Both the position numbers and the translations under genes were made by a program. Under the pieces are notes generated by a model. It saw only the letters and a list, made by a program, of their open reading frames with translations. It was not told the DNA's origin and did no database searches. A stretch of 64,000 bases of DNA, from positions 36,321 through 100,320 of the forward strand of contig ONKF01000017.1 of NCBI GenBank assembly GCA_900318335.1. The letters run 5' to 3'. Positions 1-64,000 of this stretch are shown piece by piece (positions within the stretch are counted from its first letter, which is position 1; every line of letters starts with the position of its first letter). The stretch is from an uncultured Prevotellaceae bacterium. Lineage in GTDB: Bacteria; Bacteroidota; Bacteroidia; Bacteroidales; Muribaculaceae.

Positions 1-917
1 GCACCGTAGTTGAAGCCGCAGAAGGGCTGATACCCCTGTCCGATGCCGATGATGATGGCAAAGATGATGAACGCGAGCCGCGATACGATCGACATGCCCG
101 CAATCGCCGCGTCACCATACACGCCCGCTGCCACATTGAGCATCAACGTGGCAACACTGGCCAGCGCCTGACGTGTGAGCGACGGCGTGCCTCCCTTGAG
201 AATCTCTTGCTGGAAATGCCACTTGGACGACGCCTGTGACAACTGGATGGGGATATTCTCGCCACGTCGCGACATCACCCACAGGACGATGAAACCAAAC
301 AACTGGCTCAACACTGTGCCTATTGCCGTGCCCAAGATGCCCATATCGAGGGTGAACATGAACAACGGCACCAGCAACACATTGAGCACGGCACCAGAAA
401 TCATACCATACATCGCCTGGGTGGCATTACCCTGGAAACGCATCTGGTTGTTGATGACCATCGAGGCAGTCATGATGGGCGCTCCCAGCAGGATAACACC
501 CATGAAGTCCATCGTATAAGGCAAAATGGTGGGCGTGGAACCCAAGATGACTGACAGGGGGCGAAGGAAAATGAGGCCGAGTGCCATGATGACCAAGCCA
601 CAGATGATGCTGCCAACAAACGAAGTAGCGGCCATCTGCCGTGCCTCGTCGATGCGCCGTGCGCCCAAGTGGCGCGACATATAGGTGCCCGCTCCCTGAC
701 CAAAGAGAAAACCGATGGATTGGATTATCGCCATCACAGGAAACACAACACCCACAGCAGCAGTCGCCTGGGTGTTGAGCAGTCCCACATAATAGGTATC
801 CACCAGATTATAGATACTTGTGACAAGCATACTGATAACGGTAGGAACCGCCATCGCTGGGATGACGCGCCTCACGGGTGCCGTTGTTAAGAAAGTATAG
901 TTGTCCTGCTTGCGCAT
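1..917 (-). CDS. MATE family efflux transporter, 3' part outside window
   Basis: Cation-coupled inner-membrane exporter of the multidrug/toxic compound extrusion family. About 305 codons are present and the C-terminal third lies beyond the left window edge; the family is usually about 450 residues. The protein begins MRKQDNYTFLTTAPVRRVI, followed by a hydrophobic segment. The stretches FGQGAGTYMSRHLG near residue 80 and GIGQGYQPFCGFNYG at the window edge are typical of MepA-type MATE proteins. The start is the ATG at 915-917, 28 nt downstream of a TACCTTTG promoter element. The substrate cannot be read from the sequence. Confidence 0.88.
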   Translation of the reverse strand, partial: MRKQDNYTFLTTAPVRRVIPAMAVPTVISMLVTSIYNLVDTYYVGLLNTQATAAVGVVFPVMAIIQSIGFLFGQGAGTYMSRHLGARRIDEARQMAATSFVGSIICGLVIMALGLIFLRPLSVILGSTPTILPYTMDFMGVILLGAPIMTASMVINNQMRFQGNATQAMYGMISGAVLNVLLVPLFMFTLDMGILGTAIGTVLSQLFGFIVLWVMSRRGENIPIQLSQASSKWHFQQEILKGGTPSLTRQALASVATLMLNVAAGVYGDAAIAGMSIVSRLAFIIFAIIIGIGQGYQPFCGFNYG

Positions 918-944
918 CAAGTTTTGGTTATTTTTTTGAGGGTG

Positions 945-952
945 CAAAGGTA
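945..952 (-). promoter_or_regulatory. Promoter -7 box of the MATE gene
   Basis: TACCTTTG on the minus strand matches the Bacteroidetes -7 consensus TAnnTTTG and lies 28 nt before the MATE start. No clear -33 TTG was seen. Confidence 0.55.
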
Positions 953-1052
953 CAAAAAAGTTTCGAGTTAGCAGTAGTCAGTACCTAAGTTTATAGTACC
1001 CATTCATCAGTTGCTGACATTTTTCCAGGGAACAATCACCCCCTATTGCCAA

Positions 1053-1736
1053 CTATTCATTTTCCATCAGCCACTTGATGCCCTTGACCACACGCAAGGG
1101 AGGATTTTTAAAATGATTACCGGGGTTGAACTCAAACTTCACATTCAGGCCCCGTTCGGCCAGCAGGAGAGCCAATGCCTGGGTGCGTTCCCCCACAGTC
1201 TGCAACACGGCGTTGCGTGATGTGCTCTCCTTGTCGCCCACCGACAGATACACGCCCTGTAACGGCAGGGCGGGTTCATTGGCCCGGGCATAGTCCAGCC
1301 ACCCGGGATACCACATTGACCCCGATGCCGACAGGATGCGGGAGAACAAGTCGGTGTGATAGGCAGCCCACACGGCAAACAACCCAGCCAGGGAATATCC
1401 GGCCAGACAACGCCATGCGGGTGGCGCGTCGAGCAGGCGCTCAACCTGTGGCACCACATCGCCCGTGAGGACGGGCAGCCATTGAGGGGCCTCGCCTGCA
1501 AAGTTGTCATCCTTGGAAACCACCGTTTCGACAGGCCACGGGGACAATTCCTGGTTCCAGTGCAGGCCGCTGATGGTCACCAGATTAAATCCACTACAGC
1601 CCACCTGCTTGCAGGCATCAAGCAGTAATTGCCCATTCTCATGATAATCAATGGAATAGACCAGTGGCGCACTACCATTGACCAAATGGTAGAGGCACAC
1701 CCTGCGATGCCCGAAAAACAATTCCCGTATCTCCAT
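1053..1736 (-). CDS. Putative esterase, alpha/beta hydrolase fold
   Basis: A 227-residue cytoplasmic protein resembling the esterase D/enterochelin esterase-like group. The nucleophile elbow is G-Y-S-L-A-G with Ser115. Asp168 in VGDKES and His208 in PGNHF are plausible remaining triad members. There is no signal peptide. Its neighbours, a MATE exporter and metG, give no functional hint, and the substrate is unknown. The start ATG lies exactly 5 nt after a TAATTTTG promoter box, so the mRNA may be leaderless. Confidence 0.75.
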   Translation of the reverse strand: MEIRELFFGHRRVCLYHLVNGSAPLVYSIDYHENGQLLLDACKQVGCSGFNLVTISGLHWNQELSPWPVETVVSKDDNFAGEAPQWLPVLTGDVVPQVERLLDAPPAWRCLAGYSLAGLFAVWAAYHTDLFSRILSASGSMWYPGWLDYARANEPALPLQGVYLSVGDKESTSRNAVLQTVGERTQALALLLAERGLNVKFEFNPGNHFKNPPLRVVKGIKWLMENE

Positions 1737-1741
1737 AGCGG

Positions 1742-1749
1742 CAAAATTA
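1742..1749 (-). promoter_or_regulatory. Promoter -7 box abutting the esterase start
   Basis: TAATTTTG on the minus strand ends 5 nt before the ATG of the esterase gene, placing the expected transcription start at or next to the start codon. No -33 element is obvious. Confidence 0.5.
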
Positions 1750-1923
1750 CAAAAATATCATTTCCATTGTTCCATTATGACCAATTAATAGAACCGTCAC
1801 TGACGATGTGCTGTGCCTATAACAGGTGCCAGAACTGCATTCGTTACTGGCATTCTTACTCTATATCTTAAGGACTTAGGACCAAAAACTGAGGATTAGG
1901 GATGGGAAGTGGAAACTTTTTCG

Positions 1924-1931
1924 TACCTTTG
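1924..1931 (+). promoter_or_regulatory. Promoter -7 box of metG
   Basis: TACCTTTG matches TAnnTTTG and lies 47 nt before the metG ATG. No strong -33 TTG is visible upstream. Confidence 0.5.
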
Positions 1932-1978
1932 CAAGTTCAAACGGATATCAACACATTAAATATAGAAATAATAAGACA

Positions 1979-4045
1979 ATGGAGAAAGAGAAGAAATTTG
2001 CCCGTACGCTGGTGACGACAGCGTTGCCCTATGCTAACGGTCCTGTCCACATTGGCCATCTGGCTGGCGTGTATGTGCCTGCCGACATCTATGTGCGCTA
2101 CCTGCGTCTGCAGGGCGAGAACGTGCTGTTCGTCGGCGGTAGCGACGAGCACGGCGTGCCCGTGACCCAGCGCGCCCGCAAGGAGGGCATCACCCCCCAG
2201 CAGGTTGTGGACCGCTACCATAAAATCATCAAAGACTCCTTTGAGGAATTTGGTATCTCCTACGATATCTACAGCCGCACGACGTCCACGACGCACCACC
2301 AGTTTGCAGCCGAATTCTTCCGCAAACTCTATGACGACGGAAAGCTCATCGAGAAGACCACCAAGCAGTTCTATGACGAGCAGGACGGCAAGTTCCTTAC
2401 CGACCGCGACGTCGAGGGAGAGTGCCCCTATTGCCACCATCCGGCAGCCAAGGGTAACCAGTGTGAGGACGGTTGTGGCCGTGACCTGGACCCAACCGAA
2501 CTCATCAACCCGCACGCCAAGGACAGCGACCATCCCCTCGTCCTCAAGGACACCACCAACTGGTTCCTGCCCCTCAACGAGTATGAGGGCTGGTTGAAAG
2601 AGTGGATCCTCGAAGGTCACCAGGAGTGGCGCAGCAACGTCTATGGCCAGTGCAAATCGTGGCTCGACAATGGATTGCAGCCCCGTGCGATGACACGCGA
2701 CCTGGATTGGGGTATCCCCGTTCCCGTCGAGGGCGCCGAGGGCAAGGTGCTCTACGTGTGGTTTGACGCCCCCATCGGCTACATCAGCAACACCAAGGAG
2801 CTGTGCGAGGCCCAGCCCGAGCGTTGGGGTACCTGGCAGCAGTGGTGGCAGCAGCAGGACACACGCCTCATCCACTTCATCGGCAAGGATAATATCGTGT
2901 TCCACTGCATCATCTTCCCGACAATGATGAAAGCCCACGGCGACTATGTGATGCCCGACAATGTGCCCGCCAACGAGTTCCTCAACCTGGAGGGTGACAA
3001 GATCTCGACCAGCCGTAACTGGGCTGTCTGGCTGCATGAGTACCTCAAGGACTTCCCCGGCAAACAGGACGTGCTGCGCTATGTGCTCACCGCCAATGCT
3101 CCCGAGACCAAGGATAACGACTTCACCTGGAAGGACTTCCAAGCCCGCAACAATAATGAGTTGGTGGCTATTCTGGGTAACTTTGTGAACCGTGCTCTGG
3201 TGCTGACCCACAAGTTCTGTGGCGGCATCGTTCCCGAGGTGGGCGAGCTCACCGACATCGACCGCGAGGCCATCGAGGAGTTCAAGAACGTGAAGGCCAC
3301 ATTGAGCGACAACATTGAGCACTTCCACTTCCGCGAGGCCCAGAAGGACGCCATGAATCTTGCCCGCATCGGCAACAAGTACCTCGCCGACAACGAGCCC
3401 TGGAAACTCGCCAAGACCGACATGGCCCGCGTGCAGACCATCATGCACCTGGCCCTGCAGATCACGGCCAACCTGGCCATCGCCTTCGAGCCGTTCCTGC
3501 CCTTCAGTTCGCAGAAACTGCGCACCATGATTGGCATGGACGCCGCCGACTGGAGCCGACTGGGTGACATCGACATCCTGCCCGCTGGCCGCACACTGGA
3601 GCAGCCCGTGCTGTTGTTCGAGAAAATTGAGGATGACGTGATCGACGCTCAGATCCAGCGTCTGGAGCGCATCAAGCAGGAGAATATCATCAACAACTTC
3701 AAGCCCAAGCCCGTCACCACCTCGTGCACCATCGACGACTTTGCCAAGCTCGACATCCGCGTGGGCACCGTCCTGGAGTGTGAAAAGGTGAAGAAGGCCG
3801 ACAAACTGTTGAAATTCACCATCGACGACGGCATGGCAGGCCGCACCATCATCAGCGGCATCGCCAAGTGGTACCAGCCCGAGGACCTGGTGGGTAAGCA
3901 AGTGTGCTTCATCGCCAATTTCCCGCCCCGCAAGCTCAAGGGCATCGAGAGCCAGGGCATGATCCTGAGTGCCGAGGACGCAGGCGGTCGCCTCGTCGTC
4001 ATCGGCCCGACCGGTCCCGTCAAGCCCGGTTGCCAAGTCGGATAA
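1979..4045 (+). CDS. metG: Methionyl-tRNA synthetase
   Basis: Charges tRNA-Met with methionine in the cytoplasm; class I aminoacyl-tRNA synthetase of 688 residues. The HIGH signature is at residues 24-27 and the KMSKS loop is present as KISTS at 341-345. A four-cysteine zinc knuckle (Cys149, 152, 162, 166) marks the zinc-binding MetRS type. The last ~100 residues, beginning [10 protein letters not shown], form the C-terminal EMAP-like tRNA-binding/dimerisation domain. Length and domain order are normal. Very long open frames occur on the opposite strand, but they are shadows of GC-rich codons. Confidence 0.98.
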
Positions 4046-4086
4046 TGCTATAGCGGCAAGTACCGCTCGAAGTTTAGGGATTATAG

Positions 4087-4122
4087 ATTAGTGGTTAGAG
4101 AGTTCTCTATCCACTAATTTTT
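4087..4122. terminator. Bidirectional terminator between metG and the rRNA methyltransferase
   Basis: ATTAGTGG at 4087-4094 pairs with CCACTAAT at 4111-4118. The inner TAGAGA/TCTCTA extends the stem, and TTTTT follows. It lies between convergent genes. Confidence 0.7.
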
Positions 4123-4147
4123 ACTATTATCCCCATGGGAGAGCACT

Positions 4148-5515
4148 TTACTCGATGACATCAGGCTTGGTGTCGGGCAGATGGGTGCTGAGGATGCGTT
4201 GTGGCTTGGGATAGAGGTTGTTGGCACGGTTGCCCAGGTTGTTGGCAAAGCCCAAGACAGCGCCATTGTGGGCGACGAGAATGTAGCCGCGAGGGCCGTC
4301 GAGGGCGACCGACTCTCCGCGCAGGTAGCGCAGGGCGGTCGGATAGTCCACTTCACAGACGGGGAAGGCACCCGCAGCTCTCACTGTTGACATGGCAAGC
4401 GCATGATGAGGTACCGTCTTGCGTCCCATCACTGTGGCCAATTCCACACCGGCATGCAGCACGTTTAACGAGGCACGCAGGGCTGCCACCTCGCGGTGGA
4501 TGTCCTGTGGTACGGCGATATAGAGGTCGCCCTGCGGTTCGATGGCATAATCATCAGGGCTTGAAAGCCATTTTTTGCCGATTTCATCGGCTTTTTTCGG
4601 CAATTTTTCCTTTATTCTGATATCTTGTCTGAGTCCCTCACCGTCCTTGCGGAATATTGCCATAAACAGCCCCTCGCCATCCACACGGTGAGGCATGAAG
4701 CGGTAACAGTGAGCATCGCTGCCGATGGCGGAATGGATGTTCCAAGACGGCTCAACGGGCACCTCCAGCGATGAGGCGCCTAATTCATTAACGATGTACT
4801 CGGCCATCAACTCGTTTTCCTCACGGTTATAGGTACAGGTGCTGTAGATGAGCAGTCCACCAGGGCGCAATGCCTGCCACACGTCGGCAAGAATGTCGCG
4901 CTGGCGCTGGGCGCATTGCTCTACCAGAGCAGGCGACCACTGGGCCACAGCCTCGTCATCCTTGCGCATCATACCCTCACCGCTACACGGCACGTCGGTT
5001 GCGATGACGTCAAAGAAACGGGCCAACTTGCCTATCTGAGCCGGAGTGTTGCTCGTCACCATGCAACGGGGATCACCCCAACGGATGACATTGTCGGCCA
5101 GCACGCGTGCACGCTGCGGCACAATCTCATTAGCAACCACGAGCGATTGCAGCGGCAATGCCTGGATGGCTGATGTGGTCTTGCCACCAGGGGCAGCACA
5201 CAGGTCAAGGTAACGCACGGGCGATTGAATAAAATGCCTGATGATGTGGGCGATGAACATCGACGAGGCATCCTGCACATAGTATCGCCCCGCGTGCCAG
5301 TCGGGGTCAAACGTGAACGCCGGCCGGTCAGTGAGATAAAAGCCCTGGTCACACCATGGCACACGGCGGGAACCAGCGGGAACAGCAGTCCCACGCGCTC
5401 CGTTAACACGCACAGCGACACTGGGCTGACTCGACGTGATAGCATCGGTCAACCGCTCCCATTCGTCAGGCAACAGCCCACGTAATTGCTCTATAAACGC
5501 TTCAGGCAGATTCAT
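4148..5515 (-). CDS. rRNA m5C methyltransferase, RsmF/NOL1-NOP2-Sun family
   Basis: SAM-dependent 5-methylcytosine methyltransferase acting on rRNA, 455 residues. The SAM-binding motif LCAAPGGKT is at about residues 105-113. The two catalytic cysteines lie in DVPCSGEG (Cys177) and YSTCTYNREENE (Cys227). The C-terminal region fits the PUA-like/RsmF C domain of YebU-type enzymes. An upstream GTG is in frame, but a TACTTTTG promoter box overlaps it, so the ATG at 5513-5515 is preferred; it begins MNLPEAF. The target base cannot be deduced from sequence alone, though RsmF-like (16S rRNA) is most likely. Confidence 0.92.
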   Translation of the reverse strand: MNLPEAFIEQLRGLLPDEWERLTDAITSSQPSVAVRVNGARGTAVPAGSRRVPWCDQGFYLTDRPAFTFDPDWHAGRYYVQDASSMFIAHIIRHFIQSPVRYLDLCAAPGGKTTSAIQALPLQSLVVANEIVPQRARVLADNVIRWGDPRCMVTSNTPAQIGKLARFFDVIATDVPCSGEGMMRKDDEAVAQWSPALVEQCAQRQRDILADVWQALRPGGLLIYSTCTYNREENELMAEYIVNELGASSLEVPVEPSWNIHSAIGSDAHCYRFMPHRVDGEGLFMAIFRKDGEGLRQDIRIKEKLPKKADEIGKKWLSSPDDYAIEPQGDLYIAVPQDIHREVAALRASLNVLHAGVELATVMGRKTVPHHALAMSTVRAAGAFPVCEVDYPTALRYLRGESVALDGPRGYILVAHNGAVLGFANNLGNRANNLYPKPQRILSTHLPDTKPDVIE

Positions 5516-5520
5516 CGCCA

Positions 5521-5528
5521 CAAAAGTA
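5521..5528 (-). promoter_or_regulatory. Promoter -7 box abutting the methyltransferase start
   Basis: TACTTTTG on the minus strand ends 5 nt before the ATG, the same spacing seen at three other genes in the window. Confidence 0.5.
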
Positions 5529-5581
5529 ACATAAATGCCGAAAAACCTCCTTTAAATTATAGTTTTTTAAGGATTGAAAAT

Positions 5582-7650
<2,069 letters not shown>

Positions 7651-7672
7651 TTCAACCTCCAGCCTTTGGCTA

Positions 7673-7710
7673 CGCGGGGCGTAATCCCCGCGACGATATA
7701 TTATTTTTTT
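7673..7710 (+). terminator. First terminator after gyrB
   Basis: CGCGGGG (7673-7679) pairs perfectly with CCCCGCG (7686-7692) around a 6-nt loop, followed by an AT-rich tract ending in TTTTTTT. Confidence 0.65.
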
Positions 7711-7717
7711 CTGCTAC

Positions 7718-7758
7718 AATCCCCTGGTGCCGCACTTGCCACACCGGGGGATTTTTCT
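7718..7758 (+). terminator. Second terminator after gyrB
   Basis: AATCCCCTGGTG (7718-7729) pairs with CACCGGGGGATT (7742-7753), 12 bp with one G-U, followed by TTTTT. The rest of the 7651-8096 gap is AT-rich and holds only the likely susC promoter. Confidence 0.75.
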
Positions 7759-7939
7759 GCTCCTTACACCCGCATCACATTATTTACTCTTATCGAGCGG
7801 CCAGAGGCAAAACATGTAATCAGGTCATGCCTTTGTTAATTATTCAAAAAAAATAAAGTTAAAACATAACAAAATTGTGTGATTTTTTCTAAAAAATAGG
7901 CATTTTGGACACTTTATGGGCATTTTTCTCGATAAGTTG

Positions 7940-7970
7940 TTTGTAGTATTAATTATTTTTTGCAATTTTG
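7940..7970 (+). promoter_or_regulatory. Candidate susC promoter
   Basis: TTTG at 7940-7943, a 19-nt spacer and CAATTTTG at 7963-7970. This is one mismatch from TAnnTTTG. It would give a leader of about 120 nt before susC. Confidence 0.4.
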
Positions 7971-8096
7971 CCATTTGAAATTCTTGATGCAATGGTAAAG
8001 TCTGTTAAAATGGATGCTTCAACTTGTTATCAAGCCAATTAATAACATTAAGATATTAACCAATTCATTAACTTCAATTTTTAAAAGCAAGTGCGT

Positions 8097-11000
8097 ATGA
8101 AAAAACAATTAGCACTGTTGGCCGCCCTGGCTATCGCCTGCGGAGCTCCCGCTGGGATGACATCGCTTCCCAGCACGGGTTTCACAGCCAAGGGTACCAA
8201 CCGCGGTACCGCCACCGATGTGGACGGCAAGTATTCAATCAACGCCAATCGAGGTGACGTGCTCATCATTTCCTACGTGGGCAGCAAGCCCATGGAGGTT
8301 ACCGTGGGCAGCAGTGCCATGGACATTGACATGGCAGCCAATGACCAGGTCCTCGATGAGGTTGTTGTAACCGCACTCGGTATCCGCAAGGACAAGAAGT
8401 CGCTGGGTTATGCAGTCGATGACTTGAAGGCCGAGGAACTGATGCGCAACAAGAACACCAACGCCATCAACTCACTTGCCGGTAAGATCGCCGGTGTAAA
8501 CATCACCCAGTCGTCTGGTGCCGCAGGTTCGGGTGCTCAGATCATCCTGCGTGGTGGTACATCACTGGAGCGCGACAACCAGCCGCTGTTTGTTGTGGAT
8601 GGTGTCATCTATGACAACTCCACCTCGATTATCGGTAACTCTGGCTTTGATGGCATGACCGGTGTGGCAACCACCAACTCCAACCGTGTGATGGATATCA
8701 ATCCCGAGGATATCGAGAGCATGAGTGTACTGAAGGGCCCCGCCGCAGCTGCGCTTTACGGCTCAAAGGCTGCCAACGGTGTTGTCATCATCTCCACCAA
8801 GAAGGGTAAAGAAGGCCACGTGGAGGTTAACTTGAACGCTAAGTTCATCACCACCTGGGCAAAATACCTTCCCGAGACCCAAAAGAAATACAAACGTGGT
8901 TATGTATGGCAACACTACAATGAAGATGGTTCTTACAAGGATTTCACCTATGATGACAAGACCTATTCATCGTGGGGAGCTCCCGCCGCTCCTGGCGAGA
9001 CCGTGTATGATAACATCGGTAACTTCTTTGAGAGAGGTAATGCTTGGGACACCAACGTGAGCGTTAGCGGCGGTACCAAGTACAATAACTTCTTCCTGAG
9101 TGGTTCATTCTATGATCAGGACGGTATCATTCCCACCACGGGTTATACCAAAACCACCTTCCGCTTCAATGGTGAGCAACGTTTTGGCCATTTCACCTTT
9201 GGTGCCAATGCCGCCTATAGCCAAGCCCGCACTACAAAGACTCTGACCAGTGCCGCTCTTTACGGTGATAACGGCCAGGGTACGATGTACACAGTGTATA
9301 ACTGGAACCCATTTGAGGACATGAGGAACTATCTCAATGAGGACGGTTCGCGTGCCACCTTGCGTCCTGACTTGATGCCATGGGAAGAGCGCAATAATCC
9401 TTACTGGATTCTGAAGAAGGACCGTCTGACTGATGATACCGAGCGTTTCACCGGCAACTTCAACGTGAAGTGGGACATCTTTGACTGGTGGTGGATCAGC
9501 TACCGCATGGGTGTTGACTCTTACACAACCGAGAACACTAACAAACTCGCTTCTGGTGGTACCCACAAGGAGAACTGGAAGAACGGTATGTACAGTGAGA
9601 ACTCTATGCGTTACCGTTACCTGTCCAACAACCTGATGACCAACTTCAACAAACAGTTCGGTGACTTCAACTTCAACCTGCTGTTAGGTGGTACTACCGA
9701 GTACACCAAGCGCCAAAGGAACTCCCGCATGGCTTGGAACTTCCAGGTACCCGACTTCTTCTCGTTTGACAATGCGCTGAAGGAGGATCGCGATTTCTCA
9801 AATTACAAGAGCCGCAAACGTTTGGCTGGTGTCTTCGGTGAGTTCCGTATTGATTGGCGCAGCGCTCTGTTCTTGACAGTGACTGGCCGCAACGACTGGT
9901 CTTCTACTCTGCCCAAGGAAAACCGCAGCTACTTCTATCCTAGTGTGAGCGGTGCTATTGTGTTCACCGAACTGATGGGTGACTCTCGTCCCGATTGGCT
10001 GACCTTCGGTAAACTCCGTGCCAGCTGGGCTAAGGTAGGTAAGGATACCGATCCTTATGTAACAAACACCTATCTATGGCCCGTGGGCACTTACCTGAAT
10101 GGTATGACCGGTGTGGGTAACACTTGGACCACTGGTAACCCCTTCCTGAAACCTGAGATCACCAAATCGACCGAGGTGGGTATTGAAATGCGCTTCTTCA
10201 ACAACCGCCTGCACTTCGACTATGCTTATTATACCAACAACTCCATCAACCAGATCATGGAGCCTCGTCTGTCTAACTTCATCGGTTACATCCTACGTAA
10301 GGTGAACGCTGGTGACGTTTACAACAAGGGTATGGAGCTCACGATTGGCGGTACACCCATCAAGACTCGTAACTTCACTTGGGAAACCAACCTGATTATG
10401 AGTGGCAACCGCGGTACGGTGAAGAACCTCATCGACGGTGTGGACATCCTCTACGTGACCGACGTACAGGTGGGTAGCGCACGTGCTGCCTCATTCAATG
10501 GCGGTAACTTTATGGCCATCAGCGGTAGCGAATTAGACCGTGACCCCAAAGGCAACCTGATTCTTGATGACAACAACATGCCCACTGGTGGCAAGAACGA
10601 TAAACTGGAAATCGGTAACCGCGAGCCCAAGTTCTCCGGTGGTTGGAACAATACCCTGACCTGGAGGAACTGGACTTTCAACATGTTGTGGGAATTCCGT
10701 GTAGGCGGCCATGTTTACAACGGCACCCTTTACTCGATGGTTACCAATGGTACTGCTGCTTTGACCGAAGGTCGTAACCACCTTTCAATCACTGGTGTTC
10801 ACCAGACTGGAACTCAAGATGTTGTTGGCGAAGATGGCAAAACGACTAAGGTTCCCGTTTACTCAGATCCTACGACTTATGAATTTGAGGCCGGTAAGCT
10901 CTATGACTATAATGGCAAGCAGACTCCGGGTGAGTGGATCATCAACAACTACTACACCGATTATTACTTGAAAGAGAGCACAAACTTCATGAAGAAGGTT

Positions 11001-11801
11001 AACGCACTGCGCCTGCGCACCATTTCGCTCTCTTATGCCCTGCCCAAGTCATTACTGGCACGCACCAAATACATCAAAGCTTGCTCGCTGACCGCTACAG
11101 GTACCAACCTGCTGCTGTTTACCAACTACGATGGTGATCCCGAGGTAGCTGCCGCTGGTGCTGGTTCGATTGGTTCAAGCTCCGTAGGTATCGACTACTG
11201 CGGTGTTCCCTCAACGGCAAGTCTCTCCTTCGGTGTCAACATGACCTTCGGCACTGACTATGAGGCTCCCGCCCGCGTGAACAATGTTGAGCTTGAAAAC
11301 CTGAACGGCCAGATCAACGACCTGCGCAACCAGCTTGCTAACGCTCAGAACGCCAGCAACGCCCGCATTGCCCAGCTCGAGAATGACCTCGCTGCTGCCA
11401 ACAAGGCTCTGGCTAACTGCCGCAATGACCTGAATGCTGCCAAGAATGCCGCTCCCAAGGTGGTTGACAACAGCAAGCAGTACATGAACGTCCTGGTTCA
11501 CTTCCCCGTGAACAAGACCGGTATCACCGCCGACCAGCGTGCCAACGTTGAGCGCGTGGCTGCTTACCTGAAGAGCCATCCCGGAGCAACTTGCGAAATC
11601 AAGGGTTACGCTTCGCCCGAGGGCAACCAGGAGAACAACATCAAGCTCGCTAACGGCCGCGCCGCCAGCGTGAAGGATATGCTCGTTAACAAGTATGGTA
11701 TCGCTGCCAACCGCATCAACGCTGCTGGCCAGGGTATCAGCAACATGTTTGACGAATTGAGTTGGAACCGCGTTTCCATCTGTGAGATCATCGTGAAGTA
11801 A
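8097..11801 (+). CDS. SusC/RagA TonB-dependent transporter with C-terminal coiled coil and OmpA-like domain
   Basis: Outer-membrane active transporter that works with the adjacent SusD lipoprotein; 1234 residues from ATG 8097 (a GTG two codons earlier is less likely). Order of parts: an N-terminal signal-like segment; an incomplete carboxypeptidase-regulatory-like domain (KGTNRGTATDVDGKYSI onward); the plug, starting near LDEVVVTALG and including LRGGTSLERDNQPLFVVDG and NGVVIISTKKG; and the beta-barrel to about residue 1055. After the barrel come a heptad-rich coiled coil (about 1061-1126) and an OmpA-C-like domain (1127-1234) with GYASPEG and a terminal NRVSI. Ordinary SusC proteins end at the last barrel strand. 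The N-terminus is unusually short before the KGT motif. The substrate is unknown and no glycan enzymes are adjacent. Confidence 0.92.
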   Translation: MKKQLALLAALAIACGAPAGMTSLPSTGFTAKGTNRGTATDVDGKYSINANRGDVLIISYVGSKPMEVTVGSSAMDIDMAANDQVLDEVVVTALGIRKDKKSLGYAVDDLKAEELMRNKNTNAINSLAGKIAGVNITQSSGAAGSGAQIILRGGTSLERDNQPLFVVDGVIYDNSTSIIGNSGFDGMTGVATTNSNRVMDINPEDIESMSVLKGPAAAALYGSKAANGVVIISTKKGKEGHVEVNLNAKFITTWAKYLPETQKKYKRGYVWQHYNEDGSYKDFTYDDKTYSSWGAPAAPGETVYDNIGNFFERGNAWDTNVSVSGGTKYNNFFLSGSFYDQDGIIPTTGYTKTTFRFNGEQRFGHFTFGANAAYSQARTTKTLTSAALYGDNGQGTMYTVYNWNPFEDMRNYLNEDGSRATLRPDLMPWEERNNPYWILKKDRLTDDTERFTGNFNVKWDIFDWWWISYRMGVDSYTTENTNKLASGGTHKENWKNGMYSENSMRYRYLSNNLMTNFNKQFGDFNFNLLLGGTTEYTKRQRNSRMAWNFQVPDFFSFDNALKEDRDFSNYKSRKRLAGVFGEFRIDWRSALFLTVTGRNDWSSTLPKENRSYFYPSVSGAIVFTELMGDSRPDWLTFGKLRASWAKVGKDTDPYVTNTYLWPVGTYLNGMTGVGNTWTTGNPFLKPEITKSTEVGIEMRFFNNRLHFDYAYYTNNSINQIMEPRLSNFIGYILRKVNAGDVYNKGMELTIGGTPIKTRNFTWETNLIMSGNRGTVKNLIDGVDILYVTDVQVGSARAASFNGGNFMAISGSELDRDPKGNLILDDNNMPTGGKNDKLEIGNREPKFSGGWNNTLTWRNWTFNMLWEFRVGGHVYNGTLYSMVTNGTAALTEGRNHLSITGVHQTGTQDVVGEDGKTTKVPVYSDPTTYEFEAGKLYDYNGKQTPGEWIINNYYTDYYLKESTNFMKKVNALRLRTISLSYALPKSLLARTKYIKACSLTATGTNLLLFTNYDGDPEVAAAGAGSIGSSSVGIDYCGVPSTASLSFGVNMTFGTDYEAPARVNNVELENLNGQINDLRNQLANAQNASNARIAQLENDLAAANKALANCRNDLNAAKNAAPKVVDNSKQYMNVLVHFPVNKTGITADQRANVERVAAYLKSHPGATCEIKGYASPEGNQENNIKLANGRAASVKDMLVNKYGIAANRINAAGQGISNMFDELSWNRVSICEIIVK
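11277..11798 (+). other. Coiled coil plus OmpA-like peptidoglycan-binding module at the SusC C-terminus
   Basis: Residues 1061-1126 (11277-11474) are Ala/Asn/Leu/Gln-rich heptads such as INDLRNQL and LENDLAAANKALANC, reminiscent of the Lpp alanine zipper. Residues 1127-1234 (11475-11798) resemble the OmpA C-terminal domain: VHFPVN strand, NVERVAAYL helix, EIKGYASPEGN, NGRAASVKDML, NRINAAGQG and a final WNRVSICEI. A near-identical module ends the second SusC of the window. Confidence 0.85.
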
Positions 11802-11810
11802 GATTAACAA

Positions 11811-11890
11811 GTTTAAAGTTTAAAGTCTAGAGTTTAAAGCAATTAAATTACTGAAAACTAAGGACTAAGGACTAAAAACTAATAACTAAG
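11811..11890. repeat. Low-complexity susC-susD spacer
   Basis: Short degenerate direct repeats: GTTTAAAGTTTAAAGTCTAGAGTTTAAAG-like units, then ACTAAGGACTAAGGACTAAAAACTAATAACTAAG. Similar tracts occur near 1866-1900, 32321-32349 and 60551-60579. Confidence 0.55.
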
Positions 11891-11897
11891 ACATAAT

Positions 11898-13766
11898 ATG
11901 AAACTATTCAAATCAATTATACTGTGTGGTTTGGCTGCAGTGGCATTGTCGCTCACTTCCTGCAACGATTGGCTTGATGTGAACAATGACCCCAACACGC
12001 CGACCTCGGCCGATGCCAGCTACTCGACCCGCATGACCTTCATGCAGCACTACAGCATCGCTGCCTACATGATCCCATCGTCCAACACTGCATACTATTG
12101 CGGACAGTTGGCTACATATACTGGTGCTCAACAGACGGCGGCTATGAATTGGAACCTGGGTGGCAGCAACCGTGCCAATAATGCCCAGCAATGGTTCCTC
12201 GTTCCCGTGGGTGGTAATCTGCCCGACCTCTACAATAGCGCTATGGAAGACGGTGCTTATCACTATGCTGCTATGGCTTGCTATTTCAAGGCTTTCGGTT
12301 TCATGAATTTGGCTGACCTCTTCGGTGAGGTGCCCTTTGATGAAGCCTTTGGCGATGCAGTGGCTCCCAAGTACAACACTGGTAAGGAAGTGTTCATGGG
12401 TTGCATCAAACTCATTGATCAGGCTATCGAGCTCTTCCAGAGGGAACAGGATCCTAATGCACTCCCCCTTAGCGATGGCGACATGTGGAACGGTGGCGAC
12501 ACTGGCAAATGGATTAAGTTATGCTATTTCCTGAAAGCACGTTGGCTCAACCACTTGAGCAAGAAACAAGCTGGTAGCTATACCGAGGGTAAGTATGACC
12601 AGGCTGCTATTCTGGACTGCCTCTCCAAGGCCATGCAGAGCAATGCAGACAACACTGTTGTTTATCACGAGGACAACAACAGCACCACCCATGACCATGA
12701 GGGATGGGATGAGCCTGTTGACTATTCAGCACTGTATTCGTGCATCGGTATGAACAACAACCGTATGTTCGTTTCCAAGTGCTTTTATGACAACCTGACA
12801 AACTTTGCCGGTAATGGTGTGGAAGACCCCCGTGCCGACAAGTTCATTCCCTGGGCTCGCTCAGTCAAGAGTGACGATACTCCTGACGAAATCAAGTGGA
12901 GTGAAGATGGCAAGTGGCGTCGTTCGCTGGGTGTTGACCTGACTACCAACATCATCAGCAACGGTGGTCCTTTCCCCTCACTGTACAGTGGTAACATCCC
13001 TGGCTGGTATTGTAACACTACAGATAATGCACGTCAAGGCGACACCATCTATGTACAGGGTCAATCTGGCTCAACTGGCTACGGTGGCGGCAAGGATATG
13101 CTCATGCGTAGAACAGCTGGCTATGACGAGTCAGCTATCTCTGGCGTTTTCTGGACACGTCCCACTTCTCCCACAGTGGTTGGTTCTTATGCCGAGGCTT
13201 GTATGATCAAGGCTGAGGTGCTCTTCCGTCAAGGTAAGACCACTGAGGCTTACAACGCCTATCGCGAGGGTATTAAGGCAAACATTGAGTTTGTTAACGA
13301 CATGTGCAAGCGTTGGGTCGCTGATGATCCTACATTGGTTTCCTGCCCCTCCTTCACTCCGATGGAGCAGGCCGATATTGACAACTTCCTGAACAACGGT
13401 ATCGGCACCGCTAGTGACCTTACCATGGGCAAGATTATGACTCAGAAGCAGATCATCGTGTTCTTCACCACCGAGATGTGGCTTGACATGCGCCGCATGG
13501 ACTACAATCCCGAGTACTTCTTGGGATGGCAAAAGCCGTTCATGTATCTGAATACCGCTAGTTACAAAACCTACTGTCCCGACGGCAAATATCCTCGCCG
13601 CTGGAACCAGGCTTCCTACGAGAAAGACTATAACACGACTAATCTCGATGCCATCGGCGATCTAGTGCCTGGTGCACGTGATCTCCCAGTTGGCGAGAAT
13701 GGCAAGTGGTATCTCTCGGATCAGATCTGCACCCTCCCCGTATGGTGGGACAGCGACCAGGAGTAA
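11898..13766 (+). CDS. SusD/RagB family outer-membrane lipoprotein
   Basis: Surface ligand-binding lid of the SusCD pair, 622 residues. The lipoprotein signal ends at LTSC (Cys22), followed by NDWLDVNNDPN, the usual start of the SusD-like_2 (RagB) subgroup. TPR-like helical repeats such as YHYAAMACYFKAFGFMNLADLFGEVPF are visible. The C-terminal part has the usual QKQIIVFFTTEMWLDMRRMDY helix. It lies 96 nt after susC and is surely co-transcribed. A strong terminator follows, so the pair has no further partner gene here. SusD proteins of this branch often bind peptides or unusual glycans, but the ligand here is unknown. Confidence 0.92.
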   Translation: MKLFKSIILCGLAAVALSLTSCNDWLDVNNDPNTPTSADASYSTRMTFMQHYSIAAYMIPSSNTAYYCGQLATYTGAQQTAAMNWNLGGSNRANNAQQWFLVPVGGNLPDLYNSAMEDGAYHYAAMACYFKAFGFMNLADLFGEVPFDEAFGDAVAPKYNTGKEVFMGCIKLIDQAIELFQREQDPNALPLSDGDMWNGGDTGKWIKLCYFLKARWLNHLSKKQAGSYTEGKYDQAAILDCLSKAMQSNADNTVVYHEDNNSTTHDHEGWDEPVDYSALYSCIGMNNNRMFVSKCFYDNLTNFAGNGVEDPRADKFIPWARSVKSDDTPDEIKWSEDGKWRRSLGVDLTTNIISNGGPFPSLYSGNIPGWYCNTTDNARQGDTIYVQGQSGSTGYGGGKDMLMRRTAGYDESAISGVFWTRPTSPTVVGSYAEACMIKAEVLFRQGKTTEAYNAYREGIKANIEFVNDMCKRWVADDPTLVSCPSFTPMEQADIDNFLNNGIGTASDLTMGKIMTQKQIIVFFTTEMWLDMRRMDYNPEYFLGWQKPFMYLNTASYKTYCPDGKYPRRWNQASYEKDYNTTNLDAIGDLVPGARDLPVGENGKWYLSDQICTLPVWWDSDQE

Positions 13767-13786
13767 TCCCCCACTCCATTGATTAA

Positions 13787-13827
13787 AAACGACCGCCGAG
13801 GCTACCACAGCCCCGGCGGTTGTTTTT
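13787..13827 (+). terminator. Terminator of the first susCD operon
   Basis: ACCGCCG (13792-13798) pairs with CGGCGGT (13814-13820), with an inner GGC/GCC, followed by TGTTTTT. Confidence 0.75.
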
Positions 13828-13916
13828 ATCACCCAACAAGCTCTATCAAAGAACTCTTTCCTTCTTATTGGCGTCGTCCGGTAGAGCGTAGGGATTGCGT
13901 ACAAAAGGGGACCAAC

Positions 13917-14122
13917 AGCGGCCATTAAGGCCGCTTCAAGGGGACGGTTCGGTTTGTAACAAAAGATTGATCTTTTGTTGCTAACGGAACCGTCCCCACA
14001 TGATAGGCTAGTGTAGAACTTATATGCGATTTGACAGCTAGAGGGGACGGTTCCTCAGTCACAAAACTCTGCGAGTTTTCATGACAGACGAACCGTCCCC
14101 GACACAGCCACCTAATGGTGGC
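13917..14122. repeat. BIME-like composite of four hairpins built on GGGGACGGTTC
   Basis: Four perfect-stem hairpins in a row. AGCGGCC/GGCCGCT is at 13917-13935. A 58-nt hairpin at 13940-13997 has outer arms GGGGACGGTTC/GAACCGTCCCC and an inner AACAAAAGAT/ATCTTTTGTT. A second 58-nt hairpin at 14043-14100 has the same outer arms and an inner AAAACTC/GAGTTTT. GCCACC/GGTGGC is at 14107-14122. The element fills most of the 13767-14175 gap between susD and a minus-strand glycosyltransferase. It resembles REP/BIME elements moved by RAYT (Y1) transposases; no transposase is in the window. Confidence 0.75.
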
Positions 14123-14175
14123 TTATGGCAGTGCATCAACCAAAGATTGAAAAGTTTTACTGGACACCGATGGCC

Positions 14176-15300
14176 CTAATCCTCGATTGTAATGACTGGC
14201 GCCTTCTCCAGCAGGCTACGGTAGAGGCCGGTCATCTTTTGATAGAAATTGGGATAGTCCAAATTGTCCTGGAAGTCCTTCTGAGCCTGGGTGCCCATGC
14301 GGCTACGGCCAGCGGCATCATTGATGAGCTGATTGATGGCTGTGGTCAACGCGGACTCGTCGCCTGGAGGCACGAGCAGACCGTTCACATTGTCCTTGAC
14401 ATACTCGGGCTGGGCTCCGTTGTTGCTGCAGATGTGGGCACGGCCAGCCATCATATACTCCAAATTGCTGATACCCAATGCCTCGGGCTGAATGGACGGC
14501 AATACACCGAAATCAGCCTGCCGCAGGTACTCCAGGATGTTGTCCCTGAAGCCTAACAATGTGACATTGTTTACCATGCCCGCGGCAACGATAAACCCCT
14601 TGATTTTGGCCTTATATTTGGGCTGTCCCTCACCGATAATGGCCAGGTGGTACTTTGCCTTATCCACGTGGGATAAAGCGCCCAGAAGCGTGTCTAAACC
14701 TTTTTCTGGGGCTAATTTTCCGTGATACATGATCAACGACTGGTGACTGTCGAGTTTCAACTCGCGTCGCAGGTCGGGCACCTGGGTGCCGATCTGGCTG
14801 TCACAGACGCTGTCACGCAAGACGACAGTACGGTCGGCATATTGCTTCTTGGCCTTGCCCAGGAACGCTTCCCGCGCCATCTCGGACGAGAAAACAAAGC
14901 AGTCAATCGACTTATACAACTTGGTGTACATGTAGTTCTTCTTGGGCTTGTAAACGCCATGAACACTCACCACGACCCGAGTGTCGCGGTTTTCACTGAT
15001 GCGGCGAGCCATCACGGCCATAAAAGCATCCTTGAAGCTATGCACATGGATGATGTTCTGCCCCTTGCGCAACAGGCGGGCAAAGCGCACGGGACTGTCG
15101 ATGTCGGTCACCCCCTTGAGTGGCAGGATAGAGATGGGTATCTCCAATCGACGGTATTGCTTGAGCACATTGGGATGCTTGCGGCAGACAACCTCGACAT
15201 AGAAGTCAGGGTCATTGCGCAGCCGTTCCACCAGGTCATAAGTATATTGCTCAGCTCCTGTCCAGTGCTTGTTGGAAACAATATGGAAAACGTTTATCAT
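14176..15300 (-). CDS. Glycosyltransferase family 4 protein
   Basis: A 374-residue GT-B-fold retaining glycosyltransferase, probably using a nucleotide sugar in cell-envelope or capsule glycan synthesis. The N-terminal domain begins MINVFHIVSNKHWTGAEQY, with the glycine-rich acceptor loop WTGAEQY. The C-terminal donor domain has YHGKLAPEKGLDTLLGAL, the GLL-type nucleotide-binding region and PEALGISNLEYMMAGR, including the conserved E-x7-E segment. No other glycan-cluster genes are adjacent, so the product is unassigned. Confidence 0.88.
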   Translation of the reverse strand: MINVFHIVSNKHWTGAEQYTYDLVERLRNDPDFYVEVVCRKHPNVLKQYRRLEIPISILPLKGVTDIDSPVRFARLLRKGQNIIHVHSFKDAFMAVMARRISENRDTRVVVSVHGVYKPKKNYMYTKLYKSIDCFVFSSEMAREAFLGKAKKQYADRTVVLRDSVCDSQIGTQVPDLRRELKLDSHQSLIMYHGKLAPEKGLDTLLGALSHVDKAKYHLAIIGEGQPKYKAKIKGFIVAAGMVNNVTLLGFRDNILEYLRQADFGVLPSIQPEALGISNLEYMMAGRAHICSNNGAQPEYVKDNVNGLLVPPGDESALTTAINQLINDAAGRSRMGTQAQKDFQDNLDYPNFYQKMTGLYRSLLEKAPVITIED

Positions 15301-15356
15301 TAGGTTGATTCAGTTTGTTAAGGTAGGCATGAATTGAAAATATCCATGCGGCGCCA

Positions 15357-15364
15357 CGAAGATA
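15357..15364 (-). promoter_or_regulatory. Possible promoter -7 box of the GT4 gene
   Basis: TATCTTCG on the minus strand is one mismatch from TAnnTTTG and lies 56 nt before the GT4 start. A TTG lies 24 nt upstream, longer than the usual spacing, so this call is weak. Confidence 0.3.
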
Positions 15365-15395
15365 GTCATTTTTTTAGTAATACTTCATCAACGGG

Positions 15396-15433
15396 CCAAA
15401 AAAAATCAGTCAACCTTCACAGGCAGACTGATT
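15396..15433 (-). terminator. Orphan minus-strand terminator
   Basis: On the minus strand AATCAGTC (from 15433) pairs with GACTGATT (to 15404), with an inner CCT/AGG, and a run of eight Ts follows. It lies upstream of the GT4 gene and downstream of the candidate small ORF, so it must end some other transcript or attenuate the GT4 leader. Confidence 0.65.
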
Positions 15434-15479
15434 AATCTTGCTTAAATGTATTAAACGAGTGATTCACTATCACTCAAAG

Positions 15480-15596
15480 TCAAATAACACTTTTCAAGGA
15501 TACTAATTCCATTCTCGTATTATTAATGCACATTTCTTTATCAGATAATAATCCCTTCATAAAACTTAAAGCCATGACTGTTACATCATCATCCAT
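15480..15596 (-). CDS. Candidate small protein gene, 38 codons
   Basis: A short frame in the 15301-15762 gap. It starts ATG at 15594-15596 (MDDDVTVMALSFMKGLLSDK) and ends ISTR-free with LVSLKSVI and TGA at 15480. It has a TAATTTTG promoter box 14 nt upstream (15611-15618) and, after the stop, a 7-bp hairpin (15457-15475) and an intrinsic terminator (15396-15433), so it looks like a complete transcription unit. No family is recognised and there is no signal peptide or membrane segment. The transcript could equally be a non-coding RNA of about 200 nt or a leader for the GT4 gene. Confidence 0.4.
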   Translation of the reverse strand: MDDDVTVMALSFMKGLLSDKEMCINNTRMELVSLKSVI

Positions 15597-15610
15597 TAAC
15601 AATCACAATG

Positions 15611-15618
15611 CAAAATTA
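15611..15618 (-). promoter_or_regulatory. Promoter -7 box of the candidate small gene
   Basis: TAATTTTG on the minus strand is an exact consensus match, 14 nt before the small ORF start. No -33 TTG is present at the expected distance. Confidence 0.45.
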
Positions 15619-15703
15619 CGAATAAATCACATGTGCGGAAACACTTGTTAACCGCCCCTTGGCTTTTTATTGTCGCATATCAATTTTTTTGACGATTTTA
15701 CAC

Positions 15704-15744
15704 CACAAAAACACCGATTTCATCGAAGAAAATCGGTGTTTTTT
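15704..15744. terminator. Terminator of the minus-strand AraC regulator
   Basis: AAAACACCGATTT (15708-15720) pairs with AAATCGGTGTTTT (15730-15742). Runs of A and T on either side make it usable in both directions. Confidence 0.75.
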
Positions 15745-15762
15745 GAATATAACAATTTTAAA

Positions 15763-16914
15763 TTACAATTGTTGATTTCGCCACGCATTTGGACTGATTC
15801 CCACCTGCTTTTTGAACGTGCTGGAGAAAGTGGATTGAGACGTGAAACCCACCTCGCTGGCGATTTGCTCAATGGGCATGTTGCGGTCGGCCAGCATGAG
15901 CGATTGGGCCTCCTGGATGCGCATCTGGGCTACCCATTCATAGAAGGTCATCTGCCTGACCTCGTTCAGGTATTTGGACAGATAACTGCGGTTGGTACCT
16001 ATCTCGCGGGCGGCCTGCTCGATGGTGACCCCCTTGGTGCGGTAGCCGCCACGGGCCCGCCAGCGCGCTTCCTTTTCCTGCATCACCTCAATCAGGGAAT
16101 CGCTAAATGAGCTGCGTTGCACATTCATATCACCCTCTTCATCGCCAGCATCATTCATTGCGCTAATCTCCTGTGCGTCACTACCGTCCTCACCATCATT
16201 AAGTGCTGCTGCCAGCGACTTATAGGACGATGAGAAATTGATTATACAGATAAAGGTATAGATAATCATAATGATACCCAGAGCCACCTGATAAACCCCA
16301 ACCCAGCGGGGTAACCAGCAGACAAACGGCGCCGAGAGCAGGAAAACGAGGATACCCGCACCCACGCCCGGCATCCAACGTATCATATTTTCCACCACAT
16401 CAGAATAATAGGTTCTCAGGTTATTGATGGCCTTGCGATAGACGACAACACAGGAATAGATACCACTACACGTGATGATGAACAAAAACACACAGCACAA
16501 CAACAGTCCTCGCACCTGCCACAGCCTATTGGGCAGGAAGTAGTTGATAACCAATATCGTGACAAAGGCAAGAAGCACCACAGCCGCAATGACTTGTTGC
16601 CTCCGGTCAACGGAACCTGGGCTGATCATTGTGCAATAACCCATTGCGAACAATAATGTAGCGAGATAGAAAACCAACAGGTAGACCGATACCGACAGAA
16701 TGGGATCACCCACTTCCAAAACCCGCATCACCCACTGGGACAGGATTTCGACACCGAACAGCAAAAATGCTATGGCACAGGTCAGCTTGCCCTTCTGATA
16801 ATAGATGTGGGACTGGGTTTCGGGCGTCTTGATCACAAGCAAAACCAAACCCAACAGAATGGGGATCACCCACCCTATCAGCACAATGTTGAGTTCTAGT
16901 TCTTGTGAAATCAT
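15763..16914 (-). CDS. Membrane-anchored AraC-family transcriptional regulator
   Basis: A 383-residue protein with about six or seven hydrophobic segments over residues 5-240, then a charged linker and a C-terminal AraC HTH domain (about 285-383). HTH landmarks are the first helix-turn-helix GVTIEQAAREIGTNRSYLSKYL and the second, IEQIASEVGFTSQSTFSSTFKKQVGISPNAWR. This arrangement, an integral-membrane sensor joined to an AraC DNA-binding domain, occurs in Bacteroidetes. It is divergent from a paralogue with the same layout. The signal and target genes are unknown; the neighbouring susCD pair and glycosyltransferase are candidates only by proximity. Confidence 0.88.
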   Translation of the reverse strand: MISQELELNIVLIGWVIPILLGLVLLVIKTPETQSHIYYQKGKLTCAIAFLLFGVEILSQWVMRVLEVGDPILSVSVYLLVFYLATLLFAMGYCTMISPGSVDRRQQVIAAVVLLAFVTILVINYFLPNRLWQVRGLLLCCVFLFIITCSGIYSCVVVYRKAINNLRTYYSDVVENMIRWMPGVGAGILVFLLSAPFVCWLPRWVGVYQVALGIIMIIYTFICIINFSSSYKSLAAALNDGEDGSDAQEISAMNDAGDEEGDMNVQRSSFSDSLIEVMQEKEARWRARGGYRTKGVTIEQAAREIGTNRSYLSKYLNEVRQMTFYEWVAQMRIQEAQSLMLADRNMPIEQIASEVGFTSQSTFSSTFKKQVGISPNAWRNQQL

Positions 16915-16948
16915 AACAGCAATTCACACTTTAATTGATTCCTGGCTG

Positions 16949-16956
16949 CAAAATTA
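16949..16956 (-). promoter_or_regulatory. Promoter -7 box, minus-strand AraC gene
   Basis: TAATTTTG on the minus strand, 34 nt before the start of the 15763-16914 gene. The divergent partner has the same box at 17031. Confidence 0.5.
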
Positions 16957-17009
16957 CAACAATGCCGCGTATTTTGTTCAGCACAATCGTCATTTCGGTG
17001 GAAAAATGC

Positions 17010-17038
17010 TTGATTTTTTCGTTTTTTTCATAATTTTG
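17010..17038 (+). promoter_or_regulatory. Promoter of the plus-strand AraC gene
   Basis: TTG at 17010-17012, an 18-nt spacer and TAATTTTG at 17031-17038, followed by a 28-nt leader. Confidence 0.55.
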
Positions 17039-17066
17039 TCGGCAATCACACGAAACAGGCTATCTA

Positions 17067-18158
17067 ATGACTCTATATGAATACTCCCAATTAGGCTGTG
17101 TCGTCGAGACTCTGTTCTGCGGCATCACTCTACTATTTATAGGTAATGTGAAGGCTAAGCTGTCATCCTGGCTCTCATGGGCCAAGTGGGCTGTGGCCAT
17201 CGTACTCGTCATGGTTGGCATTTTCACTCTCGTACAGTATGCGTTAAGCTTAAACGAGAATTATCCCAAAGTGAATACCGCCCTGAACATCTCCATGCTC
17301 TACACGGTAACCTTTATGTTGGCAGTAGCCTTTATCCCGCTGGCCAACAGGATGCACATAACCAATACCCGCATCATCCTCACGGCAATGATATTCTTGT
17401 TGAGCGGGGTGCTGGTGTGGATATCGCCATGGTGTGAACCATCACTGGCAACCATCATGATTGTGTCCTCCCTGGCATTGTATTTCATTGAATTAGTGAG
17501 GATTATCTTCGTTTTTGCCATCAGTTACAAGATGATATCCAGCCGACGCAATGAACTGAATGCCGAGGAAAGCTTCCGCTTCTCCTACCTTAACCTGCTG
17601 TGGCGCTGCGTTTTCTCGCTATCATTGTTTGCCATGCTATATGTGTTCCTTGTCATGTGGTCAGAGCATGCGCTGGCCGTCTATAACTTTGCGACACTGC
17701 TACTGTGGGCTTATGTGTATGTAACGTTTGTCAACCTGATTATCAATTACCGCAGTTCAACATCAAGGGCCGAAACGCAAATAACACATCTATCTGTAAA
17801 CCAAATAGTTACAAGCAACACACGACTAATGGAAAACTTAGGTGCCAAGGTGGACAAATGGGTGGCATCGGGAGCTTATTGCCACAAGGGAGTCACCATG
17901 GCTCAAGTGGCCGAGCAATTAGGCACCAACCGCACCTACCTGTCACGTTACATCAACAGCTACTACGGCTGCAACTTCAATGCCTGGCTCACCCGATTGC
18001 GTATCGACGAGGCTAAGCGGCTGCTGGTCTCCTCCCCCACCCTGTCGATCGAGAAAGTATCGCTCCAATTGGGTTTCACATCCAAATCCCATTTCATGAG
18101 CACATTTAAGGCCCAAGAAGGCCTTACCCCCGGCCAATGGCGTGACCAGCACGCCTAA
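17067..18158 (+). CDS. Membrane-anchored AraC-family transcriptional regulator (divergent paralogue)
   Basis: A 363-residue protein with several hydrophobic helices in residues 10-230 and an AraC HTH domain in the last ~105 residues. HTH landmarks are GVTMAQVAEQLGTNRTYLSRYI and IEKVSLQLGFTSKSHFMSTFKAQEGLTPGQWR. It shares domain order and HTH signature words (GTNR-YLS, GFTS) with the divergent gene at 15763-16914, so the two look like an old duplication. The 152-bp region between them holds one TAATTTTG promoter for each gene and could be a shared autoregulatory site. Confidence 0.87.
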   Translation: MTLYEYSQLGCVVETLFCGITLLFIGNVKAKLSSWLSWAKWAVAIVLVMVGIFTLVQYALSLNENYPKVNTALNISMLYTVTFMLAVAFIPLANRMHITNTRIILTAMIFLLSGVLVWISPWCEPSLATIMIVSSLALYFIELVRIIFVFAISYKMISSRRNELNAEESFRFSYLNLLWRCVFSLSLFAMLYVFLVMWSEHALAVYNFATLLLWAYVYVTFVNLIINYRSSTSRAETQITHLSVNQIVTSNTRLMENLGAKVDKWVASGAYCHKGVTMAQVAEQLGTNRTYLSRYINSYYGCNFNAWLTRLRIDEAKRLLVSSPTLSIEKVSLQLGFTSKSHFMSTFKAQEGLTPGQWRDQHA

Positions 18159-18163
18159 TAGCA

Positions 18164-18201
18164 AGCAGGAGGATATGCCACAGATGGCACACCCTCCTGC
18201 T
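18164..18201. terminator. Hairpin terminator between convergent araC and SPFH genes
   Basis: AGCAGGAGG (18164-18172) pairs with CCTCCTGCT (18193-18201); an inner TGCCA/TGGCA extends the stem. It is followed by ATTTAG. Confidence 0.65.
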
Positions 18202-18242
18202 ATTTAGTCAATTGGGGCTACTCTCCCCTACTCTATCGGCTT

Positions 18243-19208
18243 TTACTCCTTATTCTCTCCTCCGTTAAAAAGTTCCTTAATACCTCCAATGGAACCTAAC
18301 AGATTGGTGGCCTCGTAAGGCAGATAAACCGTCTTGGTCTTGTCACCGCTGGCCACAGTGTCGAGCATCTGGATATACTTCTGGGCCAGCAGGTAGTTGG
18401 CGGGATTGGTGCTCTTTCCAACAGCCTGGGTAATCTTGTCGATGGCGATAGCCTCGGCCTCGGCTTTACGGATGCGGGCCTGGGCCTCACCCTCGGCGCG
18501 CAGAATCTCGGTCTGCTTGTCGGCCTCTGCCTGATTGATGCGCGCGGTCTTCTGACCCTCGGACTGGAGGATGGCAGCCTGTTTCTGACCCTCGCTGGTA
18601 AGGATGGTAGCACGCTTGTTACGCTCGGCCTGCATCTGCTTCTCCATAGCCTGAAGAACGGTTTGAGGCGGCTGAATGTCCTGCAGCTCAACGCGGTTGA
18701 CCTTAATGCCCCACTTGTTGGTCGCATCATCAAGGACGGTGCGCAGCTTGGAGTTAATGGTGTCACGCGAGGTAAGCGTCTGGTCCAGCTCGAGTTCACC
18801 GATGATGTTACGCAGCGTGGTCTGGGTCAGTTTCTCGATAGCATTGGGCAGATTATTGATTTCATAAACGGCCTTGAAGGGATCAACGATCTGGAAATAG
18901 AGCAACGCATTGATCTGAGTAAGAACGTTATCCTTAGTAATCACATTCTGCTTATCGAAGTCATACACCTGTTCACGCAGATCGATAGAGTTGGTGGTAC
19001 GATAGCGGCCGTGCTCATAGGCGATAATCGTTTTGGGTCTGTCGATGAACGGGATGATCAGGTTGATGCCCGGCTTGAGCGTGGCGTAGTATTTACCTAA
19101 TCGCTCGATAATCTTGGTTTCGCTCTGGGGAATGATCACGAGAGCACTCTTAACAAGAATCAGAGCCAGTAAAACAATGACGATGAAAAAAATGGATAGC
19201 GGTGTCAT
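18243..19208 (-). CDS. SPFH/Band 7 domain protein (QmcA/stomatin-like)
   Basis: A 321-residue membrane scaffold protein. One N-terminal transmembrane helix (residues 4-25) is followed by the SPFH domain starting VIIPQSETKIIERLGKYYATLKPG. A long Ala/Glu/Arg coiled coil then runs from about 190 to 265, with repeats such as EGQKQAAILQSEGQKTARINQAEADKQ. Stomatin-like proteins oligomerise and organise membrane microdomains or regulate membrane proteases. It lies 40 nt downstream of an NfeD-family gene, the classic partner, so the two form an operon. Confidence 0.93.
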   Translation of the reverse strand: MTPLSIFFIVIVLLALILVKSALVIIPQSETKIIERLGKYYATLKPGINLIIPFIDRPKTIIAYEHGRYRTTNSIDLREQVYDFDKQNVITKDNVLTQINALLYFQIVDPFKAVYEINNLPNAIEKLTQTTLRNIIGELELDQTLTSRDTINSKLRTVLDDATNKWGIKVNRVELQDIQPPQTVLQAMEKQMQAERNKRATILTSEGQKQAAILQSEGQKTARINQAEADKQTEILRAEGEAQARIRKAEAEAIAIDKITQAVGKSTNPANYLLAQKYIQMLDTVASGDKTKTVYLPYEATNLLGSIGGIKELFNGGENKE

Positions 19209-19248
19209 AATATTTTAATTTAGTGTTTGTATTTAAAACTTATAGACA

Positions 19249-19722
19249 TTAGTTTTCGGCTTGCGTCTGTTCAACAACAGGCTCAACCGTGAGGATGATG
19301 CTGTCCATCTTAACGACGCGCACGCGCTCACCCTTATTGATAGCGGAACCACCAACGCCGACAGCCTTCCAATCGTCGCCGTCAATAGCGACACGGCCAT
19401 AGCCATTGGCCTCGATAGGCTCGCTGACGCGACCCACCTGGCCAATCATGGCCTCGGCATTGCTGAGGCGCTCCTTGTGAGGTTTGTGAAGTTTCTTGAT
19501 CAAAGCCGGACGCACCAGCAGCAGACTCAAAGCCGAAACGACGGCAAAGAGGACAATCTGAACACTGAGACTTGCACCGCATCCTGCAAAGATTGCACTC
19601 ACGGCAGCTCCAATAGCAAAGCACAGAATGAAGAAATCTCCTGAGGAAAGCTCGAGGATCAAGCAGACAATGCTAATGATGACCCAAATGAGCCAGAGGT
19701 TGGAAGTGAAATAGTCAATCAT
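19249..19722 (-). CDS. NfeD family membrane protein
   Basis: A 157-residue short-form NfeD. Two to three transmembrane helices in residues 8-72 are followed by a soluble OB-fold domain (about 90-150) with IGQVGRVSEPIEANGYGRVAIDGDDWKA, the typical start of NfeD C-terminal domains. There is no protease domain, as expected for the short form paired with a stomatin. It is the first gene of the nfeD-SPFH operon and probably assists assembly of the SPFH oligomer. Confidence 0.88.
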   Translation of the reverse strand: MIDYFTSNLWLIWVIISIVCLILELSSGDFFILCFAIGAAVSAIFAGCGASLSVQIVLFAVVSALSLLLVRPALIKKLHKPHKERLSNAEAMIGQVGRVSEPIEANGYGRVAIDGDDWKAVGVGGSAINKGERVRVVKMDSIILTVEPVVEQTQAEN

Positions 19723-19799
19723 AATATCTAAATTTTATATGTTTGTAATGTTATCTTCAATTCTAACGTGTGTGACGTAGAGGTTCCATTAGACTTCCT

Positions 19800-19831
19800 C
19801 AAAGGTATAGATTTATCATCATACATGCAAA
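19800..19831 (-). promoter_or_regulatory. Promoter of the nfeD-SPFH operon
   Basis: On the minus strand TTTG (19831-19828), a 20-nt spacer and TACCTTTG (19807-19800) match the consensus exactly. The leader is about 75 nt. Confidence 0.65.
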
Positions 19832-19900
19832 TTTAATGCCAAAATTCTTTAAAAATTCGCCTACAGATACCCGAACGAATCAAAATAAGCGATTCTCAAG

Positions 19901-20030
19901 GGGTAAAAATGCGTTTTTACCCTGTTTTTCAGGGATTTTAGCGATTTTCGACTTTATGTCAGAAAAATCGGGTGGGGGAGACAAACGCCCCTCGGGGCGC
20001 CCCAATGGCCCATCTCCTGCAACATGGGCC
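19901..20030. other. Hairpin-rich stretch in the nfeD-ybeY gap
   Basis: The 395-nt gap contains GGGTAAAAA/TTTTTACCC at 19901-19922, CCCTG/CAGGG next to it, a GC-rich GCCCC/GGGGC, and GGCCCAT/ATGGGCC at 20007-20030. An open frame crosses it (19836-20075) but shows no protein-like features. Function unknown; the first hairpin might stop transcription. Confidence 0.35.
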
Positions 20031-20060
20031 GCCATGAGGCTAATTCTTGCCGATTTTTTC

Positions 20061-20089
20061 TTGTTTCTCAAATAATTGTGTTATCTTTG
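20061..20089 (+). promoter_or_regulatory. Promoter of the ybeY-mnmG-apt-uvrC operon
   Basis: TTG at 20061-20063, an 18-nt spacer and TATCTTTG at 20082-20089, ending 28 nt before the ybeY ATG. Confidence 0.6.
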
Positions 20090-20117
20090 TCTCCCGTTTT
20101 TCAAGAAGCATCAACTA

Positions 20118-20558
20118 ATGACCGAAATCAATTACATGTTACAAGGTAAAGTCGAGATGCCGTCCCTCAACGAGGAGGCGGTGCGTGACTGGATCGTGGC
20201 GGTGGCCGAGCAACACCAGCAACGGGTGGGGTGCTTGACCTATGTCTTCTGTGACGACGACTACATCCTGGAGACCAACCGTCAATTTCTGGGTCACGAC
20301 TACTATACCGACATCATTACCTTTGACTACACCAACTCTCGCCACATCGCGGGCGACATGGTCATATCGCTCGACACCGTGCGCAGCAATGCCGAAATGC
20401 TAGGCGCTGACTATGAAACCGAGCTCATGCGTGTCATTATCCATGGCGTGCTGCACCTGTGCGGCATCAACGACAAGGGCCCTGGCGAGCGTGAGATCAT
20501 GGAGCAACACGAGAATGCCGCCCTGGCCATCCTTCCCGATAACGTATTCAAGAAATGA
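20118..20558 (+). CDS. ybeY: Endoribonuclease YbeY
   Basis: Single-strand endoribonuclease for 16S rRNA 3' maturation and 70S quality control, 146 residues. The family landmarks HDYYTDIITFDY and the metal site HGVLHLCGIND are present. The third histidine of the usual H-x3-H-x5-H triad is not found; the sequence reads GINDKG at that point. The start at 20118 is chosen because an upstream in-frame ATG at 20076 lies within the promoter. The stop overlaps the mnmG start (ATGA), which suggests translational coupling. Confidence 0.9.
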   Translation: MTEINYMLQGKVEMPSLNEEAVRDWIVAVAEQHQQRVGCLTYVFCDDDYILETNRQFLGHDYYTDIITFDYTNSRHIAGDMVISLDTVRSNAEMLGADYETELMRVIIHGVLHLCGINDKGPGEREIMEQHENAALAILPDNVFKK

Positions 20559-22432
20559 GGCACGACTATGATGTGATAGTGGTGGGTGCCGGTCATGCCG
20601 GCTGTGAGGCTGCTTGTGCAGCAGCCCGATTGGGTTCACACACCCTGCTCATCACCATCGACATGAACAAGATTGCCCAGATGAGCTGCAACCCGGCTGT
20701 AGGCGGAATCGCCAAGGGCCAGATTGTGCGCGAAATCGATGCTATGGGCGGCCAGATGGGTATCGTCACCGACCGCAGCAGCATCCAGTTCAGGATGCTC
20801 AACCGCAGCAAGGGTCCCGCCATGTGGAGCCCGCGTTCCCAAAGCGACCGCCAGCAGTTCATCCTCGAGTGGAGAAAAGTGCTCGAGAACACGCCCAACT
20901 TGTATATGTGGCAGGATTCCGTCGATGAATTCATCATCGAGGGTGGGGTAGTCAAGGGGGTCAAGACCGTCCTCGGCATGACTTTCCAGGCCCGTGCCGT
21001 CATTCTCACGGCAGGCACATTTCTCAACGGATTGATGCATGTGGGTCCCGTCAAGACCCCTGGCGGACGTGTTTCAGAACCGCCTGCGACCGGTATTACC
21101 GAACAATTGGCCTCACTTGGCTTCACCGTAGGCCGCATGAAAACCGGAACGCCACCCCGTCTGGACGAGCGCACCATCGACTTCTCCCAATGCATCAAGC
21201 AGGAAGGTGAGAACGATTTCCACCACTTTTCCTACCTGCCTGGCGTGACCTCACAGTTGCCCCAGCGCCCCTGCTGGATTGTGCACACCAACGAGCAAGT
21301 GCATGATGTGTTGCGCGAAGGACTGCCCCAATCACCGCTCTATAACGGCCAAATCACCAGTATCGGTCCCCGTTATTGCCCCAGCATCGAGACCAAGATC
21401 GTGACCTTTGCCGACAAGACATCCCACCAGCTATTCATCGAGCCCGAGGGCGCGACAACCCATGAGATGTACCTCAACGGGTTCTCTTCGTCACTGCCTT
21501 GGGAAGTGCAGATCGAGGCCTTGCGCCACATTCCCGCCCTGCGTGATGTGCATGCGTTCCGCCCCGGATATGCCATCGAGTATGACTTCTTTGACCCAAC
21601 CCAGCTGACACATACCCTCGAATCCAAAGTGGTGAAGAACCTGTTCCTCGCCGGCCAGGTCAACGGCACCACGGGTTATGAGGAAGCAGCAGGGCAGGGG
21701 CTCATAGCCGGCATCAATGCCCACCAGAATGTGACCGGAGGAGAGCCGTTCACCCTGGCTCGCAACGAGGCATATATCGGCGTGCTCATCGATGACCTGG
21801 TAACCTGTGGCGTGGATGAGCCCTACCGCATGTTCACCTCACGCGCCGAGCACCGCATTCTGTTGCGACAGGACGATGCCGACATGCGCCTGACCGAGCG
21901 CAGCTACCGGCTGGGGTTGGCTACAAGCGAACGTTACGAACTGATGTGTTCCAAGCGCCAGCAGATTGACCGCCTCACCGAGTTTTGCCGTAACTATACC
22001 GTCAAGGCTGCCCTCATCAACCCCACGCTCGAGGCCCTGGGCATGCAACCGCTGGCACAAGGGCAACGGCTCCATGACCTGTTGTTGCGTCCACAGCTGA
22101 ACATGTCCATCCTTGCCGAGGCTCTGCCCGACCTTCAAGCCCAGATTGACGGACTCGAGACCGCGCGCCGCGATGAAATCGTCGAGGCTGCCGAGATTGC
22201 CATCAAGTACCGCGGTTACATCGAGCGCGAGACGCAGATTGCCGACCGCGTAGCCCGACTCGAGAACGTGACGCTTAAGGGCAAGTTTGACTATTCCCAA
22301 ATCCATCAGATATCTACCGAGGCCCGCCAGAAACTCCAGGCCATCGACCCCGACACCGTAGGGCAGGCCTCTCGCATTCCTGGCGTATCGCCCAGCGACA
22401 TCAACATCCTGCTCGTTTTATTGGGCAGATGA
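20555..22432 (+). CDS. mnmG: tRNA uridine-5-carboxymethylaminomethyl synthesis enzyme MnmG
   Basis: FAD-dependent partner of MnmE that modifies U34 of several tRNAs (cmnm5U), 625 residues. The N-terminal dinucleotide fold VVVGAGHAGCEAACAAARLG is followed by the GidA signature MSCNPAVGGIAKGQIVREIDAMGG, then GTFLNGLMHVG, and a C-terminal helical region with KYRGYIERE that contacts MnmE. It overlaps ybeY by 4 nt. A parS site begins 3 nt after the stop. mnmG (gidA) is often origin-proximal in bacteria. Confidence 0.97.
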   Translation: MRHDYDVIVVGAGHAGCEAACAAARLGSHTLLITIDMNKIAQMSCNPAVGGIAKGQIVREIDAMGGQMGIVTDRSSIQFRMLNRSKGPAMWSPRSQSDRQQFILEWRKVLENTPNLYMWQDSVDEFIIEGGVVKGVKTVLGMTFQARAVILTAGTFLNGLMHVGPVKTPGGRVSEPPATGITEQLASLGFTVGRMKTGTPPRLDERTIDFSQCIKQEGENDFHHFSYLPGVTSQLPQRPCWIVHTNEQVHDVLREGLPQSPLYNGQITSIGPRYCPSIETKIVTFADKTSHQLFIEPEGATTHEMYLNGFSSSLPWEVQIEALRHIPALRDVHAFRPGYAIEYDFFDPTQLTHTLESKVVKNLFLAGQVNGTTGYEEAAGQGLIAGINAHQNVTGGEPFTLARNEAYIGVLIDDLVTCGVDEPYRMFTSRAEHRILLRQDDADMRLTERSYRLGLATSERYELMCSKRQQIDRLTEFCRNYTVKAALINPTLEALGMQPLAQGQRLHDLLLRPQLNMSILAEALPDLQAQIDGLETARRDEIVEAAEIAIKYRGYIERETQIADRVARLENVTLKGKFDYSQIHQISTEARQKLQAIDPDTVGQASRIPGVSPSDINILLVLLGR

Positions 22433-22434
22433 TT

Positions 22435-22450
22435 TGTTCCACGTGAAACA
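22435..22450. other. parS: parS centromere-like site, intergenic
   Basis: TGTTCCACGTGAAACA is a perfect match to the 16-bp ParB-binding consensus TGTTNCACGTGAAACA. It lies between mnmG and apt. A second exact site is 1.07 kb downstream. Confidence 0.9.
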
Positions 22451-22477
22451 ATTTAACCATAAACCATTGATATACAA

Positions 22478-23011
22478 ATGAATAAGCAAGAATTAGAAAA
22501 AGTAAAAAGTGTGGTACGTAACATACCCGACTTTCCGGTTCCTGGCATCCAGTTCAAGGATCTGACCACCGCATTCAAGGACCCCGAGGCCCTGCAAATC
22601 ATGACCCGCGCCATGACCGACATATACCGTGACGCCGGCATCACCAAGGTTGTAGGCATCGAAGCCCGCGGCTTTATCGGCGGCGCCATCCTCGCCACCC
22701 AGCTGAACGCAGGCTTTGTTCCCCTGCGCAAGCCCGGCAAATTACCTGCCGAGGTCATCCAGAAGTCCTACTCCAAGGAATATGGCACCGACACCATCGA
22801 GGTGCACCGGGATGCCATCACCCCCGACGACATCGTGGTCATCCATGACGACCTGCTCGCCACCGGCGGCACCATGCTGGCTGCCTATGAGCTCGTGAAG
22901 TCGATGAACCCCAAGAAGGTTTACATCAACTTCATCTGCGACCTGGCCGACCTGCACGGACGTGACGTCTTCCCGCCCGAAGTCGAGGTAACATCGCTCT
23001 TCACTTTCTGA
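22478..23011 (+). CDS. apt: Adenine phosphoribosyltransferase
   Basis: Purine salvage enzyme converting adenine and PRPP to AMP, 177 residues, cytoplasmic. The PRPP-binding loop VVIHDDLLATGGTM is at about 127-140. The N-terminal region NIPDFPVPGIQFKDLTT and the GIEARGFIGGA motif are typical of bacterial Apt. It lies 45 nt after mnmG and 33 nt before uvrC, within the ybeY-mnmG-apt-uvrC run. Confidence 0.96.
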   Translation: MNKQELEKVKSVVRNIPDFPVPGIQFKDLTTAFKDPEALQIMTRAMTDIYRDAGITKVVGIEARGFIGGAILATQLNAGFVPLRKPGKLPAEVIQKSYSKEYGTDTIEVHRDAITPDDIVVIHDDLLATGGTMLAAYELVKSMNPKKVYINFICDLADLHGRDVFPPEVEVTSLFTF

Positions 23012-23044
23012 ACCCGATAGGGTACAAGCAGGAGTGTCCGCAAG

Positions 23045-24871
23045 ATGACCGACGAACTGAAACTTAAGTTGTCATTGCTCCCCGATGAGCCTGGCGTTTA
23101 CCGCTACCGCAATCGGGAGGGCACCATCATCTATGTGGGCAAGGCCAAGAACCTGAAGCGCCGGGTAAACTCCTATTTCAACAGGGAGCACGCGTCGGTG
23201 CGCACGACTATGCTCGTGCGTAATATTGCCGACCTAGAGTACACCGTTGTCAACACCGAGGAGGAAGCCCTTGACCTCGAGAATTCCCTCATCAAGGAAT
23301 ACCAACCCCGCTACAACGTCCTGCTCAAGGATGACAAGAGTTATCCCTGGATATGTGTTTCGGGCGACCTTTACCCGCGCGTGTTCATTACACGTGACGC
23401 GCGCGCCAAGGGGGACCGTTTTTATGGCCCGTATCCCAAGGCCGAGGTCGCTAAGGTGCTTATAGACACCATCAGGCAGATTTATCCGTTACGCACCTGC
23501 CGCCTGATTGTTTCACGTGAAACAATCGCCGAACGTAAGCACCGCCTGTGCCTGCAGTACCATATCCACCGCTGTGAGGGATGCTGCCAGGGGCTGGTGT
23601 CGCCCGAGCAATATGGTGAGTACATCAGCGAAATCAAGCAGATCCTGAACGGAGACACCCATGTGCTGATGGATGTGCTCATGCAGCAGATGCAGCAACT
23701 GGCAAGCGAGTTGAGGTTTGAAGAAGCCGAGATCATCAAGCGGCGCTACAAGCTGCTGGAGCACGTCAGACGGCGCTCGGTCATCGTCAGCCCCACCATC
23801 CACAACATCGACATCTTCGGCCTGCTCAGGGACGAGGATGCCGCCTATGTGAATTACATGCACATGAGGGGTGGGGCAGTGGTCCAGTCATTCACTCTCG
23901 AGTACCGGCTGTCCACGCGCGACGAGAGCGATGCCGAGCTCATGTCAATGGCCGTTGCCGAGGTGCACAAGCGCTTTGCTACCACCTATGCCAACGACCG
24001 CGTCAGCGAGGCTGTCACCAACGTCATTCCCGATGTGGAGTTTTCAGGACTCAGCTTCGCCATTCCTCAACGTGGGGACAAGAAGAAACTGCTCGACATC
24101 GCCATCAAGAATGCCACCCAACACCGCACCGACCGCCTGCACATGATGGAAAAACTCAATCCCGAGCAGCGCACGACACGAACTTTGACCACCATCCAGC
24201 GCGACCTGCGCATGACGGTGCTGCCACGGCACATCGAGTGCTTTGACAACAGCAACATCAGCGGATCAAGTCCTGTTGCGTCATGCGTGGTCTTCCGCAA
24301 CGCCAAGCCCGCCAAGAAGGAGTACCGCCACTTCAACATCAAGACCGTTGAGGGAGCCGATGATTTTGCCTCGATGCGTGAGGTGATTTCCCGTCGCTAC
24401 AGCCGCTTGGTCCAAGAAGACCAGGAACTGCCACAACTGCTCATCGTCGATGGCGGCAAGGGACAGGTCACATCGGCACTCGAAGCGCTTGCCGAGATAG
24501 GCCTGCATGGCCAGATTACCGTCGTGGGCATCGCCAAGCGTCTGAACGAGGTCTATTTCCCTGGCGACAGTGTGCCCCTGTTTATCGACAAGAACAGCGA
24601 GACGCTGCACGTCATTCAGCGCCTGCGCGACGAGGCCCACCGGTTTGCCATCACGTTCCACCGCAAGCAGCGCAGCAAGGGGCAAGTCCACAGCGCGCTC
24701 GACGACGTGCCGGGCATCGGTCCCAAGACCCGCACACTGCTGCTCAAGCAATTCAAGTCGCTCAAGCGCATCCGTGAGGCCTCCGAGGACGACCTCGCTG
24801 CCGTTATCGGTCCAGCCAAAGCCCGCAATCTGGTCGAAGCGCTAAAGGGGGCGGAACAACCCAAGGAGTAG
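23045..24871 (+). CDS. uvrC: Excinuclease ABC subunit C
   Basis: Dual-incision nuclease of nucleotide excision repair, 608 residues. The N-terminal GIY-YIG nuclease is seen as GVYRYRNREGTIIYVGKAKNLKRRVNSYF (about 18-46). It is followed by a UVR motif near 215-245, the RNase H-like C-terminal nuclease with HIECFDNSNISGSSPVASCVVF and LLIVDGGKGQ, and C-terminal helix-hairpin-helix repeats (VPGIGPKTRTLLL). A perfect parS site lies inside the coding region at 23509-23524, encoding V-S-R-E-T near residue 157. Confidence 0.97.
   Translation: MTDELKLKLSLLPDEPGVYRYRNREGTIIYVGKAKNLKRRVNSYFNREHASVRTTMLVRNIADLEYTVVNTEEEALDLENSLIKEYQPRYNVLLKDDKSYPWICVSGDLYPRVFITRDARAKGDRFYGPYPKAEVAKVLIDTIRQIYPLRTCRLIVSRETIAERKHRLCLQYHIHRCEGCCQGLVSPEQYGEYISEIKQILNGDTHVLMDVLMQQMQQLASELRFEEAEIIKRRYKLLEHVRRRSVIVSPTIHNIDIFGLLRDEDAAYVNYMHMRGGAVVQSFTLEYRLSTRDESDAELMSMAVAEVHKRFATTYANDRVSEAVTNVIPDVEFSGLSFAIPQRGDKKKLLDIAIKNATQHRTDRLHMMEKLNPEQRTTRTLTTIQRDLRMTVLPRHIECFDNSNISGSSPVASCVVFRNAKPAKKEYRHFNIKTVEGADDFASMREVISRRYSRLVQEDQELPQLLIVDGGKGQVTSALEALAEIGLHGQITVVGIAKRLNEVYFPGDSVPLFIDKNSETLHVIQRLRDEAHRFAITFHRKQRSKGQVHSALDDVPGIGPKTRTLLLKQFKSLKRIREASEDDLAAVIGPAKARNLVEALKGAEQPKE
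23509..23524. other. parS: parS site inside uvrC
   Basis: TGTTTCACGTGAAACA is a perfect ParB-binding palindrome. The symmetry extends to 22 bp (23506-23527), stronger than the intergenic copy. It is read through as uvrC codons. Confidence 0.92.
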
Positions 24872-24916
24872 GGGAGGGCTATTCAGACCGACTGCAGATT
24901 TTTCACCGCATTTTCA

Positions 24917-24945
24917 TTGCCAATAAAATAAAGTCACTAAATTTG
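24917..24945 (+). promoter_or_regulatory. nadK promoter abutting the start codon
   Basis: TTG at 24917-24919, an 18-nt spacer and TAAATTTG at 24938-24945, then 5 nt and the ATG. A leaderless mRNA is predicted. Confidence 0.55.
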
Positions 24946-24950
24946 CCACT

Positions 24951-25814
24951 ATGAAACGATTGGTGATATTCGGAAACACCTACCAGCAGAGTAACATCAA
25001 CACCGTGCTCAGGCTGTTAGACTATCTGCGGCAGCAAGGCATTGGTGTCGCCGTCGAGCAAGAATACATGAGGTTCCTGAGCGGCAAGCAGTACATCGGC
25101 CTGCCCACCTTTGACGCCAGCCAGGTACCCGATGCCGACATGGCCCTGTCGCTGGGCGGTGACGGCACATTCCTCACCACGGCCATGTGGGTGTCGCGCC
25201 AGGGAATGCCTATTCTAGGTATTAATTTAGGCCATTTGGGCTACCTCACCGCGGGCAACCTGGATGAGAACAGCAGCCTGATTGACGATGTCCTGGCAGG
25301 CAATTACCGCATCGAGGAACGCACCATGCTGCAGGCCTCGTGCGATGCCGTCAGGATCGATCACCCCTGGGCGCTTAACGAAATTGCCGTCCTGCGTCAT
25401 GACACCTCATCGATGCTCGACATGCACACCCTGCTGCGTGGACGTGAACTTACCACCTACCGTGGTGATGGCCTCATCGTGAGCACCCCGACCGGCTCCA
25501 CGGCCTATAACCTGAGCGTAGGCGGCCCCATCCTGGAACCCACAACGTCATGCCTGGTGCTGTCGCCCATTTCGGCCCACTCATTGACAATGCGCCCCCT
25601 CGTGGTGCGTGACGATAGCGAAATCGCCATCTGCACCCACTCGCGCGCCCCGCAATACGAGGTCAGCATCGATGGCGAGGTCACACTATGCCCCACGGGT
25701 TCTACGCTGACCATCGGCCGGGCCCCTTACTGCGCACGCGTCATCCAGCTCAAGACCAACAACTTTGCGAGCACATTGAGGCAGAAACTCCTTTGGGGTA
25801 CTGACAAGTTATAG
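24951..25814 (+). CDS. nadK: NAD kinase
   Basis: Phosphorylates NAD to NADP, 287 residues, cytoplasmic. The diagnostic GGDGT motif is at residues 69-73, followed by GINLGHLGYLT, WALNEIAV and TPTGSTAYNLSVGGPIL, all standard ATP-NAD kinase family blocks. Length is normal. It has its own promoter directly before the ATG and a terminator after the stop. Confidence 0.96.
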   Translation: MKRLVIFGNTYQQSNINTVLRLLDYLRQQGIGVAVEQEYMRFLSGKQYIGLPTFDASQVPDADMALSLGGDGTFLTTAMWVSRQGMPILGINLGHLGYLTAGNLDENSSLIDDVLAGNYRIEERTMLQASCDAVRIDHPWALNEIAVLRHDTSSMLDMHTLLRGRELTTYRGDGLIVSTPTGSTAYNLSVGGPILEPTTSCLVLSPISAHSLTMRPLVVRDDSEIAICTHSRAPQYEVSIDGEVTLCPTGSTLTIGRAPYCARVIQLKTNNFASTLRQKLLWGTDKL

Positions 25815-25842
25815 CGCCATTACCGTTCTATAAGAAAATACA

Positions 25843-25886
25843 ATAAAGGCAACAGATTCACGAATCCATTGCCTTTATCTTTTTTA
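25843..25886. terminator. Terminator between convergent nadK and GT4 genes
   Basis: ATAAAGGCAA (25843-25852) pairs with TTGCCTTTAT (25869-25878), followed by CTTTTTT. Confidence 0.75.
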
Positions 25887-25898
25887 TTAACCACCAAA

Positions 25899-27041
25899 TT
25901 ATTCCTGATAAAGTCTGCGGTGCATCAGTACCGACCGGTAGATGTGTATCATGTGGTCGGCGAGGACTTTGCCTGTAAAGCGCTCAGAGTTATCCTGGGC
26001 TGCCTGGAGCAAGGCGGCTTTCTTGTTTTCATCCTCGAGGACGTCGCTCAATGCTTCGGCTCCGTCATGGAAATTATCGTAGTAAATCACGCCATCACCA
26101 CCAAACTCACGGGCCTTGGCACTGTCCTTACAGATGACCACGGCACCAGTGCGCTGTGCATTAATCAGCTTGAAGCAGTCGCGGCTGCGATCGGTATTGG
26201 GGATAATGACAGCCTGAGCCATCTTGGCAACAGCGGTCAAGTCGGCGTGGTGCACCTTGTCCACTTGCTTGAAGCGGTGGAAGATGTGCAGGTCGTGAGC
26301 CTGCTCCTTGATGACGTTGTCAAAGTGGTCGGTACGGTAGCCTAACAGCACAATTGATATCTTGCGGTCGCGCAACTCATGAACCAGCTGCATGGCCTCC
26401 TTGATGTTGTCGTCGCTATTCAATCGTCCCTTGTAGAGGACAAACTTCTCAGGAAGATGATACTTCTTGCGCAGGATATCGTACATGTTTTCGGGCACCG
26501 ACTGGTCACAGCCCGAGAAGAAGCAGGGATGAACCACCTCCACATTGTCGGGAGACACATGATAGTGGTCGATGATAATCTGGCGGTCAACCTCATTCAA
26601 GGCAATCACACGCTTGGCAATCTTGCAGGCCTTGCGGGCACGACGTTGCATGAGCATGCGGTCAATCCATCCGTGCGCATTCTTGTAGAGCGGGTCAAGC
26701 ATCGTGAACACGGTGGGGAAGTTGCTGCCCTTGAAGCCCGACGAGATGCCATCGTCAATGCCATGGAAGGTGTTCACGCCATGGCCCTTGGCCGAGTGCA
26801 CGATACCGTTACCAGTATACCAGCGCTCCTTGTTGTGGATGTGGTTGCGGGGGAACTTCACGCGCACGCTGTCCTCGTTGAAGATCGGCGTCAATCGCTT
26901 GTTATGCTCGTTCTGAGGAGAATAAAGGATATAATAATTGTCGGGATAATTGACAGCAAGCGCTTTGATGAGGATGCGACCATAATAGGACGTATCATCA
27001 TTCTCCATGATAATCTTGCGGCCTCCGTAACCTACTACCAT
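25899..27041 (-). CDS. Glycosyltransferase family 4 protein
   Basis: A 380-residue GT-B glycosyltransferase, monocistronic. The start MVVGYGGRKIIMENDDTSYYGR corresponds to the first strand and acceptor loop of GT4 mannosyltransferase-like proteins. The donor domain has KFVLYKGRLNSDDNIKEAMQLV and DRSRDCFKLINAQRTGAVVICKDS, equivalent to the E-x7-E region. The acceptor and product are not predictable; there are no flanking polysaccharide genes. Confidence 0.85.
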   Translation of the reverse strand: MVVGYGGRKIIMENDDTSYYGRILIKALAVNYPDNYYILYSPQNEHNKRLTPIFNEDSVRVKFPRNHIHNKERWYTGNGIVHSAKGHGVNTFHGIDDGISSGFKGSNFPTVFTMLDPLYKNAHGWIDRMLMQRRARKACKIAKRVIALNEVDRQIIIDHYHVSPDNVEVVHPCFFSGCDQSVPENMYDILRKKYHLPEKFVLYKGRLNSDDNIKEAMQLVHELRDRKISIVLLGYRTDHFDNVIKEQAHDLHIFHRFKQVDKVHHADLTAVAKMAQAVIIPNTDRSRDCFKLINAQRTGAVVICKDSAKAREFGGDGVIYYDNFHDGAEALSDVLEDENKKAALLQAAQDNSERFTGKVLADHMIHIYRSVLMHRRLYQE

Positions 27042-27111
27042 ATTCTGAATTCAATAAAGTGATTATTCTAAAAATTGATGTAAACCGGTTGCGTCTTCAT
27101 GACACAAGATG

Positions 27112-27119
27112 CAAAATTA
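27112..27119 (-). promoter_or_regulatory. Promoter -7 box of the GT4 gene at 25899-27041
   Basis: TAATTTTG on the minus strand, 70 nt before the start codon. Confidence 0.5.
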
Positions 27120-27172
27120 CTATTTTTTTTCTTTTGATACACTTTTTCTTGGGTCTTTTTCTTGATTTGAGT

Positions 27173-27180
27173 TAACTTTG
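27173..27180 (+). promoter_or_regulatory. Promoter -7 box of the DUF4923-like lipoprotein
   Basis: TAACTTTG with TTG 21 nt upstream (27149-27151). The box overlaps an in-frame TTG codon, which rules that codon out as the start. Confidence 0.55.
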
Positions 27181-27192
27181 CAGGAAATAACG

Positions 27193-27801
27193 ATGATTAT
27201 GAGACGAATAGCCACCATTTTATGCGCGATGCTCTTGTTGGCATCATGCGCCGCCAAGAAGAATGCGGCCAGCGACAGGCTGCATCCCGATCAAGTGTTT
27301 ACCATCACCGAGGATGACATCGCCCGGGAGACCCGACAGATCAACGGACTCATCCAGGGCGAGTGGACCTATAAGGGTCCCAGCGTCGACGTGAGCGGCA
27401 GGAACCTGCTTGCCGGCATCGGCAAACCCATTGCCAAAGGCAAGTTGAAAAAGAAAATCAAGGAAGCGTTCAAGAAGATAGGACTGGACAAGGCCCGACC
27501 CCAGTTTACCTTTAATGTGGACGGCACATGCGCCATCAAGCTGCTGGGCAAGAGCATCAAGGGCACCTATAACTACAATCCCGACCTGGACAAGTTATCC
27601 ATCAAGTGGCATGGTGTGCCTGTCAATGCGCGGCTCAAGCGTGATGGCAAGAAGAAACTGCACATCACATTTGATGCCGATAAGCTGCTGTCACTACTCT
27701 CGCTTGCGAGCAATTTCAGCGACAGCTCCGCAATCAAGGCCCTTACAATGCTCATGGACAATTACGAGGACGTGATGGTGGGCTTCGAGCTTAAGAAGTA
27801 A
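27193..27801 (+). CDS. DUF4923-like lipoprotein
   Basis: A 202-residue protein with a lipoprotein signal MRRIATILCAMLLLASC starting at the second Met (27199 is an equally good start). The mature part has GEWTYKGPSVDVSGRNLLAGIGKPIAKGKLKKKIKEAF, then a beta-rich region (FTFNVDGTCAIKLLGKSIKGTYNY). This layout recalls the Bacteroidetes DUF4923 family of unknown function. It is flanked by terminators and so is a single-gene unit. Its function is unknown; being a lipoprotein it sits on a membrane face. Confidence 0.75.
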   Translation: MIMRRIATILCAMLLLASCAAKKNAASDRLHPDQVFTITEDDIARETRQINGLIQGEWTYKGPSVDVSGRNLLAGIGKPIAKGKLKKKIKEAFKKIGLDKARPQFTFNVDGTCAIKLLGKSIKGTYNYNPDLDKLSIKWHGVPVNARLKRDGKKKLHITFDADKLLSLLSLASNFSDSSAIKALTMLMDNYEDVMVGFELKK

Positions 27802-27831
27802 CTCCATAATAGACACAATTCACTAAAAACC

Positions 27832-27866
27832 ATTGGTGCCCGGTAAAAGACGCATCGGGCACCAAT
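27832..27866 (+). terminator. Hairpin after the DUF4923-like gene
   Basis: ATTGGTGCCCG (27832-27842) pairs perfectly with CGGGCACCAAT (27856-27866). No T-run follows directly, so it may stabilise the 3' end rather than terminate. Confidence 0.45.
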
Positions 27867-27873
27867 AACTAAA

Positions 27874-27910
27874 AACAAAGAGGAAGGCTAATGTAGCCTT
27901 CCTCTTTGTT
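27874..27910. terminator. 17-bp perfect hairpin terminator
   Basis: A 17-nt arm at 27874-27890 pairs perfectly with 27894-27910 around an ATG loop. On the minus strand it is followed by TTTTTAG, serving the gene at 27936-28544. Confidence 0.75.
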
Positions 27911-27935
27911 ATCATGTCTATAAGCTGATGCACTC

Positions 27936-28544
27936 TCAACGGCGGGGGGGCTGGTTCATCATATGCTTGCCCTGGTTAACCGCCTGCTTCTTGGTCAAGC
28001 CGGGCTGGCTCTTGCTGCCAGGCTGACTCTTGGAAGTGCCATACTGCGAACCACCCATACCGGGCTTGGGCTGCGACTTGCTGTCGGGAGCGCCAAAGGT
28101 GCGACCGTTGTAAGCACTGTGGTCAAAGTAACGGTTTGAACCCTTATACACCTGGTATCCAGGAGGAGCTGCGCGATAATAGCGGTCCTTGGGATAGTGG
28201 TTATAGACGGTGAAGACAAACTTCCTGTTCTCCCACGACACGGGGCGATAGAAGTATTCCAGCTGCAGGTAACGCTGGTACTGCATGGGGGAGAGCACAT
28301 ATTTCAGCTCATTGTTGCGGCGGGTCCAGAAGGTGCCGAAGATGTCATCATACACGTCCAGACACATGATGTAGTCCATGTTGATTTCAAACACGGCATT
28401 GTACTGGTCATCGCTCAGTCCAAGTTCATAGGCCATCTTGTCGGTCAGGAAGAACGCCTGATCGCGGGCTGACTTGTAACTCATCGCGTTAGCGGCCGAA
28501 CCTAAGGTCAGCACTGCTACCATTGCTAAGATAAAGCGTTTCAT
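27936..28544 (-). CDS. Secreted protein of unknown function with SKSQPG-type repeats
   Basis: A 202-residue protein with a clear signal peptide (MKRFILAMVAVLTLGSAANA). The helical N-terminal half (YKSARDQAFFLTDKMAYELGLSDDQYNAVFEINMDY) resembles the helical sensor layout of Spy/LTXXQ-like periplasmic proteins, but no family is claimed. A Tyr/Arg-rich middle (HYPKDRYYRAAPPGY) is followed by a low-complexity tail with repeated SKSQPG. It is monocistronic, with a promoter and terminator of its own. Confidence 0.7.
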   Translation of the reverse strand: MKRFILAMVAVLTLGSAANAMSYKSARDQAFFLTDKMAYELGLSDDQYNAVFEINMDYIMCLDVYDDIFGTFWTRRNNELKYVLSPMQYQRYLQLEYFYRPVSWENRKFVFTVYNHYPKDRYYRAAPPGYQVYKGSNRYFDHSAYNGRTFGAPDSKSQPKPGMGGSQYGTSKSQPGSKSQPGLTKKQAVNQGKHMMNQPPRR

Positions 28545-28585
28545 AGTGCGTATGTTTTTAAATTGTTATTAAATGTTTGTTGCCC

Positions 28586-28617
28586 CAAAGTTAGCCTCAC
28601 CGATGAATTGTTGCAAA
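28586..28617 (-). promoter_or_regulatory. Promoter of the secreted-protein gene
   Basis: On the minus strand TTTG (28617-28614), a 20-nt spacer and TAACTTTG (28593-28586). Confidence 0.6.
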
Positions 28618-28800
28618 TTTTTTAGACAAATATTCATAAATAATCGACTAACTACCCACTAAACTGCATGTTTTATGCCATCTGCACCTGGATTATTCCC
28701 AGGTGGCTCCACGGCCAGTCAAGGAGCATTATTCCATAGACAAATGAGGTGCTTTTCCCGATTTTTAGCCTCAAGTGCCTCTCATTTCGGTGTTTCTTAT

Positions 28801-28808
28801 TAATTTTG
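28801..28808 (+). promoter_or_regulatory. Promoter -7 box abutting the GH3-like gene start
   Basis: TAATTTTG ends exactly 5 nt before the ATG at 28814. The -33 region is poor. Confidence 0.5.
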
Positions 28809-28813
28809 CGGAT

Positions 28814-30328
28814 ATGATAAACTTCACGCCATTAGTCCGCAATCATTTCCTGTCGCGCCTGCAGCAGCAAGTGCGCTACATTAATCACGCCGACTCTGTC
28901 CAGCAGGGTGAGCTGGTACGCCTCATCGAGAAGGCGGCACTGACGCGTTTCGGCCGCAAGTACGATTTTTCCTCCATCAGGACCTATAAGGAGTTTGCAT
29001 CGCGCCTTCCCCTGTTCTCCTACGAGAACCTGGAACCCTATATCATGCGCATGGTCAAGGGCGCCAAGGACGAGTTGTGGCCCGGACAGTGTTTCAACTT
29101 CGCACAATCGTCGGGCACGAGCGGCCGCAGCAAGTATATCCCCATCACACGCGAGTCATTCCAGTGGAACCACTATTATGGCTCCAGCGATGTGGTTTCC
29201 CATTACCTGAACCTCAACCCCGAGAGCCGCATCTTCTCGGGTAAGGCGTTCATCCTGGGCGGCAGCTTTGCCAACAACCTGCAGTTGCAGCGTGGCGTGA
29301 GGGTAGGGGACTTGAGCGCCAACCTGATCGAGAACATGAACCCGCTGGCCAACCTGATACGCATCCCCTCCAAGCAAGTTGCCCTCATGGAGGATTGGAC
29401 CGAGAAATTGCCACGCCTTGTCGAGGCCAGCATCGGTGCCAACGTGACCAACCTGAGCGGTGTGCCATCCTGGTTCCTGACGGTTATCAAGGAAGTGCTC
29501 AACAAGACCGGCAAATCCAGCATACACGAGGTGTGGCCCAACCTGGAGGTGTTCTTCCACGGCGGCATCGCCTTTGAGCCTTATAGGCAGCAATACGAGG
29601 CGCTGTGCGACATGAGCAAGATGCACTTCCTGGACACCTACAATGCCAGTGAGGGATTCTTTGCCGTGCAGAGTGATTGGGACACCGAGGCGATGCTGTT
29701 GCTGCTCGACGTGGGCGTGTTCTACGAGTTCCTGCCCGTTGAGGAGAGCGACAGCGATACGCCCGAGGTCTATCCCATCTGGGAAATCGAGGCAGGCCGC
29801 ACCTACGAGCTCCTCATCACCGCCCCCAACGGCCTGTGGCGCTACCGCATCGGCGACACCGTGACCATCGAGCAGCTCAATCCCGTCAAGATCAGGATTG
29901 CCGGCCGCACCCACAGCTTCATCAACGCCTTCGGTGAGGAACTGATGGTACACAATGCCGACTCGGCCATCACATCAGCCTCGCGCGAAACCGGAGCCCA
30001 GGTGCTCAACTACACCGCTGCGCCCGTCTATGCACACGATAACGAGCGCGGCTACCACCAGTGGCTCATTGAGTTTGCCCACAAACCGGCCGACGAGGCT
30101 CGGTTCATGCAACTGCTGGACCAGCACTTGCGGGAGGTGAACAGTGACTATGACGCCAAGCGCACGGGCGACATCTTCCTGGCTCCACCCGCACTGGTTG
30201 TCGCACCCACGGGCCTGTTTGACCGCTGGCTGGCCTCAACCGGCAAGTTAGGTGGACAGCGCAAGGTGCCCCGATTGAACAACAACCGCGATACCATCGA
30301 CCAGATGCTTGCACTGATGAAACACTAA
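28814..30328 (+). CDS. GH3 auxin-responsive promoter family protein (acyl-adenylate-forming)
   Basis: A 504-residue member of the GH3 branch of the ANL adenylating enzymes. In plants these conjugate amino acids to hormones; the bacterial role is unknown. The ATP-binding loop is FAQSSGTSGRSKYIPIT (about residues 96-112). FLDTYNASEGFFAVQ and the motif LWRYRIGDTVTIEQLNPVKIRIAGRTHSFINAFGEEL match the conserved A8-type core. The first codons of a longer frame overlap the promoter, so the ATG at 28814 is used. The stop lies 6 nt before the next ATG, so it is co-transcribed with the phosphoglycerol transferase-like gene. Confidence 0.88.
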   Translation: MINFTPLVRNHFLSRLQQQVRYINHADSVQQGELVRLIEKAALTRFGRKYDFSSIRTYKEFASRLPLFSYENLEPYIMRMVKGAKDELWPGQCFNFAQSSGTSGRSKYIPITRESFQWNHYYGSSDVVSHYLNLNPESRIFSGKAFILGGSFANNLQLQRGVRVGDLSANLIENMNPLANLIRIPSKQVALMEDWTEKLPRLVEASIGANVTNLSGVPSWFLTVIKEVLNKTGKSSIHEVWPNLEVFFHGGIAFEPYRQQYEALCDMSKMHFLDTYNASEGFFAVQSDWDTEAMLLLLDVGVFYEFLPVEESDSDTPEVYPIWEIEAGRTYELLITAPNGLWRYRIGDTVTIEQLNPVKIRIAGRTHSFINAFGEELMVHNADSAITSASRETGAQVLNYTAAPVYAHDNERGYHQWLIEFAHKPADEARFMQLLDQHLREVNSDYDAKRTGDIFLAPPALVVAPTGLFDRWLASTGKLGGQRKVPRLNNNRDTIDQMLALMKH

Positions 30329-30334
30329 CACGAT

Positions 30335-32293
30335 ATGTTCAGGAGACTCATACATAGCAATATTGGGGCTGCGGTGCTTAATATGCTGGTGGCCTATCTC
30401 GTGTGGATGCTCTCGCGTGTGGCATTCTTCGCCGAGAACTGGTCGTCGTTTGCCCCCTATATGTCATGGTCGCTGTTCAAGAGCATGCTGCACGGCGCAC
30501 TGGTGTTTGACACGTCGGCGCTGCTGTATGTCAACAGCCTGTACCTGGTGCTCATGCTGCTGCCCTTTCACCTCAAGGAGCGCAAGGGCTTCCACAAGGG
30601 CCTGCGGTGGCTATTTGTGATCACCAATGCAGTGGGCATAGCCATGAACCTCATGGATGCCGTCTATTTCCAGTACACGGGCCGGCGCTCGACGGTGACC
30701 GTCTTTACCGAGTTCCAATCCGAGGGCAACATCATGTCCATCATCCTGACCGAGTTCCTCCACCACTGGTATCTGGTACTGGCGTTTATCGCTCTGGTTT
30801 TCATCCTGTGGCGTTGCTACACGCGTCCACGGCTCGAGGTTTACCGCTTTGGGCACCACTATTATATCTCCCAACTCATTGCCCTGCTGGTGATGATTCC
30901 GCTGGCCATCGTCGGCATTCGCGGCAGTGTCACTGCGGGCACGCGCCCCATCACCATCAGCAATGCCAACCAGTTTGTCAACCGCCCCGTCGAGGCATCG
31001 GTGGTGCTGAACACTCCGTTCTCGATGATACGCAGCATCGGCAAGAAAGCCTTTGTCACGCCCGACTATATGCCTCGTGAACAGATGGAAGCCATCTACA
31101 GCCCCGTCCACAACACGAGCGGCGACGATGTCCAGAACCGCTTGACCAAGAATGTGGTAATCCTCATCGTCGAGAGCATGGGCAAGGAGTACATCGGCTC
31201 ATTGAATCCTGACCTGGACGGCGGCAATTACAAGGGCTATATGCCATTTATCGACAGCCTGCTCACCAAGTCCATGACCTATGAGCACAGCTTTGCCAAC
31301 GGCCGCATCAGTATGGATGCCATGCCCTCGATCCTGTCGGGACTGCCCATGATGGTCGAGCCTATTTTCCTCACCCCCGCTTCGCTCAACGACGTGGACG
31401 GCATCGCGTCGATACTGGGCCGCGAGGGCTATTCCTCGGCCTTTTTCCATGGCGGGCACAACATCTCGATGGGCTTCAGCGCCTATGCCCACAGCATCGG
31501 CTACGAGCACTATTACGGGCTGGACGAGTACTGCCAGTCGCCCAAATACGGCGGCATGGACGATTGGGACGGCAAGTGGGCCATCTGGGATGAGCCTTTC
31601 CTGCAATTCTCCCTCGATAATATCGACACGATGAAGCAACCCTTCCTCGCCACGGTGTTTACCGCCTCGTCCCACCACCCCTATAACGTGCCCGAGCAAT
31701 ACCGGGACTCGCTCATCAACGAGGGCCGACAACCCATCCACAAGTGCGTGCGTTATACCGATCTGGCCCTGCGGCGCTTCTTTGAGCGCGCCAGTCGTGA
31801 GCCGTGGTACCAGAACACCATCTTCGTCCTTGTGGCCGACCACACCAACCAAGCCACCCACGACGTCTATAAGACTGACCTGGGTCTGTACAGCATCCCC
31901 ATCATCTTCTTCACTCCCGACGGCTCGCTACCTCACCTAATCGATGCCGCCAGCATCGCACAGCAGACCGACATCACTCCCACGCTGCTGCACCTGCTGG
32001 GCTACAGCAAGCCCTACCTGGCCTTCGGTAACGACCTGCTGGCCGACAAGCCCGAAGACACATGGGCCTTCAGCTACAACGCGGGCATCTACCAGCTCGT
32101 GAAAGGTGACCTGATGCTGCAGTTCGACGGCACAAGGACCACTGCCGTCTATCGCTACAAGTCCGACCCGCTGCTGAAAGAGAACATGGTAGGGAAATTA
32201 CCCGAACAGCAAGGCATGGAGCTATTCCTCAAGGCCATCATCCAGCAATACATGTCCCGCATGAACGAGAACCGCCTGTTGCCCAACAAGTAA
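30335..32293 (+). CDS. LTA synthase/phosphoglycerol transferase family membrane sulfatase-like protein
   Basis: A 652-residue inner-membrane protein with about five transmembrane helices in residues 15-215 and a periplasmic alkaline-phosphatase-superfamily domain. The catalytic region is NVVILIVESMGKEYIG, then MTYEHSFANGRISMDAMPSILSG, where the Ser/Thr nucleophile and metal ligands lie. Further metal-ligand regions are SAFFHGGHNISMGF and VLVADHTNQ. Family members transfer phosphoglycerol or phosphoethanolamine to envelope glycans or lipids. It is likely expressed with the GH3-like gene upstream. Confidence 0.88.
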   Translation: MFRRLIHSNIGAAVLNMLVAYLVWMLSRVAFFAENWSSFAPYMSWSLFKSMLHGALVFDTSALLYVNSLYLVLMLLPFHLKERKGFHKGLRWLFVITNAVGIAMNLMDAVYFQYTGRRSTVTVFTEFQSEGNIMSIILTEFLHHWYLVLAFIALVFILWRCYTRPRLEVYRFGHHYYISQLIALLVMIPLAIVGIRGSVTAGTRPITISNANQFVNRPVEASVVLNTPFSMIRSIGKKAFVTPDYMPREQMEAIYSPVHNTSGDDVQNRLTKNVVILIVESMGKEYIGSLNPDLDGGNYKGYMPFIDSLLTKSMTYEHSFANGRISMDAMPSILSGLPMMVEPIFLTPASLNDVDGIASILGREGYSSAFFHGGHNISMGFSAYAHSIGYEHYYGLDEYCQSPKYGGMDDWDGKWAIWDEPFLQFSLDNIDTMKQPFLATVFTASSHHPYNVPEQYRDSLINEGRQPIHKCVRYTDLALRRFFERASREPWYQNTIFVLVADHTNQATHDVYKTDLGLYSIPIIFFTPDGSLPHLIDAASIAQQTDITPTLLHLLGYSKPYLAFGNDLLADKPEDTWAFSYNAGIYQLVKGDLMLQFDGTRTTAVYRYKSDPLLKENMVGKLPEQQGMELFLKAIIQQYMSRMNENRLLPNK

Positions 32294-32301
32294 TGCTCGA
32301 A

Positions 32302-32321
32302 TGCTCGCTGCGCTCGCAGTT
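32302..32321 (+). repeat. 20-bp 3'-flank repeat, copy A
   Basis: TGCTCGCTGCGCTCGCAGTT just after the stop codon. A copy with one mismatch follows pyrH at 36731-36750. Both lie upstream of the long palindromic repeat. Confidence 0.6.
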
Positions 32322-32349
32322 TAGAGTTTAGAGTTTAAAGTTTAGAGTA

Positions 32350-32436
32350 GCATCCGCGCACATTTTTCAAACAACATATCGTCCACGAATTCCTCGAATT
32401 AAGTGGAGGGCATCCGCGCACATTTTTCAAACAACA
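32350..32436. repeat. Two 27-bp direct repeats 60 bp apart
   Basis: A 27-bp unit beginning GCATCCGCGCACATTTTTC occurs at 32350-32376 and again, identical, at 32410-32436, separated by 33 bp. It lies in the 318-nt gap before the tRNA gene. Confidence 0.8.
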
Positions 32437-32478
32437 ATAACAACAAGGAACAACCAAAACAACTCTTTTAATATATAA

Positions 32479-32543
32479 AACAAGAAATACAAGAAGTACA
32501 ATATTTTGATTATCAATAAATTGTATTTGTTGTATTTCTTGTT
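32479..32543. repeat. Dispersed palindromic repeat, copy 1
   Basis: Imperfect inverted repeat with 24-nt arms (32479-32502 and 32520-32543, two mismatches). It begins AACAAGAAATACAAG and has an inner TTGATTATCAA. A T-rich tract follows. Copies at 36808, 42476 and 55343. Confidence 0.8.
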
Positions 32544-32611
32544 TTTTCTTTTTTGTTGTTTGATGAAAAAAGAAATCCCCGGCAATCGGCTGATTGTCGA
32601 GGACTCTCGTT

Positions 32612-32696
32612 TGGTGCCCAGGGCGGGACTCGAACCCGCACACCTTGCGGCACACGCACCTGAAACGTGCGCGTCTACCAATTCCGCCACCTGGGC
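32612..32696 (-). tRNA. tRNA-Leu(CAG)
   Basis: Minus-strand class II tRNA. The acceptor stem GCCCAGG/CCTGGGC is followed by an A discriminator and an encoded CCA. The anticodon stem CACGT/GCGTG frames the loop TTCAGGT, anticodon CAG. The long variable arm GTGCCGCAAGGTGTG-like region and the T-loop GGTTCGAGTCC are present. A TACCTTTG promoter lies 38 nt upstream. Confidence 0.96.
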
Positions 32697-32733
32697 TGAT
32701 GGCTTTGCGCAATTCGTTTTGCGTTTAGCGGTG

Positions 32734-32762
32734 CAAAGGTAGTACTTTTTTTTAATATACAA
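32734..32762 (-). promoter_or_regulatory. tRNA-Leu promoter
   Basis: On the minus strand TTG (32762-32760), an 18-nt spacer and TACCTTTG (32741-32734). Confidence 0.6.
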
Positions 32763-32865
32763 GCATTTTGGCAAAAAAAATCCTAAAAAATCGCTTTTTC
32801 TCCCCATTTCCGCCAACAGAGAAGGCATTACCCGGGGGCTATATCATAAAAAAGCCGCACTGCAG

Positions 32866-32896
32866 TTGACAGATTTAAGGAAAAACATTACCTTTG
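32866..32896 (+). promoter_or_regulatory. Promoter of the aminopeptidase gene
   Basis: TTG at 32866-32868, a 20-nt spacer and TACCTTTG at 32889-32896, giving a leader of about 45 nt. Confidence 0.6.
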
Positions 32897-32948
32897 CTAT
32901 TTCAATAGCGAATACTTTAACAACCTTATAAACTGAAGAACTTTAATT

Positions 32949-34349
32949 ATGTTTAGTAAAGAGACTTACATGGGTCGCCGCAACGAGTTGAAGAAGCTCG
33001 TGGGCGATGGCGTGATTCTGCTGTTCGGCAACAATGAGTCACCGTGCAACTATCCCAGCAATGCTTATTATCCCTTCCGCCAGGACTCGTCGTTCCTGTA
33101 CTACTTTGGCCAGCAACGTGACGGCCTGGTAGGTGTGATCGACATCGACAACAATGTGGAGACACTGGTGGGCGACGACATCGACATCGAGGATATCGTG
33201 TGGTATGGCTCGGTGGACAGTGTGGCCGACATGGCTGCCCAGGTGGGTGTCGCCAATTCCGCACCGATGAAGCAGTTGCAGGTCATCTGTGACGAGGCTC
33301 GGGCCAAGGGGCGCCGCATCCACTTCCTGCCGCCCTACCGCCACGACACCAAAATCCAGATTATGGACCTGCTGGGCATCCACCCCGACAAGCAGGCCGA
33401 GGCCGTATCCCACGACCTGCGCATGGCGGTAATCAACATGCGCTCGGTCAAGACGGCCGAGGAAATCGCCGAATTGGAGCGTGCTGCCGAGGTGGGCTAC
33501 CTGATGCATACCACCGCGATGCGCCTCATCAAGCCTGGCGTAACCGAGAAATACATCGGCGGACAAATCGATGGCATCGCCGAGAGCTATGGCGCCAAGG
33601 TGAGCTTCGCCACCATCTTCTCACAACATGGCGAAATCATGCATGGCAACCCCTCGATGGCCCCGCTGGAGGCTGGAAGGCTCGCCCTGTGTGACTGCGG
33701 TGCCGAGACAATGGAGTTCTACTGCAGCGACAACACGCGCACGATGCCCGTCAACGGCAAGTATGACCAGCGCCAGCTGGAGATCTACCGCATTGTTGAG
33801 GAGTGCCACGACCTGGCCCTGGGCATCTCCAAGCCTGGCATGAAGTATATGGATGTGCACATGGCCGTCTGCCGCCTGATGACCGAGCGCCTCAAGGAAC
33901 TGGGCCTGATGAAGGGCGACGTTGACGAGGCCGTTGCTGCTGGTGCCCATGCCATGTTCCTGCCTCACGGCCTGGGTCACATGATGGGTATGGACGTGCA
34001 TGACATGGAAGGCTTGGGACAGATCTACGTGGGCTTTGACGAGGAGACACGTCCCAATCTCGACCAGTTCGGCACTAATTGCCTGCGCATGGGACGCCGT
34101 CTGCAAGAGGGCTTTGTCGTGACCGACGAGCCGGGCATCTATTTCATCCCCGCCCTCATCGACGACTGGCGTGCCAGCGGTCACTGCGCCGAGTTCCTGA
34201 ACTTTGATATGCTGGAGACCTACAAGGACTTTGGTGGCATCCGCATCGAGGACGACATCCTCATCACCGCCGACGGCTGCCGCTTCCTGGGCGAGAAACG
34301 CATCCCCTACCATCCCAAGGATGTCGAGGACTTCATGGCTGCCAACTAA
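32949..34349 (+). CDS. Xaa-Pro aminopeptidase (M24B, aminopeptidase P)
   Basis: Cytoplasmic dimetal peptidase removing N-terminal residues before proline, 466 residues. The N-terminal aminopeptidase-P domain (about 1-140, with FRQDSSFLYYFG) precedes the creatinase-type catalytic domain. Metal ligands appear in order: Asp in LCDCGAE, Asp in CSDNTRTMP, His in PHGLGHMMGMDVHD, Glu in TDEPGIYF and Glu in IRIEDDILIT. Length is normal for bacterial PepP. It stands alone between its own promoter and a terminator. Confidence 0.94.
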   Translation: MFSKETYMGRRNELKKLVGDGVILLFGNNESPCNYPSNAYYPFRQDSSFLYYFGQQRDGLVGVIDIDNNVETLVGDDIDIEDIVWYGSVDSVADMAAQVGVANSAPMKQLQVICDEARAKGRRIHFLPPYRHDTKIQIMDLLGIHPDKQAEAVSHDLRMAVINMRSVKTAEEIAELERAAEVGYLMHTTAMRLIKPGVTEKYIGGQIDGIAESYGAKVSFATIFSQHGEIMHGNPSMAPLEAGRLALCDCGAETMEFYCSDNTRTMPVNGKYDQRQLEIYRIVEECHDLALGISKPGMKYMDVHMAVCRLMTERLKELGLMKGDVDEAVAAGAHAMFLPHGLGHMMGMDVHDMEGLGQIYVGFDEETRPNLDQFGTNCLRMGRRLQEGFVVTDEPGIYFIPALIDDWRASGHCAEFLNFDMLETYKDFGGIRIEDDILITADGCRFLGEKRIPYHPKDVEDFMAAN

Positions 34350-34374
34350 TTGCGTCCAACGATAGAAACACATC

Positions 34375-34409
34375 AAAAACCCGCCTGATAATCGTCAGAC
34401 GGGTTTTTA
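34375..34409. terminator. Terminator after the aminopeptidase gene
   Basis: AAAACCCG with CCTGA (34376-34388) pairs with TCAGA and CGGGTTTT (34395-34407), followed by further Ts. It sits between convergent genes. Confidence 0.75.
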
Positions 34410-34428
34410 ATATTTCTTTATCAGGGAT

Positions 34429-35010
34429 TTATACTGCAGTCTCGATACTTGCACCAGCAACAATGAAGTACACAAACACAATGATCAGCGCGGCAATTAT
34501 CGTATAGGCTACTATCTTGAATGTCCTGCTTGGCATCGTGCCATGCTGATGCAACCTGGGATGCATTGTGCTGTAGTGATGGGGCATTGCGCGAAGGTTG
34601 GCCTCGGCCGAACGCCGACGGGCAACAGGCTTCTCCTGCTTTTCTTCCACCACAGGCTCAGGTACCTTGACGGGTTCGGGCTCGGGCACGTGTTTAGGTT
34701 CGGGCTCGGGAGCAGGCTGCACCATGTCAAACGGTGCCTTCAGGTCGGCGCCGCAATAGGGGCAGAAACTGATGCCGCTGGGCAACTGCTTGCCACAACT
34801 GTGACAGAACTTGGAATTATCCTGCTTGACCGTACCGGCATTGGCGGTGTGGCGGTAAGGGGCATCCGAGTCATCGCGCACGACGAGCACGCCGTTCTCA
34901 TAGGTGCACACGGCAAGGCACTGAGGGCACACGACCTGGCAGTCGTGTATCACCAGCTCCTCTTGCGATACAGCCATCCATTTACTGCACTGTGGGCATT
35001 GTAATTCCAT
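34429..35010 (-). CDS. Zinc-ribbon protein with C-terminal membrane anchor
   Basis: A 193-residue protein. An N-terminal ribbon has CPQC near residue 5 and CPQC near residue 28, and a second ribbon has CHSCGK and CPYCGAD (about 69-87). A Pro/Glu-rich linker of PEPEP repeats and an Arg/His-rich segment follow. A single transmembrane helix near the C-terminus (KIVAYTIIAALIIVFVYFIV) would leave the ribbons in the cytoplasm. Similar tail-anchored double zinc ribbons are common in Bacteroidetes; their function is unknown. Confidence 0.75.
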   Translation of the reverse strand: MELQCPQCSKWMAVSQEELVIHDCQVVCPQCLAVCTYENGVLVVRDDSDAPYRHTANAGTVKQDNSKFCHSCGKQLPSGISFCPYCGADLKAPFDMVQPAPEPEPKHVPEPEPVKVPEPVVEEKQEKPVARRRSAEANLRAMPHHYSTMHPRLHQHGTMPSRTFKIVAYTIIAALIIVFVYFIVAGASIETAV

Positions 35011-35043
35011 TAATTACAGTCATTATTAGTCCTGACGTGGGGG

Positions 35044-35075
35044 CAAAGATAATGCTTTAATGCCAATGCTGCAAA
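35044..35075 (-). promoter_or_regulatory. Promoter of the zinc-ribbon gene
   Basis: On the minus strand TTTG (35075-35072), a 20-nt spacer and TATCTTTG (35051-35044). Confidence 0.6.
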
Positions 35076-35192
35076 TATTTTTTCAGTCGATTTTGACTCC
35101 AAAAAGGTCAAAACATGCTATATGAGGCTGCCAAAAATGCGCAAAAATCAAAAATAGTTGCTTTTTTGCTTTTCAATGTTAAGAATAACTAT

Positions 35193-35200
35193 TACTTTTG
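35193..35200 (+). promoter_or_regulatory. Promoter -7 box of the TPR gene
   Basis: TACTTTTG, 43 nt before the chosen ATG. It lies inside a longer in-frame ORF, showing that the upstream start is wrong. Confidence 0.5.
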
Positions 35201-35243
35201 CACCCGCAAAATTGTCGAAAACATTAAATTAACGCAAGATAAA

Positions 35244-35924
35244 ATGGCAAAAAAACAAGATCAAGGTGCCCGCACAACCCTCGAAGAGGTGAATGAATCC
35301 CTCTCGACTACGGCACAACGCATTGAAGAAAACAAAAAGTACATCAATTGGGCTCTCATCGCTATCGCAGTGATCGTGCTGCTGGCAGTGGGCTACATCT
35401 ATGGTATCCGCAACCCGAACCTGCAGAAGGCTAAGGACCAGATCGGTAAGGCTGACCTGGAGCTGATGCAAGGTAATCAGGATGAGGCATTGAAGAAATA
35501 TGAGGCCGTGGCTGCTGAGTTTAGCAACAAGCCCGCCGAGCGCGCCCACCTGAATGCCGCCATCATCCAATACGAGAAGGGTGAGTATGAGAAGGCTGCT
35601 AAGCATCTGGAGGAGTACACCACCAATGGTAACCTTATCGGTCCCGCAAGCCAGTCGCTGCTGGGTGACTGCTACGTTAACCTCAAGAAGCTCGACAAAG
35701 CCCTGGCCGCATTTGACAAGGCTATCAGCCTGGCTGGTGATAACGAGGCTTATGTTCCCGCTTTCATGATCAAGAAGGCAACCATCCTGCATGAGCAGAA
35801 GAAGTATGCCGACGAGGCTGCTATCTATCAGACCATCAAGGACAAGTATCCCACCTTTGGTCAGCAGACTGGTTTCGCTATCGACAAGTACTTGGAGCGT
35901 GCCAATGCACTTGCCGGCAAATAA
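35244..35924 (+). CDS. Membrane-anchored tetratricopeptide-repeat protein
   Basis: A 226-residue protein with a short cytoplasmic N-terminus (MAKKQDQGARTTLEEVNESL), one transmembrane helix (INWALIAIAVIVLLAVGYIYGI, about 34-55) and a periplasmic TPR region of about four repeats (for example DEALKKYEAVAAEFSNKPAERAHLNAAIIQYEKGEYEKAAKHL). The layout matches YfgM-like or Tol-Pal-associated scaffold proteins, which bind partner proteins in the periplasm. It is followed by a terminator before pyrH, so it is a single-gene unit. Confidence 0.85.
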   Translation: MAKKQDQGARTTLEEVNESLSTTAQRIEENKKYINWALIAIAVIVLLAVGYIYGIRNPNLQKAKDQIGKADLELMQGNQDEALKKYEAVAAEFSNKPAERAHLNAAIIQYEKGEYEKAAKHLEEYTTNGNLIGPASQSLLGDCYVNLKKLDKALAAFDKAISLAGDNEAYVPAFMIKKATILHEQKKYADEAAIYQTIKDKYPTFGQQTGFAIDKYLERANALAGK

Positions 35925-35950
35925 TCACCGAACATAATGATTCACTAAAT

Positions 35951-35992
35951 AAAGGGTTGGACAAAACAATGTTTTGTGCCAACCCTTTTTCT
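35951..35992 (+). terminator. Terminator between the TPR gene and pyrH
   Basis: AAAGGGTTGG (35951-35960) pairs with CCAACCCTTT (35979-35988), with an inner CAAAAC/GTTTTG and trailing Ts. It overlaps an in-frame upstream ATG of pyrH, so that start is rejected. Confidence 0.8.
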
Positions 35993-36016
35993 TTACCTAA
36001 AAACAGAAACAAAACT

Positions 36017-36730
36017 ATGACACCGATTTATCATCGCATACTGCTCAAGCTCAGCGGCGAGTCGCTGGCTGCCGAGCAAGGTTCTGGCATCGACGCGCAA
36101 CGCGTAGCCGACTATGCCACCCAGATTAAGGAAATTGTGGACGCAGGCGTACAGGTCGCCATCGTCGTTGGCGGCGGTAATATCTTCCGCGGCCTCAAGG
36201 GTGCCGCCCAAGGCTTTGACCGCGTCAAGGGCGACCAGATGGGTATGCTCGCCACAGTTATCAATGCACTGGCACTCTCGTCGGCCCTCGAAGCCATCGG
36301 CCAGCCGGCCCAAGTGTTCACTGCCATCGGCATGTTCCCCATCGGCGAGCCTTACAGCAAGTGGCGCGCCATCGAAGCCATGCAGGCCGGTAAGGTAGCC
36401 ATCTGCTCCTGCGGCACTGGCAGCCCCTTCTTCACCACCGACACTGGCAGCACGCTGCGTGCCATCGAGGTCGAGGCAGACGTCATGCTCAAGGGCACCC
36501 GCGTGGACGGCATCTACACTGCCGACCCCGAGAAGGACCCCACAGCGACGAAGTTTGACCGCATTACCTACGACGAAATCTATAACCGCGGTCTCAAGGT
36601 TATGGACATGACCGCCACCGTGATGGCCCGCGACAACAAGTTGCCCATCCATGTGTTTAACATGGACGTGTTTGGCAACCTCCGCAAGGTGATGGCCGGC
36701 GAGCCCATTGGCACCGTCGTCACCCTGTGA
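36017..36730 (+). CDS. pyrH: Uridylate kinase
   Basis: UMP kinase of pyrimidine nucleotide synthesis, a hexameric amino-acid-kinase-family enzyme of 237 residues. The N-terminal ILLKLSGESLA, the VVGGGNIFRG loop, GDQMGMLATVINALAL and ADVMLKGTRVDGIYTADPEKDP are standard. The terminator directly upstream implies a promoter hidden in the 25-nt gap or read-through from the TPR gene. A palindromic repeat copy follows the stop. Confidence 0.96.
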   Translation: MTPIYHRILLKLSGESLAAEQGSGIDAQRVADYATQIKEIVDAGVQVAIVVGGGNIFRGLKGAAQGFDRVKGDQMGMLATVINALALSSALEAIGQPAQVFTAIGMFPIGEPYSKWRAIEAMQAGKVAICSCGTGSPFFTTDTGSTLRAIEVEADVMLKGTRVDGIYTADPEKDPTATKFDRITYDEIYNRGLKVMDMTATVMARDNKLPIHVFNMDVFGNLRKVMAGEPIGTVVTL

Positions 36731-36750
36731 TGCTCGCTGTGCTCGCAGTT
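36731..36750 (+). repeat. 20-bp 3'-flank repeat, copy B
   Basis: TGCTCGCTGTGCTCGCAGTT after the pyrH stop; one mismatch to copy A at 32302-32321. Confidence 0.6.
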
Positions 36751-36807
36751 ATCAGACAACATAAACAACCCTATAGACAACACTAACAACTTCTTTTTAA
36801 TATTGAA

Positions 36808-36872
36808 AACAAGAAATACAAGAAGTACAATAAATTGATTATCAATGAATTGTATTTGTTGTATTCCTTGTT
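36808..36872. repeat. Dispersed palindromic repeat, copy 2
   Basis: 24-nt arms at 36808-36831 and 36849-36872 with the same inner TTGATTATCAA. The left arm is identical to copy 1. CCTTTTTT follows. It lies between convergent pyrH and the LOG-like gene. Confidence 0.8.
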
Positions 36873-36940
36873 TTCCTTTTTTATTAGTTGTTGAAGTAGT
36901 GCTGGTTGTCTTTTAAACCGTTATTTGAAGAATTTGCCCA

Positions 36941-37900
36941 TCAGCCAGTTGCTTGGCGGTTGTAGTCTTGCAGGGTGTGGACAATCTCGTCGATGTCGTC
37001 GGTGATAGTGAGCAGCAGGTTCTTGTACTTGCCGGTTTCCATCAGACGGTCCATGAGCGGGAAGACGGGGATTTCTTCGGTCCAAAATTGTTTTCCCAAG
37101 AAAATCATCGGGCTGGAAAAGCCGTAGGACAGGTAGTGGTTCTGCACCGCTTCCTGGAAGATTTCTTGCAGGGTGCCTGCACTGCCTGGAGCATAGATGG
37201 TGCCGCCAAAGGCAAGGGTGAGGATATGATCCTCGCGCAGGCTGTTCTCAAAGTACTTGGCAATGTGGGTGGCAAATGGCGTTGACGGCTCGTGGCCATA
37301 GAGCCACGTGGGAATGCCCAGACTCACATATTCCTGCTGGGGATACTTGTCGATGACACTGAAGGCGGTCCGCAACCATCCCTCGTCCCTGAACGACGGC
37401 GAGGGTTTCATCATTTCAATCGCATCGTCCACGTCCTGCCTCGTGAACCCCGCCATCCATGCTCCCAGGTGGGTCGCTTCCATCGCTCCGGGACCTCCAC
37501 CACTCAGCATGATAAACCCCTCCTGGGTGAGCCGCTGACTCAACAAGGCTATCTCGCGGTAAATCCTGTCGGTCCTGAGCAAGGCGTGTCCGCCCATGAT
37601 GCCCACGCTACGGCGATGGTCATAAGTCTTGAAGAAACGCGCCAGCGCCGTGTGAATGCAGTGGTCGTGCAGCGTGCGCGCCAACAGTTCTTTCACGTTG
37701 TTGGTGTGCTGTCCCATCGACTTGTAGCGCTGGTAAATGATGCTGTCAAAGCACTTTCCGAAACTGCTCTCATCATCGGGGCAGAAGCCTTCATATAATT
37801 CGGCAGGGTGGTAAAGCGACTTGCGAGTCACGTCATAAGGCACCTCGGCCAGATAGCCCATCACGTCCTTCAGTTCTTCATATCCTGTTGATGCAATCAT
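36941..37900 (-). CDS. LOG-family-like Rossmann nucleotide-binding protein
   Basis: A 319-residue protein. The N-terminal ~95 residues are family-specific. The Rossmann core shows SVGIMGGHALLR, then FIMLSGGGPGAMEATHLGAW (LOG motif GGGxGxME) and the catalytic-loop equivalent APGSAGTLQEIFQ, where the usual PGGxGTxxE reads PGSAGTLQE. LOG proteins are phosphoribohydrolases acting on nucleotide monophosphates; the changed loop makes that activity uncertain. It is longer than the ~180-residue classic LOG. Confidence 0.78.
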   Translation of the reverse strand: MIASTGYEELKDVMGYLAEVPYDVTRKSLYHPAELYEGFCPDDESSFGKCFDSIIYQRYKSMGQHTNNVKELLARTLHDHCIHTALARFFKTYDHRRSVGIMGGHALLRTDRIYREIALLSQRLTQEGFIMLSGGGPGAMEATHLGAWMAGFTRQDVDDAIEMMKPSPSFRDEGWLRTAFSVIDKYPQQEYVSLGIPTWLYGHEPSTPFATHIAKYFENSLREDHILTLAFGGTIYAPGSAGTLQEIFQEAVQNHYLSYGFSSPMIFLGKQFWTEEIPVFPLMDRLMETGKYKNLLLTITDDIDEIVHTLQDYNRQATG

Positions 37901-37936
37901 TGGTTTGGTTTTTTAGGGTAAAATCTATGACGGCAG

Positions 37937-37944
37937 CAAAGTTA
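37937..37944 (-). promoter_or_regulatory. Promoter -7 box of the LOG-like gene
   Basis: TAACTTTG on the minus strand, 36 nt before the start codon; no clear -33. Confidence 0.45.
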
Positions 37945-38073
37945 CCAATTATTTGTCTCGTTTTCCTGCGATTTTAACAGTTTGCGACTGTTAAAAAGTG
38001 TAATAATGTGATGATAACGGGCAAAATGTCCATTTTTTGTGACTTTTTGCCCACTTAATTAGTGTCATGGTAG

Positions 38074-38081
38074 TAATTTTG
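38074..38081 (+). promoter_or_regulatory. Promoter -7 box of the FadL-like gene
   Basis: TAATTTTG with TTG at 38047-38049 (24 nt spacer, somewhat long). The leader is about 55 nt. Confidence 0.45.
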
Positions 38082-38137
38082 CTGGCCTAAAGAAAAAATC
38101 TCCACTTCAGGTTTGTTTATATATAAATGTGATAGCA

Positions 38138-39604
38138 ATGAAAAGATTTACAACATTAGCCCTCTCTCTCGCTACCGTTGGCCTGTCAGCAATGGCCGGT
38201 GGTCTCCTCCACAACACCAATCAGCACATCGCCTTCATGCGTATGATGGCCCGTGGTGCAAGCCACGAGATTGACGCTGTCTATACCAACCCTGCCGGTC
38301 TGGCATTTATGGACCACGAGGGTTGGACCGTATCACTGAACATCCAGAGCGCCACTCAGAGGCGTGACGCCCTCACCACGTTTGACCTGTTTCCCGAGGC
38401 TGATCACACCCGCCTCTACAAGGGCAAAGCATCGGCTCCCGTGATTCCGTCACTCTACGGCGCCTACAAGAAGGACCGCTGGACATTCTCGGGTTTCTTC
38501 GGTTTCACTGGTGGTGGCGGCAAGTGCTCTTTTGACAATGGCCTGCCCGTGTTTGACGCCAGCATCATGGCCGGCATCTACGGCCTGACCGATGGTCTGA
38601 AGAAGACCTTGGCCGAGAATCCCTTGACTGCTCCCATCCTTGCCGATCCCCGTGTGGCAAGCCTGCTGCCGCTGAAGTCCGACAAGTATGACATAAACTC
38701 GTCGATGAAGGGCCGCCAGTACATCTATGGCCTGCAGTTGGGCGCTACTTACAAGCCCCTTGACTGGCTGAGTGCCTATGCTGGTGCCCGCATGAACTAC
38801 TTTGACGGCAACTATAGCGGTTTCGTCAAGGTGATGCCTAAACCCGACATGGCTGCAAACGTTCAGCAGATTGCCATGGCCTATCCCGCTCTAGCTCCCG
38901 CGCTGGGTACGATGGTCAATGACAAGGGCGAAATGGCAAACATCGAGCTTGACTGCTCACAGACTGGCTGGGGCATCACCCCCATCATCGGTGTTGACCT
39001 CGTGTGGAAAGGCTTCACTCTGGCTGCCAAGTATGAGTTCAAGACCAACCTGAGCATTGAGAACGACACCAAGAAGGCTACGGCCGAGCCCGCCGCCTTT
39101 GAGACTGCGCTGGCCGACTACAAGCATGGCGTGAACACGCCCAACGACCTGCCCGCAGTGTTATATGCAGCTCTGGGTTATGAGTTTATCCCCAACAAGT
39201 TGCGCGCCACTGTCGAGTACCACTACTATGACGATAAGCACGCCGAGATGGCTCATGACAAGCAGAAGGCCCTGCGCCACGGCACTCACGAGGTGCTGGC
39301 TGGTGTGGAATGGGACATCAACAAGACTTTCACCGTGAGCGGCGGTTTCCAGAACACCGACTACGGTCTGAGCGACGCTTACCAGACCCACACTTCCTTC
39401 TCCTGCGACAGCTACTCGATCGGCTTCGGCGGCGCTGTCAATCTGAGCGAGAAGGTGAAACTCAATGTGGGCTACTTCTGGACCACCTACAAAGACTACA
39501 AACGTAACGAGCCAAAGAACTACTTCGGCACCGAAAGGCCAGGTCAAGATATTTATAGCCGCACCAACAAGGTGTTCGGTGCCGGTATCGACTTTAAGTT
39601 TTAA
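38138..39604 (+). CDS. OmpP1/FadL-like outer-membrane transport protein
   Basis: A 488-residue beta-barrel with signal peptide MKRFTTLALSLATVGLSAMA. The N-terminal part of the mature protein has GGLLHNTNQHIAFMRMMARGASHEIDAVYTNPAGLAFM, including the NPAGLAF motif of the FadL/TodX family. Alternating aromatic strands follow (e.g. WTFSGFFGF, DVEFKTN-like), ending VFGAGIDFKF with a terminal Phe, typical of barrels. FadL-type channels take up hydrophobic compounds such as fatty acids; the substrate is not predictable. Confidence 0.82.
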   Translation: MKRFTTLALSLATVGLSAMAGGLLHNTNQHIAFMRMMARGASHEIDAVYTNPAGLAFMDHEGWTVSLNIQSATQRRDALTTFDLFPEADHTRLYKGKASAPVIPSLYGAYKKDRWTFSGFFGFTGGGGKCSFDNGLPVFDASIMAGIYGLTDGLKKTLAENPLTAPILADPRVASLLPLKSDKYDINSSMKGRQYIYGLQLGATYKPLDWLSAYAGARMNYFDGNYSGFVKVMPKPDMAANVQQIAMAYPALAPALGTMVNDKGEMANIELDCSQTGWGITPIIGVDLVWKGFTLAAKYEFKTNLSIENDTKKATAEPAAFETALADYKHGVNTPNDLPAVLYAALGYEFIPNKLRATVEYHYYDDKHAEMAHDKQKALRHGTHEVLAGVEWDINKTFTVSGGFQNTDYGLSDAYQTHTSFSCDSYSIGFGGAVNLSEKVKLNVGYFWTTYKDYKRNEPKNYFGTERPGQDIYSRTNKVFGAGIDFKF

Positions 39605-39668
39605 GACTTAGGATAACGACATCATACAAAGAGGAGAATAGAAGATATAAAAATCTTTATCCTATGGC

Positions 39669-39702
39669 ACGCCGCCCGACATACATGAATGTCGGGCGGC
39701 GT
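39669..39702. terminator. Strong hairpin terminator after the FadL-like gene
   Basis: ACGCCGCCCGACAT (39669-39682) pairs perfectly with ATGTCGGGCGGCGT (39689-39702), 14 bp, lying between convergent genes. Confidence 0.75.
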
Positions 39703-39749
39703 TGCTATTACAAGATAAAATGCAATTCTACAGCCTGTTTTTCGGTTAT

Positions 39750-40292
39750 CTACCTCAGCAGATTGGACATCATCGTGTTCCAGTCCTGGGCGTCCGAGAG
39801 GCTGCCAAGCATTCCATCGTGGACGGGGAATGCAAGGCTGTCGTTAAGTGTATAGGTGACCTGAGGCAGTTTTACATACAAGCTCAACGTGTTCAATGTC
39901 TCGCCCGTCTTGTACTGCTCGCCCAATCGCTTGAAGTCCTCGGCATTGATGTAATAGAGCCTGTCACCCTTGTTGCACAGATAGATGCGGTTAAAGTCAT
40001 GCTCACCCAGTTGCTGGGCGCACTGCAACAGGCAGCGAGTGACATCAAAGCGGTCAAAACTACGCTCGTCGGGCTCGCCCACATTGAAGGCCAATTCCTT
40101 TCGGGGGTTATACCACGGCCTGGTCACCTCGATATTGATGCCGTTGTTGGCAGGATCCAAATTCTTGAGCTCGACGCGCGATATGACCGTCTTGCCGCCC
40201 TTCACCATGTCCACCGACAGCAAGGCATGGGCAACGACAAGTGCCAGCACCGCCACAATGGCGAGCAACAGCAATTTGTCTTTTCTTGTCAT
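39750..40292 (-). CDS. Membrane-anchored protein of unknown function
   Basis: A 180-residue protein with one N-terminal transmembrane helix (KLLLLAIVAVLALVVAHALL, about 6-25) and a periplasmic domain with no recognised family. Its start overlaps the stop of the LD-carboxypeptidase gene by 4 nt (ATGA), so it is translationally coupled to it. It is the last gene of a cell-wall enzyme operon, which suggests an envelope-linked role. Confidence 0.72.
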   Translation of the reverse strand: MTRKDKLLLLAIVAVLALVVAHALLSVDMVKGGKTVISRVELKNLDPANNGINIEVTRPWYNPRKELAFNVGEPDERSFDRFDVTRCLLQCAQQLGEHDFNRIYLCNKGDRLYYINAEDFKRLGEQYKTGETLNTLSLYVKLPQVTYTLNDSLAFPVHDGMLGSLSDAQDWNTMMSNLLR

Positions 40293-41329
40293 CGTTTTTC
40301 AAAAGTCAGTGTGACGCCATCTTGAGTAACGTCAAGCTTGGCGGGACAACCTTCGATAATGGGGTAGTTCCAGCCTTCTTCGTGGCTGGCGGGGAAGTCG
40401 TAGCAGACGGGAATATTGTAGCCGTTCAAGGTCTCGCTCAGCATCTCGTACATGTCGTTATAGCCATCACGGGGATCATACTCGGTGAAGCGGCCCACAA
40501 TAATGCCTTTCACATGGTCGAGCACACCCTTGAGGCGCAGTTGCTGCAACATGCTGTTGACACGCGGCAAATTCTCGCTCACGTCCTCAAAGAAGAGGAT
40601 AATGTCCTTGCCACGGATGTTGTCGCGGTCCAAGAAGTCCCACTGGCGGCTACCGCCGATGTTGGTGAACACGGCCATGTTGCCACCGATAACCATTCCT
40701 CGTGCGCTACCCATCTTGTTGAGCGGGTGGGCTGGAACGGTATAGGTGGGCAGGTTACCCATGAGCACATCGCGCAGCATCAGGTTAATCGAATCATTAG
40801 CACCACGCTCGCCCAGAGCGCCACCCATGTTGGCATGCAGGCTCATCACGCCGCTGCACACCATTGCGCTGTGCAGGGCGGTGATGTCACTGTAGCCCAC
40901 AATCCACTTGGGGTTACGGTTGAAGTCCTCATGGGTCATCGGGTCGAGCAACATCGCCGAGCCATAACCACCACGGGTGCACACGATGGCCTTGATATCA
41001 GGGTCATTGAGCGCCCACTTCAAGTCGGCGCAACGCTCCTCGATAGTACCGGCATACATGTGGCACTTGGCCAGCGCGTGTGGACCGATAACAGGTTCAA
41101 ATCCCCAAGCCCGCAGTGTGGCAGCGGCTTTCCCGGGGTTGTCGTCGCCAGGGGTACTGGCAGGTGAGATAATGGCGATCTTGTCGCCCGCCTTAAGGGC
41201 AGCGGGCATCGTGAGCGCTACTGGCTTGTGTGGCCTGGGCATCTTGTGTCCGCGGTGTTTCTGGTCATTTGCCATAATAGACATCGTTGCAAGTATAGCG
41301 ATGGTTACAAGAAAAATAATGCGTTTCAT
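40289..41329 (-). CDS. Exported LD-carboxypeptidase (S66 family, LdcA-like)
   Basis: A 346-residue serine peptidase that cuts the L,D bond at the terminal D-Ala of murein tetrapeptides. Signal peptide MKRIIFLVTIAILATMSIMA, then AGDKIAIISPAS. The nucleophile region is CTRGGYGSAMLL. Further family blocks are WIVGYSDITALH, LFFEDVSENLPRVNSML and the final EGWNYPIIEGCPAKLDV with the catalytic His/Glu region. E. coli LdcA is cytoplasmic; this copy is exported. It lies 4 nt after the GH3 hexosaminidase gene. Confidence 0.9.
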   Translation of the reverse strand: MKRIIFLVTIAILATMSIMANDQKHRGHKMPRPHKPVALTMPAALKAGDKIAIISPASTPGDDNPGKAAATLRAWGFEPVIGPHALAKCHMYAGTIEERCADLKWALNDPDIKAIVCTRGGYGSAMLLDPMTHEDFNRNPKWIVGYSDITALHSAMVCSGVMSLHANMGGALGERGANDSINLMLRDVLMGNLPTYTVPAHPLNKMGSARGMVIGGNMAVFTNIGGSRQWDFLDRDNIRGKDIILFFEDVSENLPRVNSMLQQLRLKGVLDHVKGIIVGRFTEYDPRDGYNDMYEMLSETLNGYNIPVCYDFPASHEEGWNYPIIEGCPAKLDVTQDGVTLTFEKR

Positions 41330-41333
41330 TCTT

Positions 41334-42458
41334 TTAGTTTTTAGTTGTCAGTTTCTTACCTAATTTCAATAGACGCTGGTGGGACTGCTCCATGCGCTCC
41401 CACGGGATGCGGCCCTCTTTGACCGAAGTCACAATCATATCCACCAGTTTGAAGGGACGGTCGGCCTCAAAACCCGTGCTGATATTGTTACCCACGCAGA
41501 TGAGGTCGGCACCCGCATTGATGGCGAGTTCCAGCGCCGTGGAGATGCTGTACTGGTTGCGGATGGCCTGCATGTAGAGGTCATCGGTCACCACCACGCC
41601 GTCATAGCCCAACTCGCCGCGCAGCAGACCATTGATGGTCTTGTCCGATAGCGTGGCGGGATAATCCTCATCAATCTGGCGATTGAACAGGTGGGCAGTC
41701 ATGATGAGGTCGGCCTTGCCCTCATCAATAAGGATGCGGAAAGGTTCCAACTCCCGTGGTGTCCAAGCATTGGTCACGTCCACAAAGCCGTAGTGCGAGT
41801 CGTCGATTGCATTGCCGTGACCCGGGAAATGCTTGAGTGTACACAACACGCCCTGGCGGCGGCTCTCGTCTATAAACCAGCCAGCATGACGTGCAATCAC
41901 TTGAGGATCAACCGAAAAGCACCTCAGGTAATGGCCCACGGCGGCACAGTCATGGTTCAGCACATCGACCACTGGCGCCAGATTGACATTCACACCAGCC
42001 TCACGCATCTCGCGGGACAGGCGTGCGGCATAATAGCGCGTCGTGTCCTCGTTATCCACCGTTCCCAGATACTCGGCTGTCTGCGTCGGCAGGAAGCCGT
42101 ATTGTGGCTTGAGGCGTGCCACCTTGCCTCCTTCCTGGTCGGTGGCTATGAGCAGGGGATAGTCGGCCCATGCCCGGAGCTGGGCCGTCATGCGCGTCAG
42201 CCTCTCCTTGCTGGTGATATTGCGCGAGCCTATTGTAGCGTCACCCGTCATGTCGATGTCAAACAGCACGATGGCGCCCACCTTCAAGTCTCGCACATAT
42301 CGCGCCGCGTCACAGTCTTCGGTCACGCTGTCGCCCTTGAAACCCACCATGAGCATCCCGGCGGCATAGCGCCTAATCACCGAATCGGGCGGTAGTTGCG
42401 CAAAAAGGCTACCCGCTGCCAGCAGCGCAATAGCCAGTGTCAATAATATCCTCTTCAT
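41334..42458 (-). CDS. Exported glycoside hydrolase family 3 beta-N-acetylhexosaminidase
   Basis: A 374-residue NagZ-like enzyme with signal peptide MKRILLTLAIALLAAGSLFA. The acid/base region KHFPGHGNAIDDSHYG and the nucleophile Asp in VVTDDLYMQAI are intact; ATDQEGGKVARLKP is the usual substrate loop. The start at 42456-42458 is chosen because a longer frame runs into a palindromic repeat. In E. coli NagZ is cytoplasmic and recycles anhydro-muropeptides. The exported form next to an LD-carboxypeptidase suggests periplasmic murein turnover. Confidence 0.9.
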   Translation of the reverse strand: MKRILLTLAIALLAAGSLFAQLPPDSVIRRYAAGMLMVGFKGDSVTEDCDAARYVRDLKVGAIVLFDIDMTGDATIGSRNITSKERLTRMTAQLRAWADYPLLIATDQEGGKVARLKPQYGFLPTQTAEYLGTVDNEDTTRYYAARLSREMREAGVNVNLAPVVDVLNHDCAAVGHYLRCFSVDPQVIARHAGWFIDESRRQGVLCTLKHFPGHGNAIDDSHYGFVDVTNAWTPRELEPFRILIDEGKADLIMTAHLFNRQIDEDYPATLSDKTINGLLRGELGYDGVVVTDDLYMQAIRNQYSISTALELAINAGADLICVGNNISTGFEADRPFKLVDMIVTSVKEGRIPWERMEQSHQRLLKLGKKLTTKN

Positions 42459-42475
42459 TGATATCTGCAACATTA

Positions 42476-42550
42476 AAAAGAAGACAACAAATACAACAAA
42501 TACAAACAACTTTTTTCAATAATTGTACTTATTGTATTTATTGTTTTCCT
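42476..42550. repeat. Dispersed palindromic repeat, degenerate copy 3
   Basis: Left part AAGACAACAAATACAACAAA and right part beginning AATTGTACTTATTGTATTT are complementary with more mismatches than copies 1, 2 and 4; the inner TTGATTATCAA is missing. It sits between two minus-strand genes, upstream of the GH3 hexosaminidase. Confidence 0.55.
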
Positions 42551-42565
42551 TTACTGGTTTTGTGG

Positions 42566-42997
42566 TCATTTGTCAAAGAAGTGGAAGAAATAATAGCAGG
42601 CAATCCAATCGACACGCACGCCGCGGGCAAAACCGATGGTCTGTTTCTGGGCATCGGTCACCTTGCCGTCGTTGATGTTGATGTTGCCCAGCACATTGCT
42701 CTGCCCGTCACGGACGGTGCCATCGGTATTGATATAGCCGATGCGGTTGCCCTCGGTGTCAAAAATCTCCAGTTCCTTGATAACGCCCACAGCATTGCCC
42801 TTGACGTCGCGCACCGTGCCATCGGCATCAAACGAACCGATCGAGTGCATCGTGCCGTCGCGCACCACACCATTGCCATTGATGCGGCCGATGCTGTTAA
42901 AGGCGGCGTCGCGCAGCACCTGTGCGCTCACCTGGGTTGACATTGCGCCAGCCAGTGCCAGCACCACAACCATCATGTATAATCTAATCCGTTTCAT
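42566..42997 (-). CDS. Secreted protein with ~22-residue IG-x-I-x-G-x-V-x-D repeats
   Basis: A 143-residue protein with signal peptide MKRIRLYMMVVVLALAGAMSTQVSA. The mature part is a tandem repeat of about five units of the form 'IGRINGNGVVRD', 'IGSFDADGTVRD', 'IGYINTDGTVRD', 'LGNININDGKVTD', giving a probable beta-solenoid or hairpin stack. It resembles the short-repeat proteins typical of Bacteroidetes. The C-terminus ends with an aromatic run. Function unknown. It may be the first gene of the cell-wall operon. Confidence 0.72.
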   Translation of the reverse strand: MKRIRLYMMVVVLALAGAMSTQVSAQVLRDAAFNSIGRINGNGVVRDGTMHSIGSFDADGTVRDVKGNAVGVIKELEIFDTEGNRIGYINTDGTVRDGQSNVLGNININDGKVTDAQKQTIGFARGVRVDWIACYYFFHFFDK

Positions 42998-43041
42998 AAT
43001 CGTCATCTTTTAAAGTTTTCTATTAGACTCAAAACAACCCA

Positions 43042-43073
43042 CAAAGTTAAAAACAATTTCCATAAAACCCAAA
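43042..43073 (-). promoter_or_regulatory. Promoter of the repeat-protein gene
   Basis: On the minus strand TTTG (43073-43070), a 20-nt spacer and TAACTTTG (43049-43042). Confidence 0.6.
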
Positions 43074-43185
43074 TTAATCTTTCAGCCACGGGGTGGCAGA
43101 CGGCGCCACGGGTCTAAAAAAGTGAATTGCAGTTAAATTTGGTCAATTTCGGCGGTTATCGTGGGCAGTTTTAAAAGATTATGAG

Positions 43186-43193
43186 TAATTTTG
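43186..43193 (+). promoter_or_regulatory. Promoter -7 box of the GT117-like gene
   Basis: TAATTTTG, 65 nt before the ATG at 43259; no clear -33 element. Confidence 0.45.
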
Positions 43194-43258
43194 CCGTTTA
43201 GTACATGTAAAATCTATAAAAAACGAAATAAAACCAAATTTTTCACAAGAGAGAAACG

Positions 43259-46200
43259 ATGAAGAAGTACAAGCTCATCAACAACACGCTGGGATGGCTC
43301 ATCTTTATTGTGGCAGCGGCTACCTACCTGCTGACCATCGAGCCTACCGCCAGTTTCTGGGATTGCCCGGAATTTATCGCCCAAGGTTTTAAGACAGAAA
43401 TCGGCCACCCGCCTGGCAACCCGATTTTCATCCTTGCCGCCAACTTTGCGAGCAAGTTTGCCGGTGGTAACGTGATGGCTGTCGCCAAATGCGTCAACGC
43501 GATGTCAGCCATATTCAGTGCGCTGACGATTTTGCTGCTATTCTGGTCCATCACCCACCTGGTGAAGAAACTCGTCGTCAAGGACGGTGAGGAGGACAAG
43601 ATGACCCTGGCCCAGTACCTTGTGGTGATGGGTAGCGGTATCTGTGGCGCGCTGGCCTACACCTGGAGTGACACCTTCTGGTACAGTGCCGTCGAGGCCG
43701 AGGTATATGCTTTCTCGTCGTTCTGCACCGCGCTCGTGTTCTGGCTTATCCTCAAGTGGGAGAACCGTGCCCACCAGTCTGGAAGCGACCGTTGGATCGT
43801 GTTGATTGCCTACGTGTTTGGTGTGTCACTGGGTGTGCACCTGCTGAACTTGCTTTGCATTCCCGCTATTTCACTGGTATTCTACTACCGCCAGTGCCGC
43901 CTCAACGGCAAGGAATCGACTGCTAAAGGCTCGTTGCTGACGCTGCTCGTGTCATTTGTCATTGTGGGTCTGATCCTTTACGGACTCGAGCCTGGATTTG
44001 TGGAGTGGGGACAAAAGTTTGACCTGTTCTTTGTCAACACATTAGGCATGTCGTTCAACTCGGGTGTGTTCGCTTATGCCATCGTGCTTATTGCTGCCCA
44101 TGCATGGGCATTGTGGGAGCTTTACAGCAACAAGAGCCCGCTGCGCATGAAGATATCGTTTGCGCTGGCCATCGTCCTGTCGGGCGTCATGTTCCTGGGT
44201 GACAGCATGCTGATTCCCTTGGTTCTGCTTATCGCCCTGTGCGTGTATCTGTTCAAGTTCTGCAAGCACATTCCCGTGCGTGTGTTCTCCAACATCGTGG
44301 CATGCACCCTGGTGATTTTCATCGGTTTCAGCAGCTATGCGCTGATTCTTATCCGCAGTTCGCAGAACACCCCTCTTGATGAGAATTCTCCCAACAACAC
44401 CTACTCCCTGGCAAAGTACTTGAGCCGTGAGCAGTATGGTGAGACCCCGCTGATTTATGGCCGCACCCTCTACAGCGACATCATGTACCAGGACAAGGGT
44501 AATGGCGTGATGCAGCCCGCCACCAAGGAGGGCCCCATGCAGTATGCCCCCGAGGTGAAGAAAAACCCCAATGATCCCGACCGCTATAAGGAACTTGGTC
44601 CCAAGAAGACTTACAAATACAGTCCCGAACAGAACATGATCTTCCCGCGCATCCATGACGAAAAGCGCGAGCGTGAATATATCGATTGGATCGGTATGCA
44701 GGGTACCCAGGTCGAGGCAACCACCTCTCTGGACATCAATGGCAACCCCAACGGCAAGGAAATGAAGACCAAGCCCACCATGATGGAGAACCTGCGCTTC
44801 TTTGTGGACTACCAGTTGAACTACATGTACTGGCGCTACTTCATGTGGAACTTCGCTGGTCGCCAGAACGACATTCAGGGCATGGGCGAGATTACCCACG
44901 GCAACTGGATCTCGGGCTACTCGTTCATCGACAACCCGCGTCTGGGTAACCAGAGCCTGCTGCCCGACGAGTTGGGCAAGGGCAATAAGGGCCACAACGT
45001 GTTCTACCTGCTGCCGTTGATTATGGGCCTCATCGGCCTGTTGTGGCAGGCTTACCGCGGCCGCCGCGGCATCGAGCAGTTCTGGGTTATCTTCTTCCTG
45101 TTCTTCATGACAGGTATTGCCATCGTGCTCTACCTGAACCAGACACCCAGCCAGCCCCGTGAGCGTGACTATGCCTACGCTGGTTCGTTCTATGCCTACA
45201 GCATCTGGATCGGTATGGGTGTTGCAGGCTTGTGGAGCCTCGTGATGTTCTTCCTTAAGAAGAAGGGCAAGAAGCAGGCCACCGAGGGTCAGGAAACCCT
45301 CGCCACCGATAACGGCAACCGTGGTGGCGTGGCTACCGCAGTAGCCGCTTGTGCCGCCATCGTGGGCCTGATCGTGCCCCTGCAGATGGTAAGCCAGACG
45401 TGGGATGACCATGACCGTAGCGGACGCTACGCGGCTCGCGACTTCGGCCGCAACTACTTGTCGAGCGTCGCCCCCAACGGTGTGATCTTCTGCAACGGTG
45501 ACAATGACACCTTCCCCCTGTGGTATCTGCAGGAGGTAGAGGGTTACCGCACCGACGTGCGTGCCGTCAACCTGAGCTATCTCTCCACCGACTGGTACAT
45601 CAACCAGATGCAGCGTGCTGCCTATGAGTCGGCACCGCTGCCCATGCAGGCAGATGAGAACACCTATGCCTACGACGACCGCCAGTTCAGCTACTTCATT
45701 CAGCCCGACCAGACGCCCACCGAGGCGCTCCAGTCCATCGCCCATATCTATAGCAGCCAGAGCAAGGATAACCCCTATGGCGTCAATGAGATCCATTATC
45801 CCAGGGTTTACATCCCCGTCGATGCCGACCAGGCCATCAAGGCAGGCGTCGCTAAGGAGGAACAGCGCAGCATGATCCAGCCGTCGATTAACGTTGACCT
45901 GCAGCGCATGGGCTCAGGCATGACCGCCAGCCAGCTGATGTCGTTTGACGTTATCGCAAGCAGCATTGCCCAGGGCTGGAACCGTCCCTGCTACTTCGCC
46001 ATGACCGTGCCCAATGAGTACTACCTGGGCCTGGATCCCTATCTGCGACTCACCGGTCTCACCTATCAGGTGACCCCGATGCTGCCCAATGACAATCGTG
46101 GTGAAATCGGCGTATCGACCGACATCATGTATGATAACGTGGTGAACAAGTTCCTGTGGGGCGGTCTGGACAAGGCCAAGCCCGGCTCACTCTACCTCGA

Positions 46201-46846
46201 CGAGACCATCAGCCGCATGGTAACCACCATCCGCAGCGCCCTCCTCGAACTGGCCAGCAGCCTCTGCAACGAGGGTAACCTCGCCAAGCAGAATCAACTG
46301 GCAACTCCCGCTGGCATGACTGCCGAGGCCTATGCCGCCGACCGCTTCAAGAAGGCCAAGACCATCCTCGACCTGATGATGGAGAAATTGCCCATCGCGA
46401 CCTGTCCGTTCACCGTTCAGATGGGTGAGCAGGCTGCTACTGTTTACTACAAACTGGGCAAGTTGAGCAATGATAATGACTGCATTGCCAAGAGCAACAA
46501 GATCCTCGAGGACGAGATTATGCGCTATGCAGGCTTCCTGCGTTACTTCCAGTCGCTCGATGCATCACAGTATGAGCGCCTGACCCGCATCGACAAGTTC
46601 ATCGACCAGCAGTACATGCTCAACCTGTTGAGCGACTATGGCCAGCAAGTGGGTGAGCAGAAGTACCAGGAGATCGCCAAGAAGCTGCAAGCCGCTGGCG
46701 TGAACATGGACCGCTTGAAATCCTATCAGGAGAATTACGAGCGCGCCATGCGCCAGCAGTATGAAGCCGAGCGTGCCGCCATGCAGGAACAGCAAGCAGG
46801 CGACGGTGAAGCTTCATCCGGACTGAGTGAGATTCTGGGTAACTGA
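43259..46846 (+). CDS. DUF2723/GT117 (TMEM260-like) membrane glycosyltransferase
   Basis: A 1195-residue integral membrane protein. The N-terminal ~700 residues contain about a dozen hydrophobic helices. The first loop has TIEPTASFWDCPEFIAQGFKTEIGHPPGNPIF, the conserved D-E/HPPG loop of GT-C enzymes in the DUF2723 family. TWSDTFWYSAVEAEVYAF and LNQTPSQPRERDYAYAGSFYAY follow. The C-terminal ~450 residues are soluble and helical. Human TMEM260, of the same family, is a protein O-mannosyltransferase; general protein O-glycosylation is known in Bacteroidetes, so a similar role is plausible. It starts a likely three-gene operon. Confidence 0.85.
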   Translation: MKKYKLINNTLGWLIFIVAAATYLLTIEPTASFWDCPEFIAQGFKTEIGHPPGNPIFILAANFASKFAGGNVMAVAKCVNAMSAIFSALTILLLFWSITHLVKKLVVKDGEEDKMTLAQYLVVMGSGICGALAYTWSDTFWYSAVEAEVYAFSSFCTALVFWLILKWENRAHQSGSDRWIVLIAYVFGVSLGVHLLNLLCIPAISLVFYYRQCRLNGKESTAKGSLLTLLVSFVIVGLILYGLEPGFVEWGQKFDLFFVNTLGMSFNSGVFAYAIVLIAAHAWALWELYSNKSPLRMKISFALAIVLSGVMFLGDSMLIPLVLLIALCVYLFKFCKHIPVRVFSNIVACTLVIFIGFSSYALILIRSSQNTPLDENSPNNTYSLAKYLSREQYGETPLIYGRTLYSDIMYQDKGNGVMQPATKEGPMQYAPEVKKNPNDPDRYKELGPKKTYKYSPEQNMIFPRIHDEKREREYIDWIGMQGTQVEATTSLDINGNPNGKEMKTKPTMMENLRFFVDYQLNYMYWRYFMWNFAGRQNDIQGMGEITHGNWISGYSFIDNPRLGNQSLLPDELGKGNKGHNVFYLLPLIMGLIGLLWQAYRGRRGIEQFWVIFFLFFMTGIAIVLYLNQTPSQPRERDYAYAGSFYAYSIWIGMGVAGLWSLVMFFLKKKGKKQATEGQETLATDNGNRGGVATAVAACAAIVGLIVPLQMVSQTWDDHDRSGRYAARDFGRNYLSSVAPNGVIFCNGDNDTFPLWYLQEVEGYRTDVRAVNLSYLSTDWYINQMQRAAYESAPLPMQADENTYAYDDRQFSYFIQPDQTPTEALQSIAHIYSSQSKDNPYGVNEIHYPRVYIPVDADQAIKAGVAKEEQRSMIQPSINVDLQRMGSGMTASQLMSFDVIASSIAQGWNRPCYFAMTVPNEYYLGLDPYLRLTGLTYQVTPMLPNDNRGEIGVSTDIMYDNVVNKFLWGGLDKAKPGSLYLDETISRMVTTIRSALLELASSLCNEGNLAKQNQLATPAGMTAEAYAADRFKKAKTILDLMMEKLPIATCPFTVQMGEQAATVYYKLGKLSNDNDCIAKSNKILEDEIMRYAGFLRYFQSLDASQYERLTRIDKFIDQQYMLNLLSDYGQQVGEQKYQEIAKKLQAAGVNMDRLKSYQENYERAMRQQYEAERAAMQEQQAGDGEASSGLSEILGN

Positions 46847-46876
46847 TGTTCAACAATGTAATCAACGACAGGCATC

Positions 46877-47494
46877 GTGTTAGTTGAACGTCCGCCATTA
46901 CTTTACCGAATGATATTTCCCGAGACCGTGTGGCGCATCCACAAGCGCGACCACACGGTCTATTTGACCTTTGACGACGGTCCCATCCCCGAGGTCACGC
47001 CGTGGGTGCTCGACACACTCGACCGTTATGGCATCAAGGCCACCTTCTTTATGGTGGGCGAGAACGTGGAGCGGCATCCCAAACTGCTCGAGGAAGTGCG
47101 CCGCCGTGGGCACTCGGTAGGTAACCACACGATGAGCCACTTGCAGGGCGCCCACGTGGGCACCAAGCATTACCTGCACAATGTGTTCCGCGCCAACGAA
47201 CTCATCGGCAGCACGCTCTTCCGCCCGCCTCATGGCCTGTTGCGATGGGGCCAGTCCAAGGTGTTAAGGTCGCGGTTCGCCATCATCATGTATGACTTGG
47301 TAACCCGTGACTACAGCCGCAAACTCACGGGCGAGCAAGTGCTGAACAACGTCAAGCGGTATGCCCGCAACGGCTCTATTATCGTATTCCACGACTCGCT
47401 CAAGGCCGAGAAGAACATGAAATATGCCTTGCCTCGGGCCATCGAGTGGCTGCAGAGCAAGGGTTATAAATTTGATGCCATTCCCGAATTGTGA
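46877..47494 (+). CDS. Polysaccharide deacetylase (NodB homology)
   Basis: A 205-residue carbohydrate esterase 4 protein. The motifs are TFDDGP (Asp-Asp), HSVGNHTMSH (two metal histidines), FRPPHGLLRW and a late SIIVFHDS. It begins with a GTG codon (MLVERPPLLYRMIFPE), a start consistent with relatives that begin MLIEQPP. There is no signal peptide, so it may be cytoplasmic or peripheral. It lies 30 nt after the GT117-like gene, and its stop overlaps the next gene, so it is co-transcribed. Confidence 0.87.
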   Translation: MLVERPPLLYRMIFPETVWRIHKRDHTVYLTFDDGPIPEVTPWVLDTLDRYGIKATFFMVGENVERHPKLLEEVRRRGHSVGNHTMSHLQGAHVGTKHYLHNVFRANELIGSTLFRPPHGLLRWGQSKVLRSRFAIIMYDLVTRDYSRKLTGEQVLNNVKRYARNGSIIVFHDSLKAEKNMKYALPRAIEWLQSKGYKFDAIPEL

Positions 47495-48413
47495 CATAAC
47501 ATCATTGATCAAATCCCAGGCCATGAGCCTGGGATTTGACGCTTGTGGCTTTGCTACTGCCACGCCCGTTGATGACGAAACGGTGGCACGCTACGACCGC
47601 TGGATAGAGCAGGGACGCCATGGCTGCATGCAATGGGCGGCAGGACATCACGACCTGCGCCAAGACCCGTCCAAACTGCTTGATGGGGCCCAAACGGTCA
47701 TCTCACTTGCCCTGAACTATTACCCGGCCCGTTTCCAGCCCGGAGACGCACTGCGTGTCGCCTATTACGCTTACGGCCGCGATTACCATGAAGTATTGAG
47801 GGAAAAAATGGCGAAATTGGCCCATTTCATCGAAGGAATCACCCACTGTGCCACCCGTCCGTGTGTGGACTCGGCCCCCATCCGTGAGCGCTATTGGGCC
47901 CAGCGTGCAGGCCTCGGTTTCATCGGGCGAAACAACTGCCTCATCCTGCCAGGCAAGGGTTCATTCTTCTTTCTGGGCGAAATTGTCACAACGGCCCGGT
48001 TGACTCCCGACGAGCCCTGCACAATGAGCTGTGGCGATTGCGGCAAGTGTGTCGAGGCATGCCCGACAGGGGCGCTTGCCGTTGAGGGTGCCGCCGACTG
48101 CAACCGCTGCCTGTCGTGCCTGCTTATCGAGAATCATGACCAGGAATTACCCGAATGGGTGGAAAGTGCCATCGGCAACAGGGTCGTCGGGTGTGACGAG
48201 TGCCAGCTGTGCTGCCCCCACAATGCCCATGCAACAGCAACCCCGGTGAGCGATTTTGAACCCACCGAGGCTGTCATGTCGTTAACAAGGCAACGTGTCG
48301 AGGTGATGACATCAGGCCAGTTCAAGCGCACGTTTGCCCACAGCGCCATCTCCCGCCTGCGCTACAAGACCCTCTTGAGAAACGCGGCCTTAACGTCTAC
48401 CAAGAAACATTAA
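47475..48413 (+). CDS. queG: Epoxyqueuosine reductase
   Basis: Last step of queuosine synthesis: a cobalamin-dependent reductase with two 4Fe-4S clusters, 312 residues. The cluster motifs are CGDCGKCVEACPTGAL and CNRCLSC, then GCDECQLCCPHN. The N-terminal part has SLALNYYPA and RAGLGFIGRNNCLI, typical of QueG. The ATG at 47475 overlaps the previous gene by 20 nt and gives the full first helix. A later ATG at 47523 is possible but would shorten it. Confidence 0.92.
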   Translation: MPFPNCDITSLIKSQAMSLGFDACGFATATPVDDETVARYDRWIEQGRHGCMQWAAGHHDLRQDPSKLLDGAQTVISLALNYYPARFQPGDALRVAYYAYGRDYHEVLREKMAKLAHFIEGITHCATRPCVDSAPIRERYWAQRAGLGFIGRNNCLILPGKGSFFFLGEIVTTARLTPDEPCTMSCGDCGKCVEACPTGALAVEGAADCNRCLSCLLIENHDQELPEWVESAIGNRVVGCDECQLCCPHNAHATATPVSDFEPTEAVMSLTRQRVEVMTSGQFKRTFAHSAISRLRYKTLLRNAALTSTKKH

Positions 48414-49166
48414 TCACTGATAATCGCGGATGCGCACGTCGATACCGCTACCGTCCAGCAGACGCACCACTTGCTGGATGTCGGTCTGGCCATAGTGGTA
48501 GGGGAACAGGACAGTGGGCTTGACCATCGTAGCGGCATGGGCACACTGCTCGGGCGTCATCGTGTAGGGCAGGTTACAAGGCAGGAAAGCCACGTCAATG
48601 TCCTTGATTGCGGCCATCTCGGGGATATCCTCGGTGTCGCCGGCAATGTAGATGCGCATGCCCTCGATGGTGAGCACAAAGCCGTTGTCACGCCCCTTGG
48701 GGTGGAATTGAAGTTTCTCGGGAGAGTTATTGTAAGCGGGAACGGCTTCAACGGTCCAGCCGCCGTCAATCGTGTGGATGTCGCCATTGGCCATCACGTC
48801 ACCCTTGCCTCCCAGCAACTCGTGGCAACGTGCGTTGGTGATGAGCACGGTACCGGGCTTGGACAACTGATTGATAGCCACCGAATCCAGGTGGTCAAAA
48901 TGCTCGTGTGTCACCAGGATGTAGTCAGCCTGGGGCAGGGTAGAGTAGTCGGTTTCGGGCTTGACCGCCTTGGTCACGGGATCGACATAGATCCACTTGT
49001 CGCCCACCTGCATCCTGACGCTGCCGTGCTTGATGCAATACATCTTCACCGTTGTGCCACTCTCGGTCTTGAACATGTCACAACCGCTCTCAACGCTATC
49101 CTGTGCCGTGCATCCGCACATGGCACTAACAATCATCATAGCCATAATCAATAATTTAACTTTCAT
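48414..49166 (-). CDS. Metallo-beta-lactamase-fold lipoprotein
   Basis: A 250-residue protein. The signal MKVKLLIMAMMIVSAMCGC has a lipobox cysteine at 19. The catalytic core has the metal motif THEHFDHLD, a later IAGDTED and a C-terminal PYHYGQTD, as in UlaG/L-ascorbate-6-phosphate-lactonase-like hydrolases. Being exported it is not a classic UlaG. The substrate is unknown. It is convergent with queG, with no space between the stops. Confidence 0.85.
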   Translation of the reverse strand: MKVKLLIMAMMIVSAMCGCTAQDSVESGCDMFKTESGTTVKMYCIKHGSVRMQVGDKWIYVDPVTKAVKPETDYSTLPQADYILVTHEHFDHLDSVAINQLSKPGTVLITNARCHELLGGKGDVMANGDIHTIDGGWTVEAVPAYNNSPEKLQFHPKGRDNGFVLTIEGMRIYIAGDTEDIPEMAAIKDIDVAFLPCNLPYTMTPEQCAHAATMVKPTVLFPYHYGQTDIQQVVRLLDGSGIDVRIRDYQ

Positions 49167-49193
49167 CTTCTTGAATGATTAATCTGTCGGGAC

Positions 49194-49201
49194 CAAAGTT
49201 A
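49194..49201 (-). promoter_or_regulatory. Promoter -7 box of the MBL-fold lipoprotein gene
   Basis: TAACTTTG on the minus strand, 27 nt before the start codon, with TTTG 24 nt upstream. Confidence 0.5.
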
Positions 49202-49306
49202 AGCAAATCCATCCATATCGTGTACCAAAAAGAGCAAAAAAACACTTTTTTGATGTTATTCATAGACGTTTGGCACCAATTCTTACCATTTTTCATGATT
49301 TTTTAT

Positions 49307-49314
49307 TACCTTTG
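49307..49314 (+). promoter_or_regulatory. Promoter -7 box of the first uridine-kinase-like gene
   Basis: TACCTTTG, 31 nt before the ATG at 49346. Confidence 0.5.
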
Positions 49315-49345
49315 CACCTTATAAACCCGCAAGCATTGCATTATA

Positions 49346-51031
49346 ATGAAAAAGTACGATGAACTCAAGGTGTATTGTAAGAACACCAACGAGTACCTGG
49401 GCATCGACGGTGGCGAAACACTCATCGAACTGTATGAATCCATCAAGCCCCGCCTGGATCTCACGGGTGACGCAGTGTGTGTGCTTGTCAACAACAAGGT
49501 TGAGGATTTGCACTATCCTGTCTTTGCGCCCAAGCATATCGAGTTCATCGATATCATATCCAACGACGGTTATCGCGCTTACACTCGCTCATTGTGCATG
49601 GTGCTCTACAAGGCACTCAATGACCTGTATCCCGGCAAGCGCCTGTGCATTCAGCACAGCATCAGCAACGGCCATTATTGCCAGATCAAGCATGAGGAGT
49701 CCATCCTCTCGCCCGAGGTCATCGAGCAGCTCAAGCAGCGCATGACCGAGATTATCGAGGCCGACCTGCCCTTCAAGCGCCGCGAGCGCCTCACCGCCGA
49801 TGTCATTGAGATGTTCCGCAAGCAGGGCCTCAAGGACAAGGTGCGCCTCCACGAGAGCATCAACCAGCTTTACACCGTCTATTACAAGCTCGATGACATC
49901 GTCGACAGTTTCTACGGCCCCCTGGTGCCCTCGACAGGCATGCTTAAGGTGTTTGACCTAATACCATATCAAGAAGGCATGCTCTTGTTAGGTCCTGACC
50001 GTAAAGATATCACCCAGGTCGCTAAATGCGTGCCGCAACCCAAACTGTTCAAGGCTTTTACCGAATATATCCATTTCAACGATATTATCCGCGTGGGCGA
50101 TGTGGGCGAACTCAACAATGCCGTTCACTCAGGCTATGCCGCGTTGCTCATCAACGTGGTCGAAGCTCTCCACAACAAGTACTTCATCCAGATAGCCGAC
50201 GAGATTACACGCCGTTACCACCAGGGTGGGGCTCGCGTCGTGCTCATTGCCGGTCCATCATCGAGCGGCAAGACCACCTCGTCCAAGCGATTGGCCATCC
50301 AGCTGATGACCAACTATATCGTGCCCAAGGTGATCGAACTCGACAACTACTTTGTCAACCGCGACCGCACACCGCGCGACGAGAAGGGCGACTATGACTA
50401 CGAGTCTCTCTATGCGCTTGACCTCGAGCAGCTTAACAAGGATATCACCGACCTGCTCGCAGGCAAGGAAGTCCTCATGCCGACCTATAACTTCAAGACC
50501 GGCCAACGTGAATACCTGGGCAACAAGATCAAGCTCGAGAGTGGCGACATCCTGCTCATGGAGGGTATCCACGGCTTGAATCCCGAACTCACCCGCAACA
50601 TTCCCGATGAGCAGAAGTTCCGCGTCTTTGTATCGGCGCTCACCACGCTCAACATCGACGACCATAACTGGATTGGCACTTATGATAACCGCCTGCTGCG
50701 CCGCATCATCCGCGACCACCAGTACCGCGGCTGTGCTGCCCTCGACACCATCAAGCGATGGCCCAGTGTTCGCCGTGGCGAGGACAAGTGGATCATGCCT
50801 TTCCACGAGAATGCCGACGCGATGTTCAACTCCTCACTGCTGTTTGAAATCTCGGCTATAAAAAATTACGCGCTGCCCATTCTGCAACAGGTGCCCAACA
50901 ACACGCCCGAGTATGCTGTGGCATCGAGGCTCATCAAATTCCTGAATTACTTCGAGCCTCTGGACGAGAAAGACATCCCCAGCACGAGCTTGCTGCGCGA
51001 ATTCCTGGGGGGTAGCAGTTTCCACTACTAA
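49346..51031 (+). CDS. Nucleoside kinase: ThrRS-like N-domain fused to PRK/uridine kinase
   Basis: A 561-residue protein. The N-terminal ~270 residues match the TGS and tRNA-editing-like (SAD) domains found at the start of ThrRS (ELYESIKPRL, ISNGHYCQIKHEESILS). The C-terminal ~270 residues are a P-loop kinase with GPSSSGKTTSS (Walker A), ELDNYFVNRDRTPRDEKGDYDYES and MEGIHGLNPEL. This ThrRS-like/PRK fusion is known in Bacteroidetes and Firmicutes as a putative uridine kinase. A paralogue lacking the N-terminal part follows, after a terminator. Confidence 0.88.
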   Translation: MKKYDELKVYCKNTNEYLGIDGGETLIELYESIKPRLDLTGDAVCVLVNNKVEDLHYPVFAPKHIEFIDIISNDGYRAYTRSLCMVLYKALNDLYPGKRLCIQHSISNGHYCQIKHEESILSPEVIEQLKQRMTEIIEADLPFKRRERLTADVIEMFRKQGLKDKVRLHESINQLYTVYYKLDDIVDSFYGPLVPSTGMLKVFDLIPYQEGMLLLGPDRKDITQVAKCVPQPKLFKAFTEYIHFNDIIRVGDVGELNNAVHSGYAALLINVVEALHNKYFIQIADEITRRYHQGGARVVLIAGPSSSGKTTSSKRLAIQLMTNYIVPKVIELDNYFVNRDRTPRDEKGDYDYESLYALDLEQLNKDITDLLAGKEVLMPTYNFKTGQREYLGNKIKLESGDILLMEGIHGLNPELTRNIPDEQKFRVFVSALTTLNIDDHNWIGTYDNRLLRRIIRDHQYRGCAALDTIKRWPSVRRGEDKWIMPFHENADAMFNSSLLFEISAIKNYALPILQQVPNNTPEYAVASRLIKFLNYFEPLDEKDIPSTSLLREFLGGSSFHY

Positions 51032-51039
51032 CGCCTTGA

Positions 51040-51080
51040 CAGGTGGGTTCTTGAGTGCGGGAACCCACCTGATTTTTTTA
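51040..51080 (+). terminator. Terminator between the two kinase paralogues
   Basis: CAGGTGGGTTC (51040-51050) pairs perfectly with GAACCCACCTG (51061-51071), followed by ATTTTTTTA. Confidence 0.8.
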
Positions 51081-51119
51081 TTAAAACCGTCATCAACAAC
51101 TCACTATAAACTTAAGACA

Positions 51120-52160
51120 ATGGCTAATATACCAGTAAGCGCAATGCAACCGACGTCCGTTAAAGGGCACATGTCGTTAGAAGACTTCTGCGGCACCATC
51201 AGGAAGATGGAGTCACAGGGCGAAGACGGCATCTCACTCTTCAACGAAGTCATCTCACAGGGCTATGCCCCCGACCTGATTGCCGAGGATGAGTTCCAGC
51301 ACAGCCGCCGCCTGGAACGCATCACGACCGAAATCACACGCCGTTTCAGGCAGGAAGGGATGCGCATGGTGCTTGTGGCAGGACCCTCTTGTTCGGGAAA
51401 AACCACCACGTCGCGTTTCCTGAACCTGATGCTGCGTGACAACGGCATCCAGCCCTGTGTCGTCTCGCTCGACAATTACTTCCTGAATCTGGACCAGCGA
51501 CCTCATGATGCCAACGGCGACATCGACTATGAGTCATTCTATGGTCTGGATCTCAAGCAACTGGGACGCGATATCGCAAGTCTGCTCGCTGGAGACCAAG
51601 TCTCAATGCCTACCTATGACTACGTCAAGGGAGAGCGCATCTACTGCGGCAACACGCTCAAGCTCGAGAGCAACAGCCTGCTGTTCCTCGAGGGCTTGCA
51701 CGCCCTGAATCCTCAACTGGTGCCTGACATCGACGATGACTTGAAGTTCAAACTCTTTGTGACGGCCCAAGCCACTATCTATTATGGTGAAAAGGTGGGC
51801 CTTGAGGAGCACGATAACCGCCTGCTGCGCCGCATCTACCGTGACTACAACAGCCGTGGTGCCAGCGCCCTGCAGACGCTGCAATGGTGGCCTGGCGTGC
51901 TGCGTGGCGAGAACCTGTGGATCTTGCCATTTGCCAGCAATGCCGACGCTTGGTTCAACACGTCAATGGTATTTGAATTCTCGGCCATCAAGTCACGCGT
52001 GAGCCAGTTGTTGCGCGAAGTGCCCGAAAGCGAACCCGTGGAGTACAAAATCGCTCAACGCCTGTATGCCCTGCTCGACCGTGTCGCCCCGCTCACCCAC
52101 GATGACTTCGTAGCCATCGCCCCCAAGCGCCGCTTCCTGCTCAGCAACGAAGGGAAATAA
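51120..52160 (+). CDS. PRK/uridine-kinase paralogue lacking the ThrRS-like domain
   Basis: A 346-residue P-loop kinase with GPSCSGKTTTS, SLDNYFLNLDQRPHDANGDIDYES, LEGLHALNPQLVP and VLRGENLWILPFASNADAWFNT, which line up block by block with the C-terminal half of the preceding gene. The N-terminal ~70 residues (MANIPVSAMQPTSVKGHMSLEDF) are different. The start at 51120 is preferred because a longer frame extends into the terminator. The substrate is presumably a nucleoside, but this is not shown by the sequence. Confidence 0.83.
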   Translation: MANIPVSAMQPTSVKGHMSLEDFCGTIRKMESQGEDGISLFNEVISQGYAPDLIAEDEFQHSRRLERITTEITRRFRQEGMRMVLVAGPSCSGKTTTSRFLNLMLRDNGIQPCVVSLDNYFLNLDQRPHDANGDIDYESFYGLDLKQLGRDIASLLAGDQVSMPTYDYVKGERIYCGNTLKLESNSLLFLEGLHALNPQLVPDIDDDLKFKLFVTAQATIYYGEKVGLEEHDNRLLRRIYRDYNSRGASALQTLQWWPGVLRGENLWILPFASNADAWFNTSMVFEFSAIKSRVSQLLREVPESEPVEYKIAQRLYALLDRVAPLTHDDFVAIAPKRRFLLSNEGK

Positions 52161-52173
52161 TCCCCCCAACTAC

Positions 52174-52221
52174 ACCCATACACAAATACACCTATACACA
52201 AATACACCCATACACCCATAC
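52174..52221. repeat. 8-bp tandem repeat, six units
   Basis: Units ACCCATAC, ACAAATAC, ACCTATAC, ACAAATAC, ACCCATAC, ACCCATAC in register, between the kinase stop and the shared terminator. Unit number could vary by slipped-strand replication. Confidence 0.85.
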
Positions 52222-52225
52222 ACCA

Positions 52226-52252
52226 AAAAAAAGCGGCAATCGCCGCTTTTTT
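52226..52252. terminator. Bidirectional terminator at the obgE 3' end
   Basis: AAAAAAGCGGC and GCCGCTTTTTT pair around AATC. The A and T runs allow use by both the kinase and obgE. Confidence 0.75.
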
Positions 52253-52254
52253 CA

Positions 52255-53472
52255 TTAATCATCGCTCACCACTTGGAAGTCCTTGTTCTCATCCTCGTAG
52301 TCGCTTTCCCAGTATTCCTCGCTCCACTGCTTGCCTCCCGAGTCCACCATCTTGCCACCGGCATCAGGAGCCTCATCCTCCTCAAGGTCATCGGCACCAA
52401 AGATAAAGTCATCCTCGGCCTGCTCGCGATGACGCTCGTCCAGGTCACGATGGGTCAGTGTCTCGGGGATACGGTTGCGTTCATCGTTGATGGTGCGCCA
52501 CAGCAGATCCTTCAACTCGGTCAAGCCCATCTGGGCCACACTCGAGATAAACACTGCGGGAACATCGTCAGGAAGGTCGGGACGCATCTGCTCGATGAGT
52601 TCCTCGTCCAGCATGTCACACTTGGTGATGGCAAGCACACGGGGTTTCTCCACCAGATCGGGGTTAAAAGTCTCTAACTCACGGCACAGGATACCATACT
52701 CCTTGCGGATGTCGTCGCTGTCGGCAGGGACCATGAACAGCAGCACGGCATTACGCTCGATGTGGCGCAGGAAACGCAATCCCAGTCCGCGTCCCTCACT
52801 GGCTCCCTCGATGATACCGGGGATATCGGCCATGACAAACGACTGCTGGCCGCGATAAGACACGATGCCCAAATTGGGCTCCAGAGTCGTGAACGGATAG
52901 TTGGCAATCTTGGGCTTAGCGGCGCTGATGACGCTGAGCAAGGTGGATTTTCCCGCATTAGGAAAGCCCACAAGGCCTACATCGGCCAGCAGTTTCAACT
53001 CCAGGATGACCGTTTTCTCGACACCCTTCTCGCCCGGTTGGGCAAAACGCGGCGTCTGGCGGGTAGCGGTCTTGAAGTGCTGATTGCCCAAACCGCCACG
53101 GCCACCACGCAGCAGGCGCACGACCTGTCCATCCTCGGTCACGTCACACAGGAACTGCCCCGTCTCGGCATCATATACCGCCGTTCCGCAGGGCACCTCG
53201 ATGGTGCGGTCCTCGCCATCCTTACCCGTGCACTGGTTCTCGCCACCCGACTGGCCGTCGGTGGCAAACACATGACGCTGGTACTTCAAGTGGATGAGTG
53301 TCCACAAGTTGCGGTTACCCTTCAGGTAGATATGGCCACCACGGCCGCCGTCACCGCCGTCAGGACCACCCTTGGGGACATACTTGGCGCGGTGCAGATG
53401 GGCCGAACCGGCGCCACCCTTGCCACTGCGGCACATGATCTTCACATAGTCGATAAAATTGCTCTCTGCCAT
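52255..53472 (-). CDS. obgE: Obg family GTPase
   Basis: Ribosome-assembly and stress GTPase, 405 residues. The glycine-rich OBG domain ([35 protein letters not shown]) precedes the G domain with the P-loop [28 protein letters not shown] and the AITKCDM base-recognition motif. The C-terminus is a long acidic tail ([11 protein letters not shown]). It is complete and normal. Confidence 0.96.
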
Positions 53473-53495
53473 AAGTCACTGGTTTTTGTTTGTTG

Positions 53496-53503
53496 CAAAG
53501 GTA
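53496..53503 (-). promoter_or_regulatory. Promoter -7 box of obgE
   Basis: TACCTTTG on the minus strand, 23 nt before the obgE start. Confidence 0.5.
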
Positions 53504-53578
53504 AGACTTTTTAGTGAATAGTTAGTAATGAGTAGTGAATAGTTAATTGCTTGGGAGCGAAAATTGAAAACTTATTCG

Positions 53579-53586
53579 TATCTTTG
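53579..53586 (+). promoter_or_regulatory. Promoter -7 box of lgt
   Basis: TATCTTTG, 38 nt before the ATG at 53625. Confidence 0.5.
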
Positions 53587-53624
53587 CCCATGATAATTGA
53601 TAATTGAATACAAACAACAATCTG

Positions 53625-54500
53625 ATGATATTAGACTCTATTACTTGGACCGCGAGTCCCAATCTGTTCAGTGCAGGTTCCATCACCGTGCGCTGGTATG
53701 GCTTGATGTTTGCCATCGGCTTTCTGGTAGGCTATGAGATTGTTAACCGCATCTTCCGCCACGAGGGCGCTAAGGAGAGTTGGGTGGGCAGCCTGTTCAT
53801 CTATGTCGTGGTGGCGACCATCGTGGGCGCCAGGTTGGGCCACGTCTTCTTCTATGATTGGAGCTACTATTCCCAACACCTGGGTGACATACCCAAGATA
53901 TGGGAAGGAGGCCTTGCCAGCCATGGCGGCACGCTGGGCATCATCATAGCCATCTGGTTATATAGTCGCTATGTGACCCACAAGCCCATGCTGTGGACAC
54001 TTGACCGCCTGGTAGTGCCTGTGGGTTTTGTTGCCGCGCTCATCCGCATCGGCAACCTGATGAACCATGAAATCTACGGTAGCGAGACGTCGTTGCCCTG
54101 GGGTTTCCGCTTTGTCGATAACGTGGGCCAGTGGATGCAAGGCGCCGACCCCATTTTCACGGCTCCGAGCCATCCCACCCAGATCTATGAGGCAGCCTTC
54201 TACTTGTTAACCTTTGTCGTGTGCATGGTCATGTATTGGCGCTATCGTGCCCAGGAGAGGGAGGGACTTATCTTCGGTGTTTTCATGCTGGGTATCTTTG
54301 TTCCGCGCTTCTTCATCGAGTATATCAAGAACGTGCAGGAACCGTGGGAAATCGCCATGCGCGCCAATATCGGCATGGACCAGGGCCAGCTCTTGAGCAT
54401 TCCGTTCATCGTGCTGGGTATCTGGCTCATCATCAGGGCAATGCGCCGTCCTCGCGTGCCACTGGAGTACCCCGACCGCTTTGCCGACGAGAAAAAATAG
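53625..54500 (+). CDS. lgt: Prolipoprotein diacylglyceryl transferase
   Basis: Inner-membrane enzyme that attaches diacylglycerol to the lipobox cysteine of prolipoproteins, 291 residues with about seven hydrophobic helices. The signature RIGNLMNHEIYG near residue 140 and GGLASHGGTLGIIIA near residue 98 are diagnostic, as is HPTQIYEA. The ATG at 53625 (MILDSITW) is used rather than an upstream TTG. It serves the many lipoproteins in this window. Confidence 0.95.
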   Translation: MILDSITWTASPNLFSAGSITVRWYGLMFAIGFLVGYEIVNRIFRHEGAKESWVGSLFIYVVVATIVGARLGHVFFYDWSYYSQHLGDIPKIWEGGLASHGGTLGIIIAIWLYSRYVTHKPMLWTLDRLVVPVGFVAALIRIGNLMNHEIYGSETSLPWGFRFVDNVGQWMQGADPIFTAPSHPTQIYEAAFYLLTFVVCMVMYWRYRAQEREGLIFGVFMLGIFVPRFFIEYIKNVQEPWEIAMRANIGMDQGQLLSIPFIVLGIWLIIRAMRRPRVPLEYPDRFADEKK

Positions 54501-54538
54501 GATTTAAGGCTTTAGGTATAAACTAAAAGAGTAAAATT

Positions 54539-55303
54539 ATGAAAACTGCTCCCCACTATCATCTCTTATTGGTGCTGGCCACACTGCTGCTGTGCTGCTG
54601 CACCACCTGTAAACCCAAGCAGACCACTATGGAACAAGACAACACCATCGACATGCAGGGCTCGCCCGTGATGATTGACGACACCACGGTGAATGGCCTT
54701 GTCATCTATTATCCGCAATACAGCCGCATCGACCTCGTGTGCGGCAAGATGCCCGACAAGCACGACACGACCGTCATCTACTGTGCCGAGGCAGCCTTTA
54801 CCCACGAGCTGCTCGATGAGTTTGCCCACAGCAACATCGACGGCGACCACGTGAGTGGCGGCAAGCGCTACATGGGCGCCAAGTGCAAGGACAACAGCGG
54901 CGCATTTGCCTGGTTTGGCGACACGACGTGGGAATTTGTACATGGTGAATATGGCGAACTGCTCGACAGCGTGGCCGAGGCGGGTGGCATGGGATTTGGC
55001 CAGGCCATCATTATCCATGGCGGGGAAAGCATACGCCCCCTGTGGCGCGATGGCGTGAACCAGTACCGCGCACTGTGTGAGAAGGATGGACGGCTGTGTA
55101 TCGTCGATAGCCGCAAGGCAGTCGAATATGAGGATTTTGTGGAGATGTTAGAGCAATTCGCGCCGACCCATGCCCTCTATATGGACATGGGTGCCGGATG
55201 GAACCATTCCTGGTGGCGCGACGGCAAGGGCAAGGCCCATGAGATTCACCCTGTAGCCGACAAGTCACGCTATTGCACTAACTGGATCACCTTCTACAAA
55301 TAA
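54539..55303 (+). CDS. Lipoprotein of unknown function, possible phosphodiester-glycosidase-like fold
   Basis: A 254-residue protein with signal MKTAPHYHLLLVLATLLLCCC and a cysteine cluster at the processing site. The mature part has YYPQYSRIDLVCGKMPDK, FTHELLDEFAHSNIDGDHVSGGKRYMG and GGMGFGQAIIIHGG, then a C-terminal ALYMDMGAGWNHSWWRD and YCTNWITFYK. The 'D-M-G-x-G' and final 'TNWITFY' are reminiscent of NAGPA/DUF2233 proteins, but the match is weak and the function remains open. Confidence 0.65.
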   Translation: MKTAPHYHLLLVLATLLLCCCTTCKPKQTTMEQDNTIDMQGSPVMIDDTTVNGLVIYYPQYSRIDLVCGKMPDKHDTTVIYCAEAAFTHELLDEFAHSNIDGDHVSGGKRYMGAKCKDNSGAFAWFGDTTWEFVHGEYGELLDSVAEAGGMGFGQAIIIHGGESIRPLWRDGVNQYRALCEKDGRLCIVDSRKAVEYEDFVEMLEQFAPTHALYMDMGAGWNHSWWRDGKGKAHEIHPVADKSRYCTNWITFYK

Positions 55304-55342
55304 CCCCTAAAAAACAACTACAAAGCAACAATTAAAGAAGAA

Positions 55343-55407
55343 AACAAGAAATACAAGAAGTACAATATTTTGATTATCAATTAATTGTATTTCTTGTACT
55401 TCTTGTT
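55343..55407. repeat. Dispersed palindromic repeat, copy 4
   Basis: 24-nt arms at 55343-55366 and 55384-55407 with two mismatches. The left arm is identical to copies 1 and 2, with the same inner TTGATTATCAA. CCTTTTTTC follows. It lies between convergent genes. Confidence 0.8.
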
Positions 55408-55447
55408 TTCCTTTTTTCTTTTTTGTTGTTGAAGTTAGGGCTTTCGT

Positions 55448-57913
55448 TTATACGGTCTTTTCGGTGGGTAATGTTTGGATGTGGATATCGGTTTGCGGGA
55501 AGGGAATCTCAATACCGTTCTCATTGAGCACATCGTAGATATTCTCCTTGATTTTAGCGATATCGGCTACCTGTGAGGCCACACGCACCCACACGACGAC
55601 CAGCAGGTCCACACTGCTCTCACCGAAGTTCTGGAACAGCACCTGAACACCCTTGCTGGGGTCGTAGCAATCCAACTGCTTGATGCGGTCGATAATCATC
55701 TCGCGCACATGGTCAATCTTGCTGCCGTAGGCCACGCCGACGGTAATCTTGGCCATCTCATAGCCGTGGTTGCGGGTCATGTTCTTGAAATTCTTGGTAA
55801 ACAGCTGGCTGTTCAAGAAAGCGATGACCGAGCCATCGATGGTCTCGACAAGTGTGCTCTGGTAGTTAATGTTGCTGACCTTGCCGCGCACACCGTCACA
55901 CTCGATGACATCACCAATCTTGACACGGCCGTTCATCAGCGACAGGCCGTAGAACAGGTTCTCGAGGGTGTCCTTCATGGCAAAACCGATACCTGTCGAG
56001 AGACCCGTGAGAATGAATGTGATGCCCGTGCGGCTAACTTCCAGGGTTACCAGCACCATGTAGATGTAGATACCCCAGCCGATGTACTTGATGATGTTCA
56101 TCGAGAGGGTCACGGCCTTGGATGCGGCCTTGACTTTAGCCTTGGCATTAGGATCATCCTGAATAACTGTTTCTATATCGATTTCCTTATCGTCATCGAC
56201 GTCGTTTTCCTGCTCATACATCAATATGGCCTTTGCTTCGGCACGATTCTGTTTCCACAACTGATAGCCCTGGATAAACAGGTAGATGATGTAATTGAAG
56301 ACAAAGGCAACTGCCACACATGCCAGTATCCTGTCCAGCGAGAGTACTATGACTCCCGGCTGATTGACAAACTTGTAGAAGAAGATGCGCTCACACCACT
56401 GAGTGAGGTCAAACACCCGAGCGGCCCAATATATCGAGAGTGCAACGCTGATGGTGGCTGCAATGGGGATGACCATCTTATATATGGCATCATAGAACCA
56501 CGTTTGCCTCACGTCGGCGTCACTGGGGATAAATTTTTTCTCGTAGGAATGCAGCAGGTCATAGATGACAGTGATGCTCTGGATGAGGGTTAACTGCATG
56601 ATCCACCAGATGAGTACCTGTACACTCATCAGCGTGAAACCCATCCATGCCATAACTGTTGAAACAGCCATAACGATGAAGGATATCCAGGAGTAGAGCA
56701 CATCACTGCGGGGCACATCGCCATTGTGACGGCGGTTAACAATCAGTTGCCAGATGGTAAACACCAGCAACAGGATTGGGAATACCATATTCACCACAGT
56801 GCTGGGCAGGAACACGATACGGAAGAAGAACACCACAAATCCCAACACCAATACCGGCACATAGAGCTTGATGCCGTTCTTAACAGCGTCTCCGCTGATG
56901 CGAATGATAATCGACAGCATGATGACCACAATGAGCCAGGCATACTCACTCAACAGCCGCGTGGCCATAACCATGAAGTTCTGTTCGGTGAATCTGGAAA
57001 TAACAAACGTCGCTATACCAAATACCGCTGCCGCCACACAGATGATGATGCACGAGCGTTTCTTGAGGAATATGGCGTGAGATGAACTCGAGAGCACACT
57101 CTTGGGTATCAACTTGATAATAAGCCAACTGAGTAACAATGCACCTACTATATACACCGCCATGAAGATAAACAGGAAACCGATGAGCGTAGAACGCCAC
57201 TCGCTCTTGGTTTTGCGCGGATGTGAATATTTCTCTTCAAAGTCTCTCTTAATACTTCTCCAGTTATAACTGAATCTGTCCAGAATCTGAAAATAGGATT
57301 GACCACCGTTGACAAACACATTCTGGCGGATACGCTCATACATCGACAAGGCATGGTCATTGAGCTTCTTGGCCTTGTCGGCGACCCATTGGCGCTTCTC
57401 GTGGTTGTCCTTCATGGTCTCACGCGTGCGCTTGATTTCGTTCTCTATAAACTTGGCCAGATACACGCAGCTGTCGCGCATGGCATGCATCTCGGAAGTC
57501 TTGAGCTGATAGTCAGGAATATTGTTGAGCGCCTTCACCAGGTTCTCGTATTGGTTAATCTGCTCATACTGCTGCTGTTCAAATTGCTTGAACGACCTCG
57601 TTCTGGACACGCGCTCATAGAGCGATGTGGCCTGGCCACAGGCATAGGCCAGGTCAAACACGTTCTGCTCATTCTGACTATAGAGCATTAACTCGATGTT
57701 ATTACACAGTTCCAAGTCACGCCCAATGCTGCGCTGGAACTGCTTGTTGCGCTGTTCAAAGCGCTTGGCACGCTCCCGTTGCTTCTTGTGGGCCTCGCTC
57801 AGTTCCTCGCACAGCACGCCCAGCGTCTGCTCCATGTTGGCCTCCTTGAGCACAGCACCAGCCGGCAGCACCGTCGCCAGCACCAGCAACACCAATAATA
57901 TCTTTTTCTTCAT
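55448..57913 (-). CDS. Large MscS-type mechanosensitive channel
   Basis: An 821-residue inner-membrane protein. A signal peptide (MKKKILLVLLVLATVLPAGA) is followed by a long helical periplasmic domain (about 20-250, with QRERAKRFEQRNKQFQRS), then about ten hydrophobic helices and the MscS pore/beta domain near 640-700 (GISTGIGFAMKDTLENLFYGLSLMNGRVKIGDVIECDGVRGKV). The C-terminal cytoplasmic domain ends near PFPQTDIHIQTL. It resembles the KefA/MscM size class that opens on osmotic downshock. The start at 57911-57913 is chosen to give a proper signal peptide. Confidence 0.9.
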   Translation of the reverse strand: MKKKILLVLLVLATVLPAGAVLKEANMEQTLGVLCEELSEAHKKQRERAKRFEQRNKQFQRSIGRDLELCNNIELMLYSQNEQNVFDLAYACGQATSLYERVSRTRSFKQFEQQQYEQINQYENLVKALNNIPDYQLKTSEMHAMRDSCVYLAKFIENEIKRTRETMKDNHEKRQWVADKAKKLNDHALSMYERIRQNVFVNGGQSYFQILDRFSYNWRSIKRDFEEKYSHPRKTKSEWRSTLIGFLFIFMAVYIVGALLLSWLIIKLIPKSVLSSSSHAIFLKKRSCIIICVAAAVFGIATFVISRFTEQNFMVMATRLLSEYAWLIVVIMLSIIIRISGDAVKNGIKLYVPVLVLGFVVFFFRIVFLPSTVVNMVFPILLLVFTIWQLIVNRRHNGDVPRSDVLYSWISFIVMAVSTVMAWMGFTLMSVQVLIWWIMQLTLIQSITVIYDLLHSYEKKFIPSDADVRQTWFYDAIYKMVIPIAATISVALSIYWAARVFDLTQWCERIFFYKFVNQPGVIVLSLDRILACVAVAFVFNYIIYLFIQGYQLWKQNRAEAKAILMYEQENDVDDDKEIDIETVIQDDPNAKAKVKAASKAVTLSMNIIKYIGWGIYIYMVLVTLEVSRTGITFILTGLSTGIGFAMKDTLENLFYGLSLMNGRVKIGDVIECDGVRGKVSNINYQSTLVETIDGSVIAFLNSQLFTKNFKNMTRNHGYEMAKITVGVAYGSKIDHVREMIIDRIKQLDCYDPSKGVQVLFQNFGESSVDLLVVVWVRVASQVADIAKIKENIYDVLNENGIEIPFPQTDIHIQTLPTEKTV

Positions 57914-57939
57914 CTTTATCATGATTAAAAATATAGCGG

Positions 57940-57972
57940 CAAAGATACTATTTTTCCTCCAAATCTCCCAAA
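57940..57972 (-). promoter_or_regulatory. Promoter of the mechanosensitive channel gene
   Basis: On the minus strand TTTG (57972-57969), a 21-nt spacer and TATCTTTG (57947-57940). It overlaps a longer in-frame ORF, supporting the downstream start. Confidence 0.6.
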
Positions 57973-58061
57973 TGACGAAGGGTGGGCGACTCCTTATTGC
58001 GGGAGCGCCCACCCTTGCAGTGTGGATTTATGTTCTGTTTAGAGAACTATCTACATCATGA

Positions 58062-58895
58062 TCACTTGAACCAAGTGAACTCAAAGTAACCGCCAGTGTG
58101 CAGGTCACTGCCATTGAGGAAGAGGAAGTTAAGGGCATAGGTGTTGCCGTCTTGCTCAATGAAGCAGTAGCTGGGATAATCGCTGGTGAAGTAGCCATAG
58201 TACTTGTCACTACCATCCATATAATACAGAGGCATAGTTCCCTCAGAAATCTTAATGGAGCCATCCTGATTGAGAATAAACTCTAAGTCGGCGTCACAAG
58301 TCTGGCTGGGGTCAACCTCCGAATCAACGTAAACGTAGTACAGAGGCGAGAGCAAACGATACACGTTGGTGCCCTCGGCATTCATAACGGGCACTTCCTC
58401 GGCAGAGAACATCTCAGTGTACCAACCATCTACAACGGTGCAGTAGCCAGCAGAAACCCAATTGTAGTCACACATCACCTCAACATAGGTCGTATTGATC
58501 TGCTCACCAAACTTTGTATTGGCAGTAGCAACATCTTCATCCGAGAGTGTCAAGGTGCAGCCATAGCTGTTACCCTGTTTCATATTGGTAACCACAACAG
58601 TAGCATAGGCCATACCCTCGCCATCGGCAAAGGTCACCTTATCGCTCTTGAGGGTCACACCCTCATCAGCTTCGACAATACTTAAAGTAGCAGTATAGGT
58701 TCCCTTGGTAATAGCACGACCGAGAGCAACAGGCACCTCAATTGAAGTCTGGTCGGTCAGCTTGCTCTGCTCGTCAGCAATAAATGAGATATTAGCCTGG
58801 GTGGGTTCAAAAATAGCACCCACATTATCCTTCTCACAGCTGGTCAGACCAACAGCAACGAGCGCCAATCCTAAAATATATTTACCTAATTTCAT
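58062..58895 (-). CDS. SusE-position lipoprotein of the second susCD operon
   Basis: A 277-residue lipoprotein with signal MKLGKYILGLALVAVGLTSC (Cys20). The mature part opens with beta-sandwich-like strands (ANISFIADEQSKLTDQTSIEVPVALGRAITKGTYTATLSI) resembling DUF4843/Calx-beta-type domains. A Tyr-rich C-terminal half follows (RLLSPLYYVYVDSE, YYMDGSDKYYGYF). It lies 33 nt downstream of susD on the same strand, the slot used by surface-exposed glycan- or peptide-binding SusE/F-like proteins. The ligand is unknown. Confidence 0.78.
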   Translation of the reverse strand: MKLGKYILGLALVAVGLTSCEKDNVGAIFEPTQANISFIADEQSKLTDQTSIEVPVALGRAITKGTYTATLSIVEADEGVTLKSDKVTFADGEGMAYATVVVTNMKQGNSYGCTLTLSDEDVATANTKFGEQINTTYVEVMCDYNWVSAGYCTVVDGWYTEMFSAEEVPVMNAEGTNVYRLLSPLYYVYVDSEVDPSQTCDADLEFILNQDGSIKISEGTMPLYYMDGSDKYYGYFTSDYPSYCFIEQDGNTYALNFLFLNGSDLHTGGYFEFTWFK

Positions 58896-58928
58896 AATAT
58901 TCAATTAGTTAATGAGATTTAACATTCT

Positions 58929-60470
58929 TTACTTGTAGTCACCCATGGGGTTCTGGTCCTTAGAGGCATCCATATTAGTATTGCCATCAAACTCAGCCTG
59001 AGGAATAGTCAGTACCCACAGATAGCTTTCAGGATCCTTAGCAGCAGCGGCGTGAGTCGGAATCAGCAGACCATCGGGCCAGCCATAAGCACTCTTACGC
59101 TCGAAGCCCTGGTGCAGACGGCGGATGGTGTAGATGCGGCCATCCTCGCCCCACAGCTCAAGACGACGCTGGATGAGGATTTCCTCAAGCAGTGAGCCAG
59201 TCTCGTCGGTGGTGATAGTAGCAAGTGCATTACCGGTCTTGCTGGTGCTGTAATTAGCGTCACGCACGCTCATCAGTGCCATCAGGTACTCCTTGGCCTG
59301 AGCATCGTTGCCATTGTGGCAAGCGGCCTCGGCAGCATTGAGGTACATCTCCTCGACGCGCATCCAGATGTAGTCACCCATCCAAGTCTGGAGGTCAGAG
59401 AAGTCAAACTTCCTCTGGATATAGCCACCGGTGCTGTAATCGGCATCGCTGGGATCCCACCATGCACGACGGGTGTCGGAAGACCTCATCTTGTTATACA
59501 GCCAAGTAGAAATCTGCTTGGGAGCACTGTTACCATAGGCTCCGTCGGTGCTCATATGAGCAAAGAACGAAGCGTACATACCGGTCTGGTCACCCACGAT
59601 CTGAGCACCCCACATCACGTTACCGGCATCAACACTGTTGGTGCCCATGAACGAGTTGACGGGAATGATTCTCTTGCCGCTGGCCTTGATAGCCTTGTCG
59701 GCAGCATCGAGAGCGTCGGCCCACTTCTCCTCGACGAGGCAGATGCGGGACTTGAGACCCAAAGCAACGGCATAACCCATGTGGCTGGGATGACGCTGAG
59801 CGGGCGACTTGGCCAGCAGCTCAATAGCCTTGTTGATGTCCTTGTCGATCTGCTCATAAACCTGCTTAACAGTCGAGCGGGGCTGACCGGTGGTGCTGGT
59901 CATTGTGGGCTCATTGTAGATGGGCACACAGGGATCATCCTGGAATTTGTAGTTACGTGCAAAGGTCTGTGACAGCATGAAGTAGCTGTAAGCACGGATA
60001 GCGTAGGCCTGACCAATAACATAGCTAACGTCCTCGGTAGAACCAGCCATGGTCTCCTCGGCAGCAATGATATAGTTAGCATTGGCAATCCATGTATAGT
60101 AAGCCATCCACAGGTCATAGCTGCGCCAAGCACCACTGGTGTAGCGGGTCTTTACATTATAAGCAGCGTCAAACCAGAACCAACCAGAACCCTGGGCACC
60201 CATGATGAAGTCGTCACCCATCACTTCGGCCATCAGGTTATAAGCACTGATACCGAAGCACTGGTGGGTGTTACCGGTAGTGGACCAGCCAGCAGTGTAC
60301 ATTGAGCGGTAGATACCGTTCAGGGGGATGAGGGCCTTGGTAGCATCGCTCATGAAGGTTGAACCTGACATGGAGTCGGTGGGCTCGGTCTCCAGCATAT
60401 CGTTACTGCAAGACGAGAGGCACAGCACGCCAAACATCCCAATAAACAAATATTTAAATATCTTTTTCAT
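58929..60470 (-). CDS. SusD/RagB family outer-membrane lipoprotein
   Basis: Surface binding partner of the SusC at 60590-64000; 513 residues. The lipoprotein signal MKKIFKYLFIGMFGVLCLSSC has Cys21. SusD landmarks are the N-terminal LETEPTDSMSGSTFMSDATKALIPLNGIYRSMY, TPR-like helices (GQAYAIRAYSYFMLSQTFARNY) and the C-terminal LEEILIQRRLELWGEDGRIYTIRRL. It is 119 nt downstream of susC in the same operon. It belongs to a different subgroup from the SusD at 11898, so the two systems likely take different ligands. Confidence 0.93.
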   Translation of the reverse strand: MKKIFKYLFIGMFGVLCLSSCSNDMLETEPTDSMSGSTFMSDATKALIPLNGIYRSMYTAGWSTTGNTHQCFGISAYNLMAEVMGDDFIMGAQGSGWFWFDAAYNVKTRYTSGAWRSYDLWMAYYTWIANANYIIAAEETMAGSTEDVSYVIGQAYAIRAYSYFMLSQTFARNYKFQDDPCVPIYNEPTMTSTTGQPRSTVKQVYEQIDKDINKAIELLAKSPAQRHPSHMGYAVALGLKSRICLVEEKWADALDAADKAIKASGKRIIPVNSFMGTNSVDAGNVMWGAQIVGDQTGMYASFFAHMSTDGAYGNSAPKQISTWLYNKMRSSDTRRAWWDPSDADYSTGGYIQRKFDFSDLQTWMGDYIWMRVEEMYLNAAEAACHNGNDAQAKEYLMALMSVRDANYSTSKTGNALATITTDETGSLLEEILIQRRLELWGEDGRIYTIRRLHQGFERKSAYGWPDGLLIPTHAAAAKDPESYLWVLTIPQAEFDGNTNMDASKDQNPMGDYK

Positions 60471-60550
60471 GTTTATATCTTGTTTTTAAGTTGTAAGTTT
60501 TAAGTAGGTTTTGTATCGTCTGAAAATTGTATTGTCAAGAGGTATATTAC

Positions 60551-60579
60551 TTAAAGCTAAAAACTTAAAGCTAAAAACT
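60551..60579. repeat. Short tandem repeat in the second susC-susD spacer
   Basis: TTAAAGCTAAAAAC occurs twice in tandem. The first susC-susD spacer carries related TTTAAAG/ACTAAAAACT units. Confidence 0.55.
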
Positions 60580-60589
60580 CTATTAATTC

Positions 60590-63500
60590 TTACTTCACGA
60601 TGATTTCGCAAATCGAAACACGGTTCCAGCTCAATTCGTCAAACATGTTGCTGATACCCTGGCCAGCGGCGTTGATGCGGTTGGCAGCGATACCATACTT
60701 CTTGACGAGCATATCCTTCACGCTGGCGGCACGGCCGTTAGCGAGCTTGATGTTCACATCCTCCTTGCCCTCGGGCGAAGCATAACCCTTGATAACGCAG
60801 GTTGCCTCGGGATGGCTCTTGAGGTAAGCAGCCACGCGCTCAACGTTGGCACGCTGGTCGGCGGTGATAGCGGTACCCGACTTGGGGAAGTGAACCAGGA
60901 TGTTCATGTACTGCTTGCTGTTGTCTACCACCTTGGGAGCAACATTCTTGGCAGCATTCAGGTCGTTGCGGCAGTTGGCCAGGGCGCGGTTAGCGGCGTC
61001 GAGGTCACCCTGCAGCTGAGCCAGACGGCTATTAGCGTCGGCAGCGGCACCCTGAGCGTCAGCGAGCTGAGCGCGCAGGTCATTGATCTGGCTGTTGAGT
61101 GCATTCACGTTAACAGCGGGAGCGGCAGCTGCATAGCTCTTACCGAAGTTCAGCTCGATACCCACGGTGTAGGTGCGGTTGGGGCTGTAGTCATAATCGG
61201 TACCACCACTGAAGTTGTACTGGGGATCCATACCATTGAGGTGAGTGAACAATGCCAGGTTGTCAACCGAACCGAAGATACGGGCACCGGTCATACCCAG
61301 CTTGCCAATCCATGACATGGGCAGTGCATAAGCCAGAGTGATATTCTTGATAGCAAAGTAGCTAGCGTCGATCAGGAAACGGTCGGATTGCAGGATAGTA
61401 CCGGCAATCTCTACACGAGGAACGTCGGTCACGTCACCGGGCTTCTGCCAACGGCGAAGCATGTTCTTGTTCCAAGTCGAGCTCAGATACCACAGATCCA
61501 TATCGCTGTTATAAAGGGCATCATAAACCTTGCCACCCAGCGAGTAGGTAGTCAGTACGCTCAGGGTCAGACCCTTCCAGGTGAAGTCGGTACCCAGTGA
61601 ACCGAAGATGTCGGCCTGGCGGCTACCCTGGTGGTACTTGCAGTTAGCAGCAACTGAGTAATCGTCGGTGATATAATCACTGCCCTCAATCATCTTACCA
61701 TCATCGTCCTTATCATATGCCCAGTACAGTGCTTTACCAGTCGAGGGATCAACACCTGCGCTCTTGGCTATATAATAGGTATAGATGGGCAGACCTTCCT
61801 CAATCACGCGAACACCATAGGTAAGCACGGGAGCTTCCTTGGTCAGCTTGATGACCTTGTTCCTGTTGTGGGTAGCCATTGCGGTAATGTTCCACTCAAA
61901 GTCGGCAGTGCGGACGGGGGTAATGCGAAGCGAAGCCTCGACACCACGGTTGCGCATATCACCGACGTTGTCCATATAGCCGGTGAAACCGGTCGACGGT
62001 GCCATGGGACGGTTCAACAACAGGTCCTTAGTCAGACGGTTGTAGAATTCCACGTTCAACTGCAAGCGGTGGTTGAACAGGATAGCGTCGAAACCGGCAT
62101 TGAAGTTACGGCTCTTCTCCCAAGATACCATCTGGTTCTCGAGCGAAACGATCATTGCACCGAGGTTGGTAGCATTGCTGTAAGACAGGTCATACAGCGA
62201 CTGCCATGCGTAGTAGGTATCGAGCATATCGTTACCCTGCTCACCATAGCTGGCCTTTACTGACAGGTTGTTAACCCAACCCACGTTCTCCATGAACTTC
62301 TCACCAGATACACGCCAGTTAGCACCTACTGACCAGAAGGTACCCTTGTTGTACTTGGGATGGAAGCGTGAAGACTTATCCTGACGCAGCGAACCGCTCA
62401 GGAAGTAGCGGCCACCATAGTTATAATTCACACGACCCAGCCAAGAGTCGATGCGATACTTGTCACTGTAGGAGTCAGCCTCCAGCAGGGTGGTGGCGGG
62501 ACGCAACTCATAGATACCATCCACGAGGTTGGTCTTGCCAGCCAGCAGATAAGCAAACTCAAATGCATACCACTCATGACCAGCCAGCAGACCGATGGTG
62601 TGCTCACCGAAGGTGCGGTCCCAAGTCAACAACTGGTTGAAGGTATAGCTCTGAGTGCGACGGTTATACTTCTCGAGCAGACCACCGGCGTTAGCCTGGT
62701 TACCATGCTGAGAGTTCATGTAACGGGTGTTGTTCTGGTTCAAGTAGTCCAAGCTGAAGTTTACAGCAAACTTGATACCCTGACGCCAGCCGTACTTGGC
62801 CTGGTCACTACCCAGGATGATACCAGTGCGCAGACCGGCAACATCACGCTTGTTGATGGCCTTATCCAGTACCAGCATACCGAGCTGTGAGAAGTCATTC
62901 AACGAACCGGGACGATTGCCATTAGGAGTTGGCTCACCCCAGTCATACAGCACGTTACCATCACCATCATACATGGTCTTGCCGTCGATGTCCTTCAAAT
63001 AAACGGGGAACAACGGGTTGATGAACTGAGCGGTGTACCAGGGGTTGCTGGTCGAAGATCCATCATAGTCACTGAAGTTAGACATGGCGTGAGCCAACGA
63101 AATGTTGATGTTGGCACCCAACCAGTCAGTAATCTGGCTGGTGACGTTGGCACGGCCGGTATAACGCTCATAGTTGGTGGTCTTCAAGATACCATCCTCG
63201 TTCAAGTAACCCAGCGACATCATGTACTGTGCATGATCGCTACCGCCAGTCACCTGCAACTGATGCTCGTGACGGAAGGCATTTTTACGGATTACGCTAT
63301 CATACCAGTCCTCATCCCAAGCGCTCTGGGCGTCGGCACGCACTTGACCGGTTGCGGGATCGATAAGCTTGTCCCAAGTGTAGTTCTTGAAGGGATTGTA
63401 CTGCTCACCACCCAGACGGCCGCTCAGACCATTACGGGCAATAGCCTCGGCATCAGCCCAGCTATTTCCATTGTCAATAGCCTCGTTGCGCAGTGCCTCA

Positions 63501-64000
63501 TACACGAGTTGAACATATTCCTTCTGATTAACGTGGTCGTAGCGCTTGGTGGCACGTGATGACCAACCGAAGGTCGAACGCCACATGATGTTGCTGCGGC
63601 CTTCAACACCCTTCTTGGTGGTAATCATCACAACACCGTTAGCACCACGGGCACCATACAGGGCAGCTGCCGAAGCGTCCTTCAAGACGGTCATTGACTC
63701 AATATCCGAAGGGCTGATCGAGCTCAAGCTACCATCGAAGGGGGCACCATCGACAACATACAGCGGCTGGCTGGAGGCGTTGATAGAACCATAACCACGA
63801 ATCTGGATGCTGGGAGACGAACCGGGCTGACCCGATGCGCTGGTAACCTGCAGACCGGCTACGTTACCCTCGAGGGCCTTGGTAGCATCGGTAACAGGAC
63901 GCAACTCCAGTTTCTTGTTGGTCACAGCCTCGGCCGAACCGGTGTAAGAGGTCTTCTTGGCAGTACCATAGGCAACTACCATCACCTCGTCCAGAGCGGT
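60590..64000 (-). CDS. SusC/RagA TonB-dependent transporter with C-terminal coiled coil and OmpA-like domain, 5' end outside window
   Basis: About 1137 codons are present; the signal peptide and N-terminal domain lie beyond the right edge, and the frame is open to position 64000 (TALDEVMVVAYGTAKK). The plug has IQIRGYGSINASSQPLYVVDGAPFDG and NGVVMITTKKG. The barrel ends near YSPNRTYTVGIELNFGKSYAA. A coiled coil (60917-61114; INDLRAQL, LAQLQGDLDAANRALANC) and an OmpA-like domain (60593-60916; VIKGYASPEG, terminal NRVSICEIIVK) follow. It heads a susC-susD-lipoprotein operon. Confidence 0.93.
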   Translation of the reverse strand, partial: TALDEVMVVAYGTAKKTSYTGSAEAVTNKKLELRPVTDATKALEGNVAGLQVTSASGQPGSSPSIQIRGYGSINASSQPLYVVDGAPFDGSLSSISPSDIESMTVLKDASAAALYGARGANGVVMITTKKGVEGRSNIMWRSTFGWSSRATKRYDHVNQKEYVQLVYEALRNEAIDNGNSWADAEAIARNGLSGRLGGEQYNPFKNYTWDKLIDPATGQVRADAQSAWDEDWYDSVIRKNAFRHEHQLQVTGGSDHAQYMMSLGYLNEDGILKTTNYERYTGRANVTSQITDWLGANINISLAHAMSNFSDYDGSSTSNPWYTAQFINPLFPVYLKDIDGKTMYDGDGNVLYDWGEPTPNGNRPGSLNDFSQLGMLVLDKAINKRDVAGLRTGIILGSDQAKYGWRQGIKFAVNFSLDYLNQNNTRYMNSQHGNQANAGGLLEKYNRRTQSYTFNQLLTWDRTFGEHTIGLLAGHEWYAFEFAYLLAGKTNLVDGIYELRPATTLLEADSYSDKYRIDSWLGRVNYNYGGRYFLSGSLRQDKSSRFHPKYNKGTFWSVGANWRVSGEKFMENVGWVNNLSVKASYGEQGNDMLDTYYAWQSLYDLSYSNATNLGAMIVSLENQMVSWEKSRNFNAGFDAILFNHRLQLNVEFYNRLTKDLLLNRPMAPSTGFTGYMDNVGDMRNRGVEASLRITPVRTADFEWNITAMATHNRNKVIKLTKEAPVLTYGVRVIEEGLPIYTYYIAKSAGVDPSTGKALYWAYDKDDDGKMIEGSDYITDDYSVAANCKYHQGSRQADIFGSLGTDFTWKGLTLSVLTTYSLGGKVYDALYNSDMDLWYLSSTWNKNMLRRWQKPGDVTDVPRVEIAGTILQSDRFLIDASYFAIKNITLAYALPMSWIGKLGMTGARIFGSVDNLALFTHLNGMDPQYNFSGGTDYDYSPNRTYTVGIELNFGKSYAAAAPAVNVNALNSQINDLRAQLADAQGAAADANSRLAQLQGDLDAANRALANCRNDLNAAKNVAPKVVDNSKQYMNILVHFPKSGTAITADQRANVERVAAYLKSHPEATCVIKGYASPEGKEDVNIKLANGRAASVKDMLVKKYGIAANRINAAGQGISNMFDELSWNRVSICEIIVK
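60593..61114 (-). other. Coiled coil plus OmpA-like module of the second SusC
   Basis: The OmpA-like part is 108 residues, the same length as in the first SusC, and differs at about 12 positions by direct alignment. The coiled coil has the same conserved Cys (ALANCRNDLNAAKN) and one short length difference. Codon-level identity is also high, e.g. both encode GGTTATGCTTCGCCCGAGGG-like stretches. Confidence 0.85.

Follow-up and report, generated by a model that had tools for sequence, protein, structure and literature searches.

Why should the gene of an outer-membrane importer continue beyond the last strand of its barrel? The C-terminus of SusC-type barrels faces the periplasm, and in the window, the 64,000-nucleotide stretch of DNA analysed here, the frame of one SusC transporter goes on past this point for about 174 residues (11277-11798, residues 1063-1236 of the product). 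A sequence-only reading had noticed this extension, taken it for an Lpp-like coiled coil followed by an OmpA-like domain, and proposed that it ties the transporter to peptidoglycan. Both the extent of the tail and its OmpA character were borne out.

Fusion A and its surroundings

The open reading frame (8091-11801, plus strand) runs for 1236 codons without interruption, the ATG at 8097 being the likely start, and encodes a SusC/RagA TonB-dependent transporter joined to an OmpA periplasmic module, here called fusion A. The transporter part was matched by TIGR04056 over residues 33-1053 (profile positions 22-981 of 981; 627.2 bits against a cut-off of 368.25) and by the SusC signature TIGR04057 (59.2 bits against a cut-off of 46.2). 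It comprises a TonB-dependent receptor plug domain (8394-8783; PF07715, residues 102-231, E 1.1e-16) and a SusC-type barrel (8784-11249) whose final strand, placed from TIGR04056 and unfused orthologs, extends to Phe1053 in the motif FGVNMTF. Beyond the barrel, a short linker seen in the structure models (11250-11282) leads to a long helix and presumed coiled coil (11283-11447, residues 1065-1119) with a single conserved Cys at 1110, and then to an OmpA-C domain (11484-11798, residues 1132-1236) identified by profile match, model and Foldseek. The landmarks named in the sequence-only reading begin at residues 1172 (GYASPEG), 1188 (NGRAAS) and 1224 (SWNRVSIC), and PF00691 matched residues 1138-1218 with E 5.6e-13 and 49.5 bits against a gathering score of 27.2. 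Fusion A is a complete TIGR04056 SusC whose frame passes the final barrel strand into a helix and an OmpA-C domain. Its cognate SusD-like lipoprotein is encoded at 11898-13766 on the plus strand (PF12771, E 4.4e-32; PF12741).

At the other end of the protein, a CarbopepD_reg-like N-terminal extension (8187-8369, plus strand) is truncated: PF13715 matched above its cut-off, though only from profile position 21, and about 26 residues are absent, in frame, at a junction near 8189/8190. The absent stretch is carried by 18 of the 19 other A-group fusions, and the truncation may be a lesion of the window copy, caused by deletion or by assembly. Extensions of the CarboxypepD_reg type are usual in SusC and were not counted as defining.

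Structure prediction agreed with the domain layout. An AlphaFold2 model of residues 1041-1236, for which 46 aligned tails were the input, had a mean pLDDT of 78 and placed a helix at 1065-1119 (block pLDDT mostly 85-96, 68 at the helix start), followed by a domain with the β-α-β-α-β-β order of OmpA-C. In Foldseek, the best PDB matches of this model were OprF-C (5u1h) and A. baumannii OmpA-C (3td3, 3td4 and 3td5), with E values of 4e-9 to 1e-10 and a probability of 1.00 for 5u1h and 3td3; YfiB-YfiR and TolB-Pal complexes were also among the matches. A model of residues 58-1236, of moderate confidence (mean pLDDT 62.8), had the final barrel strand extending to residue 1053 and the helix beginning 12 residues later. 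By arithmetic, at 1.5 Å per residue, the 55-residue helix measures about 80 Å. Where the sequence-only reading had seen a coiled coil the models gave a helix, one that resembles the coil of the genus's own OmpA.

The fusion is not confined to this gene. PF00691 gave 10 matches in the window's genome (70 contigs, 92.9% complete), three of them in SusC-sized frames and all three of these on the same contig (C61): fusion A, a second fusion in the window (fusion D, 60590-64000, minus strand) and a third upstream of the window. Fused proteins make up three of the 14 SusC proteins above the family cut-off in this genome. Fusion D has lost its 5′ end at the contig end, carries its OmpA domain near 60644-60889, and has its SusD at 58929-60470 (minus strand; PF14322, PF07980).

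The surroundings of the fusions were also compared, the letters denoting barrel groups described below. In the regions read, C and A usually diverge, B comes after A and D is more distant; in two loci (L086 and L088) C and B are present and A is absent between them. On contig C61, fusion C (L071 8250-12173, minus strand) lies about 22 kb from fusion A, and gyrB is just upstream of A. This spacing, set against the divergent neighbours of several relatives, is a rearrangement. Scanned neighbours included SusD genes; a CstA-type protein is encoded in the vicinity of C and an MscS channel in that of D. The A locus is followed by a glycosyltransferase and two AraC-type regulators, the latter back to back (15763-16914, minus strand; 17067-18158, plus strand) and with N-terminal halves that are hydrophobic by eye. 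No glycan-degrading enzymes were found among the 14 neighbours and fusions scanned.

Fused and unfused transporters in related genomes

The fusions belong to uncultured gut bacteria, many of ruminant origin. A scan of named genome contigs gave 73 loci, under titles of uncultured Prevotellaceae, Muribaculaceae, Porphyromonadaceae or Bacteroidales. Fifteen of the 73 titles mention a host (goat, sheep, water buffalo or roe deer), and the RUG series comes from rumen. The 69 distinct fusion sequences fall into five barrel groups: A (20), B (14), C1 (6), C2 (12) and D (17). Of the 69, 68 are uncut frames and one is the truncated copy in the window, other partial fusion frames having been left out.

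Within the genus, the tail had a match in 95 of 101 sampled genomes and at least two matches in 38. At least one frame over 1000 aa was present in 37 of these 38, and in the remaining one (G027) the frame is cut by a contig end, with SusC sequence upstream. By GyrB the 101 genomes split into 33 at ≥95%, 48 at ≤86% and 20 without a qualifying match. Fusions occur in 33/33 genomes of the first set and in 0/48 of the second, where no genome had more than one tail match and the single match was an OmpA-sized frame of 392-447 aa in all 15 frames listed. The remaining five fused genomes are without a qualifying GyrB match, as are two genomes without a fusion: G073 (94% complete), whose OmpA groups with those of the fused group and which is possibly a tail-less member of it, and G032 (57% complete), with a similar OmpA score.

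In a family sample of 247 genomes, 150 matched the tail, and among the matches listed all frames over 600 aa came from this genus. A wider survey used a profile of barrel end plus tail, which would miss any fusion whose OmpA domain is very different, and scored at most six candidates per genome. Matches were obtained in 229 of 393 order genomes and, at a stricter cut-off, in 5 of 395 phylum genomes, the two samples overlapping in part and both including the window's genome. Among the matches listed from these candidates, those that spanned barrel end and tail came from the window's genome, with none in the 392 other Bacteroidales or the 394 other Bacteroidota. The remaining matches listed, which for the order reach about E 6e-19, were OmpA-sized frames or SusC ends, nearly all of which then stop.

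The same transporters also occur without the tail. The A barrel was found in 58 of the 101 genus genomes, fused and near full-length in 23, unfused in 28 outside the fused set, in pieces in six, and in G018; in all 14 of the unfused A copies that were read, GVNLTF is followed by a stop. The D barrel was found in 37 genomes (21 fused, 11 near full-length and unfused outside the fused set, five in pieces) and the C barrel in 73 (31 in the fused set, 40 unfused outside it, and two others, one partial and one a 40% paralog). Frame lengths of the C barrel separate accordingly: 29 of the 31 in the fused set measure 1227-1363 aa, two being cut by contig ends, and the 40 unfused measure 1097-1173 aa. 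Barrels are 83-85% identical between a fused importer and its unfused counterpart in related species. These genomes provide a matched set, one importer with and without the putative wall-anchor module in related species, so that the role of anchoring becomes directly testable. One member of the fused group, G018, is a counterexample at the A locus: with a fused C alongside, its SusC in the A position (C38, 47573-50476; 53% identity) lacks the tail. Elsewhere (L178, genome G071), an A tail ends inside the OmpA domain, shortly past NGRA.

Origin of the tail

A protein tree was built from 18 of the 69 fusions and 21 OmpA sequences from 20 loci. The fusion tails came together in a single clade (99/96). 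Its sister was the OmpA of the fused group, that of G073 included, and tails and group OmpA together (100/99) were nested inside the OmpAs of the genus. In a DNA tree, the 69 fusion tails separated from 11 OmpA copies with support of 100/100. Since the tails form one clade that is sister to the group's OmpA, they point to one capture, and independent acquisition from OmpA by each transporter was ruled out. A single capture, from the OmpA of the ancestor of one group within the genus, gave rise to the tail module, which five SusC barrel lineages now carry; it is under purifying selection, and its history is in part distinct from the barrel's. In this the result goes beyond the sequence-only reading. 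Between groups the barrels are 22-33% identical (52% for C1 against C2) and the tails 66-86%, with 61-65% between tail and OmpA, and median dN/dS in the five groups was 0.12-0.19 for tails and 0.07-0.21 for barrels.

The tails of C1 and C2 were intermixed, and one C2 tail was of the A/B/D kind. Tests of whether the tails of each group form one clade rejected this for C2 (p = 1.35e-5), were marginal for C1 (0.0497) and did not reject it for A, B and D, in a tree whose bootstrap had not converged; shuffling of tails between loci is only partly proven. Fusion A was compared in 60-residue stretches with unfused alleles of the same barrel kind (G049, G026, G086 and G046) and with fused relatives (G095, G015, G088, G084, G029 and G100). 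Residues 1-120 were nearest to the fused relatives (85-98%, against 67-72% for the unfused), residues 241-1080 were nearest to the unfused alleles (70-95%, against 36-82% for the fused, with little difference at 301-360), and from residue 1081 onwards the tail was 87-100% like that of the fused relatives, the unfused alleles having none. In G066, the barrel is 91% like that of fusion A and the tail only 40-88% by stretch, being C-like in identity (63%). Thirty A barrels, 16 of them fused and 14 unfused, gave a tree that required at least two changes of fused state; this state lies on two distant A-barrel lineages with unfused barrels beside each. Taken together, the stretch comparison, G066 and the A-barrel tree indicate that, through changes of barrel, the tail was either retained or gained anew. 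The family shows domain capture followed by the spreading of a C-terminal module among paralogous transporters.

Possible roles of the tail and comparison with known systems

OmpA-C is a wall-binding fold, and a tether of the SusC dimer is accordingly the straightforward reading of the tail. In A. baumannii OmpA, D271 and R286 are critical for diaminopimelate binding, according to PMC6572160. The Arg equivalent to R286 was invariant in the 46 aligned tails, and its pattern was read in 62 of the 69 fusions (seven unread); the Asp equivalent to D271, placed by alignment, is Ser in 68/68 fusions in which the motif was read. With the Arg kept and the Asp replaced, the tail was not filed as a diaminopimelate binder. 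The same Ser was found in 11/11 group-type OmpAs read, and GYAS(P/K)(E/D)G, Ser included, in 12/12 OmpAs from other species of the genus, family and order; a change specific to the fusions was therefore ruled out, and the diaminopimelate contact may differ across the whole lineage. Two other OmpA-domain proteins of the window's genome (L001 and L002) retain the Asp, so the Ser is not forced by wall chemistry. An acidic residue two places past the Ser might substitute for the missing Asp.

The coil carries one Cys in 69/69 tails, at residue 1110 in 52 and one heptad later, at 1117, in 17 of C type. A Cys near the coil end was present in 12/12 OmpAs outside the group and in 0/9 group-type OmpAs (loci L004, L214, L215, L217-L219, L221, L222, L224-L229, L233 and L235-L239). 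To judge from these sequences, Bacteroidales OmpA had the Cys ancestrally; the OmpA of the fused group has lost it and the fusion tails have kept it, and its presence in OmpAs outside the group ruled out a gain in the fusions as a dimer clamp. The Cys suggests packing of the coil in an oligomer; VKOR (PF07884) and DsbB (PF02600) had no match in the window's genome (92.9% complete), so that neither of these two disulfide routes is evident. The OmpA proteins of P. gingivalis are said to be trimeric.

Judged by fold and conservation, the most likely role of the tail would be to tether SusC dimers non-covalently to peptidoglycan, and the fused importers are probably tethered to the cell wall. The helix, at about 80 Å, would span from the outer membrane towards the wall, the OmpA-C domain would bind peptidoglycan non-covalently, and two such anchors would hold each SusC2D2 dimer, dimers of this kind being described in PMC7782687. 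The tether would also brace the barrel against TonB pulling. According to PMC12204202, tol-pal is not identifiable in Bacteroidetes and PorE is a proposed tether; extra tethers would therefore make sense in this phylum, and fused SusC would add links from outer membrane to wall. The tail could serve as a general anchor cassette usable by any SusC, which would explain its indifference to barrel identity. The whole proposal, a SusC importer extended by an entire OmpA periplasmic module that acts as non-covalent wall tether and general anchor cassette, is judged somewhat likelier to be right than wrong. The tether first proposed is supported in part: a SusC with helix and OmpA-C is real, conserved and under selection, with tethering as the most economical account; the diaminopimelate Asp, now Ser, is among the points against it. 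Holding the barrel in place, suggested in the sequence-only reading as a purpose, is uncertain: removal of the peptidoglycan-binding domain did not raise the mobility of E. coli OmpA (PMC3637615), which makes bracing or linking likelier than mere immobilisation. More tentatively, and with a little less than an even chance, the OmpA wall-binding module may serve importers as an exchangeable anchor cassette: after a single capture, recombination would have carried it between distant SusC genes, and it would have been retained through barrel exchange. If so, importers would double as linkers of outer membrane to wall, and TonB would pull against a wall-fixed barrel. These proposals bear on how the outer membrane is fixed to the wall in Bacteroidota and on the counterforce to TonB pull on large SusCD complexes.

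Other explanations of the tail were weighed against a wall tether. The coil might mainly serve to link SusC protomers with one another or with OmpA and so stabilise dimers or mixed clusters, wall binding being secondary or lost; the high-confidence prediction of the helix, the one Cys in every coil and in the coil end of OmpAs outside the group, the dimeric state of SusC complexes (PMC7782687) and the change from Asp to Ser at the diaminopimelate site are all in keeping with such an oligomerisation module. It is nevertheless considered unlikely, given that the Cys was inherited from OmpA rather than gained, that neither VKOR nor DsbB was matched in the genome and that, in the alignment, conservation of OmpA-C equals or exceeds that of the coil. 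The tail might instead bind some other partner in the periplasm, such as TonB, a regulator or the N-terminal extension, and thereby modulate import. In favour of this, OmpA-C folds are also found in partner-binding proteins (YfiB-YfiR and TolB-Pal among the Foldseek matches); the tail, however, is common to barrels only 22-52% alike and with different SusD families, which points to a generic target, the wall for instance, and leaves a specific partner improbable.

A tail of no use to SusC, left behind by stop-codon loss or recombination, would account for the closely similar transporters of other species that lack it, for the unfused SusC at the A position of G018 and for G073 as a possible tail-less member. 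This explanation is disfavoured and is given a very small chance, because purifying selection on the tail is like that on the barrel and because the tail is present in 33/33 group genomes by GyrB, on five barrel lineages, and was retained or re-acquired through barrel exchange. Finally, the record titles all denote MAGs or uncultured organisms, in which a frameshift or misassembly, the outcome that the sequence-only reading had named as fatal to its claim, could produce a spurious fusion. The chance of this is negligible: 69 distinct in-frame fusions come from separately assembled records, among which the same junction recurs, dN/dS is well below 1, unfused orthologs stop at the final strand, and the artefact was ruled out.

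With a wall tether as the preferred reading, the fusions can be set beside systems already described. No description of SusC-OmpA fusions was found in the literature searched, mostly outside subscription journals, and the accessible part of PMC5053529 held nothing on them; this agrees with the sequence-only reading, whose author knew of no such system. Like Bacteroidales OmpAs in general, the OmpA porin encoded in this genome (L004, contig C27, about 439 aa) shares with the tails the coil start LNGQIN.LR and an OmpA-C domain with GYAS and WNRVS. OmpA differs in its own barrel, which is far smaller than that of SusC and no TonB-dependent importer, and in the fused group it is without the coil Cys, unlike the fusion tails. 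The nearest solved barrel relative is BT_2264 of the BT_2263/BT_2264 SusCD of Bacteroides thetaiotaomicron (5fq6-5fq8; E 4.6e-123, query 79-1048), from a locus with an adjacent SusD-like gene as for fusion A; its chain is 984 residues long, aligns up to residue 979 and stops at the barrel without a tail, whereas fusion A goes on. OprF-C and A. baumannii OmpA-C (5u1h, 3td3-3td5) have the fold and the diaminopimelate-site Arg in common with the tail, the A. baumannii site having Asp where the fusion tails have Ser; the barrels of OprF and A. baumannii OmpA are porins. A protein resembling PorE of the type IX secretion system was seen by eye in the window's genome (L002). PorE, a proposed tether of outer membrane to peptidoglycan in Bacteroidetes (PMC12204202), resembles the fusions in that an OmpA-like peptidoglycan-binding domain has been recruited into a multidomain outer-membrane protein; it differs in being a lipoprotein that contains TPR and propeller domains, where the fusions have a transporter barrel. 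Both modules were already known, and it is the combination of SusC with OmpA-C that is new.
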